A stretch of DNA of 64,000 nucleotides from Bacteroidota bacterium. Its GTDB lineage: Bacteria > Bacteroidota > Bacteroidia > UKL13-3. This document shows, piece by piece, positions 1 through 64,000 of this stretch (its first letter is position 1; every line of letters begins with the position of its first letter). The notes below the pieces were generated by a model. That model saw only the letters and a list, made by a program, of their open reading frames with translations. It searched no databases and was not told where the DNA came from. The DNA lies in contig JAUXUD010000022.1 in the NCBI GenBank assembly GCA_030680835.1, positions 62,001 through 126,000 on the forward strand, in the 5' to 3' direction. A program made the translations under genes and the position numbers.

Positions 1-3000
1 AACAGGTTGGGTTCAGCCCGTTGGTATTATTTGCACTGCCCCCAATAAACGACCAGCTATAGGTATAACCGGGATTTGCGGGTGCACCCCCAAAGGTATA
101 TACATTGGCGCAATTTGGTGTTGCCGTAATGGTTCCGATAACAGGTGTTGTTGAAACAATTATTGTTTGATAAGAAACAACGGTACCATTAACGGTTAAT
201 ACTACTGTGAATGTGCTGTCTTTTATATACGTATGCGTTGGATTTTGGCTGGTTGATGTGGTTCCATCACCAAAATCCCATAACCAGGAAGTAGCCATGG
301 ATGATGAATCTTTAAATACCACATCACGGTTTGAACAGGTGTTTTCAATATATCCGAATTTTGAAATGACCACCGGAACAACGGTAACCGTTTTGCTGTA
401 GGTATCAGAACATCCTGCAATGGTTAACAATGTAAGTGTAACGGTATAGGTTCCGCCCAATTGATAGGTTTTGCCAAATATAGAATTATGGGTTGAATCT
501 ACGGTGCCATCACCAAATGTCCAGTAATATTTATTGATCCATCCTGCATTTAAATGTTTAGAGGCATTGATAAAATTAAAACTGTTACCTGTTATAATCT
601 GAGTAGGATTGTTAACATTAAAATTTGAAGAAGGTCCGGATACGGTATCGGAAATATAAACCGGTTTAATTACGGATGTTGAACACACCGCATTGGTAGC
701 AGTAAGTGTTACAAAAAATGTTCCGGTATCTCCATATCCCCGAACAGGATTTACCGATGCAGAACTTGTACCGTCTCCAAAATTCCAAAGATATGTAATG
801 CCCGTACCTCCGGTAGTTGTATTGATAAACTGAATTTGATTCTTACAAACACCTGCTCCCTGCGAAGAAGTAAAACCTGCAACGGGACCTCCGGTTCCGG
901 AACCCACTGTAACCGTACTTGCTGTTGCTACCACACATCCGCTGCTTGATGTTACTGCTAAAAATGCACTGTCCATACCTCCGGTTCCGCCATAATTAAA
1001 AATGGGATTGGCAAAGGTACTTGTTGGTTTCACAGGCAATGATCCAAAGCTCCACAAATAGGTCATAGGACCGTTATCGCTCGAAACAGAAGTATTGGTA
1101 AAATTAACAACCTGATTGCAGGTAGTTGGTGTTGAATTGAAAGAAGCAACGGGTACTGAAATATAAAAACTATTTGTTGCCGTATCAAAACAAATTCCAT
1201 TATTTACAGCCAGGTTTATTTTATGCAATCCCGCACTTAATCCTGAAAGCGTAATAGGTGTAAATGCAATCGATGTATATGCTCCTCCATCGATATTATA
1301 CGTATAAGAACTTAAACCCGTTGTACTGGTATTGTTTATGATTCTTGATGTTGAACACAGGTTGCCCGATGGTGCAGTAATTGTGAAACCTGCATCTACT
1401 CCGGTAATTGCAACGGAAGGAGTAAAATTATAAGGACTTGCACTTACCGCACATCTGCCGAACGAATTCATATTCAGATTAACCGTTACAGGTGCTGAAA
1501 CACTATACCTTCTTGTGGGTAGCTGAATACTTGTATCGCTACCGGTTCCTGCATTGTTAAAATTCCAGGCATACTGGTAACCATAACCAGCCGGAGCACC
1601 ACTAAAAGTATATGTAAATGCACAATCTGAAGTTTGCGAAATACTGCCTAATAATGGTGTGGTAGCAACCGTAATTGTTTTTGTTGATGCAGTGGTTCCG
1701 TTAATTGTTAATGTAACAATATAGGTACTGTCTTTTAGATATACATGTGTTGGGTTTTGAGCCGTTGAAGTAGAATCATCTCCAAAATTCCAGAGCCAGG
1801 ATGTTGCGAGCATGGATGAATCTTTGAATACAACACTTCTGTTTAAACATGAATTTTCGGTGTATCCGAATTTTGAATTTACCACTGCAACCACATTAAT
1901 GGTTTGCTGGTAAAAATCGGCGCAACCGGCAGTTGACAATGCGGATAATGTAACTACATAGGTTCCCGGAAGTGCATACACTTTGTTATAGGGCGAATTA
2001 TGGGTAGAATCTATTGGGGAGCCATCTCCAAACGACCAGTAAAATTTATTGATCCAGCCTGCATTTAAATGTTTGGATGTGTTGCTAAAATTGAAACTTT
2101 GATTCGGGAAAGTCTGCGATGGATTATTTATAGTAAATGTTGCGGATGGACCAAACATCGTGTCGGCTATATGAACCTGTAAACTTGCCATGTTTGAACA
2201 GGTGCTGCTAATGGCAGTGAGCGTTACATTAAATATGCCCGTATCGCCATAGCCTCTTTTGGGATTCGCAAGTGTAGAATTTGAACCATCTCCAAAGTCC
2301 CAGTAATAGGTAAGCCCCGGAGAACCGGTAGATGTATTAATAAACTGAATTTGATTGTTGCAAACACCTGAAACAAAACTTGCTGTGAAGCCTGCAACAG
2401 GACCTCCTGTACCGGAACCCACGGTAACACTGTTTGAAGTAGTTGAAGTACACCCGCTCGAAGATCTTACTGTTAAAAAAGCAATATCTGTACGTGCAGG
2501 AAGTTGGTAATCACAAAACGGATTTGTTGATGTTGAAGTGCCTTTAAGTGGTGAACCAAAAATCCATGAATAGGTCATTGGACCAAAATCTGAAGATGTG
2601 GATGTATTGGTAAAATTAACCACCTGATTGCAGGTTGTGGGTGCGGATGTAAAAGAAGCTGTGGGTGCAGAAATATAAAAGCCGGTTGTGGCTGTATCGA
2701 AACAGCTTCCGCCACCTGCTGCCAGTCGTACTGTATGATAACCCGGAGTGAGAGAAGTTATGGTTTGAGGAGTTGAAATGGGAATAAAAGCACCTCCATC
2801 CAAGCTCCGGGTATACGACGATAATCCCAGATTGCTTGTGTTGTTAATAATCCTGCTTGTGGAGCAGGAATCATTTAATGGAACTACGATTAAAACTCCT
2901 GCTGTTGCCCCTGCCGAAATAAGATTGGGGGTAAAAATATATTGCGGTGCAGCTATCTGGCAACGACCGGCTGATGTAACCGCTAAATCAACCCGGGTAC

Positions 3001-6000
3001 TGCCTGCAACTGTATACGACCGGGTTGGATTTAATAAGGTACTGTCGCTGCCTGAACCCGATTCAAATGTCCATCGGTAGGCATAGCCATAACCTGTAGG
3101 AGCTCCGCTGAATGTATATACATTTTTGCAATCGACAATAGATGTAATGTTGCCAACTACCGGTGCGGTTGCAACAACAACGGTCTTTATTGATGTAAGT
3201 GTGCCATTTATTGTCAATGAAACGGTGTAAGTACTGTCTTTTAAATACAAATGACTTGGGTTTTGTGTGGTTATTGTTGCGCCATCACCAAAATCCCAAA
3301 GCCAGGATGTAGCCAGCGTTGATGAGTCGGTAAACACCACGGTTCTGTTTAAGCAACTGTTTTCTGTATATCCAAATTTTGAAGATACTACCTGATTTAC
3401 ATTTATCGTTTGTTGGTAATAATCCGTACAACCTGCTGTTGACAAAGCCGACAGGCTAACCGTATAAGTTCCCGGAATCAGATATGTTTTATTATAAATA
3501 GAATTGTTTGTTGAATCAACGGTGCCATCTCCAAACGACCAGTAAAACTTATTAATCCAGCCTGCATTTAAATGCTTTGAACTGTTGGTAAAATTAAAAC
3601 TGTTATTTGTAATAAACTGGGTAGGGTTATTAATTGTAAAACTTGCTGAAGGTCCGAATACACTATCAGCAATATAAATCTGAGCACTTGCATAACTCTG
3701 GCATGTACCGCTTGTTGCAATCAGGGTGATGTTAAATAGTCCGGTATCCCCAAAACCTCTTTGCGGGTTTGCCAATGTTGATGTAGTACCATCTCCAAAA
3801 TTCCACAGATAGGTAAGCCCGGGCGTACCGGTTGAAGTGTTTGTAAACTGAACCCGGTTTTCGCAAACCCCACTTACAAAATTGTACGTAAATCCTGCAT
3901 AAGGTCCGCTTGTGCCTGAACCCACAATCAGTCCGCTTGAAGATACTACCGAAACACATCCACTGCTTGAGGTTACTGTTAATATTGCTGTATCCGGACC
4001 TCCTGTTCCACCATAATTGAACCTCGGATTTTTTAAGGTTGAAGTTCCTTTGGCAGGGGATCCAAATACCCATAAATAATTAATTGTGCCATTGTCGGTT
4101 GAAGTGGATGTATTGTTAAAAGTTACTTCCTGGTTACAGATAGAAGGACTTGCAGTGAAGGATGCAGTGGGTGCTGAAATATAAAAATTGCTTGTTGATG
4201 TATCGTAACAAATTCCATTGTTTACAGCAAGTCTTATTGTGTGCAAGCCTGCACTGAAACCCGGAATGGTGAGGGGTGTAAACGTAATGTTTGAAAAGCC
4301 TGCCCCATCAATACTGCAGGTATATGAACTTAAACCCGGTGTGCTGGTATTGCTAATTATTCTTGAGGTTGAACACAAATTTCCGGATGGTGCTGTAATG
4401 GTAAAGCTGGCATGAACTCCTGCAGTTACAATGCTTGGTGTAAAAGTGTACTGCGTTGCATTCACCGGACATTTACCAAATGAAGTAACCAATAAATTTA
4501 CACGGGTTGAAATGCTGCTGGAATATACCCGGGTAGGATTCAACAAAGTAGTATCGCTCCCTGTTCCATGTTCGAATGTCCAGTTATATGCATAGCTGTA
4601 TCCGGCCGGAGCCCCGCTAAAAGTATAATTGAATGAACAATCTGCTGTTTGAGAAATGCTTCCAACAGGTGGATTGCTGGATACTGTAATTACCTTGGAT
4701 GATGCTGCTGTTCCGTTAACAGTAAGTGTAACCGTATAAACGCTATCCCTTAAATATACATGGGTTGGATTGGCACCGGTTGATGTTGTTAAATCTCCAA
4801 AATCCCAGAGATACGTTGTGGCCAGTATTGAAGAGTCTTTAAAAATAACCGTTCTGTCGGCACAAGTGTTTTCAGTATATCCAAATTTTGAAGTCAATAC
4901 CGGATTTATGACAACTGTTTTTTGATAAATATCCACGCAACCTGAAATGCTTACTGCCGATAAAGTAACCACGTAGGTTCCCGGCAGCGTATAGTTTTTA
5001 TTATAGTAAGAATTGTGTGTGGAGTCTATGGTACCATCGCCAAATGACCAGTAAAATTTATAAATCCAACCCGCATTGAGATGTTTGGAAACATTGATGA
5101 AATTAAAACTGTTATTGGTATATAATTGTATCGGATTGCTAACCGTAAAAGTTGCAGACGGACCTGCCAATGTATCGGCCACACGAATATAAGAACTGAA
5201 GGTGCTTGAACAACCACTGTTGGTTGCCGTTAGCGATACATAAAACATTCCTGTATCCCCATATCCCCTTCTTGGATTGGTTAAAGTAGAGCTGGAGCCG
5301 TCGCCAAAATCCCAGTAATACGTTGTGCCCGGTAAACCTGTGGTTGTATTGGCAAACTGAACCTGGTTATCACAAATTCCGTTAATAATATTTGAAGTAA
5401 AACCTGCCACGGGTCCGCTTGTGCCTGAACCCACAATGAGCCCGTTGGAAAAAGCACGCGATACACATCCGCTTGATGAAGTTGCTGTTAAGGTTGCCGT
5501 ATCGGGTCCGCCCGAACCCCCGTAATTGAATCGTGGATTCATGGATGTTGAAGTTCCTTTAACCGGAGAACCAAAAGTCCATATATAGCTGATGCTTCCG
5601 TTATCGCTGGTAGTTGAGGTATTGGTAAAGCTAACTTCCTGGTTGCAGGTAGTTGGAGTAGCGGTGAATGATGGGCTTGGTGTTGAAATATAAAAACTGC
5701 TTGTGGCCGTATCAAAACAAACGCCATTATTTGTAGCAAGCTTCACCTGATGTAAACCCGGGATTAAACTGCTAAGGGTTTGAGGAATGGTAATAGTTGA
5801 AAAGGTTCCACCATCTATACTAAATGTATAGGATGGCAAACCTGCATTACTGGTATTGGTTATTATCCTACTGTTTGAACACAAATCGCCCAGAGGTGCA
5901 GTAACTGATACACCTGCAGTAACTCCTGCTGAAATGAGATTGGGTGTAAAACTGTACTGAGTTGCATTAACCGGGCATCTGCCTCCCGAGGTAATTCGTA

Positions 6001-9000
6001 AATCTACTTTGGTAATGCCTCCGTTTGTATAAGATCTTGTAGGATTTATTAATGTTGTATCACTGCCTGTGCCCGTTTCAAAAGTCCATAAGTATGCATA
6101 TCCATAACCTGCAGGAGCTCCGCTAAAAGTATATACATTATTGCAATCCGGAATTGCGTTGATGCTTCCTGCCGCCGGTGATGTTGCAACAATAATGGTT
6201 TGATTGGATGCCAGATTGCCATTTATAGTTAATGTTACGGTATAGGTACTGTCTCTGCCATACAGATGGCTTGGGTTTAGTAATGTTGAAGTAGATCCAT
6301 CGCCAAAATTCCACAGATAGGATGTAGCCAATATGGATTGATTGTTGAACACAACGTTGCGGTCAAGACAAGAATTATTTGTATAGGTGAACAATGAAAC
6401 GGGAACTGCGTTAACGGTAATATTCTGATAATAATAATCGGCACATCCTGCTGCCGTTTGAATACCCAGGCTCACTGTATAAGTACCCGGACTGGCATAC
6501 GTTTTTCCGTAAATTGAATTACGGGTGGAGTCTACCGTTCCATCTCCAAATGTCCAATACGTTTTGTTGACCCAACCTGCATTTAAATGCTTTGATATAT
6601 TGATAAAATTAAAACTGTTGCCGTTTATTATCTGAACCGGATTGTTGATGGTAAAATTTGCAGAGGGGCCAAATGCCGCAGAGGCTATATGTACCGTTGC
6701 ATTCTTTATATTGGAGCAAACCCCGTCAGTTACGGTTAAACTAACGGCAAATATTCCGGTATCTCCATAACCTCTTATTGGATTACTTTGTATGGATGAA
6801 GTTCCATCCCCAAAATTCCATAAGTAAGAAAGTCCGGTGCCTGTTGATAAATTTGTAAACTGAATTTTATTATTGCAAATACCGCTCATTGCAGGAGCAT
6901 AACTAAAGTTGGCAACGGGACCTCCGCTACCATGTCCCACATATACAGGCTTGGTTAAGCTGGCTATACAACCGCTGCTTGATGTAGCAAATAAAGTAGC
7001 ACTGTTTGTGCCACCGCTCATATAATTTACTGATGGATGGGTGGCTGTTGAAGAATCAAAAACAACAGAACCGAAATACCATTGATAGCTAATGAAACCA
7101 TTATCCGTTGATGCAGATGTATTGGTAAAATTTACAATCTGATCGCAGCTGTTTGAATCTGATTTAAATCCGGCAGTTGGTAATGAAATATAAAAATTAA
7201 CACTTGCCGTATCAAAACAAATTCCGTTATGTGTCGCCAATTTTACGGTGTGCAATCCGGGTGCCAATGCGTTTAATGTTTGTGGTGTTGAAATAACAGT
7301 AAAAGCAGATCCATCAACACTAACTGTATAAGAGGAAAGTCCCGCATTACTTGTATTGGTAATGATTCTGCTTGTTGAACACAAATCATTAAAGGGTGCC
7401 GTAATAGTAACTCCTGCTGTAACACCAGATGATGCCAGGTTCGGTGTAAAAACATACTGTACCGCATTCACCGGGCATCTGCCGCCTGATGTAACCACCA
7501 GATCCACTTTGGTTGAACCGCCAGTACTATACAAGCGCGTTGGGTTCAATAAGGTTGTATCACTGCCCGTTCCCCCTTCAAAAGTCCAGCCATAAGCATA
7601 TCCATAACCGGTGGGGGCACCGCTGAAAGTATATAAATTATTGCAATTGGAAACCGAACTGATACTCCCAACAACAGGTGAAGTTGCAACCGTAATGGTT
7701 TGACTTGATAAATAGCTTCCGTTGATGGTTAATGTAACCAGGTATGTACTATCAGTGGCGTATAAATGGGAAGGATTCGCAAGCGTTGAAGTACTGCCAT
7801 CGCCAAAGCTCCACAAATATGAACTGGCTGCTGTTGATAAATCTGTAAAGGTAACGGTTCGGTTTGAACAGCTGTTATTGGTATAGCTAAAATTTGATGC
7901 GGGTACACTGTTAACGGTGACCGATTGTGTATAGATATCCGTGCATCCAATGCCCGATACTGCTGTTAAAGAAACATTATACGTTCCTGCCGATGCGTAT
8001 GATTTTCCAAAAACAAAAGTATTGGTTGAATCAATGGTTCCATCTCCAAAATTCCAATAATATTTATTGATATAACCTCCACCTAAATGTGAGGATGTAT
8101 TGCTGAAATCAAAGCTGTTACCTGTAATAATCTGAACCGGATTATTGATGGTAAATTTAGCCGATGGACCAAATGCAGTGGGTGCAATAAAAACCTGTGA
8201 AGCAACCGAACTTGAGCAGGCTCCGTTCACTGCGGTTAAAGTCACGGTAAATAAACCGCTTCCGCCATAACCTCTTGCCGGGTTTGTTTGAGCAGAAGAA
8301 GAACCGTCTCCGAAATTCCATGTATAAGTATTGCCTGCAGAAGGAGTAGTATTATTGGTAAATTGAATTTTGTTTTGACAGGTTCCACCCATCAGTGCGG
8401 AGCTATATGCTGCAGTGGGTCCGTTGCCAATTCCTACTATAACGGCCTGAACCAATATAATTGAACAACCACTGCTTGATATGGCAGTTAAAGATGCTGT
8501 GCTGGGTGTTGGACTTATAAAATTATACGTCGGGTTAATTGCTGTTGAAGAATCCTGAACAGGAGAACCAAAATACCATTGGTATGAAATAGGTCCATTA
8601 TCTGTTGAAGTGGTGCCATTTGAAAAAACAACCACCTGATTGCAGGTATTTGGTGTAGCGTTAAAAGCAACAACTGGCATCGAAATATAAAAGCTGGTTC
8701 TTGCCGTATCAAAACAGGTTCCGTTATTTGTAGCCAGTGCAATGTTATGAATACCGTTTGATAAAGAGCTAAGTGTTTGAGGAGATGTAATCGTAAGAAA
8801 TGATCCGCCGTCAAGACTATATGTAGATGAAGGTCCACCACCGGTGCTCTGGTTTGTAATAATCCTTGAAGTGGCGCATAAATCACCACCCGGTGCGGTA
8901 ATTGAAAAGGCAGCGCTGACTCCTGCGGTAGAAAGAGCCGGAGTAAAAATATATGGACTAGCACTTACCTGACATCTGCCTCCGGAAGTTACATTTAAAT

Positions 9001-9420
9001 TAACACTTGTTGAACCGCTAACCGTATAGGAACGGGTTGGGTTTTGCAGGGTAGTATCGCTTCCCGTTCCACCCGCAAATATCCATGCGTATGCATAACC
9101 ATATCCGGATGGAGCCCCGCTGAAAGTATACAGGTTACTGCAATTTGAACTGGCCGTAATACTTCCAACCACAGGCGAAGTAGCCACGATAACCGTTTTC
9201 GTAGAAACAATATTTCCATTGATGGTAAGTGTAACCAGGTATGAACTGTCTTTGCTGTATAAATGGGTTGGATTCTGTAGGGTTGAAGTATCACCATCGC
9301 CAAAATTCCAGAGATAAATGGTTGCTAAAATGGACTGGTCGGTGAACACAACATTGCGGTTTAAGCAACTGTTATTTGTGTAAGTGAAAATAGATGTCGG
9401 GGTTCCGATTACAGTTCCAT
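1..9420 (-). repeat. Six-plus tandem ~1.5-kb blocks coding for PKD modules
   Basis: Equivalent bases of the block recur at 284, 1796, 3302, 4811, 6317, 7817 and 9314. The periods are therefore 1512, 1506, 1509, 1506, 1500 and 1497 bp (504 to 499 codons). Each block has the same internal order of six modules: FGYTENSC-type PKD, YTFSGAPAGYGYAY-type, CSTSRIITNTS-type, TCNQ..FTNTS-type, C.N.IQFTN...WNFGDG, and FTINNP.Q...HLNAGW.NK.YW.FGDGT. Copies are diverged at the DNA level rather than identical, so the duplication is not recent. The array continues beyond position 1. Confidence 0.9.
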
Positions 9421-10789
9421 TTACTGCCAGATTTTGTGAGCTGGCTCCTGTTGAAGAGATGATGATATTGCCCGGATAAATTCCACCCATCGTTGAAGCA
9501 CTGAGTCTGATAAAAATTATTTTTGCCACCTCACCACTTACAGGTGAAATGTTTAAACTTCCCGAGTAGGTTCCTGCCAATGTTAATGAAACTTCATACC
9601 CTGCAGGTGCAGTAACAATCACATTATTTGTTAAATTTCTTCCGCTTACCGAAAAATTCTGTGCTGCAGATGCGGTTCCCTGTGGGGTTGAAAAAGCATC
9701 CAATACCAGGGTTGAAATTTTACGAACCCTGTTGTTGCTGGCGTCACCAATGTATATATTTCCGGCAAGATCTTTTGACAAACTATAAGGATTTCCAAAT
9801 TGTACATCTATGCCCATTCCATCTCCCAAACCCCAGGAACCACTGCCTGCAATTGTACTCACCAATCCCAGCGGAGAAATCTTGCGAATCCGTTGATTAT
9901 TTTTATCAGCTACATAAACATTCTGAAGCTCATCAGCAAATACACCGGAAGGGCTGTTAAACATTGCCGTTGTACCGGAGCCATCCAGATAAGCCGCTGA
10001 TCCGCTGCCTGCCAGTGTGGTAACCACACCTGCCGGATTTATCTTACGGATTCTGTGATTATTTAAATCCGCCACATATACATTTCCCAATGCATCCGCT
10101 GCAACGCCTGTTGGCAGGTTAAACTGAGCCAATACTCCTGTTGCATCATTATAGCCTGCAGTACCGTTACCTGCCAGGGTGCTTACCACACCCCCCGGAG
10201 TAATTTTTCGGATCACATGATTGTATTGATCCGCAACATAGATATTACCAAGCAAGTCGGCTGCAACGCCGGTAGGCGCATTAAACCGGGCAGTATTGCC
10301 GGCGCCGTCAACATACCCATTGATGCCATCTCCGGCTAAAGTACTCACGATACCTGCCGGAGTAATTTTACGAATCATGCTGTTAAACTGATCAGCCACA
10401 TAAACATTTCCGGCCAAATCAGCCACTACCCCGGTTGGCGACCTGAACAGGGCAACGGTTCCAGCTCCATTTGCAAATCCAAAAACACCCGTACCGGCAA
10501 ATGTTGTAACCACGCCCCCTGAACTGATTTTGCGAATCACATTATTGTTGTAATCTGCAACAAAAACATTTCCAAAAGTATCGGCTGCAATGCCTGTGTT
10601 TAAATCAAACTGGGCGTTGATTCCTGTTGCATTAAAAAATCCAGCAGTGCTACCGGCATAGGTTGTTACACGCGTGGGATCGATAGTAATTACAGGACTT
10701 TGAGCCAATGCAACGAAAGAAAATTGTGTGAGCAAACAGTAAAAAACAAAATGTTTTCTACGTTTAATTTTTTGTAAAATTAATTTCAT
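1..10789 (-). CDS. Giant secreted NHL-propeller and PKD-repeat surface protein (C-terminus beyond window)
   Basis: The frame opens with ATG at 10787-10789 and I could follow it without a stop to the window edge, about 3,596 codons. Residues 1-28 are a signal peptide (basic start, hydrophobic core, ending ALAQ). About residues 30-355 hold six NHL-type repeats of ~54 residues with the pattern P-[TS]-G-V-x-A-D-x-x-G-N-[VI]-Y-V-A-D then IRKI, enough for one six-bladed propeller. About residues 360-460 form a Bacteroidota Ig-like domain (VSG...APAGYEVS...). From about residue 460 onward there are only PKD-type modules (WNFGDG, WSFGDGT, NPTHLY, YTFSGAPAGYGY) in ~500-residue tandem blocks. Such proteins are typically large adhesins exported by T9SS; the sorting domain would be in the missing C-terminus, so that part is inference. 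Copy-to-copy spacings are all multiples of three, which argues against frameshifts. Confidence 0.9.
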   Translation of the reverse strand, partial: MKLILQKIKRRKHFVFYCLLTQFSFVALAQSPVITIDPTRVTTYAGSTAGFFNATGINAQFDLNTGIAADTFGNVFVADYNNNVIRKISSGGVVTTFAGTGVFGFANGAGTVALFRSPTGVVADLAGNVYVADQFNSMIRKITPAGIVSTLAGDGINGYVDGAGNTARFNAPTGVAADLLGNIYVADQYNHVIRKITPGGVVSTLAGNGTAGYNDATGVLAQFNLPTGVAADALGNVYVADLNNHRIRKINPAGVVTTLAGSGSAAYLDGSGTTAMFNSPSGVFADELQNVYVADKNNQRIRKISPLGLVSTIAGSGSWGLGDGMGIDVQFGNPYSLSKDLAGNIYIGDASNNRVRKISTLVLDAFSTPQGTASAAQNFSVSGRNLTNNVIVTAPAGYEVSLTLAGTYSGSLNISPVSGEVAKIIFIRLSASTMGGIYPGNIIISSTGASSQNLAVNGTVIGTPTSIFTYTNNSCLNRNVVFTDQSILATIYLWNFGDGDTSTLQNPTHLYSKDSSYLVTLTINGNIVSTKTVIVATSPVVGSITASSNCSNLYTFSGAPSGYGYAYAWIFAGGTGSDTTLQNPTRSYTVSGSTSVNLNVTSGGRCQVSASPYIFTPALSTAGVSAAFSITAPGGDLCATSRIITNQSTGGGPSSTYSLDGGSFLTITSPQTLSSLSNGIHNIALATNNGTCFDTARTSFYISMPVVAFNATPNTCNQVVVFSNGTTSTDNGPISYQWYFGSPVQDSSTAINPTYNFISPTPSTASLTAISSSGCSIILVQAVIVGIGNGPTAAYSSALMGGTCQNKIQFTNNTTPSAGNTYTWNFGDGSSSAQTNPARGYGGSGLFTVTLTAVNGACSSSVASQVFIAPTAFGPSAKFTINNPVQIITGNSFDFSNTSSHLGGGYINKYYWNFGDGTIDSTNTFVFGKSYASAGTYNVSLTAVSGIGCTDIYTQSVTVNSVPASNFSYTNNSCSNRTVTFTDLSTAASSYLWSFGDGSTSTLANPSHLYATDSTYLVTLTINGSYLSSQTITVATSPVVGSISSVSNCNNLYTFSGAPTGYGYAYGWTFEGGTGSDTTLLNPTRLYSTGGSTKVDLVVTSGGRCPVNAVQYVFTPNLASSGVTAGVTITAPFNDLCSTSRIITNTSNAGLSSYTVSVDGSAFTVISTPQTLNALAPGLHTVKLATHNGICFDTASVNFYISLPTAGFKSDSNSCDQIVNFTNTSASTDNGFISYQWYFGSVVFDSSTATHPSVNYMSGGTNSATLFATSSSGCIASLTKPVYVGHGSGGPVANFSYAPAMSGICNNKIQFTNLSTGTGLSYLWNFGDGTSSIQSNPIRGYGDTGIFAVSLTVTDGVCSNIKNATVHIASAAFGPSANFTINNPVQIINGNSFNFINISKHLNAGWVNKTYWTFGDGTVDSTRNSIYGKTYASPGTYTVSLGIQTAAGCADYYYQNITVNAVPVSLFTYTNNSCLDRNVVFNNQSILATSYLWNFGDGSTSTLLNPSHLYGRDSTYTVTLTINGNLASNQTIIVATSPAAGSINAIPDCNNVYTFSGAPAGYGYAYLWTFETGTGSDTTLINPTRSYTNGGITKVDLRITSGGRCPVNATQYSFTPNLISAGVTAGVSVTAPLGDLCSNSRIITNTSNAGLPSYTFSIDGGTFSTITIPQTLSSLIPGLHQVKLATNNGVCFDTATSSFYISTPSPSFTATPTTCNQEVSFTNTSTTSDNGSISYIWTFGSPVKGTSTSMNPRFNYGGSGGPDTATLTATSSSGCVSRAFSNGLIVGSGTSGPVAGFTSNIINGICDNQVQFANTTTGLPGTTYYWDFGDGSSSTLTNPRRGYGDTGMFYVSLTATNSGCSSTFSSYIRVADTLAGPSATFTVSNPIQLYTNNSFNFINVSKHLNAGWIYKFYWSFGDGTIDSTHNSYYNKNYTLPGTYVVTLSAVSISGCVDIYQKTVVINPVLTSKFGYTENTCADRTVIFKDSSILATTYLWDFGDLTTSTGANPTHVYLRDSVYTVTLTVNGTAASSKVITVSSNPPVGSISQTADCSFNYTFSGAPAGYSYAYNWTFEHGTGSDTTLLNPTRVYSSSISTRVNLLVTSFGKCPVNATQYTFTPSIVTAGVHASFTITAPSGNLCSTSRIISNTSTPGLSSYTCSIDGAGFSNITFTPLTIPGFSAGLHTIRLAVNNGICYDTSTSNFYISAPTASFTASPSICNQEVTFNNTSTSTDNGTINYLWVFGSPAKGTSTLKNPRFNYGGTGGPDTAILTVTSSSGCVSVVSSSGLIVGSGTSGPYAGFTYNFVSGVCENRVQFTNTSTGTPGLTYLWNFGDGTTSTLANPQRGFGDTGLFNITLIATSGTCQSYASAQIYIADSVFGPSASFTINNPTQFITNNSFNFTNSSKHLNAGWINKFYWSFGDGTVDSTNNSIYNKTYLIPGTYTVSLSALSTAGCTDYYQQTINVNQVVSSKFGYTENSCLNRTVVFTDSSTLATSWLWDFGDGATITTQNPSHLYLKDSTYTVSLTINGTLTSIKTVVVATAPVVGNITSIVDCKNVYTFSGAPTGYGYAYRWTFESGSGSDSTLLNPTRSYTVAGSTRVDLAVTSAGRCQIAAPQYIFTPNLISAGATAGVLIVVPLNDSCSTSRIINNTSNLGLSSYTRSLDGGAFIPISTPQTITSLTPGYHTVRLAAGGGSCFDTATTGFYISAPTASFTSAPTTCNQVVNFTNTSTSSDFGPMTYSWIFGSPLKGTSTSTNPFCDYQLPARTDIAFLTVRSSSGCTSTTSNSVTVGSGTGGPVAGFTASFVSGVCNNQIQFINTSTGSPGLTYYWDFGDGSNSTLANPKRGYGDTGIFNVTLTAISSTCSNMASLQVHIADTMFGPSATFTINNPSQTFPNQSFNFSNTSKHLNAGWINKFYWSFGDGSPIDSTHNSPYNKVYALPGTYVVTLSALSTAGCADFYQQTINVVAVVNSKFGYTENSCLNRSVVFKDSSMLATSWLWNFGDDSTSTAQNPTHVYLKDSTYIVTLTINGTTASTKTITVATTPLLGSISQTSDCAFTYTFSGAPAGYGYQYAWNFNNAGTGSDTSIQLPTRRYSVSAPVTVNLNMNSFGRCAVSASPYNFTPSVAITGVDAGFTITAPSGNLCSTSRIINNTSTTGLSSYTYNIDGGAYTSIAFTPITLSGLSAGLHKINLAVNNGICFDTATNSFYISVPVASFNSTPTTCNQVVNFTNTSVSSDNGPMTYLWSFGSLPVKPTSTFANPIFNYGGTGGMDSAFLAVTSSSGCVVATASTVTVGSGTGGPVAGFTSSQGAGVCKNQIQFINTTTGGTGITYLWNFGDGTSSASVNPVRGYGDTGTFFVTLTATNAVCSTSVIKPVYISDTVSGPSSNFNVNNPTQIITGNSFNFINASKHLNAGWINKYYWTFGDGTVDSTHNSIFGKTYQLGGTYTVTLTLLTIAGCSDTYSKTVTVVPVVISKFGYIENTCSNRDVVFKDSSSMATSWLWDFGDGTTSTSQNPTHTYIKDSTFTVVLTVNGTVVSYQTIIVSTTPVIGTITATPNCANVYTFGGAPANPGYTYSWSFIGGSANNTNGLNPTC

Positions 10790-11113
10790 AAGAATTAATG
10801 TTTTGAGTAAAGGTTTAGTTGTGCTCTAACATATTTAAGATGAGCAATTTAACCAACAATCTGCTTTTTGAACCTATATATATGACAAATGGCCGCTTTC
10901 ACAATATTTTATTACTGATAATTAATATTAACGGGGGTGAGAACAGATTTAACAATACTTAATTATTTCTTAAAAAAATGAGAGTTAAATAGACAAATAA
11001 AAAAAAGGTGCGTATATCAAAATTCAATTCAGGATTTTGTGCATGCACTATTTTTCGATTTTGTTTTTAAACTTTTTTCACTTAAAATTTGTATTCCGAA
11101 AATCAAACAAACA
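10790..11113. other. Divergent intergenic region, no gene
   Basis: This 324-bp AT-rich spacer separates the giant minus-strand gene from the plus-strand T9SS gene, so promoters for both must lie here. I could not find a clean TTTG-N18-TAnnTTTG pair in either orientation. A TATTTTTC near-match at about 11048 is the best -7 candidate for the plus gene. No repeat or RNA structure stood out. Confidence 0.5.
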
Positions 11114-12442
11114 ATGAAAAATTTATTTTTTATTCACGCTTGTTTTATTCTTTCATACGTGAATTCACAAACTTTGTTGAATGAACCCTTTTTTTATGGT
11201 ACCACTTCAGGACCTTTGTGTGGTACCGGCGGAGTAACTGCAAACTGGACACCCCATTCAAGCGCAGGAGTAACACCTGTTTTATATATAATTTCAAATT
11301 TAACATACCCTGGCTACGGACCTGGTAGCTCTATCGGGAACGGGGCAACAACATTTGCTAATGGTGCATTGCCCAGAGAAAATGTGAACCGCATAATCCC
11401 TTTGGTGAATACAGGGAGTGTATATGTTTCTTTTTTATTGAAAGTAAGTGGAGCAACCAGTACAACCGTATCTTCCGACTATGTGGTTCATTTTAGTGAT
11501 ACATTTGGAAGCACCTTCAGTGGGAACGCAAACGGCAGAATTTTTATTAAAAATCAAATGTTGTTACCCGCCTGCAGTTTGGGATTGTCGAAAGGGAGTT
11601 TGGCAGGTGCAGCAGTTTATTCTCCTACACAGTATTCAATTAGTCAGACTTTACTGGTGGTAATGAAATATAAATTTAATACGGGCTCATCAAATGATGA
11701 CAGTGTTTATGCCTGGATATATACCAGCGGCGTACCTCAAACAGAACCCCCGCCACATCTTATTGCATCCGACATGACCGTAAATGATCTGGCACAGATC
11801 AGATCTATTTGCATCAGGCAGGGAACTGTGGGCACATCCTATGGCACCATAGATGCCATAAAAGTGGGACTCACCTGGCCCAGTACTTTGCTGCCTGTTG
11901 AGTGGCTCGATTTTAATGCACAACAAATAAATAAAAATGAAATAAGGCTTAACTGGTCAACGGCATCCGAAAAAAACAATGCGTTTTTTGAAATTGAACG
12001 ATCTGCTGATGTTGAATCTTTATCTTCAAATTCTGAATGGAAAAAAGTTGGAACTGTAAAAGGAAATGGCAATTCAAATTCAATAATCAATTATCAGTTT
12101 ACAGATAATATTGAGGAACTAAACAAATCAAAATTATTATATCGGATCAGACAGGTTGATTTTGATGGAAATCTAAACTATTCAAAAATTATATCCCTTG
12201 ATTTTAATAAAACAATTACAGTGAATCCTGTTGTTTATCCGAATCCATTCAACAATAAAATAATGATTAACACCCATGAACCTTTGTTTGTAAAAGTTAT
12301 GGATATCAGGGGCAATATAATTGTCAAGCAGGAACTTTTACCCAGTGAAGCATTAGCAACCGAACATGTTCATTCAGGGATTTATTTTATAGAAATAACA
12401 GGTAATTCAGGAACCGAATATTATAAGATGATTAAGTTATAA
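11114..12442 (+). CDS. Secreted T9SS type A cargo protein, function unknown
   Basis: I start this gene at the ATG of MKNLFF (11114): it opens directly into a signal peptide (hydrophobic core to VNSQ), whereas the longer reading from 11039 adds 25 residues that would block it. The protein has 442 residues. The body to about residue 275 is glycine/serine/threonine-rich and recognisable only as an extracellular beta-sandwich-like region (NEPFFYGTTSG, FLLKVSGAT). From about 280 comes the LLPVEWLDFNA segment with LNWSTASEKNNAFFEIERS and YRIRQVDFDGN, a fibronectin-like module common just before Bacteroidota sorting domains. The last ~70 residues (VVYPNPFNNKIMI...GIYFIEITG...YYKMIKL) form a type A sorting domain. 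A surface or secreted location is well supported; the role is unknown. Confidence 0.85.
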   Translation: MKNLFFIHACFILSYVNSQTLLNEPFFYGTTSGPLCGTGGVTANWTPHSSAGVTPVLYIISNLTYPGYGPGSSIGNGATTFANGALPRENVNRIIPLVNTGSVYVSFLLKVSGATSTTVSSDYVVHFSDTFGSTFSGNANGRIFIKNQMLLPACSLGLSKGSLAGAAVYSPTQYSISQTLLVVMKYKFNTGSSNDDSVYAWIYTSGVPQTEPPPHLIASDMTVNDLAQIRSICIRQGTVGTSYGTIDAIKVGLTWPSTLLPVEWLDFNAQQINKNEIRLNWSTASEKNNAFFEIERSADVESLSSNSEWKKVGTVKGNGNSNSIINYQFTDNIEELNKSKLLYRIRQVDFDGNLNYSKIISLDFNKTITVNPVVYPNPFNNKIMINTHEPLFVKVMDIRGNIIVKQELLPSEALATEHVHSGIYFIEITGNSGTEYYKMIKL

Positions 12443-12482
12443 ATATTTTTCAGCTGCCTGATAAAAATAGAATAAAGACAAT

Positions 12483-13256
12483 ATGAATTACAACCCTCAT
12501 TTACATCACAGAAAATCAATTCGTTTTCATGGGTACGATTATTCAAAAGAAGGTGCATATTTCATCACAATATGTTGCCTTAATAAAAAAAATCAGTTTG
12601 GTAATGTTTCCAATGGCGAAATGATTTTAAATGAATATGGTCAAATTGCACATAACGAATGGTTAAAAACAACAGAAATACGCCCCAATGTAAGATTGGA
12701 CGTTTTCATAATTATGCCCAACCACATACATGGAATAATTATCATTGATGATTCCCCGATTGATGGTAGGGGCGAATTGCATTCGCCCATTATCAATGAC
12801 AAACCGGATCCAATCGATGCATTAAAATCAAATTTACACCCGATTGATGGTAGGGGCGAATTGCATTCGCCCATTATCAATGACAAACCGGATCCAATCG
12901 ATGCATTAAAATCAAATTTACACCCCATTGATGGTAGGGGCGAATTGCATTCGCCCATTATCAATCGTAACCCCGTTTCCCCTATGAAATCATCCCATCA
13001 GAATTTGGTTTCACCCCGAAAGGGCGAATGCAATTCGCCCCTACGGTCACCATCCAATAATGTGGGTGCAATTATTCGTGGATATAAATCATCGGTTACA
13101 AAACAAATTAATTTAATTAAATCCGGTGAAACAATATGGCAACGGAATTATTATGACATTATCATACATGATGAACAATCTTATCAAAATATGTCTGATT
13201 ATATCATCGATAATCCTGCAAAATGGAACGAAGATGAATTTTATAACAAAACATAA
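12483..13256 (+). CDS. REP-associated tyrosine transposase (RAYT, Y1 family) with in-frame REP insert
   Basis: This 257-residue protein is an IS200/REP-type single-strand nuclease. Seen: N-terminal HHRKSIRFHGYDYS and AYFITICC, the HUH motif in MPNHIHG (His81 and His83), helix GAIIRGYKSSVTK (196-208), WQRNYYDIII, and DYIIDNPAKW with the likely catalytic Tyr240. Without residues ~91-190 its length would be typical for the family. That ~100-residue insert consists of a 28-residue tandem repeat (PIDGRGELHSPIIND...) plus a reversed segment, encoded by REP-like hairpins. No terminal inverted repeats or paired tnpB are visible, as expected for RAYTs, which act on dispersed REP elements rather than on an IS. 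The catalytic motifs are intact, so activity is possible. The gene is followed by a strong bidirectional terminator. Confidence 0.9.
   Translation: MNYNPHLHHRKSIRFHGYDYSKEGAYFITICCLNKKNQFGNVSNGEMILNEYGQIAHNEWLKTTEIRPNVRLDVFIIMPNHIHGIIIIDDSPIDGRGELHSPIINDKPDPIDALKSNLHPIDGRGELHSPIINDKPDPIDALKSNLHPIDGRGELHSPIINRNPVSPMKSSHQNLVSPRKGECNSPLRSPSNNVGAIIRGYKSSVTKQINLIKSGETIWQRNYYDIIIHDEQSYQNMSDYIIDNPAKWNEDEFYNKT
12766..12788 (+). repeat. REP-like hairpin 1 with 5' GTAG
   Basis: GTAG (12766-12769) is followed directly by GGGCGAAT-TGC-ATTCGCCC, an 8-bp perfect stem with a 3-nt loop. REP elements recognised by RAYTs characteristically carry GTAG next to the hairpin foot. Identical copies lie at 12850-12872 and 12934-12956. 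Confidence 0.85.
12850..12872 (+). repeat. REP-like hairpin 2 with 5' GTAG
   Basis: Second copy, 84 bp downstream of the first, with the same GTAG and 8-bp stem, translated in frame as GRGELHSP. Confidence 0.85.
12934..12956 (+). repeat. REP-like hairpin 3 with 5' GTAG
   Basis: Third copy with the same GTAG and stem, 84 bp further downstream. Confidence 0.85.
13022..13044 (-). repeat. REP-like hairpin 4, opposite orientation
   Basis: GGGCGAAT-GCA-ATTCGCCC followed by CTAC is the exact reverse complement of the three upstream REPs. On the plus strand it is still an open part of the RAYT frame (KGECNSPL). Direct and inverted REPs together resemble a BIME-like composite. Confidence 0.85.
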
Positions 13257-13260
13257 AAAT

Positions 13261-13286
13261 AAAAAACCACCCAAGGGTGGTTTTTT
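13261..13286. terminator. Bidirectional intrinsic terminator
   Basis: The stem AAAAAACCACC / GGTGGTTTTTT closes on a CAAG loop. It has a T-run on the plus strand and, read in reverse, a T-run on the minus strand. It lies between the convergent RAYT (stop 13256) and the T9SS gene (stop at 13303) and would serve both. Confidence 0.85.
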
Positions 13287-13302
13287 ATTTTTTAATGTAA
13301 TA

Positions 13303-14955
13303 CTATTTAATTACAACTAATCTTGAAGATACCATAGATTCGGCGGTGCTGATTCGTACAAAATATATCCCCTGAGGAATATCATTGATTTCAATATCAG
13401 TTGTGTTTTCTCCAGCAGAGAAATTTTGTGCATTTCTGTTCAAAATTATTTTCCCTGTTAAATCAATTAATTCAATGGAAACTGAATTTGAATTTTTCAG
13501 TTCAAATGAAATACTAAATCTTTCACTGGCAGGATTTGGATAAATAATTAATTGATTGAATGAGTTGTGGGATTCAGTGGTACCACTTGGAAAGTTTGAA
13601 CCTGATTTTGCAATTGAATTACTCATAGGAACAAAGCTTGGATTTGAATATAGGTACGGACGGGTAAGGTTTATCTCGTTTGATTGCTTTAAAGTATCTG
13701 TTTGGCCTGATAGTATCCATGCTACAACAGCAGATGAAGTTGTAATGCCTAAAGTATCGCTGTTGGAAGCCAGTCTGCCTGCCCAGCCTGAAGGAATTCC
13801 AGCAATAACATTTGATTTAAACACTGCGTTTCCATTTTGAAAATGAGAATTCGTAGCACGCGAATCAATAAATAAACCGGCCAATGGATAACCTGATAGT
13901 ATTGAGTTTACAATTGAAATAGCAGAATTTCTGCGAATATGTGCTGCCCGCTGAAAGTTGCTGTTTACGGTAGCTGTTTGTCCGTTATATAAAGGACCAA
14001 CCATGGTCATGTTCGAAAATACAGCCGATGTTCTGGGCATCCTGTATGAACCATTTGCATCATTATCACTTTCAAATCCATTGGAACCGCTTTGATCGGC
14101 ATTGGATGGAATGCGCACACCAATTCCAAATTGCACCAAACCTTTATATCCGTTGTCTGTATCAAAGTCATCATCAATACCTGCGTATGCAATTAAATGT
14201 TTGCAATTAACCGAACCTCCAAACCATTCATAAGAATCGTCACCTGAATACGAAACTTGAATATGATCAATCAGCGTTTTTCTACCCACTGAATAAAAAG
14301 TAATTCCATTGATTTCTGAATTGGCAGCAGTTGTTAAGGGAATGCCTGCAAACTCTATTCGGCAATACGTCATTATACCCGAGCTATCTTCATCATTATT
14401 TCCTCCGTGACGGCCATCTGTTTCACCTGCCCCTAAAACAGGTTTGGCAATACCTCCTTCGGCTGCAGCAGTATCTCCCTGAGGCAGGTTGTGAATTCCG
14501 CGGCCGGTTAAAATGATGCCACCCCAATCGCCGGGAGCTCTTAAACCAGCACCTTTACCTGATGTAAAAACAATAGGTTCAGCCAAAGTACCTTTTGCAT
14601 AAATTTTTGAACCGCGGCAAATAATAATGGCACCTTTGCCATTTCCACGAATCAATGTTCCGGCTTCAATAGTTAATGTAGCACCATTGGTTACATAAAC
14701 ATATCCATCATTTAACAGATAGATATTATTTTTGGTCCAGGTGGTATTGGTGGTGATATCACCCCCGTTAATGGTAACATTTGTGGTACCATAATTTGTA
14801 GTTGCCGGATTCCAGTTTGTCCATCCTTTGGTCCAGTCTTTTGTTGAGTCCGGATCCATTGCCCCTCTGTATATTGTGGGTGTAAAAAAGTTACTTTGCG
14901 CAAAGGTTAGTGATGCAAACAAAAGCATTAAAACACATGTAGTGAGTCTTTTCAT
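13303..14955 (-). CDS. Secreted T9SS type A protein with beta-helix-like body, partner of TonB receptor
   Basis: This 550-residue protein has a signal peptide (MKRLTTCVLMLLFASLTFAQ). Residues ~70-420 look like a right-handed beta-helix: successive strands such as VYVTNGATLTIEAGTLIRGNG, IYAKGTLAEPIVFTSG, WGGIILTGRG and an acidic run DDDFDTDNG. The C-terminus is a type A sorting domain (LIIYPNPASERFSISFE...GIYFVRISTAESMVSSRLVVIK). It lies 100 bp downstream of the TonB-dependent receptor on the same strand, so co-transcription is likely. This beta-helix type with a neighbouring receptor recurs in Bacteroidota; I infer that the secreted protein presents or captures the receptor's ligand, but the ligand is unknown. 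Confidence 0.85.
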   Translation of the reverse strand: MKRLTTCVLMLLFASLTFAQSNFFTPTIYRGAMDPDSTKDWTKGWTNWNPATTNYGTTNVTINGGDITTNTTWTKNNIYLLNDGYVYVTNGATLTIEAGTLIRGNGKGAIIICRGSKIYAKGTLAEPIVFTSGKGAGLRAPGDWGGIILTGRGIHNLPQGDTAAAEGGIAKPVLGAGETDGRHGGNNDEDSSGIMTYCRIEFAGIPLTTAANSEINGITFYSVGRKTLIDHIQVSYSGDDSYEWFGGSVNCKHLIAYAGIDDDFDTDNGYKGLVQFGIGVRIPSNADQSGSNGFESDNDANGSYRMPRTSAVFSNMTMVGPLYNGQTATVNSNFQRAAHIRRNSAISIVNSILSGYPLAGLFIDSRATNSHFQNGNAVFKSNVIAGIPSGWAGRLASNSDTLGITTSSAVVAWILSGQTDTLKQSNEINLTRPYLYSNPSFVPMSNSIAKSGSNFPSGTTESHNSFNQLIIYPNPASERFSISFELKNSNSVSIELIDLTGKIILNRNAQNFSAGENTTDIEINDIPQGIYFVRISTAESMVSSRLVVIK

Positions 14956-15055
14956 AATTTGTATTTTTTTATATATTACAAATCTATCCGCGTCACATTA
15001 TCTAATATTTAACTGAAGGTTAACTTAAAGTAAAGTGAACAATAAATTTATGTTA

Positions 15056-17869
15056 TCAGAATTTGTAACTCAGGTTTAAAGAGTACGCTGAACCTACCTT
15101 AAAGTTCCAGATGTCTTTATCTTTTGCTGAATCATAAGTAGTTTTATCATCACCGTTTTGGTAGAAAATAATATTTTGTGCAAACAGATCTTTAATGGCA
15201 ATTCTGATATCCAGTTTTTTGAAAAGTGTTTTGTTAACCTGTATATCCACAACAGATCTTGGTTTTTCCCAATAGCTCGCATACTCAGAGTTTCCAACGT
15301 TTGCAATGCGTTGCCCTACGCGGTTGTACATTACAGCAAAACCACAATTGTATTTAATGTTGCTGTATTGCAAACCTCCATTGAGGATATAAGGCGACTG
15401 CCCTTGCAAAGGTCTTTCTTTCGATTCTACTGCAAGCACTTTCGATACATCTACTTTTGATTTAATATAAGCAAAGTTTCCAATAAAGTTTAATCCGTTT
15501 AAGAAGCTTTTATCACTGTTTAACAGTTGACCCAAATTTAATTTATAATCCAGTTCAATTCCATAACTCAAAGCAGATGCTACATTTTGATAACTCATTA
15601 AACGTGGGCTTCCACCTGAGAATAATATTTTTTCAATAGGATTATCAAATTTCTTATAAAACACAGATGCAGATACAATCTGACCCGGGGTTGGATAAAA
15701 TTCATAACGGATATCGTAGTTATAAATTTTTGTTCTTTTGAGCTGTGAGTTGCCTTCCACCAGTAAGAGGTCATTAAAATCAAAAAACTGAAAAGAGGCC
15801 AATTCCCTGAACTCCGGACGTGAAACCGTTTGTGAATACGAGGCCCTTAAATTTGATTTGTCACTGATGGTGTATACCAAATTAAAAGATGGAAGTATAT
15901 CTGTTACTGTAGTATCAAGTTCAAATTTTTCGTTGATACCGGTTCTAAAAGTACTTAATTTTTGATTATAGGATTCGAGTCTTGCTCCCCATATTATTCT
16001 GAAGCTACTTGTAATTTTAGAGTCAATACGGATATACGTTGCAAATAGATTACTGGAAGCTGTATACGCATCGGCTGGTGTGGTTGCTTCTTTTAAAACA
16101 AAACCATTGGTATCTATTTTATCATTGGCAAAAATCTGATCCAATAGCAAGGATTTATAATCCGGATTTTGACCCGGTGCATTGGTATAACCCAACTGGC
16201 GTGCATTAAAATCGCGGTTTCTGTATTGTGTATATACACCTGTTTTTATTTCATTCTTAAACTTACTCAAAGTGAAAGGCTTTGACGCATCAAATCCTGC
16301 ATTCACGATCCGATCATTTTGAGTGGAAAAAAATCTTCCTGCAATTTCGGGTTGGGTGGTGCTTGTTATCGGTGACTGAAAAATTGCATAGTCATCATTC
16401 ATATCCCGCTGGTATCTGATTCTTCTGAAATCCGGTACGATTCTGCTTAACCTGCTCAATCCAAGCGACCAGTTCAATTTTATTTTGTTTGCTGTTACCA
16501 AATGTTCTCCGCTTAACTGGTGACTGTTTAATACATTTTGTGTATACCACATGGCATAGGATTTATAGGCAAAACCATTCATAAAATCAGAACCCGTTCT
16601 GATAACTGTCTGATCGTTGGTGTTCACATTTAATAAATTCTTAAGGGAGATTTTATTGTTCTTGTTTTTATAACTAAAGTTCCATAACAAACCATTTAAA
16701 GTATTCAAAGTATATTGTTTGTCATCGTATTCATATACTTTCCCATTATTATCATAGTCGGTTCTTTTTACAAATTGAGTTGTTGGTGAATTTTGAGTTG
16801 ACATGGAGAAAACACTACCCAGTTCTGATTTATTAATTTTTTTAATATGGCCCATGCTAAACTGAAAACTATAGGCAGGTCTCATGGAATTGCTTTTATC
16901 CAGTTGAAAGTTATTATTAAAGGGTTTGGCAACACTTACCAGTCTCTTCACATCATCCATGGTTTGAATATTATTTTGATAATCATTCATGGTTTTATTA
17001 TCCGGAAAAGCTGAAGGTAACTTTCTTGTGCCGTCGTCGATCCCTAAAAAATCAAGAGAGCCTTTTACATTTCGGTTAAATTCTTTAAAAGTGGTAATGG
17101 TATTCATACTGCTTCCCAAAGAAACCGTATAAAAATTCTGCTCAGGGATATCCCGTGTTTTTATAAGTATCAATCCACCTGCAAATTCTCCAGACAAATC
17201 GGGTGTTGCAGACTTAACTATAACAATATTGTCCAGGAGATTGGCAGGGAAAATATCGAAGGCAAAAGCTTTTCTGTCAGGTTCAGAACTGGGTAATGGC
17301 GAACCATTAATAAATGCAGAATTGTATCTGTCGGGAAGACCTCTGATAATGGCATATTTATTATCCTGTATGGTTGCACCGCTTACTCTTCTTAATACAT
17401 CACTTGTATTTCTATCCGGAGTTTTGCGTATGGTTTCAATGGATACCCCATCGGAGATGGCAATTAAATTTCGTTGCTGAATCAACAGGGTATTCGCACT
17501 TTCTCTTTTCATTTCAGCCTGAATCACTGCTTCAACGAGTTCAGTAGTGGATTCTTCAAGAGTAATATTTGTAGTGGTAATGTCTCCGGCTTTTACCAAG
17601 ACCTCATTGATGTTTTTCTTCCTGTGAGAAACACATGAAACGAGGAGATTATATATTCCCGGTTTTATATTTTTAATTAAAAACTTACCTTCAAAATCAG
17701 TAGCAGCCCCAATTGAACTCCCTACCACTACAATGGTTACACCAGGCAACTCTTCACCCGTTTTTTGGTCAATTACTTTTCCTGTAATTTTACCTGTACC
17801 TTGCGCAAATATGGATTGTGTGAACAATGTCAACACAACCGTAATGAATAATTTGTTTATCAGCTTCAT
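15056..17869 (-). CDS. TonB-dependent outer-membrane receptor
   Basis: I start at the ATG of MKLINK (17869), giving 937 residues and a signal peptide ending IFAQ; the longer reading from 17926 adds 19 residues that do not fit. Residues ~25-110 are a carboxypeptidase-regulatory-like domain (GKITGKVIDQKTGEELPGVTIVV...FLIKNIKPGIYNL). Residues ~125-235 are the plug (DVLRRVSGATI, YAIIRGLPDRYNSAFINGSPLPSSEPDRKAF, GGLILIKTR). The rest is a 22-strand-type barrel with alternating polar and aromatic residues, ending in NLSYKF with the terminal Phe typical of outer-membrane barrels. No SusD-like gene is adjacent, so this is not a SusCD glycan pair. The substrate cannot be told from sequence. It is the first gene of a two-gene unit with the beta-helix protein downstream. 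Confidence 0.93.
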   Translation of the reverse strand: MKLINKLFITVVLTLFTQSIFAQGTGKITGKVIDQKTGEELPGVTIVVVGSSIGAATDFEGKFLIKNIKPGIYNLLVSCVSHRKKNINEVLVKAGDITTTNITLEESTTELVEAVIQAEMKRESANTLLIQQRNLIAISDGVSIETIRKTPDRNTSDVLRRVSGATIQDNKYAIIRGLPDRYNSAFINGSPLPSSEPDRKAFAFDIFPANLLDNIVIVKSATPDLSGEFAGGLILIKTRDIPEQNFYTVSLGSSMNTITTFKEFNRNVKGSLDFLGIDDGTRKLPSAFPDNKTMNDYQNNIQTMDDVKRLVSVAKPFNNNFQLDKSNSMRPAYSFQFSMGHIKKINKSELGSVFSMSTQNSPTTQFVKRTDYDNNGKVYEYDDKQYTLNTLNGLLWNFSYKNKNNKISLKNLLNVNTNDQTVIRTGSDFMNGFAYKSYAMWYTQNVLNSHQLSGEHLVTANKIKLNWSLGLSRLSRIVPDFRRIRYQRDMNDDYAIFQSPITSTTQPEIAGRFFSTQNDRIVNAGFDASKPFTLSKFKNEIKTGVYTQYRNRDFNARQLGYTNAPGQNPDYKSLLLDQIFANDKIDTNGFVLKEATTPADAYTASSNLFATYIRIDSKITSSFRIIWGARLESYNQKLSTFRTGINEKFELDTTVTDILPSFNLVYTISDKSNLRASYSQTVSRPEFRELASFQFFDFNDLLLVEGNSQLKRTKIYNYDIRYEFYPTPGQIVSASVFYKKFDNPIEKILFSGGSPRLMSYQNVASALSYGIELDYKLNLGQLLNSDKSFLNGLNFIGNFAYIKSKVDVSKVLAVESKERPLQGQSPYILNGGLQYSNIKYNCGFAVMYNRVGQRIANVGNSEYASYWEKPRSVVDIQVNKTLFKKLDIRIAIKDLFAQNIIFYQNGDDKTTYDSAKDKDIWNFKVGSAYSLNLSYKF

Positions 17870-17976
17870 AGATATTTTTATGATGAAGCAAAAATATTCA
17901 TTCCCCGTTAAGCCAAAGTTAATCACAGGTTACTGTAATGTTATTTGAATGTTACGCGAAAGTTAATATATGAGTT

Positions 17977-18006
17977 TTTGAAGCCTGAAAATTATATGTA
18001 TTTTTG
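17977..18006 (+). promoter_or_regulatory. Bacteroidota-type promoter for the DUF6588-like gene
   Basis: TTTG (17977-17980), an 18-bp spacer and TATTTTTG (17999-18006) match the TTTG-N17-20-TAnnTTTG pattern of Bacteroidota sigma factors. The start codon is 20 bp downstream at 18026, leaving a short leader. Confidence 0.55.
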
Positions 18007-18025
18007 TTGATGCTTATTTCATTCA

Positions 18026-19135
18026 ATGAAAAAATTTAATTTACTTTTTGTCCTGTTGCTGATATTAAACTTTTGGAGACCCTTATATGCGCAATTCGGT
18101 TCGGCTTCCATGGTAAAAAGCGGATTGGAAGATGCGAATAAACTTTTTGGTGCATATGTTACACCGATGCTAACAGGATGGGCTTCGGGGCTTAATAACG
18201 GTTGGTTCAATACTGCCAAATCACTCGGTACCGGCGGGTTTGCACTGACCCTCTCAGGAGGAGGTTTTTTTGTGCCTCCCGAAGCACAAACCTATAACCT
18301 TCTGGCTTTAAATCTTAAAAATACCCGGCCTTCCAGTGTGGATGCTACGATTGCCCCCACCCTTTTTGGAACCACCAATGAAGGTCCTAAAATGGATGTA
18401 ATGTATCGAACCGGGCCACCGCTTAGCAAAGATTTTCCCGTTGGCTCTTTCAATCTTCCGGGTGGTTATGGTTATTATTTTTTCCCAACAATTCCAAATA
18501 TTCAGCTTTCATTAGGCATCATTAAAAGTACCGAATTGATGTTGAGGTTTATTCCAGGGATTAATCTCAAAGGTATTCAATCGAATGTTTTCGGTTTTGG
18601 AATTAAGCATGACATCATTCAATGGATACCTGTTGTTAAGGATTGGAAATTCAACGTATCATTTGTTGCAGCCTATTCTAATTCAAATGCCGAATATTTA
18701 ATTCCGGAAGAATACAGGCTCTACCCGGATGACTATACATACCCGAATGCCCGTGAAAAATCTTTTTACGACAATCAAAAATTTGGATATGAATCCCAGG
18801 CTTCTCTTATCGGTTTTGTGGTATCAAAAGATATTAAGTTTGTCACTCCCTATGCAGGATTAAGTTATAATAAAACCTTCATTCGGTTTCTGGTATTAGG
18901 CAATTATCCCATGCCCGTTTATGACCCCACCACAAGCGTACTTACGCCTACCATACAAAATGTTGCAGACCCCATAGCACTTGAAAACAAGGATAATGCA
19001 TGGAGGGCAAATCTGGGTTTGCGGGTTAAACTCTGGTACATAACTTTACATGGAGAATATACGCTGGCCCGTTACAATACGGTAACCGCAGGTGTTGGAT
19101 TTAATTTGCAATCATTGTATCCATTTGTTCGGTAA
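18026..19135 (+). CDS. DUF6588-like outer-membrane protein
   Basis: This 369-residue protein has a signal peptide (MKKFNLLFVLLLILNFWRPLYAQ). The segment after it (LEDANKLFGAYVTPMLTGWASGLNNGWFNTAKSLGTGGFALTLSGGGFFVP) matches the conserved start of the Bacteroidota family DUF6588. The remainder alternates aromatic/glycine strands and turns (LPGGYGYYFFPTIPNIQLSLGI, YAGLSYNKTFIRFLVLGNY) and ends in TAGVGFNLQSLYPFVR, consistent with an outer-membrane beta barrel of 10-14 strands. Its function is unknown. It ends 17 bp from the convergent GT2 gene, with no clear terminator between. Confidence 0.75.
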   Translation: MKKFNLLFVLLLILNFWRPLYAQFGSASMVKSGLEDANKLFGAYVTPMLTGWASGLNNGWFNTAKSLGTGGFALTLSGGGFFVPPEAQTYNLLALNLKNTRPSSVDATIAPTLFGTTNEGPKMDVMYRTGPPLSKDFPVGSFNLPGGYGYYFFPTIPNIQLSLGIIKSTELMLRFIPGINLKGIQSNVFGFGIKHDIIQWIPVVKDWKFNVSFVAAYSNSNAEYLIPEEYRLYPDDYTYPNAREKSFYDNQKFGYESQASLIGFVVSKDIKFVTPYAGLSYNKTFIRFLVLGNYPMPVYDPTTSVLTPTIQNVADPIALENKDNAWRANLGLRVKLWYITLHGEYTLARYNTVTAGVGFNLQSLYPFVR

Positions 19136-19152
19136 TAAGCCCAATCTGTTTC

Positions 19153-19890
19153 CTAATCCCACTTCTTTTTAAAATCGCCTTTTGCAAACGATTTTTCGAT
19201 TAAGCAATAAAGCAGAATAAAAAAATAACGGCTTCCCATTTCCCTGATTTTTAATTTGCTTACCCCATGCTTTCTGTTTGTCCAGCTATTGGGAACAATG
19301 GCATAAGAATAACCTCTGATTATTGCTTTTAGCGGAAGTTCAACCGTGAGATTAAAATGGGGAGATAATAGAGGTTGAATGCCCTGTATGGTTTCCTTTC
19401 TGAATAATTTAAATGCGTTGGTTACATCATTATACTTAATGCCAAAAATGATCCTCACAATATTGTTAAAAAAACGGTTCAGAAAAAGTTTGTGAGTTGG
19501 GTAATCATATACCTTACCTCCTTTGCTCCAACGGGTACCAAAAACACAATCGTAACCTTCGAGCATTTTGTTGTAAAATACAATCAGGTCATCGGGCGAG
19601 TCTGATAAATCCGCCATCATCACTGCAACACAATCTCCGGTAAATTTTTCAAGTCCCAGCCTTACTGCATACCCATAGCCATGGGCGCCCGTATTGGTAT
19701 AAACAACCAAAGTGCTTATTTCCTTTTGTAATTGGCCAAGAACCGCAATTGTATTGTCGATTGAATTGTCGTTAATCACCACAATTTCATGATTGATATG
19801 GTTTGCGTCCAGTTTGGAATGCAATTGCCGGAGGGTTTCAACAATACACAATTCTTCGTTATGAGCCGGTATTACAATACTGAGTTTCAT
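19153..19890 (-). CDS. GT2 glycosyltransferase, polyprenyl-phosphate mannosyltransferase (DPM1)-like
   Basis: This 245-residue protein has a GT-A fold: VIPAHNEE at the N-terminus, NDNSIDNT in place of the usual DDGSxDxT, MMADLSDSPDD as the metal-binding acidic motif, FGTRWSKGG, then NDVTNAFKLFRKE and the C-terminal RKHGVSKLKI. That arrangement matches the dolichol/undecaprenyl-phosphate sugar synthases. No C-terminal membrane segments are present, only one hydrophobic stretch (YFFILLYCLI). It is the last gene of the minus-strand cassette and begins 1 bp after the methyltransferase stop, so translation is probably coupled. I infer transfer of a nucleotide-activated sugar to a lipid carrier; the sugar is unknown. 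Confidence 0.85.
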   Translation of the reverse strand: MKLSIVIPAHNEELCIVETLRQLHSKLDANHINHEIVVINDNSIDNTIAVLGQLQKEISTLVVYTNTGAHGYGYAVRLGLEKFTGDCVAVMMADLSDSPDDLIVFYNKMLEGYDCVFGTRWSKGGKVYDYPTHKLFLNRFFNNIVRIIFGIKYNDVTNAFKLFRKETIQGIQPLLSPHFNLTVELPLKAIIRGYSYAIVPNSWTNRKHGVSKLKIREMGSRYFFILLYCLIEKSFAKGDFKKKWD

Positions 19891-19891
19891 T

Positions 19892-20548
19892 TTATTTGCT
19901 TAACGGCTTTTTGGCTATCAATAAAAATTGTTTACCCATGATTTTCCATGCAAAGGGCATTTGAAAATACAGCTTAACCAAAAAATCAGTTACCGGTATT
20001 CTGCCCCTGAATGATAAGGGTAAAAATTTAGGATGTATTTCTTCTATTTCAAATCCGGCACCATACAAATGTTCGGCCAAACCCAACTCCGTTAAGATAA
20101 CGGTATGGTCGGCAAAATCAAAATAATTTTTGGAACAGTATTTAAAATTAGGCCCCATAATAGCAATCCGCCCACCGGGTTTCATGATGTTAAACATACG
20201 GCCTAAAAAGTGCGCGACTTCTTCCTGACTATGCAAGTGTTCTAAAAAATTAGAAACGTAAACACCTTCAAAATAGTTTTCAGGCAATTCAACTTCCAGG
20301 TTATTTCCAATCACCACTTTTATACCTGGCAGTGCCGCTCTTAGTGTATGTTCCCCCATGTCAACGGCCCATCTTTCATCGCCCGGAACCTGATTGATAA
20401 ACTCGCAATCCCCCGCTGCCGGATCAATCACAGAAGCGGGACTACCAAGCTTTTTATAAATAAATTCAGCGATAATTTTCCAGGTAGATAATTTCTTATC
20501 CCTGTCAATTCCCTTAAACCGGTAAGCGTATATTCTTTCGTAATTCAT
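19892..20548 (-). CDS. Class I SAM-dependent methyltransferase
   Basis: I start at the ATG of MNYERIY (20548), 218 residues. A longer frame to 20632 exists, but its extra 28 residues come from the heptamer repeat upstream and are not protein-like. Motif I is VIDPAAGDCEF (about 40-50), followed by RWAVDMGE and the post-I/IV region VYVSNFLEHLHSQEEVAHFLGRMFNIMKPGGRIAIMGPN, typical of Methyltransf_11/23 enzymes. The substrate is unknown. The neighbours (two nucleotide-sugar SDRs upstream, GT2 immediately downstream) suggest a sugar or lipid-linked intermediate. Confidence 0.85.
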   Translation of the reverse strand: MNYERIYAYRFKGIDRDKKLSTWKIIAEFIYKKLGSPASVIDPAAGDCEFINQVPGDERWAVDMGEHTLRAALPGIKVVIGNNLEVELPENYFEGVYVSNFLEHLHSQEEVAHFLGRMFNIMKPGGRIAIMGPNFKYCSKNYFDFADHTVILTELGLAEHLYGAGFEIEEIHPKFLPLSFRGRIPVTDFLVKLYFQMPFAWKIMGKQFLLIAKKPLSK

Positions 20549-20559
20549 ATTTTTTTTAT

Positions 20560-20665
20560 TAGGTATGAGGTAATAGGTATGAGTGATTAGGTATGAGGTA
20601 TGAGGTATATAAAATGCAAGCTCATCACTCATAACTCATCACTCATACCTCATACCTCATACCTA
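20560..20665. repeat. Heptamer-rich palindromic repeat between operon genes
   Basis: Positions 20588-20608 and 20645-20665 form a perfect 21-bp inverted repeat built from the heptamer GTATGAG (TAGGTATGAGGTATGAGGTA... and its complement). More diverged heptamers (AGGTATGA, ACTCATC, ACTCATA) fill both flanks. The outer edge supplies the TAG stop codon (20663-20665) of the SDR gene. In the transcript this would fold into a long hairpin between the SDR and methyltransferase genes. Confidence 0.85.
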
Positions 20666-21730
20666 TTGTTTTATTCTTTCATTCATAATATCATACATCT
20701 CAATAAGGGTAGTTTCTAAATTAAATTTCCAGTCCCATTCGGGATAATGACTCTTGAATTTATTAACATCACTTATATACCAGATATGATCTCCAATCCG
20801 GTTGGTATCACTATAGCTGTAGCTCATTTTCTTGCCTGTTATTTTTTCACACCATTCAATGGCTTCCAGCATACTGCAATTGGCAAATCTTCCGCCCCCT
20901 GCATTATAAACTTCACCCTGCTTGGGATTCTGGTAAAAATGCCAGAACATATTTACCAAGTCAAAGCTGTGAATATTATCGCGCACCTGTTTGCCTTTAT
21001 ACCCAAATATGGTATAATGATTTCCGTTAATGGCACATTTCATGAGGTAGGCTAAAAACCCATGCAATTGTGCCCCGCTGTGGTTCGGGCCTGTTAAGCA
21101 CCCACCTCTGAAAACTGCAGTTTTCAATCCAAAATATTTGCCATATTCCTGCACCATAACATCTGCTGCAACTTTACTTGCACCAAATACACTGTGCTTG
21201 GTCTGGTCAATACTCATATGCTCATCAATGCCATATTTAAAGTATGGATGGCTTTCATCTATCTCCCATCTTTTTTCCAATTCAACCAAAGGTAAAAAGT
21301 TGGGCGCATCTCCATAAACTTTATTGGTGGAGGTAAAAATAAATACAGCTTCCGGACAAAATATCCGGGTGAGTTCCAGCATGTTTAAAGTGCCTGTTGC
21401 ATTCACTCCAAAATCGGTTAAAGGCTCTTTTGCTGCCCAATCATGACTAGGCTGTGCGGCTGCATGGATAATGAGTTTGATATCCTTTCCATGTTCATCA
21501 AAAACTTTGGCAAGTGCGCTGTAATCCCTGATATCAATATCATAGGATTTAAAGTTTGCATACTTTTCCAGTAGCCTGTTTTTATTCCAGTTTGTTGAAC
21601 CGTCAGCACCAAAAAAATAGGAACGCAGGTTATTGTCTATACCAATGATCATGTCAAATTTATTGTTAAAAAATTCAACCGATTCTCCTCCTATTAATCC
21701 ACTGCTGCCTGTTATTAATGCAATATTCAT
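20663..21730 (-). CDS. Extended SDR, CDP-paratose 2-epimerase-like, with Phe in place of catalytic Tyr
   Basis: This 355-residue extended SDR has the dinucleotide motif TGSSGLIGG (8-16), D64[16 protein letters not shown] (89-99), [18 protein letters not shown], and the substrate-side block [23 protein letters not shown]. The overall pattern resembles CDP-paratose/CDP-tyvelose epimerases. The canonical YxxxK is FGASK (Phe182...Lys186); the DNA reads TTT at that codon, so the general-base hydroxyl is absent. I believe related bacterial proteins share this change, so it may mark a subfamily rather than a dead enzyme. The gene lies between two palindromic repeats in a four-gene minus-strand cassette. 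Exact sugar substrate unknown. Confidence 0.85.
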
Positions 21731-21756
21731 TTTATGGTTTCAATTTGTGTTATAAT

Positions 21757-21784
21757 GGGCCGACACGTGGGTCGGGCCCGTACG
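21757..21784 (-). repeat. REP-like hairpin, family 2, degenerate copy
   Basis: GGGCCGAC, a 6-nt loop and GTCGGGCCC form a stem with one bulged G. On the minus strand it begins GTAC-GGG where the neighbouring copy has GTAG-GGG. It lies 12 bp from the next hairpin in the same orientation, so the two form a tandem pair. Confidence 0.75.
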
Positions 21785-21795
21785 TTATAATACTT

Positions 21796-21820
21796 GGCCG
21801 ACACGTGGGTCGGCCCCTAC
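21796..21820 (-). repeat. REP-like hairpin, family 2, with GTAG that carries a stop codon
   Basis: GGCCGAC-ACGTGG-GTCGGCC followed by C and CTAC gives, on the minus strand, GTAG plus a 7-bp stem. The TAG inside this GTAG (21817-21819) is the stop codon of the upstream SDR gene. Confidence 0.85.
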
Positions 21821-22884
21821 GATAGTATATTTTTTAAATCCTGTTCATGTTTTTTCATCCATTCAAATGTATCTGTTACCAAAGTTTGCATACTTCGTTT
21901 GGGTTGCCATCTGCTTAATGATTCTAACTTTGCGCAATCACTAACATAAATCCGCACATCAGCAACCCTGTTTTCTGTTACCGGTTTGATGCTGATTTTA
22001 TTCCCGGTTACCTCTTCGCAAAGCCGGGTTAATTCCTGTAAACTAAAACTTATTTTCAATCCCCCTCCGGCATTTAATGTTTTTCCATTATACAAATCCA
22101 GGTTGTGAATCTGATGGTCGATCAGGTCAAACAAATCCTCTGCATGCATTACATCACGCATTTGCTTGCCTGTACCGCCGTATCCGATATAGGCAAGTTC
22201 TCCCTTAAAGTAATGCCTGGCCAGCCACAAAACCAAAACGCCCTGATCTATTTTTCCCATTTGCCAGGGGCCGCTTATCACGCCACAACGGTTGATGATG
22301 GTTTTAAGTCCTTTGAGCTCATTATACTCAGTGATCATTAACTCCGAAGCCAGTTTGGTTGCACCATAAAAACTTCTGCTTCCTTCCAGAGGAAAATCTT
22401 CGGTAACACCTTTCGAACTGATTCCGCGTAATGTTTGCTTATCTGTCCATTCAAAGCGGGTTTCAAGCTCTTCAAAGTTTGCTGATTCTAAATTTTTTAT
22501 GGGATAAATGCGGCTGGTTGACAGGAAAATAAAAGCCGCATTATGTTTTTGGGCCAGTTCCATACAATTTATGGTGCCAAACAAATTTGCATTAATGAGC
22601 GGATAAACAGGCGATTGAATTCCGGATAATACGCTTGGGTCAGCCGAGGCATCGATGATTATATCAATATGTTTAAACGCTTGCAGGTCTTCAGCATTTC
22701 TGATATCACCGTGTATAAACTCCACCTCTGCATTTTTTAAACGGCTTATATTTAACTCAGAACCCCTGCGTTTCAGGCTGTCGAAAGCATAGACCGTATA
22801 TAACGGGTACTTTTTTTTGAGTCCGATTGCCAGGGTTGAACCTACAAAACCTGCACCACCTGTAATAAGTATATGTTTAGACAT
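21817..22884 (-). CDS. Extended SDR, CDP-paratose 2-epimerase-like
   Basis: This 355-residue NAD-dependent epimerase/dehydratase has TGGAGFVGS (8-16), D60IRN, DASADPSV (78-85), STSRIYP, the intact catalytic YGATK (Tyr173, Lys177) and NRCGVISGPWQMGKIDQGVLVLWLARHYF on the substrate side, which is the CDP-tyvelose-epimerase style. It is the first gene of the minus-strand cassette and is divergent from the membrane GT-C-like gene. It carries a canonical active site while its downstream paralogue does not, so the pair may act consecutively or as a heteromer; that is inference. Its stop codon lies within a REP-like element. Confidence 0.87.
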   Translation of the reverse strand: MSKHILITGGAGFVGSTLAIGLKKKYPLYTVYAFDSLKRRGSELNISRLKNAEVEFIHGDIRNAEDLQAFKHIDIIIDASADPSVLSGIQSPVYPLINANLFGTINCMELAQKHNAAFIFLSTSRIYPIKNLESANFEELETRFEWTDKQTLRGISSKGVTEDFPLEGSRSFYGATKLASELMITEYNELKGLKTIINRCGVISGPWQMGKIDQGVLVLWLARHYFKGELAYIGYGGTGKQMRDVMHAEDLFDLIDHQIHNLDLYNGKTLNAGGGLKISFSLQELTRLCEEVTGNKISIKPVTENRVADVRIYVSDCAKLESLSRWQPKRSMQTLVTDTFEWMKKHEQDLKNILS

Positions 22885-22989
22885 TGGTTTAAAAAGAATC
22901 GCAATTTTAAGGGATTAAATACGTATTTCCATATCCTCTGTATTCAAAAACTAACTGATTTGAGTATTATTGTTGCTTTAATTGATCCT

Positions 22990-24630
22990 ATGGCGCCCGG
23001 TATTCGTTTGTATTTTTTAGGTATTATCTTATTTTTACTCTATGCCCATATCATTATCTGGCCGGCATTCCTGTTTTTATTCAATATCCCGCTCAGCAGC
23101 CTTGTATTTCCCCTGTCGGTTTTATTATGGTTTATAGGTGGCTGGTATATTCAAAAACATTTATCTGGCGATGCAAAAAAGGGTGAATATTTTTTTAACA
23201 CTGTATTTGCAGGATTTATTTTTGCGCTGACTCTAATTTTTACGCAAAGTTTTTATGATACGTCTTTTGATGGAAACTGGTATCATATGGATGCCGTTTA
23301 TAATATCATGGCGGGCTGGAACCCTGTATATACACAGCTCTTGCCCCAACAAACATCCTATTGTGAACCTTACCTGAATCATTTTCCAAAATGTTCCTGG
23401 ATTTATGGGGCAAATGTTTCTATGTTTTTTGGCCTGATTGAAACCGGTAAATCGGGGACCCTTTTATTGCTAATTGCAGGTTTACTGATCTGGCAACACG
23501 TTGCAAAGGAGGCACTCGGTTTAAATACGTTTGCTTCATGGACCTTTTCTCTGCTTATTGCCGCAAACCCGGTTCAGATGCTCAATATACTGACGTTTTA
23601 TACAGATGGTCAACTTTCATCCATGTTCTCCATTGCAATCGGCTTTGCATTGTTATTTGTAAAAAATAAAAATGGGTTCGCCGTGATATTTGCCTTGCTT
23701 GCGCTTGCCTTGCTTGCCAATTATAAATTTACTTCGGCTATTTATGCAGGTATTTTGGCATTTTTTCTTTTTATATATTGCTGGAACCATCAGTTTAAAA
23801 ATTACAAAAAACTACTGCTTATTTTTGCCTGCTGGGGACTGTTTACCTATGTCATCATTGGGTTCAACCCTTATATCACCAACACCATACATCATCAGCA
23901 TCCGTTCTATCCCTTGTCGGAATCGAGCGAGCGGGTGTTTTCGAAAAAGAATATTTACCCGGCAAATTTTTTGGAAATGAACTGGGTTCAAAAGTTTTTT
24001 AACAGCGTTTTTGCTGAACCGAGTTGGAACCGCAATCCGGATAAGAGTGCGTTGAAAGTTTTATTCGGACATACGAACCTTCATTCGTACACAAGCGGAG
24101 TGCCCGATTTGGCCGGCTTTGGACCGATGGTTCCGGAGGTATTGGTACTATTAATTCCGGCATTTTTATTCGCCTGTTTTTTCAAACCAAATAAAAAAAT
24201 AGTTCCGGTTTTGCTGTTCATGGGAGTTGTTACATCTACAATTATTATCAATCCCGAAGCATGGGTATTGCGGTATGTGCCACAATTCTGGCTTTTTATA
24301 CTTGCCATGCTTTATGTGGTTTGGGTTCACCCAAAAGTAAAATATATAGCCTGGTTACTGGCCTTTGGTTTACTGATGAACACCTATATGATTACCCGTG
24401 AATACATTCAGTCGAACCATGATAAAACCCAGGCATTAGAAGCTCAGTTTAGTCTGATTAAACAAGATTTATTTCAATATCAGATTTATCATGGCTGGAC
24501 AAATTCTTTTAAGAACCGATTGGGTGCTGTTGGTTTCGATACGGCTCATCTGGTGTGGATTCCGCCTGAAGATTCTACCTCAATTGAATTTGTTGGAAGC
24601 CTGGGTGCAAGGTTTCGTAAAATCAAATGA
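22990..24630 (+). CDS. Polytopic membrane protein, GT-C glycosyltransferase-like
   Basis: I start at ATG 22990 (MAPGIRLYFLG), giving 546 residues and opening straight into the first membrane helix; a reading from 22873 would overlap the divergent SDR and adds an atypical segment. There are about 11-12 hydrophobic helices (LGIILFLLYAHIIIWP, LLLLIAGLLIWQ, FAVIFALLALALLANY, YVPQFWLFILAMLYVVW). The loop after the second or third helix, TSFDGNWYHMDAVYNIMAGWNPVY, contains an acidic aromatic motif in the position where GT-C enzymes carry their catalytic Asp. No close family name is certain. Together with the DPM1-like GT2 across the divergent promoter it could use a lipid-linked sugar at the periplasmic face; that is inference. 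Confidence 0.7.
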   Translation: MAPGIRLYFLGIILFLLYAHIIIWPAFLFLFNIPLSSLVFPLSVLLWFIGGWYIQKHLSGDAKKGEYFFNTVFAGFIFALTLIFTQSFYDTSFDGNWYHMDAVYNIMAGWNPVYTQLLPQQTSYCEPYLNHFPKCSWIYGANVSMFFGLIETGKSGTLLLLIAGLLIWQHVAKEALGLNTFASWTFSLLIAANPVQMLNILTFYTDGQLSSMFSIAIGFALLFVKNKNGFAVIFALLALALLANYKFTSAIYAGILAFFLFIYCWNHQFKNYKKLLLIFACWGLFTYVIIGFNPYITNTIHHQHPFYPLSESSERVFSKKNIYPANFLEMNWVQKFFNSVFAEPSWNRNPDKSALKVLFGHTNLHSYTSGVPDLAGFGPMVPEVLVLLIPAFLFACFFKPNKKIVPVLLFMGVVTSTIIINPEAWVLRYVPQFWLFILAMLYVVWVHPKVKYIAWLLAFGLLMNTYMITREYIQSNHDKTQALEAQFSLIKQDLFQYQIYHGWTNSFKNRLGAVGFDTAHLVWIPPEDSTSIEFVGSLGARFRKIK

Positions 24631-24650
24631 AGGAAACGCTAAAATTTATA

Positions 24651-24658
24651 TATTTTTG
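24651..24658 (+). promoter_or_regulatory. Possible -7 element for tdh
   Basis: TATTTTTG matches TAnnTTTG 20 bp before the tdh ATG. I see no TTTG at the expected upstream spacing, so support is weak. Confidence 0.3.
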
Positions 24659-24678
24659 ACCCTATCAAATTATTCAAC

Positions 24679-25632
24679 ATGTCAACGGAAAGAATATTAA
24701 TTATTGGCTCAAATGGCCAAATCGGACTTGAATTAGCAGAAGCATTACGCAAAAACTATGGAGACGAGCATGTAGTATGTGTTGATATCCGGAAGCTCGA
24801 AAATCAGATATTGCCCTTTGAAGTGTTGGATGTATTGGATCAAAACGCATTGCTTGCACTGGTTAAAAAATATGAAATTACCCAGGTATACCTTCTGGCT
24901 GCATTGCTAAGTGCCACGGCAGAAAAAAATCCAAAATTTGCCTGGGACCTTAACATGAATGGCTTGTTTAATGTTTTGGATCTTGCAAAAGAAGGACATA
25001 TAAAAAAAGTTTACTGGCCCAGTTCCATAGCCGTTTTCGGACCCTCAACACCCGGACAAAATACGCCTCAATATACGGTAATGGAACCCAATACCATATA
25101 TGGAATCAGCAAGCTGGCCGGAGAGCGTTTTTGTGAATACTACCACCAGAAATACGGAGTGGATGTAAGAAGCATCAGATACCCCGGATTGATTGGCTGG
25201 AAAAGCGCACCCGGCGGAGGCACCACAGATTACGCCGTACATATTTATCATGAAGCTTTAAAAAACAAAACCTATGAATGTTTTTTAAATGCACAAACTG
25301 CATTGCCCATGATGTATATGCCCGATGCCATCAGGGCCACCATTCAATTGATGGAAGCACCGGCCGAACAGGTAAAAATAAGAAGCAGTTATAACCTGGC
25401 CGGCATTAGTTTTAACCCCGAAGAAATTGCAGCCAGCATCCGCAAACACATCCCCGATTTTAGCATCACCTATAAACCCGATTTCCGCCAAAGCATTGCC
25501 GATAGCTGGCCCGCCAGTATTGATGATACCCTTGCCCAACAAGACTGGGGCTGGAAAATAAAATATGATTTGGATGCAATGACTCAGGAGATGCTGGATA
25601 ATTTGAAGCGTGTTGGGAATATGGCGGTTTAA
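24679..25632 (+). CDS. tdh: L-threonine 3-dehydrogenase, SDR type
   Basis: This 317-residue enzyme oxidises L-threonine to 2-amino-3-oxobutyrate with NAD+, the first step of threonine conversion to glycine and acetyl-CoA. Seen: the nucleotide motif GSNGQIG (10-16), D52VLDQNAL, LAALLSATAEKNP, the conserved WPSSIAVFGPSTPGQNTPQ block, catalytic Tyr141/Lys145 in YGISK, and RYPGLIGWKSAPGGGTTDYAV. The last blocks are diagnostic of the UDP-galactose-epimerase-like threonine dehydrogenases rather than the zinc-dependent Tdh. The partner Kbl is encoded 12 kb downstream at 37762. It sits 48 bp after the GT-C-like gene but has its own -7 motif. Length is normal for the family. Confidence 0.95.
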   Translation: MSTERILIIGSNGQIGLELAEALRKNYGDEHVVCVDIRKLENQILPFEVLDVLDQNALLALVKKYEITQVYLLAALLSATAEKNPKFAWDLNMNGLFNVLDLAKEGHIKKVYWPSSIAVFGPSTPGQNTPQYTVMEPNTIYGISKLAGERFCEYYHQKYGVDVRSIRYPGLIGWKSAPGGGTTDYAVHIYHEALKNKTYECFLNAQTALPMMYMPDAIRATIQLMEAPAEQVKIRSSYNLAGISFNPEEIAASIRKHIPDFSITYKPDFRQSIADSWPASIDDTLAQQDWGWKIKYDLDAMTQEMLDNLKRVGNMAV

Positions 25633-25664
25633 AATTGACAAGTCCAGTCAACCCTATCACTGTT

Positions 25665-28600
25665 TTATCTAATAACAGTAATGGTTCCTCTTTGATTAAT
25701 TTTTTGATCACACTGGCTAGTTCCATTTAAAATAAAAAAATAAACTCCCTCCGATACATCTTGACCTGTGTTTAATTTGCCATCCCAGCATCCTGTTTGA
25801 CTATTGGTGCTGAAAACTGTAGTTCCCCAACGGTTAAATACAACAAACTCAACATACTCAAATTGTACCACGGATGTTAATGGAAGGCAATCATTTATGC
25901 CATCATCGTTCGGGGTAAACACATTAGGTAGCCCGCGAATTACTTCAGCTTTATTTACCAGTATTTCAATACTATCGTAGGCAGTGCACCCGAGTGTATC
26001 TTGAGTAATAACAAAATAAAATGTATTTGTATCAGGGTAGGCTATTGGGTTAGCAATATTTGCATTTGAAAGTCCAATGGCCGGATACCACAAATATGTA
26101 TAGCCACCATCAGCATTTAGTAATGCGAAAGGGTTTTCGCAACTGATATTATTTGATTTTGAAAGACTTAAATTAATTGGTTGTAATACAAGGTTAATTG
26201 TCATGATACTATCACATCCTACGCTATTTAAAATGGTGTCCTGATATTGCCCGGATACTGAATATGTATATTTTCCGCTTGGCGAAACAATTGTATCACA
26301 AACCGTTAGCATAAAATTACTTTGAGTAATCAATCGTTTATACTGAATAACAATAATGCTATCGCAATTTTGAACGGTTAATACAGTATCTCTGTATTCT
26401 CCGCTAATACTGTAAACATACTTGCCACTTGGACTTGTAAATGAATTACAACTTTGAATGCTTACGGTATCAATGGTAATGGTTTTAGTAAATTGAATGG
26501 TGATAATACTATCACAATTATAATTATTGGGAATCGTATCGTAATAAATGCCTGAAATATTCCAATTATAGCGTCCGCTCGGACTTAAATAACTTCCACA
26601 AAATGTAGTATCAATAACATTGTAGGTTTGTAAAACATTTAAGCTAATTGTAATTATGCTATCTCCACCAATTTTGTTGGGTATGGTATCAAAATACATA
26701 CCTGTACTTGTATAAAAATACTTCCCGCTTGGCGAAATAAAGCTACGGCAAACAACAGTATCAATATTACTTTTTGTGAGTAAAACAGTCAGACGAACTT
26801 TTAAAATGCTATCACAACCCCTGGAATTCGGTATCGTGTCATAGAATACTCCTGAGCTATCCCATAAATATTTACCACTAGGTGCAATCAGAGAAAATTT
26901 TACAGTGGTATCAAAAGCGTTTGATGTTTGCAAAATAGTAAGATGAACAGTAATAATGCTGTCGCAATATTTTGTATTTGGAATTGTATCTTGGTAAGTA
27001 CCTGTGCTATCCCAAAGGTATTTACTACTGTATGAACGCATATTTATACAAACTGCAGTATCGAGGATGCTTTTAGTGGTAAGTATATTAACCCTGTATA
27101 ATAATATACTGTCGCATCCTAGATAGTTAGGAATGGTATCAAAATAATAACCTGTGCTGTCCCATGTGTATTTTGTACTTGGGGATAATATACTTTTGCA
27201 AGCTTGTGCCTCAATGGGAATATCCGGTCTAAGCATCAGTACAAAACCATCATCTAATGGATTACCAGATAGATCGGTTGAAAGGGTAGCATGTAATTTT
27301 TTGCAGGGTAAACTAATACTATCTGCAAACCATCCCGAAATATATAATCTTCCTTTGAGGTCAGTTGTTATGGAGCTATTAGTTAAATAATTAAATTGTA
27401 CAATATAACTTAAGTTAGTAAGGTTATTTAAAATAGGCTGAGCAGCATAAATATTGTTTAAGCTATCTGCGAATGCAACAAAAGCAAAAGGTTTATTTAA
27501 GGGATTTGAAGGCATATACTTTTGGAGTTTCAAACTGTTTATATTATATCCACCAAAAATATGTTGTCTTGTTTTATAATTTAAGTTAACAGAATATAAC
27601 CAGGTATTTTCATATAACTCTTCCCATAAAACATTTCCTCCAGAACTTATTTTGCACAAATAAGTGCCTTCATTACTATTGCTGAAAGATGGATTAAGTA
27701 AAAATTCATGTAAATATACCCTATAAGGTACTATAAGGAATAATTCTTGTTTAATTGTATCGTATTCAAAATTATAAAGCGGATATTGAAAAGAAATATT
27801 CCTAATAATTGGTTTTACCCAAAGGATACTGTCTTGTTCATTGAGTTTTATTAAGAGGTAATTGTATCCAGGCTTTAAAGGTACTGGAATGGTACTTTTA
27901 AAAGTATCTGGCCTGGTGATGTAAATACCCAGTATTATATAACTATTATTACCATCTGTAACCATATTGATGTCTCTTCTATAATAGGAGGAATCAGCAT
28001 GAATATAGGATAAGTGATTTTTCAAGGGTTCTTTAAAAGACAATAAAGTACCTGAGAATGAAAATTTAAACAATACATACTGTGTGTTGACAAAAAACAT
28101 AGTCTTTTGACCAATATAATTGGTAACAGATAAGGTATCAGGAATTGATGAACTATCTGCTCGTATATTTGGGAAATAGATGCGTATTTCATTTGCACTA
28201 CTAACAATTAGGTTTGCACACCGGGCAGAACCTAAATTACCTGGTAGGGTTTCCCTTGCTATGGAGTTCATCCAAATAAATTGCCCACTGGGGTTGAGCT
28301 TAAATATTGCTATTGCAGTATGACAGTTATTATCGGTAGCCCTTCTATTGTATTGAAGTATCAATTTTTTATATAAAATTCCATGGGAATCGAATATATC
28401 TATGGAGTCACGCTGCAAAAAAGTATAACAAAGGAAAACTTCATTGGTAGCGTTAAACTTTAAATCAAGATTCTCATAACTAGCCCCACCACCTTGGGCT
28501 GAAAGAAATCTTACATGAAATAAATATTTACCTAAAGTATCAAATTTTACTATAACAGTTGAGAAAACATAAGATACCGTATTTGGATTTTTTTGGATTG

Positions 28601-28799
28601 TTATTGGGGAACCTGCACTATCAATTACAAAATCTGCACTATAAATAATGACCTGGTAACGGTTTCCGGCATTATCAATAAAACATTGTGTAGCCCTTTG
28701 GATACCTGTACCTCCATATACCCAGCCGGCATTGATGCGTTGTGCCATTAATTGGCAGGTACCGGTAAGAATAAACAGGAATAATAACCACTTATTCAT
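25665..28799 (-). CDS. T9SS type B (gliding-motility CHU_C) cargo protein with 50-residue repeats
   Basis: This 1,044-residue protein starts with a signal peptide (MNKWLLFLFILTGTCQLMAQ). Residues ~20-510 have the look of a beta-propeller-like region (SBBP-type; repeated FVFALD/YISGWF-style strands such as GRLYISGWFADS). From about 520 to 880 there are seven near-periodic 50-residue units of the form C-x5-SPSGKY-x-W/Y-S-x-SG-x-Y-x-DTIPN-x4-CDSI-x6. The last ~85 residues (LPNVFTPNDDGINDCLPL...VFNRWGTTVFS...W-DGKLNTGQDVSEGVYFFIL) are the CHU_C/type B sorting domain, which sends proteins through T9SS to remain cell-associated or be released. Function unknown; adhesin or surface filament component is plausible. 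Confidence 0.9.
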   Translation of the reverse strand: MNKWLLFLFILTGTCQLMAQRINAGWVYGGTGIQRATQCFIDNAGNRYQVIIYSADFVIDSAGSPITIQKNPNTVSYVFSTVIVKFDTLGKYLFHVRFLSAQGGGASYENLDLKFNATNEVFLCYTFLQRDSIDIFDSHGILYKKLILQYNRRATDNNCHTAIAIFKLNPSGQFIWMNSIARETLPGNLGSARCANLIVSSANEIRIYFPNIRADSSSIPDTLSVTNYIGQKTMFFVNTQYVLFKFSFSGTLLSFKEPLKNHLSYIHADSSYYRRDINMVTDGNNSYIILGIYITRPDTFKSTIPVPLKPGYNYLLIKLNEQDSILWVKPIIRNISFQYPLYNFEYDTIKQELFLIVPYRVYLHEFLLNPSFSNSNEGTYLCKISSGGNVLWEELYENTWLYSVNLNYKTRQHIFGGYNINSLKLQKYMPSNPLNKPFAFVAFADSLNNIYAAQPILNNLTNLSYIVQFNYLTNSSITTDLKGRLYISGWFADSISLPCKKLHATLSTDLSGNPLDDGFVLMLRPDIPIEAQACKSILSPSTKYTWDSTGYYFDTIPNYLGCDSILLYRVNILTTKSILDTAVCINMRSYSSKYLWDSTGTYQDTIPNTKYCDSIITVHLTILQTSNAFDTTVKFSLIAPSGKYLWDSSGVFYDTIPNSRGCDSILKVRLTVLLTKSNIDTVVCRSFISPSGKYFYTSTGMYFDTIPNKIGGDSIITISLNVLQTYNVIDTTFCGSYLSPSGRYNWNISGIYYDTIPNNYNCDSIITIQFTKTITIDTVSIQSCNSFTSPSGKYVYSISGEYRDTVLTVQNCDSIIVIQYKRLITQSNFMLTVCDTIVSPSGKYTYSVSGQYQDTILNSVGCDSIMTINLVLQPINLSLSKSNNISCENPFALLNADGGYTYLWYPAIGLSNANIANPIAYPDTNTFYFVITQDTLGCTAYDSIEILVNKAEVIRGLPNVFTPNDDGINDCLPLTSVVQFEYVEFVVFNRWGTTVFSTNSQTGCWDGKLNTGQDVSEGVYFFILNGTSQCDQKINQRGTITVIR

Positions 28800-28824
28800 T
28801 TTTTAATGAATTGATAACAAATAT

Positions 28825-28858
28825 AATAAAAGGAGTGCTGAAATGCACTCCTTTTATT
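28825..28858. terminator. Intrinsic terminator, 14-bp stem
   Basis: AATAAAAGGAGTGC, loop TGAAAT and GCACTCCTTTTATT form a perfect 14-bp stem with U-rich 3' sequence on either strand. It lies 8 bp beyond the stop of the upstream minus-strand gene (28866) and separates it from the type B gene. Confidence 0.85.
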
Positions 28859-28865
28859 AATTACT

Positions 28866-30086
28866 TTATTGTTTAATCACTTTTATGGATTTAACCATAT
28901 TATTTGGGAAATGAACCTGAACAAAGTAAACACCTGTTTTAAGTTCCGAGGTGTTTAATTCTCCGTTCTCCAGTTTTGAAGTAATCAAAACCTTTTTACC
29001 GCTCATATCATAAACAACTACTTTTGTAATTGTATTATTGCTAGTAATTCGGATGAAATTATTAAAAGGAATAGGAATAGCCGATAATTCTAGATGCACA
29101 TCCTTACCATTAATATCTGTTTTTACAGAAGTACCTGGGCTTTCAGGTGGTGGTGGAGCAAGGAATCGCGGACAAGTAAGTTCGCATGGCTCCTGGCTTA
29201 CAAAAGTTCCATTTACGGTATTATATGTTCCAGTGATAGGATCAAATATTTTGGCCTCCAGTTTAGGTGTATAAGTATTATAATCAGGCATAGGTTGTTG
29301 CTCACAACCAGCTTCATCACCTTCAGTCGAAACAACAACCCATCTACTGGTTGTTTCTCCATTTTCCAATGTAATAACCTTCCATCTATAGCTCACTTTG
29401 CAACATTTATCACTGCAAGGGATAGATTGGGTTACAGTTGAACCTGCCGATACATACATCGTATCAACATGACCCAGGTCGTCTGGTGTTCCTACAAAAA
29501 AGGCACCATTTGGAAAACTTAAAGTTACTAAAGAAAAACAGGCTCCTTTAAAGTAAATATCGTAGTCGGATTGTGCTGGGTTACCAAATTTAGTTAGAAG
29601 TTTGTTTATAGCATCAGTTACTGCAAGATTCATTGAAGCTGCAGTTGGTGGGTCAGGATAAGTACATCCGCTAATATAAGCGGCTGGTATTATATCCACT
29701 CCTGGAATAGGTGAAGTAACAGCTCCTGCCCCACCCCATAATGTTAACCATGTATTATTCCAATAATCTCTACTATCTACAAACACATAATCGTCAATAA
29801 TAATAGATTTTATCCCACCGCAATCTCTTATTCTATATGCGATCATTACAAAAACAAATGGAACATCTGTAAATGTCTCAGTACCGCCACCAGGAGGTGG
29901 ACCTGGATTATACCAAGAAATAGTATTACTGAATTTACAAAGTGGTATCGTTTCCCATATTAAAGGCCCTGTTGTACAAGGGTCCGGGCAAAGATTCGGT
30001 TGTGCAATTGCACTGTTTATAAAAAGGGCAAATATGCCCACAAATAAAAGCTTAATTAAACTTTTCGAATTTTTTATTGTTTTCAA
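28866..30086 (-). CDS. Secreted T9SS type A cargo protein, function unknown
   Basis: This 406-residue protein begins at a TTG codon (no in-frame ATG precedes the signal peptide MKTIKNSKSLIKLLFVGIFA...AQ). The body is rich in Cys, Pro and aromatic residues (PNLCPDPCTTGPLIWETIPLC, CCKVSYRWKVITLENGETTSRW, EPCELTCPRF), suggesting a disulfide-bonded extracellular domain I do not recognise. The last ~75 residues (IPIPFNNFIRIT...VVVYDMSGKKV...LKTGVYFVQVHFPNNMVKSIKVIKQ) are a type A sorting domain. It lies upstream of the type B gene on the same strand, but the terminator between them argues for separate transcripts. Confidence 0.85.
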   Translation of the reverse strand: MKTIKNSKSLIKLLFVGIFALFINSAIAQPNLCPDPCTTGPLIWETIPLCKFSNTISWYNPGPPPGGGTETFTDVPFVFVMIAYRIRDCGGIKSIIIDDYVFVDSRDYWNNTWLTLWGGAGAVTSPIPGVDIIPAAYISGCTYPDPPTAASMNLAVTDAINKLLTKFGNPAQSDYDIYFKGACFSLVTLSFPNGAFFVGTPDDLGHVDTMYVSAGSTVTQSIPCSDKCCKVSYRWKVITLENGETTSRWVVVSTEGDEAGCEQQPMPDYNTYTPKLEAKIFDPITGTYNTVNGTFVSQEPCELTCPRFLAPPPPESPGTSVKTDINGKDVHLELSAIPIPFNNFIRITSNNTITKVVVYDMSGKKVLITSKLENGELNTSELKTGVYFVQVHFPNNMVKSIKVIKQ

Positions 30087-30484
30087 AACTATTTTTTTAA
30101 AAGGTTAATGTTTAATAAAAAGGGATTATATAATGAAATTCAAAGGCTAAAAACATTTATATGAAGCCTGCCGCATCACTATGTACTGGGCAGGCATTTG
30201 GTTGTTTAGGTATTAAAGTAGAAAAGGCTACTTTCCACCTTGCCAGGATATGGTTTGAGAAGGTATATATAGTGTAGAATAAATGAACTGTTTGAATAAT
30301 GAACCAAATATCCATAAGCAACCAGCGTATTATATTTATAAACCTCATTGTGCCATTGTTGTACATTGAGTTACTTTTAATAGTTATTGGTGATACTTGT
30401 AAGTTCCCTCTCAACAATCGAAAAGGATTATTTTATGATACTGCAATATTTATTTTAAATACACGCATTATAACCTGTTAGTAA
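30087..30484. other. Intergenic region without a supported gene
   Basis: This is a divergent spacer between the T9SS gene and the XRE regulator. It holds one GC-richer hairpin: GCCTGCC (30166-30172) and GGCAGGC (30189-30195) around a 16-nt loop. A minus-strand frame at 30157-30417 has no protein-like features. Nothing else stood out. Confidence 0.5.
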
Positions 30485-30531
30485 GGAATAAATTATTCCT
30501 ATTGGGAATATTATTTGGAATAAATTATTCC
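30485..30531 (+). promoter_or_regulatory. Two identical palindromic operators upstream of the XRE regulator
   Basis: GGAATAAATTATTCC occurs at 30485-30499 and again at 30517-30531: 7-bp perfect arms around a central base, centres 32 bp apart (about three helical turns). A half-site, GGAATATTATT, lies between. They end 34 bp before the regulator's ATG, a typical autoregulatory layout. Confidence 0.7.
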
Positions 30532-30565
30532 TGTGTTTAATATTGAAGAAAAAAACTACCCACCT

Positions 30566-31087
30566 ATGAAAACCTTATCAGAAAAATTAAAAGTATTTCG
30601 TGCATCAGTAGGTTACGACCAGGAATATATGGCTCGTATGCTTAAAATTACCCAGAGCAATTTTAGTAAATTGGAACAAGCTCCTGAAAATATTTCATTT
30701 AAACAATGGATTGAAATTCTTAACTTATTAAATATAAACTTTACACAGCTTCTTTCAGAAACCGAATTTGAAAAATATGCCCCCTTGCATAAAGCAGATG
30801 ATAAAAAAACTGCCGAAATGTTTGCAATATTTGCAGGGCAATTAGAAAACAACAGAAAGGAATCAAACCAGGAATTTATTGATAAAACCATCAAGACATC
30901 AGCTAAAGTACTTGAAGAGGTTTATGCTAAAATGTTTTTGGAAATTAATGAACTCAAAACCGATATTGAAATATTAAAACATAAAAAGAAAGTCATTACG
31001 GAGTTGTCGAAAAGATCCTCTGATGAAATACTCCAACTCTGCGATAAGTTTCCGGAAGTAAAATTATATCTGAAAGATAAAATGTGA
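30566..31087 (+). CDS. XRE-family HTH transcriptional regulator with C-terminal coiled coil
   Basis: I start at ATG 30566 (MKTLSEKLKVF), 173 residues; the longer reading begins with GTG at 30533, directly against the second operator. Residues ~7-62 are a Cro/C1-type HTH (KVFRASVGYDQEYMARMLKITQSNFSKLEQAPENISFKQWIEILNLLNINFTQLL). Residues ~85-165 are charged and helical (LEEVYAKMFLEINELKTDIEILKHKKKVITELS), suggesting a dimerising coiled coil rather than a ligand domain. Twin palindromic sites upstream suggest it represses its own gene. No phage, toxin or restriction gene is beside it, so targets are unknown. Confidence 0.8.
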   Translation: MKTLSEKLKVFRASVGYDQEYMARMLKITQSNFSKLEQAPENISFKQWIEILNLLNINFTQLLSETEFEKYAPLHKADDKKTAEMFAIFAGQLENNRKESNQEFIDKTIKTSAKVLEEVYAKMFLEINELKTDIEILKHKKKVITELSKRSSDEILQLCDKFPEVKLYLKDKM

Positions 31088-31119
31088 GCCTTTCAACTGG
31101 CAGTCTTTACTTGACATTC

Positions 31120-31728
31120 CTACAAATTCTTCGCCCCGTTACTCAGCGCAATCAGGTGGGTTAATTCTTTATTGAGTTCAAGCAATTCATTATTCATCAT
31201 AAATAAAACGGTGGCTAAATCGTCTTTGTTTTTATTATTGGGATTATTTAGTTGTTGAGAAAAAACAAGGATTTTTGAAATTTTTGGAAGGATGGAATAA
31301 TCTGCGCTTTTGATAATTTTATCGACCACTTTGCGGTATTGGTTCAGGGCAACTTCATGTTCGTAAATGCGGGTAACATCGTGGGTTATTCCCATACAAC
31401 CGATTACTTCCTTTTTTTCGTTATAAACCGGATTCAGACTTATTTCTACAAAAGCATGTTGCCTGTTTACATCGCGCTCATCTTCAATAATCAAACGTTC
31501 GCCCTTTAGTACCTTTTCGTAGATGGGTTTCCACTTATCAATTCCGGCCTGGGGAACTCCTTTAAAAAAGTCGTCTCCTATTTCCAGATCCTGCTGGTAT
31601 GTATTTTTTCTGAGATCGAAAAAAGCAGTATTTGCTGCGGTTAATTTGTAATGCTGATCAAAGGACCAAACAATATCCGGTAAACTTTCAACAAGTGCTT
31701 TAAAATAATTTTGTGTCTCAAAATTCAT
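31120..31728 (-). CDS. PAS-domain protein without output domain
   Basis: This 202-residue soluble protein has one PAS domain in residues ~5-125 (FKALVESLPDIVWSFDQHYKLTAANTAFFDL...FVEISLNPVYNEKKEVIGCMGITHDVTRIYEHE). After it comes a helical tail (~125-200) with no kinase, GGDEF or HTH motif. It may pass a signal by protein-protein contact, or be what remains of a longer sensor. It is the last gene of an apparent murF-pepP-hxpB-PAS run with gaps of 38-48 bp, so it is probably co-transcribed. Ligand unknown. Confidence 0.8.
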   Translation of the reverse strand: MNFETQNYFKALVESLPDIVWSFDQHYKLTAANTAFFDLRKNTYQQDLEIGDDFFKGVPQAGIDKWKPIYEKVLKGERLIIEDERDVNRQHAFVEISLNPVYNEKKEVIGCMGITHDVTRIYEHEVALNQYRKVVDKIIKSADYSILPKISKILVFSQQLNNPNNKNKDDLATVLFMMNNELLELNKELTHLIALSNGAKNL

Positions 31729-31766
31729 GTTTGTAAGTTAAACCCCGGCAAGATACAAAACCTGTA

Positions 31767-32420
31767 TTAATCTAAACAAATATGTTGCAAATTAAATTCA
31801 GTTAAGCTCCTCATTTTATAATCGGCCAGTTCAAATCTCCCGTCTTCAAATTTTTCAGGTTCAGGAACTACCAAACACTGCATACGCGCAGCTTTGGCCG
31901 CTATCATTCCGTTAACCGAATCTTCAATTACCAGGCAGTTTGCAGGTTTCGAATTCATTATTGCGGCGGTACGAATAAAAATACCCGGATGTGGCTTTCC
32001 ATACTCATCGGATTCGGCAGAAATTAAATGGCTGAAATAATCTTTTATCTTAAGCTTTTCAACCACCACTTCTATTAAACTCATGGCTGAGGAAGAGGCC
32101 AGAGCCATTTTATACCCTTTGCTTTTTGACGCAGCTAATGTTTCATAAACACCGGGCATTGCATCGGCATGGTCATGTATCAATTGCTTTACACATTCCA
32201 GAACATCCTGTTCGGTTTTTATAAAATCGGGACTGGGCCAGGGTTTAAAGTGGTACCAGTGGCTTACCACTTCACTTAACCTGAAGCCCATTACCTGTCG
32301 AAGTAATTCATCATTCAGGTTCAATCCGAGTTCACCAAATACTTCTTTTTCGGCAAGCTTCCAGTAGGGCTCCGAATCAATCAGGAGGCCGTCCATATCG
32401 AATATTAAGGTGTCTATCAA
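31767..32420 (-). CDS. hxpB: HAD phosphatase, HxpB (YniC)-like sugar phosphatase
   Basis: This 217-residue HAD hydrolase carries motif I FDMDGLLIDSEPYW (Asp8 nucleophile, Asp10 acid), motif II LASSSA, Lys in motif III near YGKPHPGIF, and motif IV VIEDSVNGMIAAKAARM. The whole string, including LADYKMRSLTEF near the C-terminus, closely follows E. coli YniC/HxpB, which hydrolyses hexitol and 2-deoxyglucose phosphates. The start is TTG at 32420, the only start giving a full motif I. It lies 40 bp after pepP in the same direction. The physiological substrate here is inference. Confidence 0.85.
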   Translation of the reverse strand: MIDTLIFDMDGLLIDSEPYWKLAEKEVFGELGLNLNDELLRQVMGFRLSEVVSHWYHFKPWPSPDFIKTEQDVLECVKQLIHDHADAMPGVYETLAASKSKGYKMALASSSAMSLIEVVVEKLKIKDYFSHLISAESDEYGKPHPGIFIRTAAIMNSKPANCLVIEDSVNGMIAAKAARMQCLVVPEPEKFEDGRFELADYKMRSLTEFNLQHICLD

Positions 32421-32460
32421 AATGCGGTCAGGTTTAAGCTTTGGCCTACTGAGCTAATGC

Positions 32461-33768
32461 TTAGTGTGACAATTGGGACTTGGACGACATGATTTCTTCT
32501 ATGGCTTCGGCTTCGATGGTAATATGATCCATCAAATCTATGCAGCCATCTTTGGTGATTAAAATCTCGTTTTCAAGCCGGATTCCAATGCCTTCCTGGG
32601 GAATATAAATTCCGGGTTCACAACTGAAGGTCATGCCGGCTAGCATCGGCTCATATCGCATTCCCACATCGTGCACATCAATGCCTAAAAAGTGACTGGT
32701 GCCATGCATAAAATACTTTTTATAAGCAGGCCAGTTCGGATTTTGTTTTTTAATATCATCCATAGAAATTAAACCCAAACCCACCAGTTCCCGTTCCATT
32801 ATTAACCCAACATCATTCTGGTAATCCATTAATAATACACCCGGTTTCAATAATTTTTTAGCCTCACGCTGCACATTTAAAACTGCATTATAAACCGCTT
32901 TTTGCCTTGCTGTAAACTTTCCATTTACCGGTATGGTACGGGTCATATCACTTGCATAATTGGCGTAATCTACTCCGCTGTCGAGCAGTAATAAATCGCC
33001 ATCTTTGCATTGCTGGTTATTGTCAACATAATGTAAAATACAGCCATTTTTACCGCTGGCAACAATGGGGTGAAATGAATGTCCGTTTGCCCGGTTGCTT
33101 AAGTATTCATGAATAACCTCTGCTTCTACTTCATATTCCCAAACCCCGGGCTTTACAAACTTCATAATGCGGTTAAACATTTTTTCACTGATGCTTACTG
33201 CAACATTCATCAAATCAATTTCCTGTTTCGATTTCATAGAACGGAGTCTTTGCAAAACGGGAGCTGCACGCTCAAACTGGTGCAATGGATAACGCTCGCG
33301 CATTTCGGTTGCAAACCTTAAATCTTTATAGGGAGTCCTGATGGATGCCCGGTCGTTTTCATTTAAAGTTAAATAAATATTTGTGGCATAGTTGATGATG
33401 GCATTCATTTTTATATTAAATTCATCATACCAGTACAAATTGGAAATGCCACTTATATCTGATGCTTCTTTGTGGGTTAATTTATGTCCATTCCATATTT
33501 CCATCATCTCATCCGTGCGCTTCACAAAAAGGGCCTCACGGTATTCAGGAACCGGGCAATCGGGAAACAAAACCAAAATAGTATCTTCCTGATCAATTCC
33601 ACTCAACCAAAACAAGTCGCTGTTTTGTTTAAATGTATGAATGGCATCTCCATTCCATGGGTGCTCGTCATTGGCATTAAAAATGGCAATGCTGTTCGGC
33701 TTTAATTTTTCATTAAATAACTTACGGTTGAGAATAAATAACTCATTATTAATTTTATCGTATTTCAT
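32461..33768 (-). CDS. pepP: Xaa-Pro aminopeptidase (M24B, aminopeptidase P family)
   Basis: This 435-residue metallopeptidase removes N-terminal residues preceding proline. The N-terminal creatinase-like domain (1-~170) includes FWLSGIDQEDTILVLFPD. The pita-bread domain contains the metal ligands: the two Asp in LLLDSGVDYANYASDMTRTIP, His in HGTSHFLGIDVHD, Glu in FSCEPGIYIP and Glu in IRLENEILITKDG. All five are present, as is the substrate-side His of VHDVG. No signal peptide is present, so it is cytoplasmic. Length matches bacterial PepP. It is 48 bp downstream of murF. Confidence 0.93.
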   Translation of the reverse strand: MKYDKINNELFILNRKLFNEKLKPNSIAIFNANDEHPWNGDAIHTFKQNSDLFWLSGIDQEDTILVLFPDCPVPEYREALFVKRTDEMMEIWNGHKLTHKEASDISGISNLYWYDEFNIKMNAIINYATNIYLTLNENDRASIRTPYKDLRFATEMRERYPLHQFERAAPVLQRLRSMKSKQEIDLMNVAVSISEKMFNRIMKFVKPGVWEYEVEAEVIHEYLSNRANGHSFHPIVASGKNGCILHYVDNNQQCKDGDLLLLDSGVDYANYASDMTRTIPVNGKFTARQKAVYNAVLNVQREAKKLLKPGVLLMDYQNDVGLIMERELVGLGLISMDDIKKQNPNWPAYKKYFMHGTSHFLGIDVHDVGMRYEPMLAGMTFSCEPGIYIPQEGIGIRLENEILITKDGCIDLMDHITIEAEAIEEIMSSKSQLSH

Positions 33769-33816
33769 GATTTGCTTTTAATGTGAACCCAAATTTATTG
33801 CAAGGATACTTATTTC

Positions 33817-35115
33817 TTACAACCAATCCAATAAAGTTTCCAGCTTCATGCCCCGCGAACCTTTAATAAACACAAACTGATTGTTAAATGGAGCTTTTTC
33901 CAATTGAGCGGTTAAGGTATTTATATGCTCATGTTTTTCATAATCACAGAGGGTTTTACCAAAGGCCGGGCCAATAAGAATTACCTGTTCGAGATTCAGT
34001 TTTTTGCAATAATCCGTAATGGCCTGATGTTCGGTTGCTTCATAACTCCCCAGTTCGTACATATCACCCAAGATAAGCAACTTATTTTCGCCCGGCATGG
34101 CGGCAAAATTCCGGATACTTGCCTGCATGCTGCTGGGGTTAGCATTATAAGCATCCAGAAAAATCCGGTTGTGTTCCTTTTCTATCAGCTGCGATCTTAA
34201 ATTTTGAGGTTTGTAGGATTCAATTCCTTCTTTTATCTGATACGTATTCAACCCAAAATGTAAACCTATACATACTGCAGCCATAATATTATCAAAATTA
34301 TAATCACCGCTTAAATGGCTGCTGATAATTTGACCGGTATCATCTCCAATGCTAAATTCAATTTGTGGTTGTAGTTTTTGCGCATATCCTATATAATCAG
34401 CAATGGTACTTGTTGAACCAAAATTCGCAGCATAAGTTACTTTTTTAACCAATTTTTTTGCCATAAGAATCAAATCCGCATCATTGGCATTTACAAAAGC
34501 GGTTCCTTCATTTTTCAATAAATAATCATACAATTCCCTGTTCGATTTTTCAACTCCCTCCATGCTGCCAAACCCTTCCAGATGATCTTTTCCATTATTG
34601 GTGATGAGTCCGTGAGAAGGCATTGCCAGTTCGCATAAAAATGCATTTTCACCTATATGGTTGGCACCCATTTCTATCACCGCAATCTGGTGATTTGGGT
34701 TCAGCATTAATAATGTTAAAGGCAGGCCAATATGGTTATTAAAATTACCGGGGGTACTGAGTATATTAAAATGTGTTGATAAAACCGAACTGATAAGTTC
34801 TTTACTTGTAGTTTTACCGTTTGAACCTACGATGGCAATAAGCGGTATATTTAATTTTTTTCGATGATACGTTGCCAGTTGCTGAAGGCTGCTTAACACA
34901 TCCTCAACCAAAATACAATGCTCATGAATCATGTATTCTCTTTCATCAATAATAGCGAATGCAGCGCCTTGTTTCAGTGCCAGTTCTGCAAAAGCATTTC
35001 CATTAAAATTTTCTCCTTTCAGGGCAAAATACAAACAATCTTTTGTAAGTTTACGCGTATCGGTGCAGATAACAGGGTGGGATTGAAACAAGGCAAAAAG
35101 CTCGGGAATATTCAT
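33817..35115 (-). CDS. murF: UDP-N-acetylmuramoyl-tripeptide--D-alanyl-D-alanine ligase
   Basis: MurF adds D-Ala-D-Ala to the UDP-MurNAc-tripeptide, the last cytoplasmic step of the peptidoglycan pentapeptide. In this 432-residue protein, residues 16-60 match the N-terminal UMT-binding fold (TDTRKLTKDCLYFALKGENFNGN). The ATP P-loop is IVGSNGKTTSKE (95-106). NFNNHIGLPLTLL, EMGANHIGE and the NNGKDHLEGFGSMEGV block follow, then DAYNANPSSMQASI, LILGDMYELG and the C-terminal FIKGSRGMKLE. The Lys that is carbamylated in Mur ligases falls in the expected region. It heads a minus-strand unit with pepP, hxpB and the PAS gene, and is isolated from the usual dcw cluster. Confidence 0.95.
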   Translation of the reverse strand: MNIPELFALFQSHPVICTDTRKLTKDCLYFALKGENFNGNAFAELALKQGAAFAIIDEREYMIHEHCILVEDVLSSLQQLATYHRKKLNIPLIAIVGSNGKTTSKELISSVLSTHFNILSTPGNFNNHIGLPLTLLMLNPNHQIAVIEMGANHIGENAFLCELAMPSHGLITNNGKDHLEGFGSMEGVEKSNRELYDYLLKNEGTAFVNANDADLILMAKKLVKKVTYAANFGSTSTIADYIGYAQKLQPQIEFSIGDDTGQIISSHLSGDYNFDNIMAAVCIGLHFGLNTYQIKEGIESYKPQNLRSQLIEKEHNRIFLDAYNANPSSMQASIRNFAAMPGENKLLILGDMYELGSYEATEHQAITDYCKKLNLEQVILIGPAFGKTLCDYEKHEHINTLTAQLEKAPFNNQFVFIKGSRGMKLETLLDWL

Positions 35116-35183
35116 TTTTAAGGGATTATTAAGTTGGTAAAGCAGTAATATAGTGATAAATTTGAGTGCAATTTACAAATGCT

Positions 35184-37481
35184 ATGAAAAAATCCTATTT
35201 ACTTTTTTGTCTTTCCTTCTTTATAGCAATGGCATATGCTCAGCCTGTAAAATTTACTTTGTTTAACCAAATTCCGGTTCTAAAATATAGCAGCACAGAT
35301 ACTTTGCTTTATCCTTTTACCGGCGGCTTAAATTCGCCCCAGTTTTCAACCATAGATTTAGATGGTGATGGCAAGCTTGATTTATTTGTTTTTGACAGAA
35401 TGGGAAATAAAATTCTCACTTTTTTAAATAAAAACAATAAATACATCTATGCCCCTAAATATGAATCCATGTTTCCCGAATTAACTAACTGGGTAGTTTT
35501 ACGCGATTATAATTGCGATGGAAAAATGGATATTTTTACAGAAGTAAATTATAATGTGAAGCCTGAACCCGATAAATTCATTTATACAAATGGAATCCGG
35601 GTGATAAAAAATGTAAGTACAATACCCGGTGAACTGAAATGGCTGCAATCTCAAAATCAACTTTATGATACCGGAACCGCTTCTTCGCCTCCTTCAAATA
35701 TTGCCATGCAAAATGGGGATTTACCGGCCATTGAAGATATTGACAATGACGGCGATCTGGATCTGCTGATGATGCCATACAGCAAAAATGTTGTTACGTA
35801 TTTTCAGAATGTGAGTAAAGAAAAGGGATATAATTGCGATTCTCTTTTATTTGTTTTCAGGGACGAATGCTGGGGCTATATTTCCTATAAAGTTGTAACC
35901 AATGATTTTGTTTTGGGCGATACAAGTCCGTGCTGGCGTAATTATAAAAAACCTACCATGCACAATGGCACAACCCTTTGTATGTATGATAAAGACAATG
36001 ACGGCGATAAAGACCTCGTATATGGCGATGTTGGATTTAATTCACTGGTATTATTAGGTAATGGTAAAACGGTTAACAGCAAGAATCGGGATTCTATTAT
36101 TTCACAGGATACATCATTTCCGGCAAACACAAAACCTGCCCGGATTGCTTTTCCGGCAGCCTTTATGCTCGATGTTGATTTTGATTCAAAAAAAGACATG
36201 CTGGTTACCACCAATGCGGATGAAGCGGCAAAAAACAGAGATCAGATTTCTTTTTATAAGAATACAGGCAGCAATTCCGTTCCGGTTTTTCAATTTCAAA
36301 GAGAAAATTTTCTTGTTGATGAAATGATTGATCTGGGCGGAGGCAGTTTCCCAAATTTTGTAGATATTGACGGAGATGGTGATCAGGATTTGGTAATGAG
36401 TACCCAGGGCGAATTTACCAAAACCCAAAACAGCAACGACTATCTGGTACTATACAAAAACATAGGAAACAGCAGCAAACCTTTATTTCAGTTAAGTGAT
36501 ACCAATTTTCTATCCATTAACAGCGGCAGTCCGAAAATACAAAGAATTATGCCTGCTTTTGGGGATCTGAATGGAGACGGAAAACCAGATTTGCTGATTG
36601 GTGATTTAAATGGCAAAATGCATTTTTATCAAAATACGAGCAACGGTTCCACAATTTCGTATTCAAAAATCAGCGGAGATTATTTTAGTATATATGGGGG
36701 TACCAGTGCAGCGCCTCAGTTGTTCGACCTCAATAAAGATGGTAAATTAGACATTGTAATGGGTCGTAAAAACGGGACCCTTGCGTATTTCGAAAATTCA
36801 GGCAGCACCTCGACTCCTGCTTTTTCTGCTTCACCCACCATTGATTCCATTGGAAAATTTACGGTGGCCGAAGGTATCTTAAGCGGTGGGATTATGTATT
36901 ATTTCGATGGCTATTCGATTCCGCATGTATGTGATCTGGATACCGATGGCAGGTATGAGATATTGGTTGGCAGCCAACTGGGGAGGGTATTTTTATTCAA
37001 TAATTTTGAAGCCAATCCCAACCGGAAATGCCAGGAGATTTCGAACCTGTTTCTGGACGACCCGGCAGCAACCGCATCGGATATAAAATTTGGAAACCGG
37101 ACATCTGTGTGTGCGGCCAACTTATTTAACGATGGAAAGATTGAATTGCTGATAGGAAATACCCGTGGGGGATTGCGTGCATACCAGGCGCAGGTTAACG
37201 GCAAAATAAGCGGTGTTTTGGAGCAATCGGCAATGCAAAATGATTTTGTGATCTATCCAAACCCGGCACAGGATAAATTATTTATTAAAGGAAATCACAA
37301 CCTCAAAGGAATGAAATATTCAATCATCAATATATTGGGCGAAGAAATGTTAACAGGTGAATTGAGTACTTATACCCATGAGTTGGATATTTCTGTATTG
37401 CAGGCGGGCGTTTATTTTTTAATTGCTGAGTCAAAAGAGGGACGCAGAATTAACACTAAATTTATGGTTCAATTGCCTTAA
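35184..37481 (+). CDS. FG-GAP/VCBS-repeat T9SS type A surface protein
   Basis: I start at ATG 35184 (MKKSYLLFCLSFFIAMAYAQ, a clean signal peptide), 765 residues; the upstream GTG at 35166 adds six residues without benefit. Nine to ten calcium-binding-loop repeats of the form D-x-[DN]-x-D-G-[DK]-x-D are spread over residues ~45-660: DLDGDGKLDLF, DYNCDGKMDIF, DIDNDGDLDLL, DKDNDGDKDLV, DIDGDGDQDLV, DLNGDGKPDLL, DLNKDGKLDIV and DLDTDGRYEIL. They indicate an integrin-like seven-bladed propeller or two. The C-terminus (VIYPNPAQDKLFIKGNHNLKGMK...GVYFLIAESKEGRRINTKFMVQLP) is a type A sorting domain. Calcium-dependent adhesion or glycan binding is plausible but inferred. Confidence 0.9.
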   Translation: MKKSYLLFCLSFFIAMAYAQPVKFTLFNQIPVLKYSSTDTLLYPFTGGLNSPQFSTIDLDGDGKLDLFVFDRMGNKILTFLNKNNKYIYAPKYESMFPELTNWVVLRDYNCDGKMDIFTEVNYNVKPEPDKFIYTNGIRVIKNVSTIPGELKWLQSQNQLYDTGTASSPPSNIAMQNGDLPAIEDIDNDGDLDLLMMPYSKNVVTYFQNVSKEKGYNCDSLLFVFRDECWGYISYKVVTNDFVLGDTSPCWRNYKKPTMHNGTTLCMYDKDNDGDKDLVYGDVGFNSLVLLGNGKTVNSKNRDSIISQDTSFPANTKPARIAFPAAFMLDVDFDSKKDMLVTTNADEAAKNRDQISFYKNTGSNSVPVFQFQRENFLVDEMIDLGGGSFPNFVDIDGDGDQDLVMSTQGEFTKTQNSNDYLVLYKNIGNSSKPLFQLSDTNFLSINSGSPKIQRIMPAFGDLNGDGKPDLLIGDLNGKMHFYQNTSNGSTISYSKISGDYFSIYGGTSAAPQLFDLNKDGKLDIVMGRKNGTLAYFENSGSTSTPAFSASPTIDSIGKFTVAEGILSGGIMYYFDGYSIPHVCDLDTDGRYEILVGSQLGRVFLFNNFEANPNRKCQEISNLFLDDPAATASDIKFGNRTSVCAANLFNDGKIELLIGNTRGGLRAYQAQVNGKISGVLEQSAMQNDFVIYPNPAQDKLFIKGNHNLKGMKYSIINILGEEMLTGELSTYTHELDISVLQAGVYFLIAESKEGRRINTKFMVQLP

Positions 37482-37529
37482 ATACGTTCCTTCTCATCTT
37501 ACTCAGTATTCTTTGTCTCTGCATTTTTC

Positions 37530-37635
37530 CTCTGTGGTAAAAACAATCATTATTTACATTTAATCTCTCAGTGTTTTAGAATTATCTTTACATTCCGATA
37601 TTATGATTCAAGTAAACATCCTTTTTACCACAGAG
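37530..37635. repeat. Imperfect inverted repeat downstream of the FG-GAP gene
   Basis: CTCTGTGGTAAAAA (37530-37543) and TTTTTACCACAGAG (37622-37635) are a perfect 14-bp inverted pair separated by 78 bp. Outward of both arms the sequence remains similar in an imperfect way (CTCAGTATT on the left, GCACTGAGCAGCACTGAG on the right). It looks like a dispersed Bacteroidota repeat, not a simple terminator. Confidence 0.7.
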
Positions 37636-37736
37636 TGAAAAGAGGAAATTAGCACTGAGCAGCACTGAGAAAATAACGAAACGGATCTATTTTGCCAAAA
37701 CCTATAATTAATCATTTTTATTCTCCCGGGGTTTTA

Positions 37737-37744
37737 TACTTTTG
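37737..37744 (+). promoter_or_regulatory. Possible -7 element for kbl
   Basis: TACTTTTG matches TAnnTTTG, 17 bp before the kbl ATG. No TTTG is found at the expected upstream spacing. Confidence 0.3.
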
Positions 37745-37761
37745 CTGCAAATATTATAACC

Positions 37762-38952
37762 ATGTACGGAGCACTTCAACAACAGCTGCAGTCTGAATTA
37801 ACAGAAATTGAATCGGCTGGATTATACAAACGTGAACGCATTATTACCTCTCCGCAGGGAGCAGAAGTTACGCTGCAAAATGGCAAAAAAGTACTTGTTT
37901 TTTGTGCCAACAATTATCTGGGACTTTCTTCGCATCCGCGTGTACTGGAAGCTGCAAAACGTACCCTGGATACCCATGGATACGGGATGAGCTCGGTTCG
38001 TTTTATTTGCGGAACCCAGGATATTCACAAAACACTGGAGCAAAAAATAGCACAATTTTTAGGAACCGAAGATACCATTTTATATGCTGCTGCCTTTGAT
38101 GCAAACGGGGGTGTTTTTGAACCGCTTTTTAATGAAGAAGATGCCATTATCAGCGATGCACTGAACCATGCCAGTATTATTGATGGTGTACGTTTATGCA
38201 AGGCTGAACGCCACCGTTATGAGCATAATAACATGACCGATTTAGAAGAAAAACTGCAAAACACCCAGCATTGCCGCAACCGTATAATTGTAACCGACGG
38301 GGTATTTAGCATGGATGGTACCATCGCGCAGTTGGATCATATTGTATTGCTTGCCGAAAAATACAATTCATTGATTATGGTGGATGAATGCCATGCCAGT
38401 GGGTTTATGGGCGCTACCGGAAGAGGTACCCATGAGTACCGCAATGTGATGGGTAAGATTGACATCATAACCGGAACTTTAGGCAAAGCATTGGGTGGAG
38501 CCATGGGTGGTTTTACCTCAGCCAAAAAAGAAATTATCGATTTATTGCGTCAGCGTTCAAGACCTTATCTGTTTTCAAATACATTGGCACCTGCCATCGT
38601 GGGGGCAAGTATTGAAGTATTGGATATGTTAACCGAAACAACCGATTTACGGGATAAGTTATGGGAAAGCACCCAATACTTCCGCAAGCAAATGACCGAT
38701 GCGGGATTTGATATCAAGGCAGGTGAACATCCTATTGTTCCTGTTATGCTTTATGATGCCAAACTATCACAGGATTTTGCTGCAAAACTGCTGGATGAAG
38801 GCATTTATGTGGTAGGTTTTTATTATCCTGTTGTAGCCAAAGGGCAAGCCCGGATCCGTGTTCAGATAAGTGCCGGACACGAACGGCATCACCTGGATAA
38901 AGCCATTGCTGCATTTATAAAAATCGGGAAAGAGTTGGGTATCGTTAAATAG
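37762..38952 (+). CDS. kbl: Glycine C-acetyltransferase (2-amino-3-ketobutyrate CoA ligase)
   Basis: This 396-residue PLP enzyme splits 2-amino-3-oxobutyrate with CoA into glycine and acetyl-CoA, completing the pathway begun by Tdh. Seen: [13 protein letters not shown] (48-60), [14 protein letters not shown] (73-86), [12 protein letters not shown] (131-142), [15 protein letters not shown] (208-222) with the cofactor-binding Asp208/His211, and Lys242 in [14 protein letters not shown] as the Schiff-base lysine. The C-terminal [11 protein letters not shown] is also typical. The match to Kbl is better than to BioF or ALA synthase, particularly [10 protein letters not shown]. It is transcribed alone, with a candidate -7 motif directly upstream. 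Confidence 0.95.
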
Positions 38953-38958
38953 CAAAAC

Positions 38959-38993
38959 GATGTACGATATACGATGTACAATGTACGATGTAC
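38959..38993. repeat. Heptamer tandem repeat, five units
   Basis: Five consecutive 7-bp units: GATGTAC, GATATAC, GATGTAC, AATGTAC, GATGTAC. It begins 7 bp after the kbl stop codon. Confidence 0.85.
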
Positions 38994-39004
38994 GAATTTA
39001 GTTT

Positions 39005-39034
39005 CTTGTCAGTTTGAGCGGAGTCGAAAACTAT
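39005..39034. repeat. Dispersed-repeat-like motif
   Basis: The sequence TGTCAGTTTGAGCGGAGTCG followed by AAAACT resembles a short repeat that I recall from many Bacteroidota intergenic regions. Only one copy is present in this window, so the assignment rests on memory. Confidence 0.35.
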
Positions 39035-39154
39035 TTTCGTTGAAATCAAAACATGGATTTAGATACATTAAATCACGTCCTTAACAGGACTTAAATTTTC
39101 AATGTCTCCATTTATTCCTACCAATATTAGGTCCTTCCAGGACACAGGAAGCTA

Positions 39155-39330
39155 TAAATGTTTGCATTCCCATTCCAATATTTTTACCCTCCTATCTTCT
39201 AACCTTCTTACCCTCATACCTTCCCACTCTCTTATCTTCCTACCTTCCTATCTTCCTACCCTCCTATCTTCCTATCCTCCTACGCTCACACCCTATGCTC
39301 TCTGCCCCATGCTCTATGCTCCATGCCCCG
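39155..39330. repeat. Low-complexity polypyrimidine tract with octamer repeats
   Basis: Between the convergent kbl and DUF2461 genes the plus strand is almost pure C/T with scattered A. It is built of degenerate octamers such as CTTCCTAC, CTTCCTAT, CCTCCTAT and CCTCCTAC, then shifts to ATGCTC/ATGCCCC units up to 39330. The plus-strand frame across it (39102-39356) is a low-complexity artefact. No gene is seen in 38953-39332. Confidence 0.8.
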
Positions 39331-39332
39331 CG

Positions 39333-40022
39333 TCACACCACCGAAACTCCATTTAAATCTGTAGTCAGCACTTCACTCATATAGTCAAAAAATGGGCGCA
39401 TTTTTTTGAATGTGTCGTTAATGAGATTTAGGAAATCTGGGGCAATTACTTCTTTATCGGTAAATGCATGTTTGATGATGAATTGTTTATGGCGTAATAA
39501 ATCTATTGCACTATGCTCTTTTGAAAAACCTTTTGGTGCAGATAGTACTTTTTCGCCTTGTAATGTATTGAATGTTTTAACAAATGTTTTATTGGAAAGC
39601 ATTTTTCTCCAATCCTTTTCATTCAATTCTATATCCTGACGAATCCGTTTTAAGTCATCAGGGTTGGGGGCAAAAAAACCTCCCGCAACAAAGGTATTGC
39701 CGGGTTGTATATGAAAATAATAGCCTCCCCGCAACTTTTTGGTAGCACGTTTAAACCGGCCACTCCAGTGATTTTTATAGGGTGCTTTATCTTTTGAAAA
39801 ACGAATATCTGCATAAATCCGGAACAAAGTTTTCTTACCCGGGTTGAGTTCGATATGATCATGCAATGCCATCTTGCTTTGGAGTGCTTCGGTAAATGCA
39901 ATCATGTGTTCATATTCATTCAAATAGGTTTCCTTATTTTGGTTGAACCAATCGCGGTTATTATTTTTTGACAGTGCCGTTAAAAACGCAAATGTTGATT
40001 TTGGAATGATTGCTTTTTTCAT
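39333..40022 (-). CDS. DUF2461 domain-containing protein
   Basis: I start at ATG 40022 (MKKAIIPKS), 229 residues; the longer reading begins with TTG at 40043. The sequence follows the DUF2461/TIGR02453 family throughout: FLTALSKNNNRDWFNQNKETYLNEYEHM, KTLFRIYADIRFSKDKAPYKNHWSGRF, GGYYFHIQPGNTFVAGGFFAPNPDDLKRIRQDI, LSAPKGFSKEHSAIDLLRHKQFIIKHAFTD. It is predicted to be soluble. The biochemical role is unknown. It is single-gene in context, transcribed away from kbl's repeat-filled 3' region. Confidence 0.88.
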   Translation of the reverse strand: MKKAIIPKSTFAFLTALSKNNNRDWFNQNKETYLNEYEHMIAFTEALQSKMALHDHIELNPGKKTLFRIYADIRFSKDKAPYKNHWSGRFKRATKKLRGGYYFHIQPGNTFVAGGFFAPNPDDLKRIRQDIELNEKDWRKMLSNKTFVKTFNTLQGEKVLSAPKGFSKEHSAIDLLRHKQFIIKHAFTDKEVIAPDFLNLINDTFKKMRPFFDYMSEVLTTDLNGVSVV

Positions 40023-40076
40023 GATTGGAAATTTTTCATACAATAATAGTTGAAACAGGTAATTAATTTGTTTCCC

Positions 40077-40140
40077 TTTGTTCCTTTGTTACTTTGTAGC
40101 AACTGGGATTTTTATAGCTACGAAGAAACTAAGAAACAAA
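40077..40140. repeat. Imperfect 24-bp inverted repeat
   Basis: Positions 40077-40100 and 40117-40140 pair at 20 of 24 positions around a 16-bp loop. The left arm consists of octamers TTTGTTCC, TTTGTTAC, TTTGTAGC. It lies upstream of the DUF2461 gene and could be read as an mRNA hairpin. Confidence 0.75.
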
Positions 40141-40211
40141 AAATATTTAACACATTTGTTTCATTTTGGTTATCCTATTTAGTCGCTTATACAACAAACA
40201 TATTCTGATAA

Positions 40212-41828
40212 TTACTGCCTGACTTTAAACCCACTCCTTACATACGCTCCTCTTAATTGAACTGAATCTATAAAATAATAGGAACAGGGGAAACGATCCC
40301 AGCAACTGTTATTATTTTGAGTAATATAAGCAGTAAAGCCATTTATTTTTACTTCGTTAAGCAGGGCTACCGGGTAGGGTTTGGGTTCAACAAAAGAGCT
40401 AAATAATTCTCCTTTTTTATACAGCTTAAACATTAACAGAAAGCTCAGCAACACGATTAATCCCAATAAGGCATTTTGAGGCAACCTGAATTTGAATATG
40501 CCTGAAAAGGTTCCCAATAAAAGCGCAAAAGTTGAAACCATATATGGAAATAAAAACCGAACATGGGGACCGTTGAAAAAGATCAGGGCAAAACCCAGTT
40601 GCAAAAACAAAAAGGGCCACAGGTATTGTTTTTGTTTAATGCTTTGGAATAGCATAACAGGAATGCTGATTAAATAAACAACAATTAATCCCTTGTTAAA
40701 CAAATCGAGTTTGCCAAACCATAAGGGCATCCATTGCGAAACCGTCATGGCTTTGGTTATGTAAATATCCTGCTCAGAAACTTTGCCCCAACTGCTGATC
40801 ACCAGTTTGTCAAATTCAAAATATGATGCCGGCACTTTCCAGTCAACATCAAACAAATCAATTTGATTAAATGGATACAATAAATATCCGCAGGCAATCA
40901 CATTTCCGATTAGCCAGGGAATGAAGAAAATAAGGACCAGAATTGTAATTCCTGCAAAGCCACGCCATTCTTTTATATTAAAATAATTACGGAATAATAA
41001 AGGAAGCGGAATCAGAAACAAAGTAATTGCAGTAGCCTTTACTGTGAGGATCCATGCTATCAGCAACATCATAATCAACAGATATTGTTTTTGCTGTGAC
41101 TTGTTATAGATGCAGCTCAGGTATAAATCAACTACAATAAAAATAATAGTGGTAACCACAATATCCGGGGTAACACTTCCTACAAATGCCGTTTTTACTG
41201 ATAGCGCGCTGAATAACGCAAATACAAAACGTACCATTAACTGCACTGCATTTGCGGGTTTGTTTAAAATAAAAATTTGTAATGCAGAAATAAATAGCAG
41301 GGCATTGCATACATAAACCGATCTTATGCCAAACCAGCCCTGTCCAAAAAATGCCTGTAGGTTAAACCACCAGTTATTATTTGCCAAAGGCCGGTTAAAA
41401 TTTCCAAGTCCAATAATATTCGGATAATTTTCGGCCCACTTAATGGCCTGCAAATGGTAATCGGCAATATCGCCAATACCCGGGCGGGCAATGATGGATA
41501 GTAACGCAGCAAGTAATACTATTATAAAAAACAGGTAATTGTTTTTTAGATGCGTCCATAAAATATTGAGTTCAAATATTGTTTGCTTTGGGTTAATACA
41601 AACAATAGCGATAAAAAATAAATGCAGGGTGAAATCTATTTTGAAAAAGAAATGACAGATGGCAATGAACGGGCTCATTACAGCAAGTCCGAGTATATTG
41701 CTTAAACCAAATTCCGTATCATTTTTAGGTTCAAACCGAAATATTTTTTGCAGTAATATATGCGCCCTTACACCAAGCAGATGGCTTAATAAAAATGCGT
41801 ATGCCAGTAAAAGGAAAGAATATAACAT
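40212..41828 (-). CDS. Polytopic membrane protein, GT-C-like
   Basis: I start at ATG 41828 (MLYSFLLLAYAFLLSHLLG), 538 residues; a GTG at 41834 would add two. About 12 membrane helices are visible (LFFIIVLLAALLSIIA, FALFSALSVKTAFVGS, IIFIVVDLYLSC, YLLIMMLLIAWILTV, LGLIVLLSFLLMFKL). After the fourth helix the loop ARPGIGDIADYHLQAIKWAENYPNIIGLGNFNRPLANNNWW carries acidic and aromatic residues where GT-C enzymes place their catalytic Asp. The C-terminus (CWDRFPCSYYFIDSVQLRGAYVRSGF) would be periplasmic. It resembles bacterial LIC_10190-type membrane proteins; glycan transfer is inference. It stands 130 bp from sucD on the same strand. Confidence 0.7.
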   Translation of the reverse strand: MLYSFLLLAYAFLLSHLLGVRAHILLQKIFRFEPKNDTEFGLSNILGLAVMSPFIAICHFFFKIDFTLHLFFIAIVCINPKQTIFELNILWTHLKNNYLFFIIVLLAALLSIIARPGIGDIADYHLQAIKWAENYPNIIGLGNFNRPLANNNWWFNLQAFFGQGWFGIRSVYVCNALLFISALQIFILNKPANAVQLMVRFVFALFSALSVKTAFVGSVTPDIVVTTIIFIVVDLYLSCIYNKSQQKQYLLIMMLLIAWILTVKATAITLFLIPLPLLFRNYFNIKEWRGFAGITILVLIFFIPWLIGNVIACGYLLYPFNQIDLFDVDWKVPASYFEFDKLVISSWGKVSEQDIYITKAMTVSQWMPLWFGKLDLFNKGLIVVYLISIPVMLFQSIKQKQYLWPFLFLQLGFALIFFNGPHVRFLFPYMVSTFALLLGTFSGIFKFRLPQNALLGLIVLLSFLLMFKLYKKGELFSSFVEPKPYPVALLNEVKINGFTAYITQNNNSCWDRFPCSYYFIDSVQLRGAYVRSGFKVRQ

Positions 41829-41882
41829 GGGCACAAAAGAAAAGCAGGGTTCTCACTAATACAAGAAGAAAATAAACTTGTT

Positions 41883-41931
41883 ATGAGGTATGAGATATGA
41901 GATATGAGTTATGAGTTATGAGTTATGAGTT
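41883..41931. repeat. Heptamer tandem repeat, seven units
   Basis: Seven 7-bp units in a row: ATGAGGT, ATGAGAT, ATGAGAT and four copies of ATGAGTT. It is the same heptamer family as the palindrome at 20560-20665. It lies in the spacer between sucD and the membrane protein gene. Confidence 0.88.
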
Positions 41932-41957
41932 ATTCTGCACAAATTTGTTGATTTGCT

Positions 41958-42842
41958 TTAATTGGCTTTTGCCTTTAGTGCAAGAGCCATGGCTGAACCA
42001 ATTTCGGCAGGTGATTCAACCACTATTAAGCCACATTCGCGCATGATGGCCATTTTAGCTGCAGCGGTATCGTCTTTTCCTCCAATAATGGCACCTGCAT
42101 GACCCATACGGCGTCCCGGAGGAGCAGTTTGACCGGCAATAAAACCTACCACAGGTTTTTTATTTCCGTTTGCCTGAATCCAGCGTGCGGCATCGGCTTC
42201 GTAGCTTCCACCTATTTCGCCAATCATTACAATTGCATCTGTTTCAGGGTCATTCATTAACAGCTCTATTGCATCTTTGGTAGGGGTTCCAATAATGGGG
42301 TCGCCACCAATACCTATTGCAGTTGATATTCCCATACCCGCTTTTACTACCTGATCGGCAGCTTCGTAGGTAAGTGTTCCTGATTTTGAAACGATTCCGA
42401 TCCGGCCTGCCTTGAACACAAAACCCGGCATTATACCAACCTTTGCCTGACCTGGGGTAATGATGCCCGGGCAATTCGGTCCGATTAACGTGCAGTTGCG
42501 TGTTTTGATGTATTCCTTTACCGGAATCATATCATTTACCGGGATTCCTTCGGTAATACAAACAATTACCTTAATACCTGCATCGGCAGCTTCCATAATG
42601 GCATCGGCAGCAAAAGCAGGAGGTACAAAAATAATTGAAACGTTGGCACCGGTAGCATCTACAGCGTTTTTCACGGTGTTAAAAACCGGTTTGTCCAAAT
42701 GCATCTGACCGCCTTTACCGGGTGTTACCCCGCCAACCAGATTGGTGCCATATTCAATCATCTGCTGGGCGTGAAACGAGCCTTCGCTTCCGGTAAAACC
42801 CTGCACAATAACTTTTGAGTGGTTATCTACTAATACTGCCAT
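41958..42842 (-). CDS. sucD: Succinate--CoA ligase, alpha subunit
   Basis: The alpha subunit of the TCA-cycle enzyme that interconverts succinyl-CoA and succinate with nucleotide synthesis. This 294-residue protein has the CoA-binding [77 protein letters not shown], and the phosphohistidine in GHAGAIIGG preceded by the typical QTAPPGRRM. Length is normal. The beta subunit gene sucC is not in the window, so the pair is split here. It lies 63 bp downstream of the hybrid kinase on the same strand; a functional link is not obvious. Confidence 0.96.
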
Positions 42843-42905
42843 TTTTTTAAATTAAGCGGCGAAAATATGATTAATTTTCGGAAATATATATGAATAAAAA
42901 GGGTT

Positions 42906-45404
42906 TTATGCAATGGCTGCCTTACTGAGTAGCTGCATTCCTATTTTTTGAAGCAAAATATCTTTATTAAAAGGTTTGGTTACGTAATCATTCATACCAA
43001 TATCATAGCACTTTTTCTTTTCTTCAGCGTCGTCATGCGCTGTCACTGCAATAATCGGAATATCACGGTCGAGGATAAACTCTTCTTTATTCCTTATATT
43101 ATAGGCTGTTTCAATTCCATCCATCTCAGGCATGCGTATATCCATCAAAATAAGGTCGAATGACTTTTCTTTTAGCAGTTCAAGTGCCTTATTTCCATTT
43201 GATGCAATTCCATAATTATAACCAACCTTTTCCAATATTTTAGTCAACAATCGTTGGTTCAACTGATTGTCTTCTGCAACCAGAATTGAATATTTATTGG
43301 GTTGAATCCTGGCCAATTTTAAGGGTACATCACTTTGTTTCAATGAATTTTGTGCAAGTACTTCAAGCTCCAGTTCAACGATAAAAGTACTGCCTACCCC
43401 TTTTTCACTGATTACTTCAATGTGTCCTTTCAGCAGGTCGCATAACTCTTTAACGTTTTTCAACCCGATTCCAAACCCGTTTCCCTTATCACTTACTTTA
43501 ACATTTCCTCTGAACACATGTTTAATTTCCTTTTCGTCCATTCCCGGGCCCTCATCACTTACCGAAAATTGTATGGTGCTTAGTTGTTTACGATCTTTTA
43601 TACGATTTGCCGTTTGTTTCACCTCCACTTTTACAATGCCCTTTGAACTGTGCTTTACTGCATTGCTTAAAAGATTTTGAACTATGGTGTTCATTTTCTG
43701 ACTATCCCCTTTAACCATCCGGGGCAATCCGGGATATACCATCTGGTTAAATAACAGCCCTTTGGCTTTACATTGAAAATCGTAGCTTCTAAACAATTCT
43801 TCAAGCAATTCAACCAGATCAAATGGTATTGACACCGGATGGGCCTCTTTTCTGTCTATTTGCAGGTATGCAATTAAATTATTAAGTACAAACATTAACT
43901 CATCACTGGATAATTTAATATTGGCCAGATAATCTTTCAGTTCAACAAAAGTTTTACTTTCAAGTGCCAATTGGCTCATCCCCACAATGCCATGCAAAGG
44001 CGTGCGGATTTCATGATTAATCTGCTGCAGCATACTGCTTTTGGCCTTGCTGCTCATTTCAAATAATTTCTTTTGCTTATTGAGATAAAAACCATATACA
44101 ACCAGGCCCGTAATTAAAAGTAAAAGAAATATTGTAACACTAAATACAATCAGTAACAGATTTTTGGTTTCCAGCTCCATCTGCTGTTCATGTATTTTAA
44201 GTCTGTTAATTTCATTTTCTTTAGCCATTAATCTAAGCCGGGCTTCTTTCCGTTCGTTTTCATGCCGAATGGTTAAGTTTGTTATTTCATTTATTTCATC
44301 CTTTGATACGGTTGAATTTTCGGTTTGGTTTTTTAAGTCCAGGTAGTGTTTGTATTTTGCTTTGTCCCCTTTTTTTCCATAGATATCAGCCATGATGCCA
44401 TAAGCGTTTGCTTTATCACTTTCGGTTTCTCCATCAATTGCATATTTTAATGCCCCCTGGGCAAAGTATAAGGCCGAATCCATTTTGTTTAACTTAAAGT
44501 AAGTAACAGCAAGATTTCCACTTGTAAAGGCAATGGCTTTCTCATCTTTAATGCTTATATCCAGTTTAAGTGATTCAATAAAAAAGGGTAAGGCTTTACG
44601 TACCTGGTTTCTGTCGAGGTAAACCAATCCAATATTGTTGAGTGCCGATGAAATATCGGAAGCACTGCTTAATTTTCGAAACACCTCCAGGGCATTTGAA
44701 TAGTGATACAAAGCTTTTAAATCATATCCTTTGAGTTTGTAAATATTGGCCAGATTGTTTTCAATTTCTGCTACCACCAGTTCTTCTTTGTTCCCTTTAA
44801 ACAAGTCGAGTGCCCGCAGATAATATTCTTCTGCCTTTTCCATATCTTCTAATTCGAGATATAAGGTGCCAATATTGGTATAGGTCCGGGCTGCCCGGCT
44901 ATTGTCTTTTATTTGTTCCGAAATTTTTACCGAACCAATATAATACCGCATGGCCCGGCTCTTATTTCCTTTTAAATACGCAAGATTTCCTAAACTGTGA
45001 TAGGCAAAAGATACCGAGTAGGGTTCTTTACATTTGAGTGCCAGTGCCAAACCCGATAGATAATGTTCCTGGGCACTTAGATAATTTCCGCGATTTTTTT
45101 GGAGAATCCCCAGAATAATATCTGCCGTTGCCTTTCCCTTGCAATAATTTAACTTTCCCGACAGGATATATGCCTGCCGTGCATAATTGCCTGCTTTTGT
45201 GGTATCAAAAGTGCGTATGCAATTAGCGATTCCGTTTAATATGTCGGCTCTTTGCAAGTCGTTTGCATAGGGTAGCAAAGATTCCAGACTATCCTGTTCC
45301 GACTCTTGCTGTGCAAAAACTTTTTGATTGTTTAACAGTATGAAAAATCCTGCTAAACATATGAATAACCCCTTTGATAATATATTAGTATTCCAACTTC
45401 TCAT
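42906..45404 (-). CDS. Hybrid histidine kinase with TPR sensor and C-terminal receiver
   Basis: This 832-residue protein has an N-terminal signal/anchor (LFICLAGFFILLNNQKVFAQ), then about eight TPR-like units over ~40-365 (YSVSFAYHSLGNLAYLKGNKSRAMRYYIGSVKI, ARTYTNIGTLYLELEDMEKAEEYYLRALDLF, ISSALNNIGLVYLDRNQVRKALPFF). A coiled-coil stretch and one membrane helix (LLLIVFSVTIFLLLLITGLVVYGFY) follow at about 415-440. The kinase core has HisKA His in INHEIRTPLHGIVGMSQLA, N-box NLLSNAVKHSSKG, G1 DEGPGMD and G2 GNGFGIGLKNV. The receiver (about 705-825) has AEDNQLNQRL, phosphoacceptor Asp in LILMDIRMPEMDG, T in VTAHDD and K in VTKPF. TPRs in the periplasm suggest protein or peptide sensing; ligand and partner are unknown. 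Confidence 0.93.
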   Translation of the reverse strand: MRSWNTNILSKGLFICLAGFFILLNNQKVFAQQESEQDSLESLLPYANDLQRADILNGIANCIRTFDTTKAGNYARQAYILSGKLNYCKGKATADIILGILQKNRGNYLSAQEHYLSGLALALKCKEPYSVSFAYHSLGNLAYLKGNKSRAMRYYIGSVKISEQIKDNSRAARTYTNIGTLYLELEDMEKAEEYYLRALDLFKGNKEELVVAEIENNLANIYKLKGYDLKALYHYSNALEVFRKLSSASDISSALNNIGLVYLDRNQVRKALPFFIESLKLDISIKDEKAIAFTSGNLAVTYFKLNKMDSALYFAQGALKYAIDGETESDKANAYGIMADIYGKKGDKAKYKHYLDLKNQTENSTVSKDEINEITNLTIRHENERKEARLRLMAKENEINRLKIHEQQMELETKNLLLIVFSVTIFLLLLITGLVVYGFYLNKQKKLFEMSSKAKSSMLQQINHEIRTPLHGIVGMSQLALESKTFVELKDYLANIKLSSDELMFVLNNLIAYLQIDRKEAHPVSIPFDLVELLEELFRSYDFQCKAKGLLFNQMVYPGLPRMVKGDSQKMNTIVQNLLSNAVKHSSKGIVKVEVKQTANRIKDRKQLSTIQFSVSDEGPGMDEKEIKHVFRGNVKVSDKGNGFGIGLKNVKELCDLLKGHIEVISEKGVGSTFIVELELEVLAQNSLKQSDVPLKLARIQPNKYSILVAEDNQLNQRLLTKILEKVGYNYGIASNGNKALELLKEKSFDLILMDIRMPEMDGIETAYNIRNKEEFILDRDIPIIAVTAHDDAEEKKKCYDIGMNDYVTKPFNKDILLQKIGMQLLSKAAIA

Positions 45405-45585
45405 TTTGCAACTAAAATAACACCTCTTATCAATTAAACAAGCGATTTAAAATCAGATTGCCGGAATTCAGCATTTTTTGCATTTGTTTTTTCGCTGTAT
45501 TCTTCAAATTCCGAAATATTTTTCCCAATTCTCATAAAAACTTTTTTATTTATTGATAATCATTTTATTACGACATAAAGTTGAC

Positions 45586-45924
45586 TTAAAGACTTAAATG
45601 CAAATTTGGATCCCAAAACACTTTTTCAAAATCCAAAACCTGATCATTTTCTACTTTTATACCTTCCTTTTCGAGCAGGATTTGCATTGCATCGGGTGAA
45701 CCAAAATGATGTTTACCGCTAAGCATTCCGTTTCGGTTAACTACCCGGTGAGCAGGCACATACGGTAATTCGGCATGTGCTGCATTCATGGCATAACCTA
45801 CCATACGTGCACCTGATTTTGCACCCAGATAAGCTGCAATGGCTCCATAACTCGTTACCCTTCCAAAGGGAACCAAACGAACCACATCATACACATCTTT
45901 AAAAAAATCGGGACCGATTGCCAT
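45586..45924 (-). CDS. Alkyltransferase-like (ATL) protein, MGMT fold without active Cys
   Basis: This 112-residue protein has the O6-alkylguanine-DNA alkyltransferase C-terminal fold: VRLVPFGRVTSYGAIAAYLGAKSGARMVGYAMNAAH, then PYVPAHRVVNRNGMLSGKHHFG and the C-terminal VENDQVLDF. The methyl-accepting Cys of PCHRV is Ala58 here (PAHRV; codon GCT in the DNA). ATL proteins of this form bind O6-alkylguanine lesions without repair and pass them to nucleotide excision repair; those families carry Trp or Ala at this site. Divergent from recQ with 57 bp between the starts, which fits a genome-maintenance context. Confidence 0.9.
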   Translation of the reverse strand: MAIGPDFFKDVYDVVRLVPFGRVTSYGAIAAYLGAKSGARMVGYAMNAAHAELPYVPAHRVVNRNGMLSGKHHFGSPDAMQILLEKEGIKVENDQVLDFEKVFWDPNLHLSL

Positions 45925-45981
45925 TCGCTCAAAAAATTAAGGTGATTATTTGTATTACAAATCAAGTAGTATGTTTGAACA

Positions 45982-48114
45982 ATGCAAGCTACAATTAACC
46001 CACAAGATATCCTCAAAAAGCATTTTGGATATGAACAGTTCCGCCCCTTGCAAGCTCAAATTATTGAAGGGGTATTAAATAATAGGGATACTTTGGTACT
46101 CATGCCGACAGGTGGCGGTAAATCAGTTTGTTTCCAGGTTCCAGCTATGTTGCTGCCGGGCATTACCCTGGTTATTTCGCCACTTATTGCATTAATGAAA
46201 GATCAGGTTGAAGCATTGCGGGCAAATGGCATTAAAGCCGCTTTTTTAAACAGCTCGATGGATAATAACGAAGCGGAAGCCGTTGTGAGACTTTGCCACC
46301 AGAATGAGTTAAAACTGCTTTATATTTCACCCGAAAGATTAATAAGCATAATAGATGGACTATTAAGTAAAATACAAATTTCATTAATTGCCATTGACGA
46401 AGCCCATTGTATCAGTCAGTGGGGACATGATTTCAGACCTGAATACACAAAACTGGGAATGCTTAAAGCCAAATGGCCCGATATTCCGATTATTGCCCTT
46501 ACAGCCACTGCCGATAAAATTACCCGCAAAGACATTATCACCCAATTGGGATTTGTTGAACCCAATGTTTTTGTTGCCAGTTTCGACAGGCCCAACTTAA
46601 GTTTAGAAGTTAAATTTGGGGTAAAGAAGAAAAAAAAAGTTGAGGAAATTATCCACTTTGTTAAAGCACGAAAAAATGAAAGCGGAATTATTTATTGTTT
46701 GAGCCGTGCAGGTACCGAAGAAATTTGTGCCGAATTGGTTCATGCCGGGATTAACGCCGGTTTTTATCATGCCGGGATGGCTTCAGACCAAAGAAGTAAA
46801 GTACAGGAGGATTTTATTAACGACCGACTAAAAGTAATATGTGCCACCATTGCCTTTGGAATGGGGATAGATAAAAGCAATGTGCGGTTTGTGATTCACA
46901 ACAATTTGCCTAAAAACATTGAAGGGTATTACCAGGAAATTGGAAGGGCAGGAAGAGACGGATTGCCCAGCGACACGGTTTTATATTATGGTATTGGCGA
47001 TGTGATTATGCTCAGAAGATTTATTGATGAAAGCGGACAAAAAGAGCTGAACCTGGAGAAATTAAACCGCATTCAGCAATTTTCGGAGGCCGGTATTTGC
47101 AGAAGAAAAATATTGCTCGCTTACTTTGGAGAAACCCTTACTGAAAACTGCAATAATTGTGATGTTTGTAAAAACCCGAGAATGAATTTTGATGGTACTT
47201 TAATCATTCAAAAAGCACTTTCGGCCCTAACCCGTTTAGAAGAAAAAGTGGGCTTTAATATGCTGATAGATGTATTGCGGGGTTCGCACAAAAAAGAAAT
47301 AGTTGAAGCCGGTTTTGATAAAATAAAAACTTTTGGCGCAGGTAAAGACCTGGGTTTTTACGATTGGCAGCAATACCTTTTACAAATGCTCAATCTGGGT
47401 ATTATTGAAATGGCGTATGATGAAGCCTATACCCTGAAAGTAAGTGATTTTGGCAAAGAAATACTCTTCGGCAAAAAGCATATGCATCTGGTGGCACTGG
47501 AACCGTTCACACCTTATAAACCTGTTGTTAAACGCGAACTTCAATTTGACAATACCGCAGATTTAACGGATAAATTATTCGATTATTTACGGGGTATCCG
47601 AAAAGAATTTGCAGAAACCGAAAATGTACCTGCCTATGTAATTTTTAGTGATGCCACCTTAAAAGAAATTGCCCAAAGAAAACCTGTTGCCATCAGTGAT
47701 TTGATTCACATAAACGGTGTAGGCGAATACAAGCTCCATAAATATGGAAACCGGTTCATTAAAGAAATAAAAAGTTGGCTAAAACAAAATGATGTAAAAG
47801 CGCCCAAGGTTGATACGTATAAAGAAACATTAACCCTGTTAAATGCAGGTTATAGTATAGAAGAAATAGCCGAAACCCGGCAGATCCAGGTTAATTCGAT
47901 ATACTCGCATATTGGCCAGCTCTACAAACAGAATCTGATTGACAGTTTGGATCCATACATTAATGCTGCCGAAATTGATCGGGTACGAAACGCAGTAAAG
48001 GAAACCGGTGAAACCAAAACTTTAACACCGCTCTTTGTGCATTTGAGAGAGGAAGTACCATTTACCATGATACGACTGGCACTGTCTTATCTTGAGAAAG
48101 CAGGAGAAATATAG
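45982..48114 (+). CDS. recQ: ATP-dependent DNA helicase RecQ
   Basis: This 710-residue 3'-5' helicase acts in recombination and fork repair. Seen: the aromatic/Q motif FGYEQFRPLQ, Walker A MPTGGGKS (41-48), motif II DEAHCISQWGHDFRPEY at about 138, motif VI QEIGRAGRDGLPS, and the zinc site with C-R-R-K...C-NN-C-DV-C around 372-395. A winged-helix RQC region follows, then an HRDC domain (about 545-600, FAETENVPAYVIFSDATLKEIAQ). The final ~100 residues contain a helix-turn-helix (LNAGYSIEEIAETRQIQVNSIYSHIGQLYKQNL), the HTH_40-type tail found in many Bacteroidota RecQs. All motifs are intact. Confidence 0.97.
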   Translation: MQATINPQDILKKHFGYEQFRPLQAQIIEGVLNNRDTLVLMPTGGGKSVCFQVPAMLLPGITLVISPLIALMKDQVEALRANGIKAAFLNSSMDNNEAEAVVRLCHQNELKLLYISPERLISIIDGLLSKIQISLIAIDEAHCISQWGHDFRPEYTKLGMLKAKWPDIPIIALTATADKITRKDIITQLGFVEPNVFVASFDRPNLSLEVKFGVKKKKKVEEIIHFVKARKNESGIIYCLSRAGTEEICAELVHAGINAGFYHAGMASDQRSKVQEDFINDRLKVICATIAFGMGIDKSNVRFVIHNNLPKNIEGYYQEIGRAGRDGLPSDTVLYYGIGDVIMLRRFIDESGQKELNLEKLNRIQQFSEAGICRRKILLAYFGETLTENCNNCDVCKNPRMNFDGTLIIQKALSALTRLEEKVGFNMLIDVLRGSHKKEIVEAGFDKIKTFGAGKDLGFYDWQQYLLQMLNLGIIEMAYDEAYTLKVSDFGKEILFGKKHMHLVALEPFTPYKPVVKRELQFDNTADLTDKLFDYLRGIRKEFAETENVPAYVIFSDATLKEIAQRKPVAISDLIHINGVGEYKLHKYGNRFIKEIKSWLKQNDVKAPKVDTYKETLTLLNAGYSIEEIAETRQIQVNSIYSHIGQLYKQNLIDSLDPYINAAEIDRVRNAVKETGETKTLTPLFVHLREEVPFTMIRLALSYLEKAGEI

Positions 48115-48122
48115 ATTGAAAG

Positions 48123-48331
48123 ATGAGGAAGATTAAACACATAGGCACATACAAAAACCATAGGTACATAGAGGTATGAAAAAAACCTATGATTCTGTGT
48201 TTAAATTCGAAATTCAATAAATTTAATTACTATGACAAAGAAGGATATTGATAATTTAAGCTATAAGATAAAGTGCATCCCTATGTGCCTATGGTCCCCC
48301 TATTGTGCCTATGTGTTTAATTCTTCCTCAT
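48123..48331. mobile_element. MITE-like inverted-repeat element with a GxxExxxY-like remnant
   Basis: The ends 48123-48149 and 48304-48331 are inverted repeats of 27/28 bp that differ by one inserted base (left end ATGAGGAAGATTAAACACAT...). Inside lies a second inverted pair, CCATAGGTACATAG around 48158-48171 against CCCTATGTGCCTATGG at 48279-48294. The element sits between the convergent recQ and outer-membrane genes. A 19-bp piece of the right end recurs exactly at 52600-52618. Confidence 0.6.
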
Positions 48332-48333
48332 AA
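48232..48333 (+). pseudogene. Possible GxxExxxY-protein remnant, N-terminus only
   Basis: A 33-codon frame starts MTKKDIDNLSYKI, matching as I recall the N-terminus of Bacteroidota GxxExxxY proteins (usually followed by IGCAIEVHK..LGPGL). Here it switches after SYKI to residues encoded by the inverted repeat (CIPMCLWSPYCAYVF). I read it as a deletion remnant, not a working gene. The match is short and rests on memory of the family. Confidence 0.4.
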
Positions 48334-48365
48334 TAAACACAATATCATCCCCTCATTATAAAATA

Positions 48366-51300
48366 TTAAAAGTCGAGGCTTAGCGAAACATACTGAATGG
48401 GGAGGCTTGCCACTTCACCATCCTGAATGCCCCAGGCCAGATCGAAGCGAACAAAATAGCCAAAAAGTTTTGAACGCAATCCGCCACCAAAACCCGCTAC
48501 AATTGGATCACGCACATTGATTACTTTTGCCCGTATGGGACCCTGGTCGTATATTTTTTGGTTAAAGGTATTGTCTTCACTATATGGGTTTGAACCTACC
48601 CAGGCCGATCCGATATCAAAGAAAGGAACTATCTGAAAATTATTCAAAAACTCACTGCGCATGGGTCGGTTCAGTGCATAAACAAAAACCGGCATCCTGA
48701 TTTCGGTATTTATTAAAGCGAATGTATTGCCATTACGTATATTTTGTTCAAAACCCCTGAGATTGCATGCCAATGCCTGAAATGCATAGTTCTGATCCTG
48801 TGCTGTACCAAACTGACTGTTAAACCGGGCTGATAACCAGTTTTCAACTCCTCCCAAATAGTACACCACTTTTGCAGGACCGAAAGAAGTATTTACAGAA
48901 ACCCGGGTTGCCCATATAATTTGCCGATGAATTTTTTCATAATGCCTGAAGTCGAACCCAAGTGTATTTAACTGAATTTCCCGGTTACTTACGTTTATGT
49001 ATCGTTCATAAAATATTTTAAACCGCGTTCCATTCATTAAGTTCATTCCTTTTGGAATGGTATTATCAAAAATGTATTCAATTTTAGCCCCAAACCAATT
49101 GGTAACTTTAGTCGACGAATCGAGGGTACCGAAATTTGTAGAGTGGGTAATATCTTTATCCTGCCTTAAAAATGAACTGATCCGAAAGCAGCTGACCTGA
49201 TTAAAAGGTAGTTTAATGATATACCTGAATTCATGGGAAAGACTTTTATAACTCAGCTCTTCCGGGTTTCCGCCTTGCCTGCTCTGGCGGTAAAACATAA
49301 ATTTATGATCTCGTTTTTTCTTTAAGGTTTCAAAACTTGCAAAATAATCAAAGCCCGACAAATCAAAGGCGGCACGTATACCTCCGGTTATCCGGTAATC
49401 TTCAAACAAATCAATCATCCCCAGTTTAAACATCCCGTTTAAACCCGGATTAAACATTTGCTGCGATGCAGGAGAAATCGGCTGATAGTAGGTGTTGATA
49501 ATACTATTGTCGACTTGAGTAACCACCTTATCTGTAAAAAAAGTAATGTCGTAAAAGCGCGGTGCATTTATTTTAATGTTTTTGGCAGCCAGTAGTCCCG
49601 TACCCGTTTTAGGTACGATTACATAGGTTGGGCGTTTATAGTCAGCTGGCGTAAATTCGTTAACAAAAAAATAGGCATTGGTATCCACCGGAATTTTTAC
49701 TTCAGTCTCTGTACTTACTTCATCTGCATTGTTTATACTGGGCTTAAAAACAACAGGACCTGCTTCAAATTGTTTGTTGGCATATCCTGTTTTTAACCTG
49801 AACATATTGGGGTAGGTTTCCTTATTTTTAGATTCTTCAGGAACATTTTTTATGATGGGTGTATACTTAATATAAAACTTATTATTTTCCTGAACCAGAT
49901 CATATACCTGCCTGCCCTGAACCGATACATCATGTGCCAGAATATTGCGCTTATAATTGGTTAAAGGGTATGTATAAACAATGTCCTTGTTATGAACAAT
50001 GGTGTCTATTCTTTCAACCTGTGAATTCAAATGAATCTGTTTTCCATTGTATAAAAAGCTACTCCCTTTCCAGCCGGGTTGGTCTGTGAAAATCAGTGTA
50101 TCCGTTTCTTTAGCCGTACTGTCGAGATATTTTATCTGAATTTCGGTATAATCATAAACTTCCTCCACTCTCACTGCATAGCGGTTTTTAATTCCATTGT
50201 ATTCACTTATATAGGCAAAATATTCTTTGTTATAATCGATGGGTTGTGTTTCGTTTAAGAAAGGAGTATTGGTTAATCTTTTTAATTTCCGGCTGCCTGT
50301 TTCCAGATCATACATAAAAATATCGAAGTTATTATCTTCTTCAATAATTGTTTTGATACCTACCCCCAATGAATCCCGTTTGCGGTTTGAACTGAAAATA
50401 ATTTTACCCGAATAATCAACAAAGCGGGGTTCCAGATCATCATAAAAATCCTGGGTGAGTTGCCTTTCTTTCCGGGTTGGAATATCATAGGTAAAAATAT
50501 CACTCTGTCCTTTTCGGATGGCTGAAAGTACGATCGTCCTCCCATTTTCACTAAAATCAATTCCGGTAATTTTATCAAATTTTAAAAAACGTATGGTTTC
50601 TTCTTTTTTGTTTACCAGATCAACAATGCGTAAAAAAACTTTGCCTTTTTTCTCAAATATGTAGCCCAGCTTATCGCCACCTGCCTGCCAGGCAATCAAG
50701 GGAAAAGAATTGTCAATAATCAGATGATTGTATTTAAGCCCGCCCTTAAACATTTTTTTTGTTTTACCGGTTTTTGTATCCAGGGTAAAAATCTTGTATT
50801 TGCCATTTTTATTGGTGGTAAAGGCAATAAAATTTCCTTTTGAACTTGCCTTCAATTGAGGTTGAATATACTGGGCGATACGCCTTTTTATTTTAAACTG
50901 AATCGTTGGCATTTCCCGCAAATTATCTTCTTTATTATACAGGTTTTGATAATACTCCAGCCAGTCCTTTTGAATTTCCTTAAAATCGAGATTGGTTACA
51001 TATAAAAAAGCCGATTCGTAATTGCGAGTTAAACGGGTGATGTATATCATATTGGCAATCACCTCAGGTTCATATTTATCAGCCATGTATTTCCATAACG
51101 AATGCCCCGCAAAAACCGGATCTTTTTGGTTGAGCCTGTTAAACCGCATTGCCTTTTTGGTGAGTATGGCATCCTTCATGCTGTTGTCCATATCCACGTT
51201 CCATGATTGGGATAAATAAGAAGTTAAGCCGCGTAAATACCATTGGGGCAGGTTGAGCAGTGTGGCATTTTGAACACGATCCTGCAAAGAACCACCATAA

Positions 51301-51758
51301 AGCATTTCATTTAGCAATACCAGTGCCAGTCCATCCTTTAACTGACGGATGAGGTCGGCATGATTTCCATTAAAATACACGCAAACCCTGTTGTTTACCA
51401 CACTGGTATAACCCCCGGTATTTTGTGCCAGTTCCTCCAAACCAAAATTACTTTGTTTGTAATCGGAAAGTGTATTGTAACAAATGATTTCAACCCTGCC
51501 ACTTAAACGATGGTCTAAAACCTTTTCTATGGAAGACAAATTTTGTTCAGCAAATTTTATACAAAACGTAGCCAGTTCCCTTCCACCGGTATAAAAAAAT
51601 GCATCATAATTTTCGGTGCGCACATAACTCCACTCATAACGGCCGTATTGCACGCGGTTTTGCCCAAATACTGTATTGATGCCCTGGGCCCAAAGCTGGT
51701 TTGAACCCAAAGAAAAAAACAAAATAACAACTAAAATAAATTTCCTAAAATTTTTCAA
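48366..51758 (-). CDS. Outer-membrane protein: peptidase-MA-like domain, TolB-like propeller, BamA-like barrel
   Basis: This 1,130-residue protein starts at TTG (no ATG in position) with a signal peptide ending LWAQ. Residues ~40-290 resemble peptidase MA-like domains (YEWSYVRTENYDAFFYTGGRELATFCIKFAEQNL...), but the HExxH zinc site is replaced by KDGLAL, so catalysis is unlikely. Residues ~300-560 contain WD40/TolB-like strands (LKASSKGNFIAFTTNKNGKYKIFTLDTKTGKTKKMFKGG, GIDFSENGRTIVLSAIRKGQSDIFTYD, IFSSNRKRDSLG). The C-terminal ~350 residues are a beta barrel of the Omp85/surface-antigen kind, with YYLGGVENWLSARF, AFQALACNLRGFEQNIRNGNTFALINTEIRMPVF, FFDIGSAW and a terminal Phe. Function unknown; outer-membrane location is well supported. 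Confidence 0.8.
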   Translation of the reverse strand: MKNFRKFILVVILFFSLGSNQLWAQGINTVFGQNRVQYGRYEWSYVRTENYDAFFYTGGRELATFCIKFAEQNLSSIEKVLDHRLSGRVEIICYNTLSDYKQSNFGLEELAQNTGGYTSVVNNRVCVYFNGNHADLIRQLKDGLALVLLNEMLYGGSLQDRVQNATLLNLPQWYLRGLTSYLSQSWNVDMDNSMKDAILTKKAMRFNRLNQKDPVFAGHSLWKYMADKYEPEVIANMIYITRLTRNYESAFLYVTNLDFKEIQKDWLEYYQNLYNKEDNLREMPTIQFKIKRRIAQYIQPQLKASSKGNFIAFTTNKNGKYKIFTLDTKTGKTKKMFKGGLKYNHLIIDNSFPLIAWQAGGDKLGYIFEKKGKVFLRIVDLVNKKEETIRFLKFDKITGIDFSENGRTIVLSAIRKGQSDIFTYDIPTRKERQLTQDFYDDLEPRFVDYSGKIIFSSNRKRDSLGVGIKTIIEEDNNFDIFMYDLETGSRKLKRLTNTPFLNETQPIDYNKEYFAYISEYNGIKNRYAVRVEEVYDYTEIQIKYLDSTAKETDTLIFTDQPGWKGSSFLYNGKQIHLNSQVERIDTIVHNKDIVYTYPLTNYKRNILAHDVSVQGRQVYDLVQENNKFYIKYTPIIKNVPEESKNKETYPNMFRLKTGYANKQFEAGPVVFKPSINNADEVSTETEVKIPVDTNAYFFVNEFTPADYKRPTYVIVPKTGTGLLAAKNIKINAPRFYDITFFTDKVVTQVDNSIINTYYQPISPASQQMFNPGLNGMFKLGMIDLFEDYRITGGIRAAFDLSGFDYFASFETLKKKRDHKFMFYRQSRQGGNPEELSYKSLSHEFRYIIKLPFNQVSCFRISSFLRQDKDITHSTNFGTLDSSTKVTNWFGAKIEYIFDNTIPKGMNLMNGTRFKIFYERYINVSNREIQLNTLGFDFRHYEKIHRQIIWATRVSVNTSFGPAKVVYYLGGVENWLSARFNSQFGTAQDQNYAFQALACNLRGFEQNIRNGNTFALINTEIRMPVFVYALNRPMRSEFLNNFQIVPFFDIGSAWVGSNPYSEDNTFNQKIYDQGPIRAKVINVRDPIVAGFGGGLRSKLFGYFVRFDLAWGIQDGEVASLPIQYVSLSLDF

Positions 51759-51887
51759 ATTATCTAATTACATCAAATTTGCTATAAAAACACGAAACCA
51801 CGAAATTAATTAATAAATATTCCATTAATATTATTTAAAAATAAAAAATTATACAAAAACCTGACTATTGTTTTACAAATTTGCAGC

Positions 51888-52529
51888 ATGTTAAATATTC
51901 ATCATTTTGTGTTCAACGATTTTCAGGAAAACACCTATGTAATCTGGGATCATACGCTTGCCTGTGCCATCATTGATCCGGGTTGTTTCCGTGCCCAGGA
52001 ACAGACAGCATTAACTCAATTCATCAAAAATAATCAACTCAATCCAACATTATTGCTCAATACGCATTGTCATATCGATCATATTTTGGGCAATAAATTT
52101 GTTTCCGATCATTTTAATCTGGCTTTACATATGCATGAAGGGGAGCTCGAAACCTATCATGAAACCGGACGTTGGGCGGCAATGTTTAATTTACCGGCAT
52201 TTGAAATTCCTGAGAACCGCGTTTACTTAAAGGCGGGTGACCGGATTCGGTTGGGTGAAAGCGAATTAAAAGTATTGTTTACTCCCGGCCATTCATTGGC
52301 ATCTATAAGCTTTTACCATGAAGCCGGCAACAACCTTATTGCAGGAGATGTTTTGTTTAAAGGCAGTATCGGCCGAACCGATCTACCCGGAGGCGATTTT
52401 GATATACTCGCCAACAGCATCCGTACCCAGTTGTATACCCTACCTGATGAAACAACCGTATATTCGGGTCATGGGCCCACTACAACAATTGGACATGAAC
52501 GGGAGTTTAACTTGTATGTGCGGGGATGA
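51888..52529 (+). CDS. MBL-fold metallo-hydrolase, glyoxalase II-like
   Basis: This 213-residue metallo-beta-lactamase-fold protein has a full binuclear metal site: HxHxDH as His60, His62, Asp64, His65 in NTHCHIDHILGN, His in FTPGHSLASISF, Asp in IAGDVLFKGSIGRTDLPGGD and His in YSGHGPTTTIGHE. The GRTDLPGGD loop and overall length are typical of the YcbL/glyoxalase II-like subgroup that hydrolyses thioesters. No signal peptide is present, so it is cytoplasmic. It is monocistronic. Substrate is not determined. Confidence 0.92.
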   Translation: MLNIHHFVFNDFQENTYVIWDHTLACAIIDPGCFRAQEQTALTQFIKNNQLNPTLLLNTHCHIDHILGNKFVSDHFNLALHMHEGELETYHETGRWAAMFNLPAFEIPENRVYLKAGDRIRLGESELKVLFTPGHSLASISFYHEAGNNLIAGDVLFKGSIGRTDLPGGDFDILANSIRTQLYTLPDETTVYSGHGPTTTIGHEREFNLYVRG

Positions 52530-52599
52530 TGGTTCAATAGAATACAACTGAATTCGCTTCAAAATTTGTGTTAATACTATGTGAAACCTATTGTGTTTT

Positions 52600-52618
52600 C
52601 CTATTGTGCCTATGTGTT
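52600..52618. repeat. 19-bp copy of the 48.3-kb element end
   Basis: CTATTGTGCCTATGTGTTT is identical to 48300-48318, the right arm of the MITE-like element. It lies between convergent genes and has no inverted partner nearby, so it is a solo end or relic. Confidence 0.75.
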
Positions 52619-52649
52619 TTAAAAAATATTTCGCTCGTACAGGCAATTT

Positions 52650-53672
52650 TTACTGGCAGGGCAATACCACCTCAGTTAACCACTTAGCGGTATCTTTTTC
52701 GATAATGGGATCGGTAACATAAAACTCCATGGGTGCACCGCTTGCATTCAGGTTGTTTTTTGCCAGGTATTCAAACCCTGGGCCATAAACTTTGCCAATA
52801 TTCATATAATCACCATAATATTGAATTACCAAAGCTTGGGTTGCCAATTTGCTGCCCGGTTTTATTTGGGCATTTTCAACGATGGGTTGCTTTACCGGAA
52901 TACAAATTTCAATGTCAAATAAATCACCGCTTGCCGAGTAGTTTATCGAAAAGGGATTCCCTGCCTGCTCCACTCCCTGCTTTTTCATTTCGGCCATTAA
53001 TAATCCAATATAGGTTCCAAATTTTTGAGATATTTCTGCACCCTTTAATTTTTCACGAATGCCCACATAATAAAATGCCGGCCATTCTTTTATTTCCGAC
53101 TCAAAGCCTGCAATGGTTTGTATGGGTTCATTTTCAACAATTTCTTTTATGTTTTTCAAACCTTTTTCATAATTAGGACCCACAAACCGATCCATCATCA
53201 GGCACATCATTTTCCATAAAGGTTTCATCAGTACAGGAATTCCCTTGCCTTCAGTATCCATCGACCAGGTAACTTTTATCCCCGAATCACCCGGTTCAAT
53301 TATTATATCTGAATAGGAATATCCCATCCCCTTATATTGCATTTCAGTACGTATTTTCTGGTTTGTAACCGCCTCAATAATTGTAAGCGTTCCTTCACCT
53401 ACCTCATCCACCTTACTTTTCCATGAATAAGCAGCCCCTGTTCCTTCAGTGATATCATTATATGATTTTAGTGCTGTGGTGTCCATTTTATTCCAGGGGC
53501 CCCAAAGGTCCCAATTCCTGAAATTGTTCACGAGTTTATAAACCTGCTCAGGTTTTGCTTTCATAACCAATGACCGCTGTGTATGAAATTTTGATGGAAG
53601 GAAAAAAGAAATAATAAGAAGCAAAAGGGTAATACTGACTATTGTTATGAGGATAATTTTTAATATTTTCAT
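52650..53672 (-). CDS. SRPBCC and GyrI-like effector-binding fusion protein
   Basis: This 340-residue protein has an N-terminal membrane anchor (ILKIILITIVSITLLLLIISFF). Residues ~30-170 are an SRPBCC/polyketide-cyclase-like START domain (SLVMKAKPEQVYKLVNNFRNWDLWGPWNKMDTTALKSYN...YSWKSKVDEVGEGTLTI). Residues ~180-340 are a GyrI-like/AraC effector-binding domain (FYYVGIREKLKGAEISQKFGTYIGLL...CIPVKQ...ALVIQYYGDYMNIG). Both folds hold small hydrophobic molecules, so ligand binding or sequestration is plausible. The combination is seen in other Bacteroidota. Single gene, convergent with the MBL gene. Confidence 0.85.
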   Translation of the reverse strand: MKILKIILITIVSITLLLLIISFFLPSKFHTQRSLVMKAKPEQVYKLVNNFRNWDLWGPWNKMDTTALKSYNDITEGTGAAYSWKSKVDEVGEGTLTIIEAVTNQKIRTEMQYKGMGYSYSDIIIEPGDSGIKVTWSMDTEGKGIPVLMKPLWKMMCLMMDRFVGPNYEKGLKNIKEIVENEPIQTIAGFESEIKEWPAFYYVGIREKLKGAEISQKFGTYIGLLMAEMKKQGVEQAGNPFSINYSASGDLFDIEICIPVKQPIVENAQIKPGSKLATQALVIQYYGDYMNIGKVYGPGFEYLAKNNLNASGAPMEFYVTDPIIEKDTAKWLTEVVLPCQ

Positions 53673-53718
53673 AAAACTTGTTTTTAGGTTTTGCCTGCGA
53701 AGGTAAAATTTTACTTAA

Positions 53719-54552
53719 TTAATTTCTGTCAAATTGCAATTCAACTGCACACCAGTTGTTTAATATCTCTTTGCGCTTTATGGATAACCCATGGCTGCCG
53801 GCTTCATTGAGTATATCTTTTAAATCCTGCTCATAAAAACCACTTATTAATAACCGACTGTCGTGTTTCAATTTTTTACTTAAAGGCAAAAAACTTTGAA
53901 TCAATATATTTTTATTGATATTGGCTAGAATAATATCAAATTTATAATCGGGTACATTCCTTAAATCCCCTTTTACAAATTCAATATTTTTAATCTGGTT
54001 CAATGCTGCATTTTCAAAAATGTTTTCGGCAGCCCATGCATCAATATCATTGGCAAATATATGTTTTGATCCCAGTTTGGATGCAAGAATTGCGAGTATG
54101 CCCGATCCGCTGCCATAGTCAAAAACTTCTTTCCCGCTAAACTCAGTTTCAAGCATTAATTTCATAATCAGAAATGTTGTTTCATGATGCCCGGTACCAA
54201 AAGATGTTTTCGGTTGAATGGTTAAAACATAAGGATAGCTTTTTTCAACTTTATGAAAAGGTGCTTTTATCAAGAGCTTTTCGCCAACAACTACCGGTTC
54301 AAAATTACTTTCCCACAAGGCATTCCAGTTTTGTTGGGGCATTATTTTTTTTAAAACCTGTTCGTGTTTAATATGATAGCGTTCAAATATTTCATTGCTT
54401 GTTGTTTCGTTAAATTCCAATTCAGGTAAATAGGCTTCAAACCCTGTATCCGTTTCCAAAAACCCTTCAAATCCAATATCACCCAGTTCGGCAATCAATA
54501 GTTCATTCATTTCAGGTTCACAGTTTATAGTAAGTAAAATATAATTATTCAT
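53719..54552 (-). CDS. prmA: Ribosomal protein L11 methyltransferase
   Basis: PrmA trimethylates L11 using SAM. This 277-residue protein has the N-terminal substrate-binding domain (1-~110, ELGDIGFEGFLETDTGFEAYL; WNALWESNFEPVVVGEKLLIKAPFH), the FGTGHHETTFLIMKLM block, motif I VFDYGSGSGILAILASKLG, the acidic loop NDIDAWAAENIFENA, and DIILANINKNILI, the NPPY-equivalent LANI of PrmA. Length is typical for Bacteroidota. Only 29 bp separate its start from the divergent sensor kinase gene. Confidence 0.95.
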   Translation of the reverse strand: MNNYILLTINCEPEMNELLIAELGDIGFEGFLETDTGFEAYLPELEFNETTSNEIFERYHIKHEQVLKKIMPQQNWNALWESNFEPVVVGEKLLIKAPFHKVEKSYPYVLTIQPKTSFGTGHHETTFLIMKLMLETEFSGKEVFDYGSGSGILAILASKLGSKHIFANDIDAWAAENIFENAALNQIKNIEFVKGDLRNVPDYKFDIILANINKNILIQSFLPLSKKLKHDSRLLISGFYEQDLKDILNEAGSHGLSIKRKEILNNWCAVELQFDRN

Positions 54553-54581
54553 TTATATTTGGTTTAATTTTCAAAGATAGT

Positions 54582-57569
54582 GTGATTCATAAATTATTAT
54601 TAGCTCTTGTTTTATTTTGCCTGCGCATTACGGCAATTGCACAACCCATGCTCTTTGAACATATTAATGAAAAGCAGGGCCTGTCACAAAACTCCGTTCA
54701 TTCGGCTGCAATGGATGCACAAGGTTATTTATGGCTGGGAACCGATGACGGGTTAAACAGGTTTGATGGTTACACATTTGATGTTTACCGTACAGATGAG
54801 AAAAATCCAAAATCGATACTTCCCGGTAAAATAATGCATGTTAGCTGCCGGCAAAATATCCTGGCTTTATTAACCGAAAATGGAATCAGCACTTTCAATA
54901 CCCGAACTTTTGAAGCCACCAATTTCCTATTCCCTAAAAAACTTGTTAAACCCAGATTGATATTTGATCTGACCACTTTGATTTTAGTTGGGGCGGATAA
55001 CGGATTGTTTTTGCTGAATCCTGCAAATGGCGAATTCAGTCAAACCCAAATTACGGATCCTGTTACCGGTTTTGCCAACATGAAACAGGGAGTTATTGCC
55101 ATTGGGGCATCAAGTGGTTTGTATTTATTTTATCCGTTTAATAAAAGAACGGTACCCTTGATTTACAGTCCAGCCTTTTATATCATGGATATTGCTGCGG
55201 GAAAAAATATGCAGCTGCATTGGGTTGAATCTAATGGAACTGTTTTTTCGGGTAAGATTTCAGGACAAAAAATGGCAATAACCCGTAAAATTGAATTGCC
55301 TGAATTAAACAAATGTAATGGCATTATTGAATATGAAAACAATCTCATCATCGGAACCCCGAACGGACTCTTAAAATTAAACAGTAACGGTGAAAAATTG
55401 AATATTGTATTTAATGAGGATGAACCTTTTTCACTTTCCAACAACCGGGTATTATGTGTTTATGCCGACGACAATAAAAATTTATGGGTTGGAACAGCCT
55501 CAGGCGGTATTAATAAATATCATCCGTACCGGTTTAAATTTCCGTGCATCGGACCCGGAATTTCGAACAGATATAATCAAATGAAAGACATTACGGCGTT
55601 TTCTCAGACTCAAGCGGGAACTATATTATTTTCAAATGCAGCAGGTGCAATAGGATTGTTTAACATACAAACCGGTAAACTTTTAGACTACAATCAAATT
55701 AATTTGGTTGTAAACAGTATTATACCCACAAATAAAGACAGTTCACTTTTTTTGATTGGAACTACCAAAGGACTGTATAGTTATTCCCTTAAAGAAAAAT
55801 CAATAAAAAAACTGAATACGGTAAATCTGGTTAAACCTTTTATAATGGATGTAAAATCCATAATTCCTTTTTATAATAATCAATACTGGGCAGCTGGTGG
55901 AGATGGTCTGTTTTTATTTGATTTGAAGGAAGAAAAAACAATTGCTTATTATGGTGTGGGCAATTCACGATTGGGAAGCAATAATATCAGAAACATTTTA
56001 CTCAATAAACCTGATGAGCTTCTCCTGGCCAGTTCTGCAGGCCTTTATCGTTTAAACCTGAAAACCCAATTAATTTCGCAGCTAAAAATTACCCAAGAGA
56101 AAAAAGAACCTTTTATTTCGCAATTAAAAAAAGATAAAACGGGAAATATCTGGATCGGGACTTTAAATCAGGGAGTATTTAAAATAAACATAAATAACAG
56201 CATAGAAAAAATTAATACTTATAATGGTTTGCCCAATAATAATATTTATGGAATACTACCTGTTAACGAAAAAAACGAAGTCTGGTTTAGTACCAATGCG
56301 GGTATCTGCAGGTATCGCTTAAATGGAAATATCATAAATAATTACGATATTTATGATGGTTTGCAGGGCAATGAATTTATTGAATCGTCGCAGCTCATCA
56401 CCAAAGAAGGTACACTTATTTTTGGAGGAACCAATGGCTTCAATTACTTTAATCCGGATGCAATAAAAAATGATGAGGGAAGCTGTAAAGTAGTGATTAA
56501 AAAATTACTGGTTTTTAATAAAGAAATCCCCATTTCCCAATATTATAATTTTGACTATCAAAAAAATTACCTGACAATAGAATTTGTTGCACTTGATTTC
56601 AATCTTTCGGGGAATAATCAATATTACTATAAAATGGAAGGGCTGCAAAGTGATTGGACAGAATCGGGAAACAGAAGGTTTGCAAGTTTTGGACAATTAC
56701 AAGCCGGCAATTATGTTTTTAAGGTAAAGGCCACGAATGGGGATGGGAAACTCAGTTCGAAGGAAGCTGAATTACGGTTTTCAATAATACCTCCATTTTG
56801 GCTCACCTGGTGGTTTCGAATTGGATTTATATTATTGATTGCAGGTGGGATCGCTTTATTTATTTATTTAAGGGTTAAACTGGTAATTGAAGAAGAACAG
56901 GAAAAAACCAAAAACAACAAAATGATGGCAGAGCTTGAATTAAAAGCATTGAGGGCACAAATGAATCCGCATTTTATATTTAATTCCCTAAATTCAATAC
57001 AGGATTTTGTTTTGAATAATGAAGGAGCGCAGGCCGCCAAATACCTGAGTAAATTTGCCAAACTCATGCGCATGATTCTGGATATTTCGGAACAAACATT
57101 TGTAAATATTCATCAAAAAATTGTGTTTTTAAAACTCTATGTTGAACTCGAGGCGCTGCGAATGAATAATAATTTTAGTTACCGGTTTGAAATTGAAGAA
57201 GCGTTTGAAACGGAGGGTCAGATACCCACCTTGTTGGTTCAGCCACATATTGAAAATGCAATATGGCACGGACTGCAATATAAACAAGGTGAGAAAATTT
57301 TGATTATAAGAATTAAAAAACTGTCGGAAGATATCCTGTTATGTGAGGTGGAAGATAATGGCATTGGAAGAGAGGCAGGTTTATCCATTCAAAAAAATAA
57401 AACCTTTTTGCACCAGTCAAAAGGCATCCGAATAACCGAAGATCGGATGAAAATTTTAAAGAGAACTTTTGGCCAAAGTCCAAAAATTGAAATCATTGAT
57501 TTAAAAGATAAAAATAATGTAGCTTGCGGTACCAAAGTGCTTATACAAATCCCGGTTATAAATGGCTAA
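54582..57569 (+). CDS. Two-component regulator propeller / LytS-type sensor histidine kinase
   Basis: This 995-residue kinase starts at GTG 54582, the only start that keeps its signal peptide (IHKLLLALVLFCLRITAIAQ). Residues ~20-640 are the beta-propeller 'reg_prop' repeats (LSQNSVHSAAMDAQGYLWLGTDDGLNRFDGYTF, LCVYADDNKNLWVGTASGGINKY, QLKKDKTGNIWIGTLNQGVFKI). About 645-735 is the Y_Y_Y domain (LTIEFVALDFNLSGNNQYYYKMEGLQSDWTE). One membrane helix follows (WWFRIGFILLIAGGIALFIYL), then a His_kinase domain with ALRAQMNPHFIFNSLNSIQDF and an HATPase with QPHIENAIWHGL and VEDNGIGREAG. It overlaps its response regulator by 8 bp. The propeller suggests sensing an extracytoplasmic glycan or peptide; ligand unknown. 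Confidence 0.94.
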   Translation: MIHKLLLALVLFCLRITAIAQPMLFEHINEKQGLSQNSVHSAAMDAQGYLWLGTDDGLNRFDGYTFDVYRTDEKNPKSILPGKIMHVSCRQNILALLTENGISTFNTRTFEATNFLFPKKLVKPRLIFDLTTLILVGADNGLFLLNPANGEFSQTQITDPVTGFANMKQGVIAIGASSGLYLFYPFNKRTVPLIYSPAFYIMDIAAGKNMQLHWVESNGTVFSGKISGQKMAITRKIELPELNKCNGIIEYENNLIIGTPNGLLKLNSNGEKLNIVFNEDEPFSLSNNRVLCVYADDNKNLWVGTASGGINKYHPYRFKFPCIGPGISNRYNQMKDITAFSQTQAGTILFSNAAGAIGLFNIQTGKLLDYNQINLVVNSIIPTNKDSSLFLIGTTKGLYSYSLKEKSIKKLNTVNLVKPFIMDVKSIIPFYNNQYWAAGGDGLFLFDLKEEKTIAYYGVGNSRLGSNNIRNILLNKPDELLLASSAGLYRLNLKTQLISQLKITQEKKEPFISQLKKDKTGNIWIGTLNQGVFKININNSIEKINTYNGLPNNNIYGILPVNEKNEVWFSTNAGICRYRLNGNIINNYDIYDGLQGNEFIESSQLITKEGTLIFGGTNGFNYFNPDAIKNDEGSCKVVIKKLLVFNKEIPISQYYNFDYQKNYLTIEFVALDFNLSGNNQYYYKMEGLQSDWTESGNRRFASFGQLQAGNYVFKVKATNGDGKLSSKEAELRFSIIPPFWLTWWFRIGFILLIAGGIALFIYLRVKLVIEEEQEKTKNNKMMAELELKALRAQMNPHFIFNSLNSIQDFVLNNEGAQAAKYLSKFAKLMRMILDISEQTFVNIHQKIVFLKLYVELEALRMNNNFSYRFEIEEAFETEGQIPTLLVQPHIENAIWHGLQYKQGEKILIIRIKKLSEDILLCEVEDNGIGREAGLSIQKNKTFLHQSKGIRITEDRMKILKRTFGQSPKIEIIDLKDKNNVACGTKVLIQIPVING

Positions 57570-58338
57570 TGAGTTAAAAACAATTATCGTTGAAGATGAA
57601 TTACGGGGTAGAAATGCACTGAAAGCATTGTTGATGGCAAATACTTCGGTAAAGTTTATTGGAGAGGCCTCAAATGTTGATGAAGCCAAGGTGCTTATTG
57701 AAAACAGTGAACCCGATCTGGTGCTTTTGGATATTGAAATGCCTTATAAAAATGGGTTTGATTTACTTGCAGAACTTCCTAACCGTAAATTTGATGTGAT
57801 TTTTACTACTGCTTATGATACTTACGCAATTAAAGCGATTAAGTTCAGCGCCATGGATTATTTACTAAAACCCATTGATCCGGAAGAATTATTTGTGGCC
57901 ATTGAAAAAACAATAGAAAAAAGATCTAAGAACGACTATAGGCCTCAAAATCAAATAGATAACTTATTAGAAAATTTAAGGACGATAAATTTACAAAATT
58001 TAAAATTATCTTTGCCTACGTCTGATGGTTCATTGTTTTTTTCGATTGATGAAATTATCAGATTTGAGTCGGATGCAAATTATACACGTTTTTTTATTTT
58101 AAATGAACAAAAGCCTATACTTGTATCGAAAAATTTAAAAGACTTTGACGATTTGTTGCAGGATTATGGATTTTGCAGGGTACATCACTCCAGAGTGATT
58201 AACCTCAGGTACATAAAAAAATATATTAAGGGTGATGGGGGAATTGCGGTAATGGTTGATGGTTCGGAGGTAGAAATTTCAAGAAGAAAGAAGGAAATTT
58301 TTCTAAAAATGTTAGAAAATTTTGCCAGTTTCAGCTAA
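57562..58338 (+). CDS. LytTR-family response regulator
   Basis: This 258-residue regulator starts with ATG inside the end of the kinase gene (8-bp overlap), so translation is coupled and the two form a cognate pair. Residues 1-125 are a receiver: VEDELRGRNALKALL, phosphoacceptor Asp57 in LVLLDIEMPYKNGFDLL, TTAYDTYAIKAIKFSAMDYLLKPIDPEEL. Residues ~150-255 are the LytTR DNA-binding domain (LKLSLPTSDGSLFFSIDEIIRFESDANYTRFFI, FCRVHHSRVINLRYIKKYIKGDGGIAVMVDGSEVEISRRKK). It is expected to activate genes with imperfect direct-repeat sites; none are identified here. Confidence 0.95.
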   Translation: MANELKTIIVEDELRGRNALKALLMANTSVKFIGEASNVDEAKVLIENSEPDLVLLDIEMPYKNGFDLLAELPNRKFDVIFTTAYDTYAIKAIKFSAMDYLLKPIDPEELFVAIEKTIEKRSKNDYRPQNQIDNLLENLRTINLQNLKLSLPTSDGSLFFSIDEIIRFESDANYTRFFILNEQKPILVSKNLKDFDDLLQDYGFCRVHHSRVINLRYIKKYIKGDGGIAVMVDGSEVEISRRKKEIFLKMLENFASFS

Positions 58339-58654
58339 ATTCCTACCAGATATACATCCAAACCCGCCAGTTATTTGTTTTCGTGTTCAGCAGGTAGTTT
58401 TTAGTGCACTTTTGTATTGCATATGAAAGCCAAAAAAATTGCCTTGATTTCTTTTGTTATGATAACCTTGATACTGGTTCTTTTTGAACTCATCAGTCGT
58501 TAACAAAAAAACCCGCTGACGCCTAAATGATTGCCCCAACCCACCCTCGAAAAGCTTGCTATGGTTTCACCATAGCTTGAGTAAAGGTTGGACCGGGGCC
58601 GCGTAAGCGGCCTTTGGTTCGTAATAAAGTCTGGGTTTTTGGTGGTTTTATAGA
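58339..58654. other. Convergent intergenic region with two hairpins
   Basis: Hairpin A: GCTATGGT-TTC-ACCATAGC (58558-58576), an 8-bp perfect stem. Hairpin B: GGCCGC-GTAA-GCGGCC (58597-58612), 6 bp, with outer ACC/GGT pairs. They sit between the convergent LytTR and ABC-F genes and may end both transcripts, although neither has a strong T-run. No gene is supported here. Confidence 0.6.
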
Positions 58655-60289
<1,635 letters not shown>

Positions 60290-60365
60290 TTATTTTTTTT
60301 AAGGGCTGCAAAGGTAAGGTAAATAATTGGGTTTTTGATAGTTGATTCATTGATTGTTAATTATT

Positions 60366-60390
60366 GAGACGCGATAAATTGCGTCTCTAC
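60366..60390 (-). repeat. REP-like hairpin, family 3, with GTAG
   Basis: GAGACGC-GATAAATT-GCGTCTC followed by TAC gives, on the minus strand, GTAG directly joined to AGACGC and its complement. The stem sequence is unrelated to the two other REP families in the window but the GTAG foot is shared. Confidence 0.75.
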
Positions 60391-60402
60391 TTGTTTAACA
60401 AG

Positions 60403-60524
60403 GCGGGCTGCTTAGGGTGTTCTCTGGCAAGGCATGCCGGGCAAAAAAAGCGCAGTGTACATTATGTACACGAGCATTTTTTTGCCCGGCATAACGCCGC
60501 CAGAGGACACCCTATGCAGCCCGC
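60403..60524. repeat. 122-bp compound palindrome
   Basis: Paired segments from outside in: GCGGGCTGC/GCAGCCCGC (60403-60411 with 60516-60524), AGGGTGT/ACACCCT (60414-60420 with 60507-60513), CTCTGGC/GCCAGAG (60422-60428 with 60499-60505), a perfect 16-bp ATGCCGGGCAAAAAAA pair (60434-60449 with 60477-60492), and an apical GTGTACA-TTA-TGTACAC (60455-60471). It is clearly richer in GC than its surroundings and lies just downstream of the RND gene's terminator. Confidence 0.9.
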
Positions 60525-60555
60525 AAAAAAAACGGGGCCGATTTCTCGGACCCCG
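60525..60555 (-). terminator. Intrinsic terminator for the RND permease gene
   Basis: Read on the minus strand, CGGGGTCCGA-GAAA-TCGGCCCCG (one bulged base) is followed by eight T (60532-60525). It is about 50 bp beyond the RND stop. A second stem, ATTGCAC/GTGCAAT (60574-60580 with 60593-60599), lies between it and the stop codon. Confidence 0.8.
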
Positions 60556-60604
60556 CTTTAGCCTATGAAACAAATTGCACTTCTACCCCTAGGTGCAATT
60601 ATCT

Positions 60605-63600
60605 TTATAACGCTTGCTCTTGTTTTTTTATTACAGGCAAGCCAAGTCGTTTTTTCAAATTGTTTGACAAAAGTAACATAACCGGAACTAATATCAAAGT
60701 TAAAAATGTTGCAAAACTTAAACCAAAAATCATCGTCCAGCTCAACGGCCCCCAAAAAGCCACATTATCGCCGCCAAAATGAATATGTGGATTTAATTCG
60801 CTGAACAAAGATACAAAATTTATATTTAATCCAACAGCTAATGGAATTAATCCTAAAATAGTTGCAGAAGCAGTTAAAATTACCGGGGTCATCCGGGTCT
60901 TACCTGCCTCTATTATAGCCTCTTTCAGCTCCATTCCCTGCTCAAGTAATAAATCTGTAAATTCTACTAAGAGTATGCCATTTCTTACCACAATTCCCAT
61001 TAAAGCAATAATTCCTACCCCCGACATTACGATTGAAAAATCTACTTTAAAAATTGAAATTCCCAAAAGTACCCCGATGAAACTGAAAAATATCTCTACA
61101 AATATGATAATTGGCTTTGAGATGGAGTTAAATTGTATTACCAGTACCACCATAATTAAGCCAATTGCAATAAATAAGGCTTTAACCAGAAATGCACCGG
61201 TTTCTGCTTGTTTTTCCTGCTCGCCGGTCATGCTTACCATTACGCCCTGCGGCAACGGATATTGTGCAACTGCTTTTTGGATTTTTGCAACAATTTCATT
61301 TGCATTATATCCACTTAACACATTTGAAGAAACCGTAACCAGTCTTTTTTGATTTTTGCGCTTAATGCCCCCAAAAGTATTGCCGTACGAAATTTTGGCA
61401 ACCGATGATAAAGGGATCTGGCGGATATTGCCGCCCATGTTCATATCCCGGTAAGTTATCTTTAGGTTCATTACTGCATTGATATTATTTCTCTGATCAA
61501 AATTATATCGCAGTTGAATCGGATAGTCATCATTTGCATCTTTAAATTTTGATACTTCTGTGCCAAAAATAGCTGAACGCAATTCGCCTCCGATAACGGC
61601 TGTAGAAATGCCTTCCCGGTTTGCCCGTTCCCGGTCTATTTCCACTACAATTTCGGGCTTATTGGTTTGCAAATCCGATTTTAACTCCTCAATTCCTGGT
61701 ATTCCCAATGAATCCAAATAACGTTTCAAGTCTTTTGAAGTGACTGTTAACTGTTCAAACTCATCACCGGTAATTTCAATATTAACCGGCTTTCCGGTTG
61801 GAGGTCCGCCTTGCTCCTGTTCAACGGTAATTTCGGCACCCGGAATTCCCTTTACCACACTTCTGATTTTATCCAGGTATTCAATAGTCGACACTCCGTT
61901 TCTATCTCCAAAGGGTACAAAAGCAACGGTAACTTTGCCCAAATGCGGACTAATACTCATGTCGAAACTGGTTGGATTTCCTGCCCCAACAGCTACATTG
62001 GAAATAACGGATTCAACCAATTTGTTGCTATCACCAATCACCTTAAAAATACGGTCTTCAATAATATGGGTTATTGAATCGGTATACACCTGATCGGTAC
62101 CGATGGGTAATGAAATATAAGTATAAATAAAATTGGGATCGCTTTTGGGGAAAAACACCACTTTGGGACTTCTCACTGTGGTGAGGAAAATGGAAAAAAT
62201 AAATAAACAAAATGTTGCCACTAAAAACCAAACCGGACGATTTTTATCCAGCACCCAATTTAACATTTTCTTATATCTTTCCTGGAATGCCGGCCAGGTT
62301 TTTTCCTGAAACTTCAGAATAATTCCCTGCAGAACAAAGCGGTTGAGGCAATATAAACCATAGAAAGTTAATACCAGGTTTCCAAAACCCCAGTTTTTGC
62401 CAAGATAAGAGAGTAAAATCACCGCGCCAAAAACGATTGAAGTTATTTTAAACCTCTTTGTAATTTTACTTTTTTGATCCTCTTCGGGATTGTGAGGTTT
62501 CATAAAGTCAACTGCAAAAACCGGATTTATAATATAGGCTACAACCAGTGAAGCCGTTAAAGTTACGATTAAAGTTACGGGTAAAAAGAACATGAATTTA
62601 CCAATTACACCACCCCAAAATGCCAAAGGAATAAAAGGTGCAAGTGTGGTAAGTGTTCCTGAAAGTACCGGTAAAAAAACTTCGCCCGCCGCATGTTTTG
62701 CTGCTTTAACAATAGGCACCTTTCCATTATCATATATTCTGTGTGTATTCTCAATAACAACGATGGCATCGTCAACCACTATACCCAAAGCCAATAGGAA
62801 TGAGAACAACACAATCATGTTCAGGGTAAAACCCAAAACCGGCATAATCATAAAAGCAATAAACATGGATAATGGAACCGACATGGCCACAAAAAGCGCA
62901 TTGGTAGTTCCCATAAAAAACATGAGGATAAAAGTTACCAGGATAAATCCGATAATAATGGTATTAATCAAATCATCCAGTGTAACTTTGGTTTTGTCAG
63001 ACTGATCACCCGTAATGGTAACTTTTAAACCCAAAGGAAAATGTTTTTCCTTCATCTCTTTGGTAATGGCTTCAATTTTATCGGAAGCATCAATCAGGTT
63101 TTGTCCGCTCTTTTTAATTATATTTAAAGTCACCACATTTTCATGATCCAACCTTGCATAACTTTCTTTTTCCTTGAAACCATCTTTTACCGTTGCAATA
63201 TCTTTTAAATAAACAGTAGCACCACTGCTCGAACGAATGATGATATCTCCTATTTTTCTGGCATCGGTATATTGTCCGATTACACTTACCGACCGCTTTA
63301 CTCCGTTCATTTTAATGAGTCCGCCACTGATGGTCATGTTTTCATATTTAACTGCATTGGTAATATCACCCATGGTAATATCGGCTATCTGCATCTTGTA
63401 CATGTCCACATCAATCTGTAATTCGCGGTCGAGTGCGCCCACAATATCACAACGGGTAATTTCTTTTAGGCCTTCGATCCGGTCTTTTAAATTATCGGCA
63501 TACACTTTTAATTTATCCAAAGGATAATCGCCCGAAATATGCACATTCATAATAGGCATTTGCGATATGTCGATATCTATAACTTCGGGTTCGCGGGTAA

Positions 63601-63988
63601 GATCACTGGGCAGGTCTTTTCTGGCTTTATCAACGGCATCTTTTACGCGTTGTTTGGCAACAGGCACATCCACATCGGTATTAAATTCAATATTAATCAT
63701 CGAAAAATCCTGAACCGAATTGCTTGTAACCTGTTTTACGCCATTTATCGATTTTACTTGTTTTTCTATTTGTTTGGTAACCAGATTTTCGATATCTTTT
63801 GGAGAAGTACCTGCGTAAATGGTGTTAACCAGAATCATCGGAAATACGACTTCCGGGAATTGTTCCTTGGGCAAACCCCTGTATGATAAAATACCTGCAA
63901 TGGTTATAATGATCGTCATTATATAAATGCTGGTCTTGTTATCAATAGCCCAGCTGGAGGGCTTGAATTCTTTTATTTTGTCTAACAT
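60605..63988 (-). CDS. RND-family efflux permease (AcrB/HAE1-like)
   Basis: This full-length 1,127-residue inner-membrane proton antiporter has the standard duplicated layout: TM1 (KTSIYIMTIIITIAGILSYRGL), porter domain with YAGTSPKDIENLVTKQIEKQVKSINGVKQVTS, the first hydrophobic block (about 340-530) with LLALGIVVDDAIVVIENTHR (the TM4 acidic pair), then a second periplasmic loop and the second block (about 925-1115) with GIIALMGIVVRNGILLVEFTD and RMTPVILTASATILGLIPLAVG. The extra helices between the halves (KRFKITSIVFGAVILLSYLG) occur in many Bacteroidota members. Periplasmic adaptor and outer-membrane channel genes are expected upstream, beyond the window edge. Substrate (drug, metal or lipid) cannot be told; the missing methionine-cluster signs argue against CusA. 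Confidence 0.94.
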   Translation of the reverse strand: MLDKIKEFKPSSWAIDNKTSIYIMTIIITIAGILSYRGLPKEQFPEVVFPMILVNTIYAGTSPKDIENLVTKQIEKQVKSINGVKQVTSNSVQDFSMINIEFNTDVDVPVAKQRVKDAVDKARKDLPSDLTREPEVIDIDISQMPIMNVHISGDYPLDKLKVYADNLKDRIEGLKEITRCDIVGALDRELQIDVDMYKMQIADITMGDITNAVKYENMTISGGLIKMNGVKRSVSVIGQYTDARKIGDIIIRSSSGATVYLKDIATVKDGFKEKESYARLDHENVVTLNIIKKSGQNLIDASDKIEAITKEMKEKHFPLGLKVTITGDQSDKTKVTLDDLINTIIIGFILVTFILMFFMGTTNALFVAMSVPLSMFIAFMIMPVLGFTLNMIVLFSFLLALGIVVDDAIVVIENTHRIYDNGKVPIVKAAKHAAGEVFLPVLSGTLTTLAPFIPLAFWGGVIGKFMFFLPVTLIVTLTASLVVAYIINPVFAVDFMKPHNPEEDQKSKITKRFKITSIVFGAVILLSYLGKNWGFGNLVLTFYGLYCLNRFVLQGIILKFQEKTWPAFQERYKKMLNWVLDKNRPVWFLVATFCLFIFSIFLTTVRSPKVVFFPKSDPNFIYTYISLPIGTDQVYTDSITHIIEDRIFKVIGDSNKLVESVISNVAVGAGNPTSFDMSISPHLGKVTVAFVPFGDRNGVSTIEYLDKIRSVVKGIPGAEITVEQEQGGPPTGKPVNIEITGDEFEQLTVTSKDLKRYLDSLGIPGIEELKSDLQTNKPEIVVEIDRERANREGISTAVIGGELRSAIFGTEVSKFKDANDDYPIQLRYNFDQRNNINAVMNLKITYRDMNMGGNIRQIPLSSVAKISYGNTFGGIKRKNQKRLVTVSSNVLSGYNANEIVAKIQKAVAQYPLPQGVMVSMTGEQEKQAETGAFLVKALFIAIGLIMVVLVIQFNSISKPIIIFVEIFFSFIGVLLGISIFKVDFSIVMSGVGIIALMGIVVRNGILLVEFTDLLLEQGMELKEAIIEAGKTRMTPVILTASATILGLIPLAVGLNINFVSLFSELNPHIHFGGDNVAFWGPLSWTMIFGLSFATFLTLILVPVMLLLSNNLKKRLGLPVIKKQEQAL

Positions 63989-64000
63989 TCCAACTAATTT

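Follow-up and report, generated by a model that had tools for sequence, protein, structure and literature searches.

In REP/RAYT systems, it is an open question by what means a transposase and the tiny, non-autonomous repeats recognized by it remain matched over long periods, and the RAYT gene described here raises this question within a single reading frame, since copies of its own REP lie inside the coding sequence. In-frame REPs between the HUH motif and the tyrosine are already published: Quentin et al. (2018) describe in-frame, in-gene REPs, generally located between HuH and Y, as predominant in TnpA_REP subclass 2.4, to which RAYT group 4 is assigned (PMC6006769), and the present gene is a further case. 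Are such copies passing insertions, or are they an inherited part of the gene? The gene was analyzed together with the 64-kb stretch of DNA around it (the window), the draft genome from which the window comes (G000, 104 contigs), and related genes and genomes.

RESULTS

The RAYT gene and its product

The gene and its protein motifs are located in the window as follows.

12483..13256, + strand: RAYT / TnpA_REP gene, intact ORF, 257 aa (ORF; NF047646; fold match 4er8)
12717..12731, + strand: HUH motif P79-N80-H81-I82-H83; P79, H81, and H83 invariant and N80 nearly so in 49 sequences
12747..13061, + strand: in-frame insert, residues 89-193 (~105 residues), disordered in the predicted model
13137..13142, + strand: W219-Q220, nearly invariant in the 49 sequences; corresponds to the conserved WQ of subclass 2.4
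13200..13202, + strand: codon of Tyr240, invariant in the 49 sequences

The 257-aa protein matched the NCBIfam model REP_Tyr_transpos (NF047646) with an E value of 4.8e-17, but the score of 62.2 bits missed the cut-off of 80 and the match was split into two stretches; a Pfam search of the protein alone gave nothing at E ≤ 0.001. In an alignment of 49 proteins that includes the window RAYT, all 49 matched NF047646 at E ≤ 0.001 and 31 of the 49 matched PF01797, and with the profile of this alignment the only sequence match in the PDB at E ≤ 0.001 was 4er8. The same entry, a RAYT bound to a REP hairpin, also came first when the predicted model was compared by fold (E = 1.3e-05).

The subclass 2.4 motifs NH[IFV]H and WQ are both present (NHIH and W219-Q220), and W219-Q220 is probably the counterpart of W94/Q95 in the Escherichia coli protein (PMC6006769). 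The Y---NP signature is found as YIIDNP, with Y240, N244, and P245 invariant in the 49 sequences, and by analogy to the family, Tyr240 would be the catalytic residue. This Y motif is one residue off the YIxNNP of subclass 2.4; alignment A1 has NNP in 9 of its 10 other rows. Judged from sequence and predicted model, the gene is thus an intact Y1 HUH RAYT whose core has the HuH motif and one Tyr. An insert of ~100 residues between the histidines of the HUH motif (His81/83) and Tyr240 had been noted in a preliminary description, and it was found again as the 105 residues from 89 to 193, with His81, His83, and Tyr240 invariant in all 49 sequences. The predicted model has neither helix nor strand between strand E81-88 and helix H194-212, and pLDDT block means are 41 to 66 over residues 91-190, compared to 90 to 98 over residues 21-90.

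An inverted repeat with perfect 18-nt arms (window 13255-13292) lies at the RAYT stop codon and is probably a terminator common to the RAYT and the convergent gene. Further downstream (window 13303-14955, − strand), a 550-aa protein is encoded that has relatives in the genus (e.g., G001, G002, and G015); these are located in open frames of 1272 to 1356 aa with two tandem matches, and the window copy is a single unit.

Four REPs and an 84-bp tandem within the reading frame

The repeats within the insert are as follows.

12766..12788, + strand: REP copy 1, direct, exact 23-mer; 10 related genes have their first loop REP in this frame
12850..12872, + strand: REP copy 2, direct, exact 23-mer
12934..12956, + strand: REP copy 3, direct, exact 23-mer
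13022..13044, − strand: REP copy 4, inverted, exact 23-mer; 3' tail like the tail common to the dispersed copies
12755..12838, + strand: 84-bp tandem unit 1 (28 codons), 100% identity with unit 2
12839..12922, + strand: 84-bp tandem unit 2 (28 codons), 100% identity with unit 1
12923..12965, + strand: partial third unit, REP plus ~10 nt on each side; 43 nt in common with units 1 and 2 save for one mismatch, divergent beyond

The REP is the exact 23-mer GTAGGGGCGAATTGCATTCGCCC, present in three direct copies and one inverted copy, all within the ORF; the inverted copy has arms of 31 nt with 90% complementarity to each direct copy. It consists of GTAG, an 8-bp perfect stem, and a 3-nt loop (GTAG-GGGCGAAT-TGC-ATTCGCCC), and it has the GT[AG]G foot and the three G-C pairs at the bottom of the stem that are a trait of subclass 2.4 REPs. 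The four in-frame GTAG hairpins with 8-bp stems reported earlier, three direct and one inverted, are therefore all there, as four exact 23-mers within 12483-13256. At ≤3 mismatches, no GTAGGGGCGAATTGCATTCGCCC copy beyond these four was found in the 64-kb window, 100 dinucleotide shuffles of the window gave zero matches, and no other GT[AG]G hairpin with a stem of ≥7 was seen within ~1.2 kb on either side of the gene.

The 84-bp repeat is looser than in the earlier description: two units of 28 codons are complete and identical, and the third leaves the common sequence after 43 nt and has 63% identity over 84 nt. Two identical 84-bp units in a draft genome of 104 contigs might point to a misassembly, and apart from the window gene, none of the 117 related genes analyzed below has three direct loop hairpins. 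We nevertheless hold an assembly artefact to be most improbable: the frame is kept, the third unit differs, another RAYT (L213) has five in-gene copies, and the REPs themselves are independent of the tandem.

The REP family across the window genome

The preliminary description had proposed to count the 23-nt hairpin genome-wide and had named the lack of other copies as an outcome that would speak against it. In the whole G000 draft, 33 sites at ≤3 mismatches were found, and none with the reversed pattern; 29 of the 33 lie outside the RAYT gene, as do 5 of the 9 exact copies. With random placement, the chance of 4 of 33 sites in the 774-bp gene is 4e-11, or 1.5e-5 if, the tandem copies not being independent, two events of 31 are counted. 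At ≤2 mismatches, 24 sites lie outside the gene. In 15 of these, changes in one arm of the stem are matched in the other arm (GGCAAAT..ATTTGCC in 12, GGCGGAT..ATCCGCC in 2, and GGCCAAT..ATTGGCC in 1), as expected of a selected hairpin.

The stem variant GGCAAAT...ATTTGCC accounts for 16 of the 29 dispersed sites and is in-gene in none of the three RAYTs found in G000. The commonest dispersed variant, GTAGGGGCAAATTGCATTTGCCC, has 12 exact copies (on C4, C15, C29, C39, C57, C60, C81, C93, and C94) and likewise matches no in-gene REP of the three RAYTs. All 29 dispersed sites at ≤3 mismatches are single or in direct pairs (C6, 94 bp; C60, 60 bp), and none forms a close inverted pair, the arrangement of a REPIN. 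When a profile of the ~22-nt tail from 26 of the 29 dispersed sites was compared to 5000 random sequences, the inverted in-gene copy scored 14.5, a value reached by 0 of the 5000; the three direct copies do not clearly share the tail (p = 0.09 to 0.11). Eight of 26 outside sites checked overlap an ORF of ≥100 aa, most of them spurious-looking by eye. One REP, in L030 (G000:C57, 1491-2582), opens a predicted ORF of 364 aa that looks by eye like a sugar isomerase and whose true start is probably further down.

Of the two other RAYTs in this genome, L045 (G000:C61, 1471-2130) has a different in-gene hairpin, GTAGAGACGCGATTAATCGCGTCTC, of which two copies with a one-base difference lie in opposite orientations on the 5' side of the gene; L039 (G000:C56) has no in-gene hairpin and is accompanied by GTAG hairpins on both sides. 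Together with the window RAYT, one genome thus shows all three arrangements: in-gene only, in-gene plus outside, and outside only.

Recurrence in related genes

The sample comprised 117 intact related genes, 78 named and 39 from the family of the window genome. The 78 remained from 80 named loci after removal of L100, which has no intact ORF, and L141, which has no W motif, used here as the loop boundary. Identical or near-identical pairs (L105/L209, L117/L192, L086/L087, and L221/L222) were retained. A hairpin was defined by a GT[AG]G foot and a stem of ≥8 with ≤1 mismatch, and the loop as the part between HUH and W. Loop hairpins numbered 100, in 69 of the 117 genes (50 of 78 named and 19 of 39 family genes); these fractions are to be read with the choice of the sample in mind, since 20 of the loci behind the family genes were selected for long open frames and are thus biased to inserts, and the tblastn query that confirmed the named loci contains REP peptides and may favor REP-bearing loci. 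Twenty synonymous codon shuffles gave a mean of 5.35 loop hairpins and a maximum of 10. Outside the loop, 17 hairpins (shuffles, 1.05) were found in the N part and 1 (shuffles, 0.15) in the C part. Chance palindromes are ruled out by this excess and by the zero matches in the 100 shuffles of the window. Before the alphaC motif lie 94 of the 100 loop hairpins, in 65 of the 117 genes, so the homologue comparison suggested in the preliminary description reveals the insert site as a recurrent REP site; 5 of the 6 hairpins not placed there belong to genes whose alphaC was not recognized by the script (L107, L110, and L181).

Among direct copies, 0 of 57 use the frame that would read a TAG stop within GTAG, and the other two frames are used by 35 and 22; the inverted copies are distributed over the three frames as 30, 11, and 2. 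For 28 of the 100 loop hairpins, a copy at ≤3 mismatches is found outside the gene in the locus DNA, compared to 0 of 100 for the reversed hairpins. One RAYT of 368 aa, L213 (G036:C63), carries five inverted in-gene hairpins, a larger expansion than that of the window gene. Among the 26 genes with at least two loop hairpins, the order is direct-inverted in 21 and inverted-direct in 2; 2 more carry inverted hairpins exclusively, and the window gene combines three direct hairpins with one inverted. The direct-then-inverted order (22 of 26, window gene included) is a tendency and does not amount to 22 independent events, because the genes share ancestry.

This order bears on a possible autoregulation, in which the in-gene hairpins bind the RAYT as single-stranded DNA or fold in the mRNA and thereby limit expression of the transposase. 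In favor of it, single-strand folding of the window insert beats 200 of 200 shuffles (z = −5.79 as DNA and −7.92 as RNA), and a long stem is possible in the 22 genes with direct before inverted copies, compared to 2 with the reverse order. However, any inverted REP pair would fold in this way, the bias shrinks with the shared ancestry of the genes, and in 43 of the 69 genes, just one loop hairpin was detected (31 direct and 12 inverted). We therefore regard autoregulation as improbable.

The 17 hairpins before the HUH motif comprise 7 in a loop after beta1, 9 in N-terminal tails (7 labeled by the script, with both of L166 added by reading), and 1 (L148) that overlaps the HUH codons. Those in the tails may be flanking REPs behind a start predicted too early and were left out of the argument. 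The loop after beta1 is a second in-frame hairpin loop, 37 to 52 residues before HUH (L097, L099, L111, L128, L149, L085, and L208).

A tree was calculated, with the insert left out, for 109 of the 117 genes; the 8 rows omitted, 3 of them with a loop hairpin, lacked a recognized alphaC. On this tree, no fewer than 29 changes are needed to explain the loop hairpin, compared to a mean of 34.1 in 500 shuffles, 19 of which came as low; starred branches force 9 changes. Across the whole family, REPs therefore appear to come and go often, or to decay below the detection limit. Furthermore, different lineages use different frames for their loop REPs.

Conservation as DNA in the window lineage

Within the lineage of the window gene, 11 genes have the first loop REP in one frame, 11 to 25 codons past the start of the PNHxH motif. 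Over the 55 pairs of these genes, which were chosen because the REP is present, identity is 0.93 in the REP, compared to 0.65 for core nucleotides and 0.35 for fourfold-degenerate core sites. All 11 genes share the REP codons AGG, GGC, and CCC, and where A and T are exchanged in pairs across the stem, RGELHSP becomes RGVLHTP with the hairpin kept. Silent codons that are fixed and paired swaps that alter the peptide indicate that the hairpin is conserved more than the peptide. A non-palindromic codon choice in homologues, which had been proposed as counterevidence, was not seen; codon choice stays palindromic. Independent of the choice of genes, the seven best matches (L096-L102) all carry the REP or its T/A variant; in L100, the frame is interrupted.

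The conservation also bears on the idea that the insert is a protein domain selected for its peptide, with the palindromes as a by-product. RGELHSP or a near form does recur in the lineage, but the silent third positions are invariant in the REP at a core fourfold identity of 0.35, the compensatory changes alter the peptide and preserve the hairpin, the frames differ between lineages, and the insert is predicted to be disordered; on these grounds, a conserved protein domain was rejected. The drop from 100 hairpins to a mean of 5.35 after synonymous shuffling points in the same direction, which leaves this explanation scarcely credible. When silent sites of a coding stretch are conserved because of the DNA, annotation can be misled, as in the empty Pfam search and the split NCBIfam match below the cut-off.

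Relatives from several bacterial families have the same REP, or its paired T/A variant, in an identical frame, and hence, as far as sequences tell, the window REP is not a private event. It looks inherited and constrained as DNA and not like a recent landing.

Genomes in which all detected copies are in the gene

Among 62 genomes of the window's family, 3 hold the window REP at ≤2 mismatches: G000 (28 copies), G046 (2, both within its RAYT), and G014 (1, at the corresponding position of a RAYT remnant). In named relatives, all copies are in the gene in G064 (1 of 1), G067 (2 of 2), and G068 (1 of 1, frame interrupted); no copy lies more than 100 bp from the gene in G065 (3 of 4 inside it), G066 (1 of 3), and G070 (2 of 3); and copies farther off occur as well in G069, G071, G072, G073, and G074. 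Two further REP types have in-gene copies only in G077, G078, and G082 and copies farther away in seven genomes. The second REP type of the family was found in 11 of the 62 genomes, with a known in-gene copy in 4 (G029, G036, G039, and G044), all of which have copies elsewhere; in the seven other genomes, no gene is known to carry exactly this REP.

Over all searched patterns, 28 genomes have an in-gene copy. In 8 of them, copies were found in the gene or its remnant only, in 11 in the gene or within 100 bp, and in 17 also >100 bp away, with up to 51 such sites (G081); many of these genomes are draft or metagenome assemblies, in which repeats can be lost, and for G064, G077, and G078, the searched pattern reaches one of two in-gene arms only. 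Five of the 26 genomes searched individually have no copy in a RAYT and are not part of the 28 (G075, 1 copy; G088, 4 sites; G086, G087, and G089, none).

These distributions have to be weighed against a neutral history in which genomic REPs insert repeatedly, in-frame insertions in a flexible loop are the only ones to survive, and the in-gene copies are idle. It comes near to the published reading, according to which the variable region of subclass 2.4 is a peripheral extension with perhaps little impact on activity (PMC6006769). The predicted disorder of the loop, the seven further hairpins in the loop after beta1, the many gains or losses on the tree, the empty stop frame of the direct copies (0 of 57), and the REP types present in genomes with no known in-gene copy are all consistent with it. 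On the other hand, 8 of the 28 genomes have no copy found elsewhere that could act as a donor, REP conservation is far above that of silent core sites, and the frame is identical in 11 of 11 lineage members. We consider this history possible but unlikely. A recent landing from a genomic pool, as the sole explanation, is weakened by the genomes with in-gene copies only. With no copy elsewhere in some genomes and the REP in the same frame in several families, landing of a genomic REP in its transposase would not be the simplest history for the window lineage.

DISCUSSION

A probably inherited REP within the transposase gene

In sum, our data point toward a RAYT of the group 4 / subclass 2.4 kind whose own REP is rather likely an inherited, in-frame part of the coding sequence that is kept as DNA for self-recognition. 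In our model, the REP sits in the loop between HUH and alphaC, which is predicted to be disordered, so that extra residues would be tolerated. Recognition of a REP on single-stranded DNA has been shown for other RAYTs (PMC8266576), and by analogy, the product would most likely recognize its own REP, by GTAG foot and hairpin, on single-stranded DNA, as a one-piece REPtron. Selection for self-recognition or for onward dispersal may keep the hairpin sequence, and gene and REP would move together as a unit. The REP may then spread in some hosts, as the 24 other sites at ≤2 mismatches in G000 suggest; elsewhere, no spread is seen. Several observations speak against so simple a history: the many changes on the tree, the 17 of 28 genomes with copies >100 bp from the gene, the REP type found in genomes with no known carrier gene, and the GGCAAAT...ATTTGCC variant of G000, which is in-gene in none of its three RAYTs.

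L095 in G046, a relative from the family that shares this REP, carries one copy in direct and one in inverted orientation. The window gene may have grown from such an arrangement by later duplication of the 84-bp REP-to-REP unit, for which unequal recombination between direct REP copies would be the simplest route. Only multiples of three would survive in the loop, because the loop is translated. Of the expansion proposed at first, the sequence supports a local 84-bp duplication and nothing beyond it.

More tentatively, the coding sequence of group 4 RAYTs may serve as a heritable reservoir of REPs, in which enzyme and substrate are one overlapping DNA under selection for the protein core and for the hairpin alike. 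Such a DNA would move between hosts as a whole, a single gene could found a new REP population, and the number of REPs within the ORF could grow by steps of 28 codons. Genes whose only detected REPs lie inside the ORF would be natural test cases, because donor and enzyme are inseparable in them. New here are such genes, in which the in-gene REPs are the sole ones detected, and the conservation of the REP, as read from the alignments, at the DNA level; in the REP/RAYT literature consulted (passages of PMC6006769, PMC3733652, and PMC8266576), no statement was found of in-gene REPs as sole genomic copies.

Comparison with known systems

Rickettsia palindromic elements are also palindromes inserted in frame in genes (PMC3733652). 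Unlike the window REP, they are CGTC-tagged and found in various unrelated genes, and the CGTC repeats apparently have no dedicated transposase (PMC3733652). REPINs resemble the window insert, which in plan is an inverted REP pair (direct ... inverted); they differ from the dispersed sites of G000 at ≤3 mismatches, which are single or direct pairs and not close inverted pairs.

The RAYT of E. coli (subclass 2.2, PDB 4er8) shares the Y1 HUH fold and is the top match of the predicted model. Its chain of 165 residues would be too short for an insert of the window type, and E. coli REPs need a bulge for activity (PMC8266576), unlike the perfect stem of the window REP. The REPtron of Stenotrophomonas maltophilia has a 23-nt REP in which a perfect palindrome of 8 bp encloses a 3-nt loop (PMC8266576), which is the geometry of the window REP, but it belongs to another RAYT group (group 3), and an in-gene REP is not mentioned in the relevant part of its description (PMC8266576).

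The closest likeness is to subclass 2.4, whose range includes Bacteroidetes, Cyanobacteria, and other phyla (PMC6006769). In sequence, the window gene fits this subclass except for one residue of the Y motif (YIIDNP compared to YIxNNP) and the lack of flanking REPs; in the part of the description consulted, the in-gene REPs are additional to flanking ones, which is the usual state and is not stated to be obligatory (PMC6006769). The four copies with an 84-bp tandem also set the window gene apart from subclass 2.4 as described (PMC6006769). In common are the HuH, WQ, and Y motifs, the long variable region between beta3 and alphaC, the in-frame REPs between HuH and Y, and the long REP with three G-C pairs at the foot of its stem (PMC6006769).
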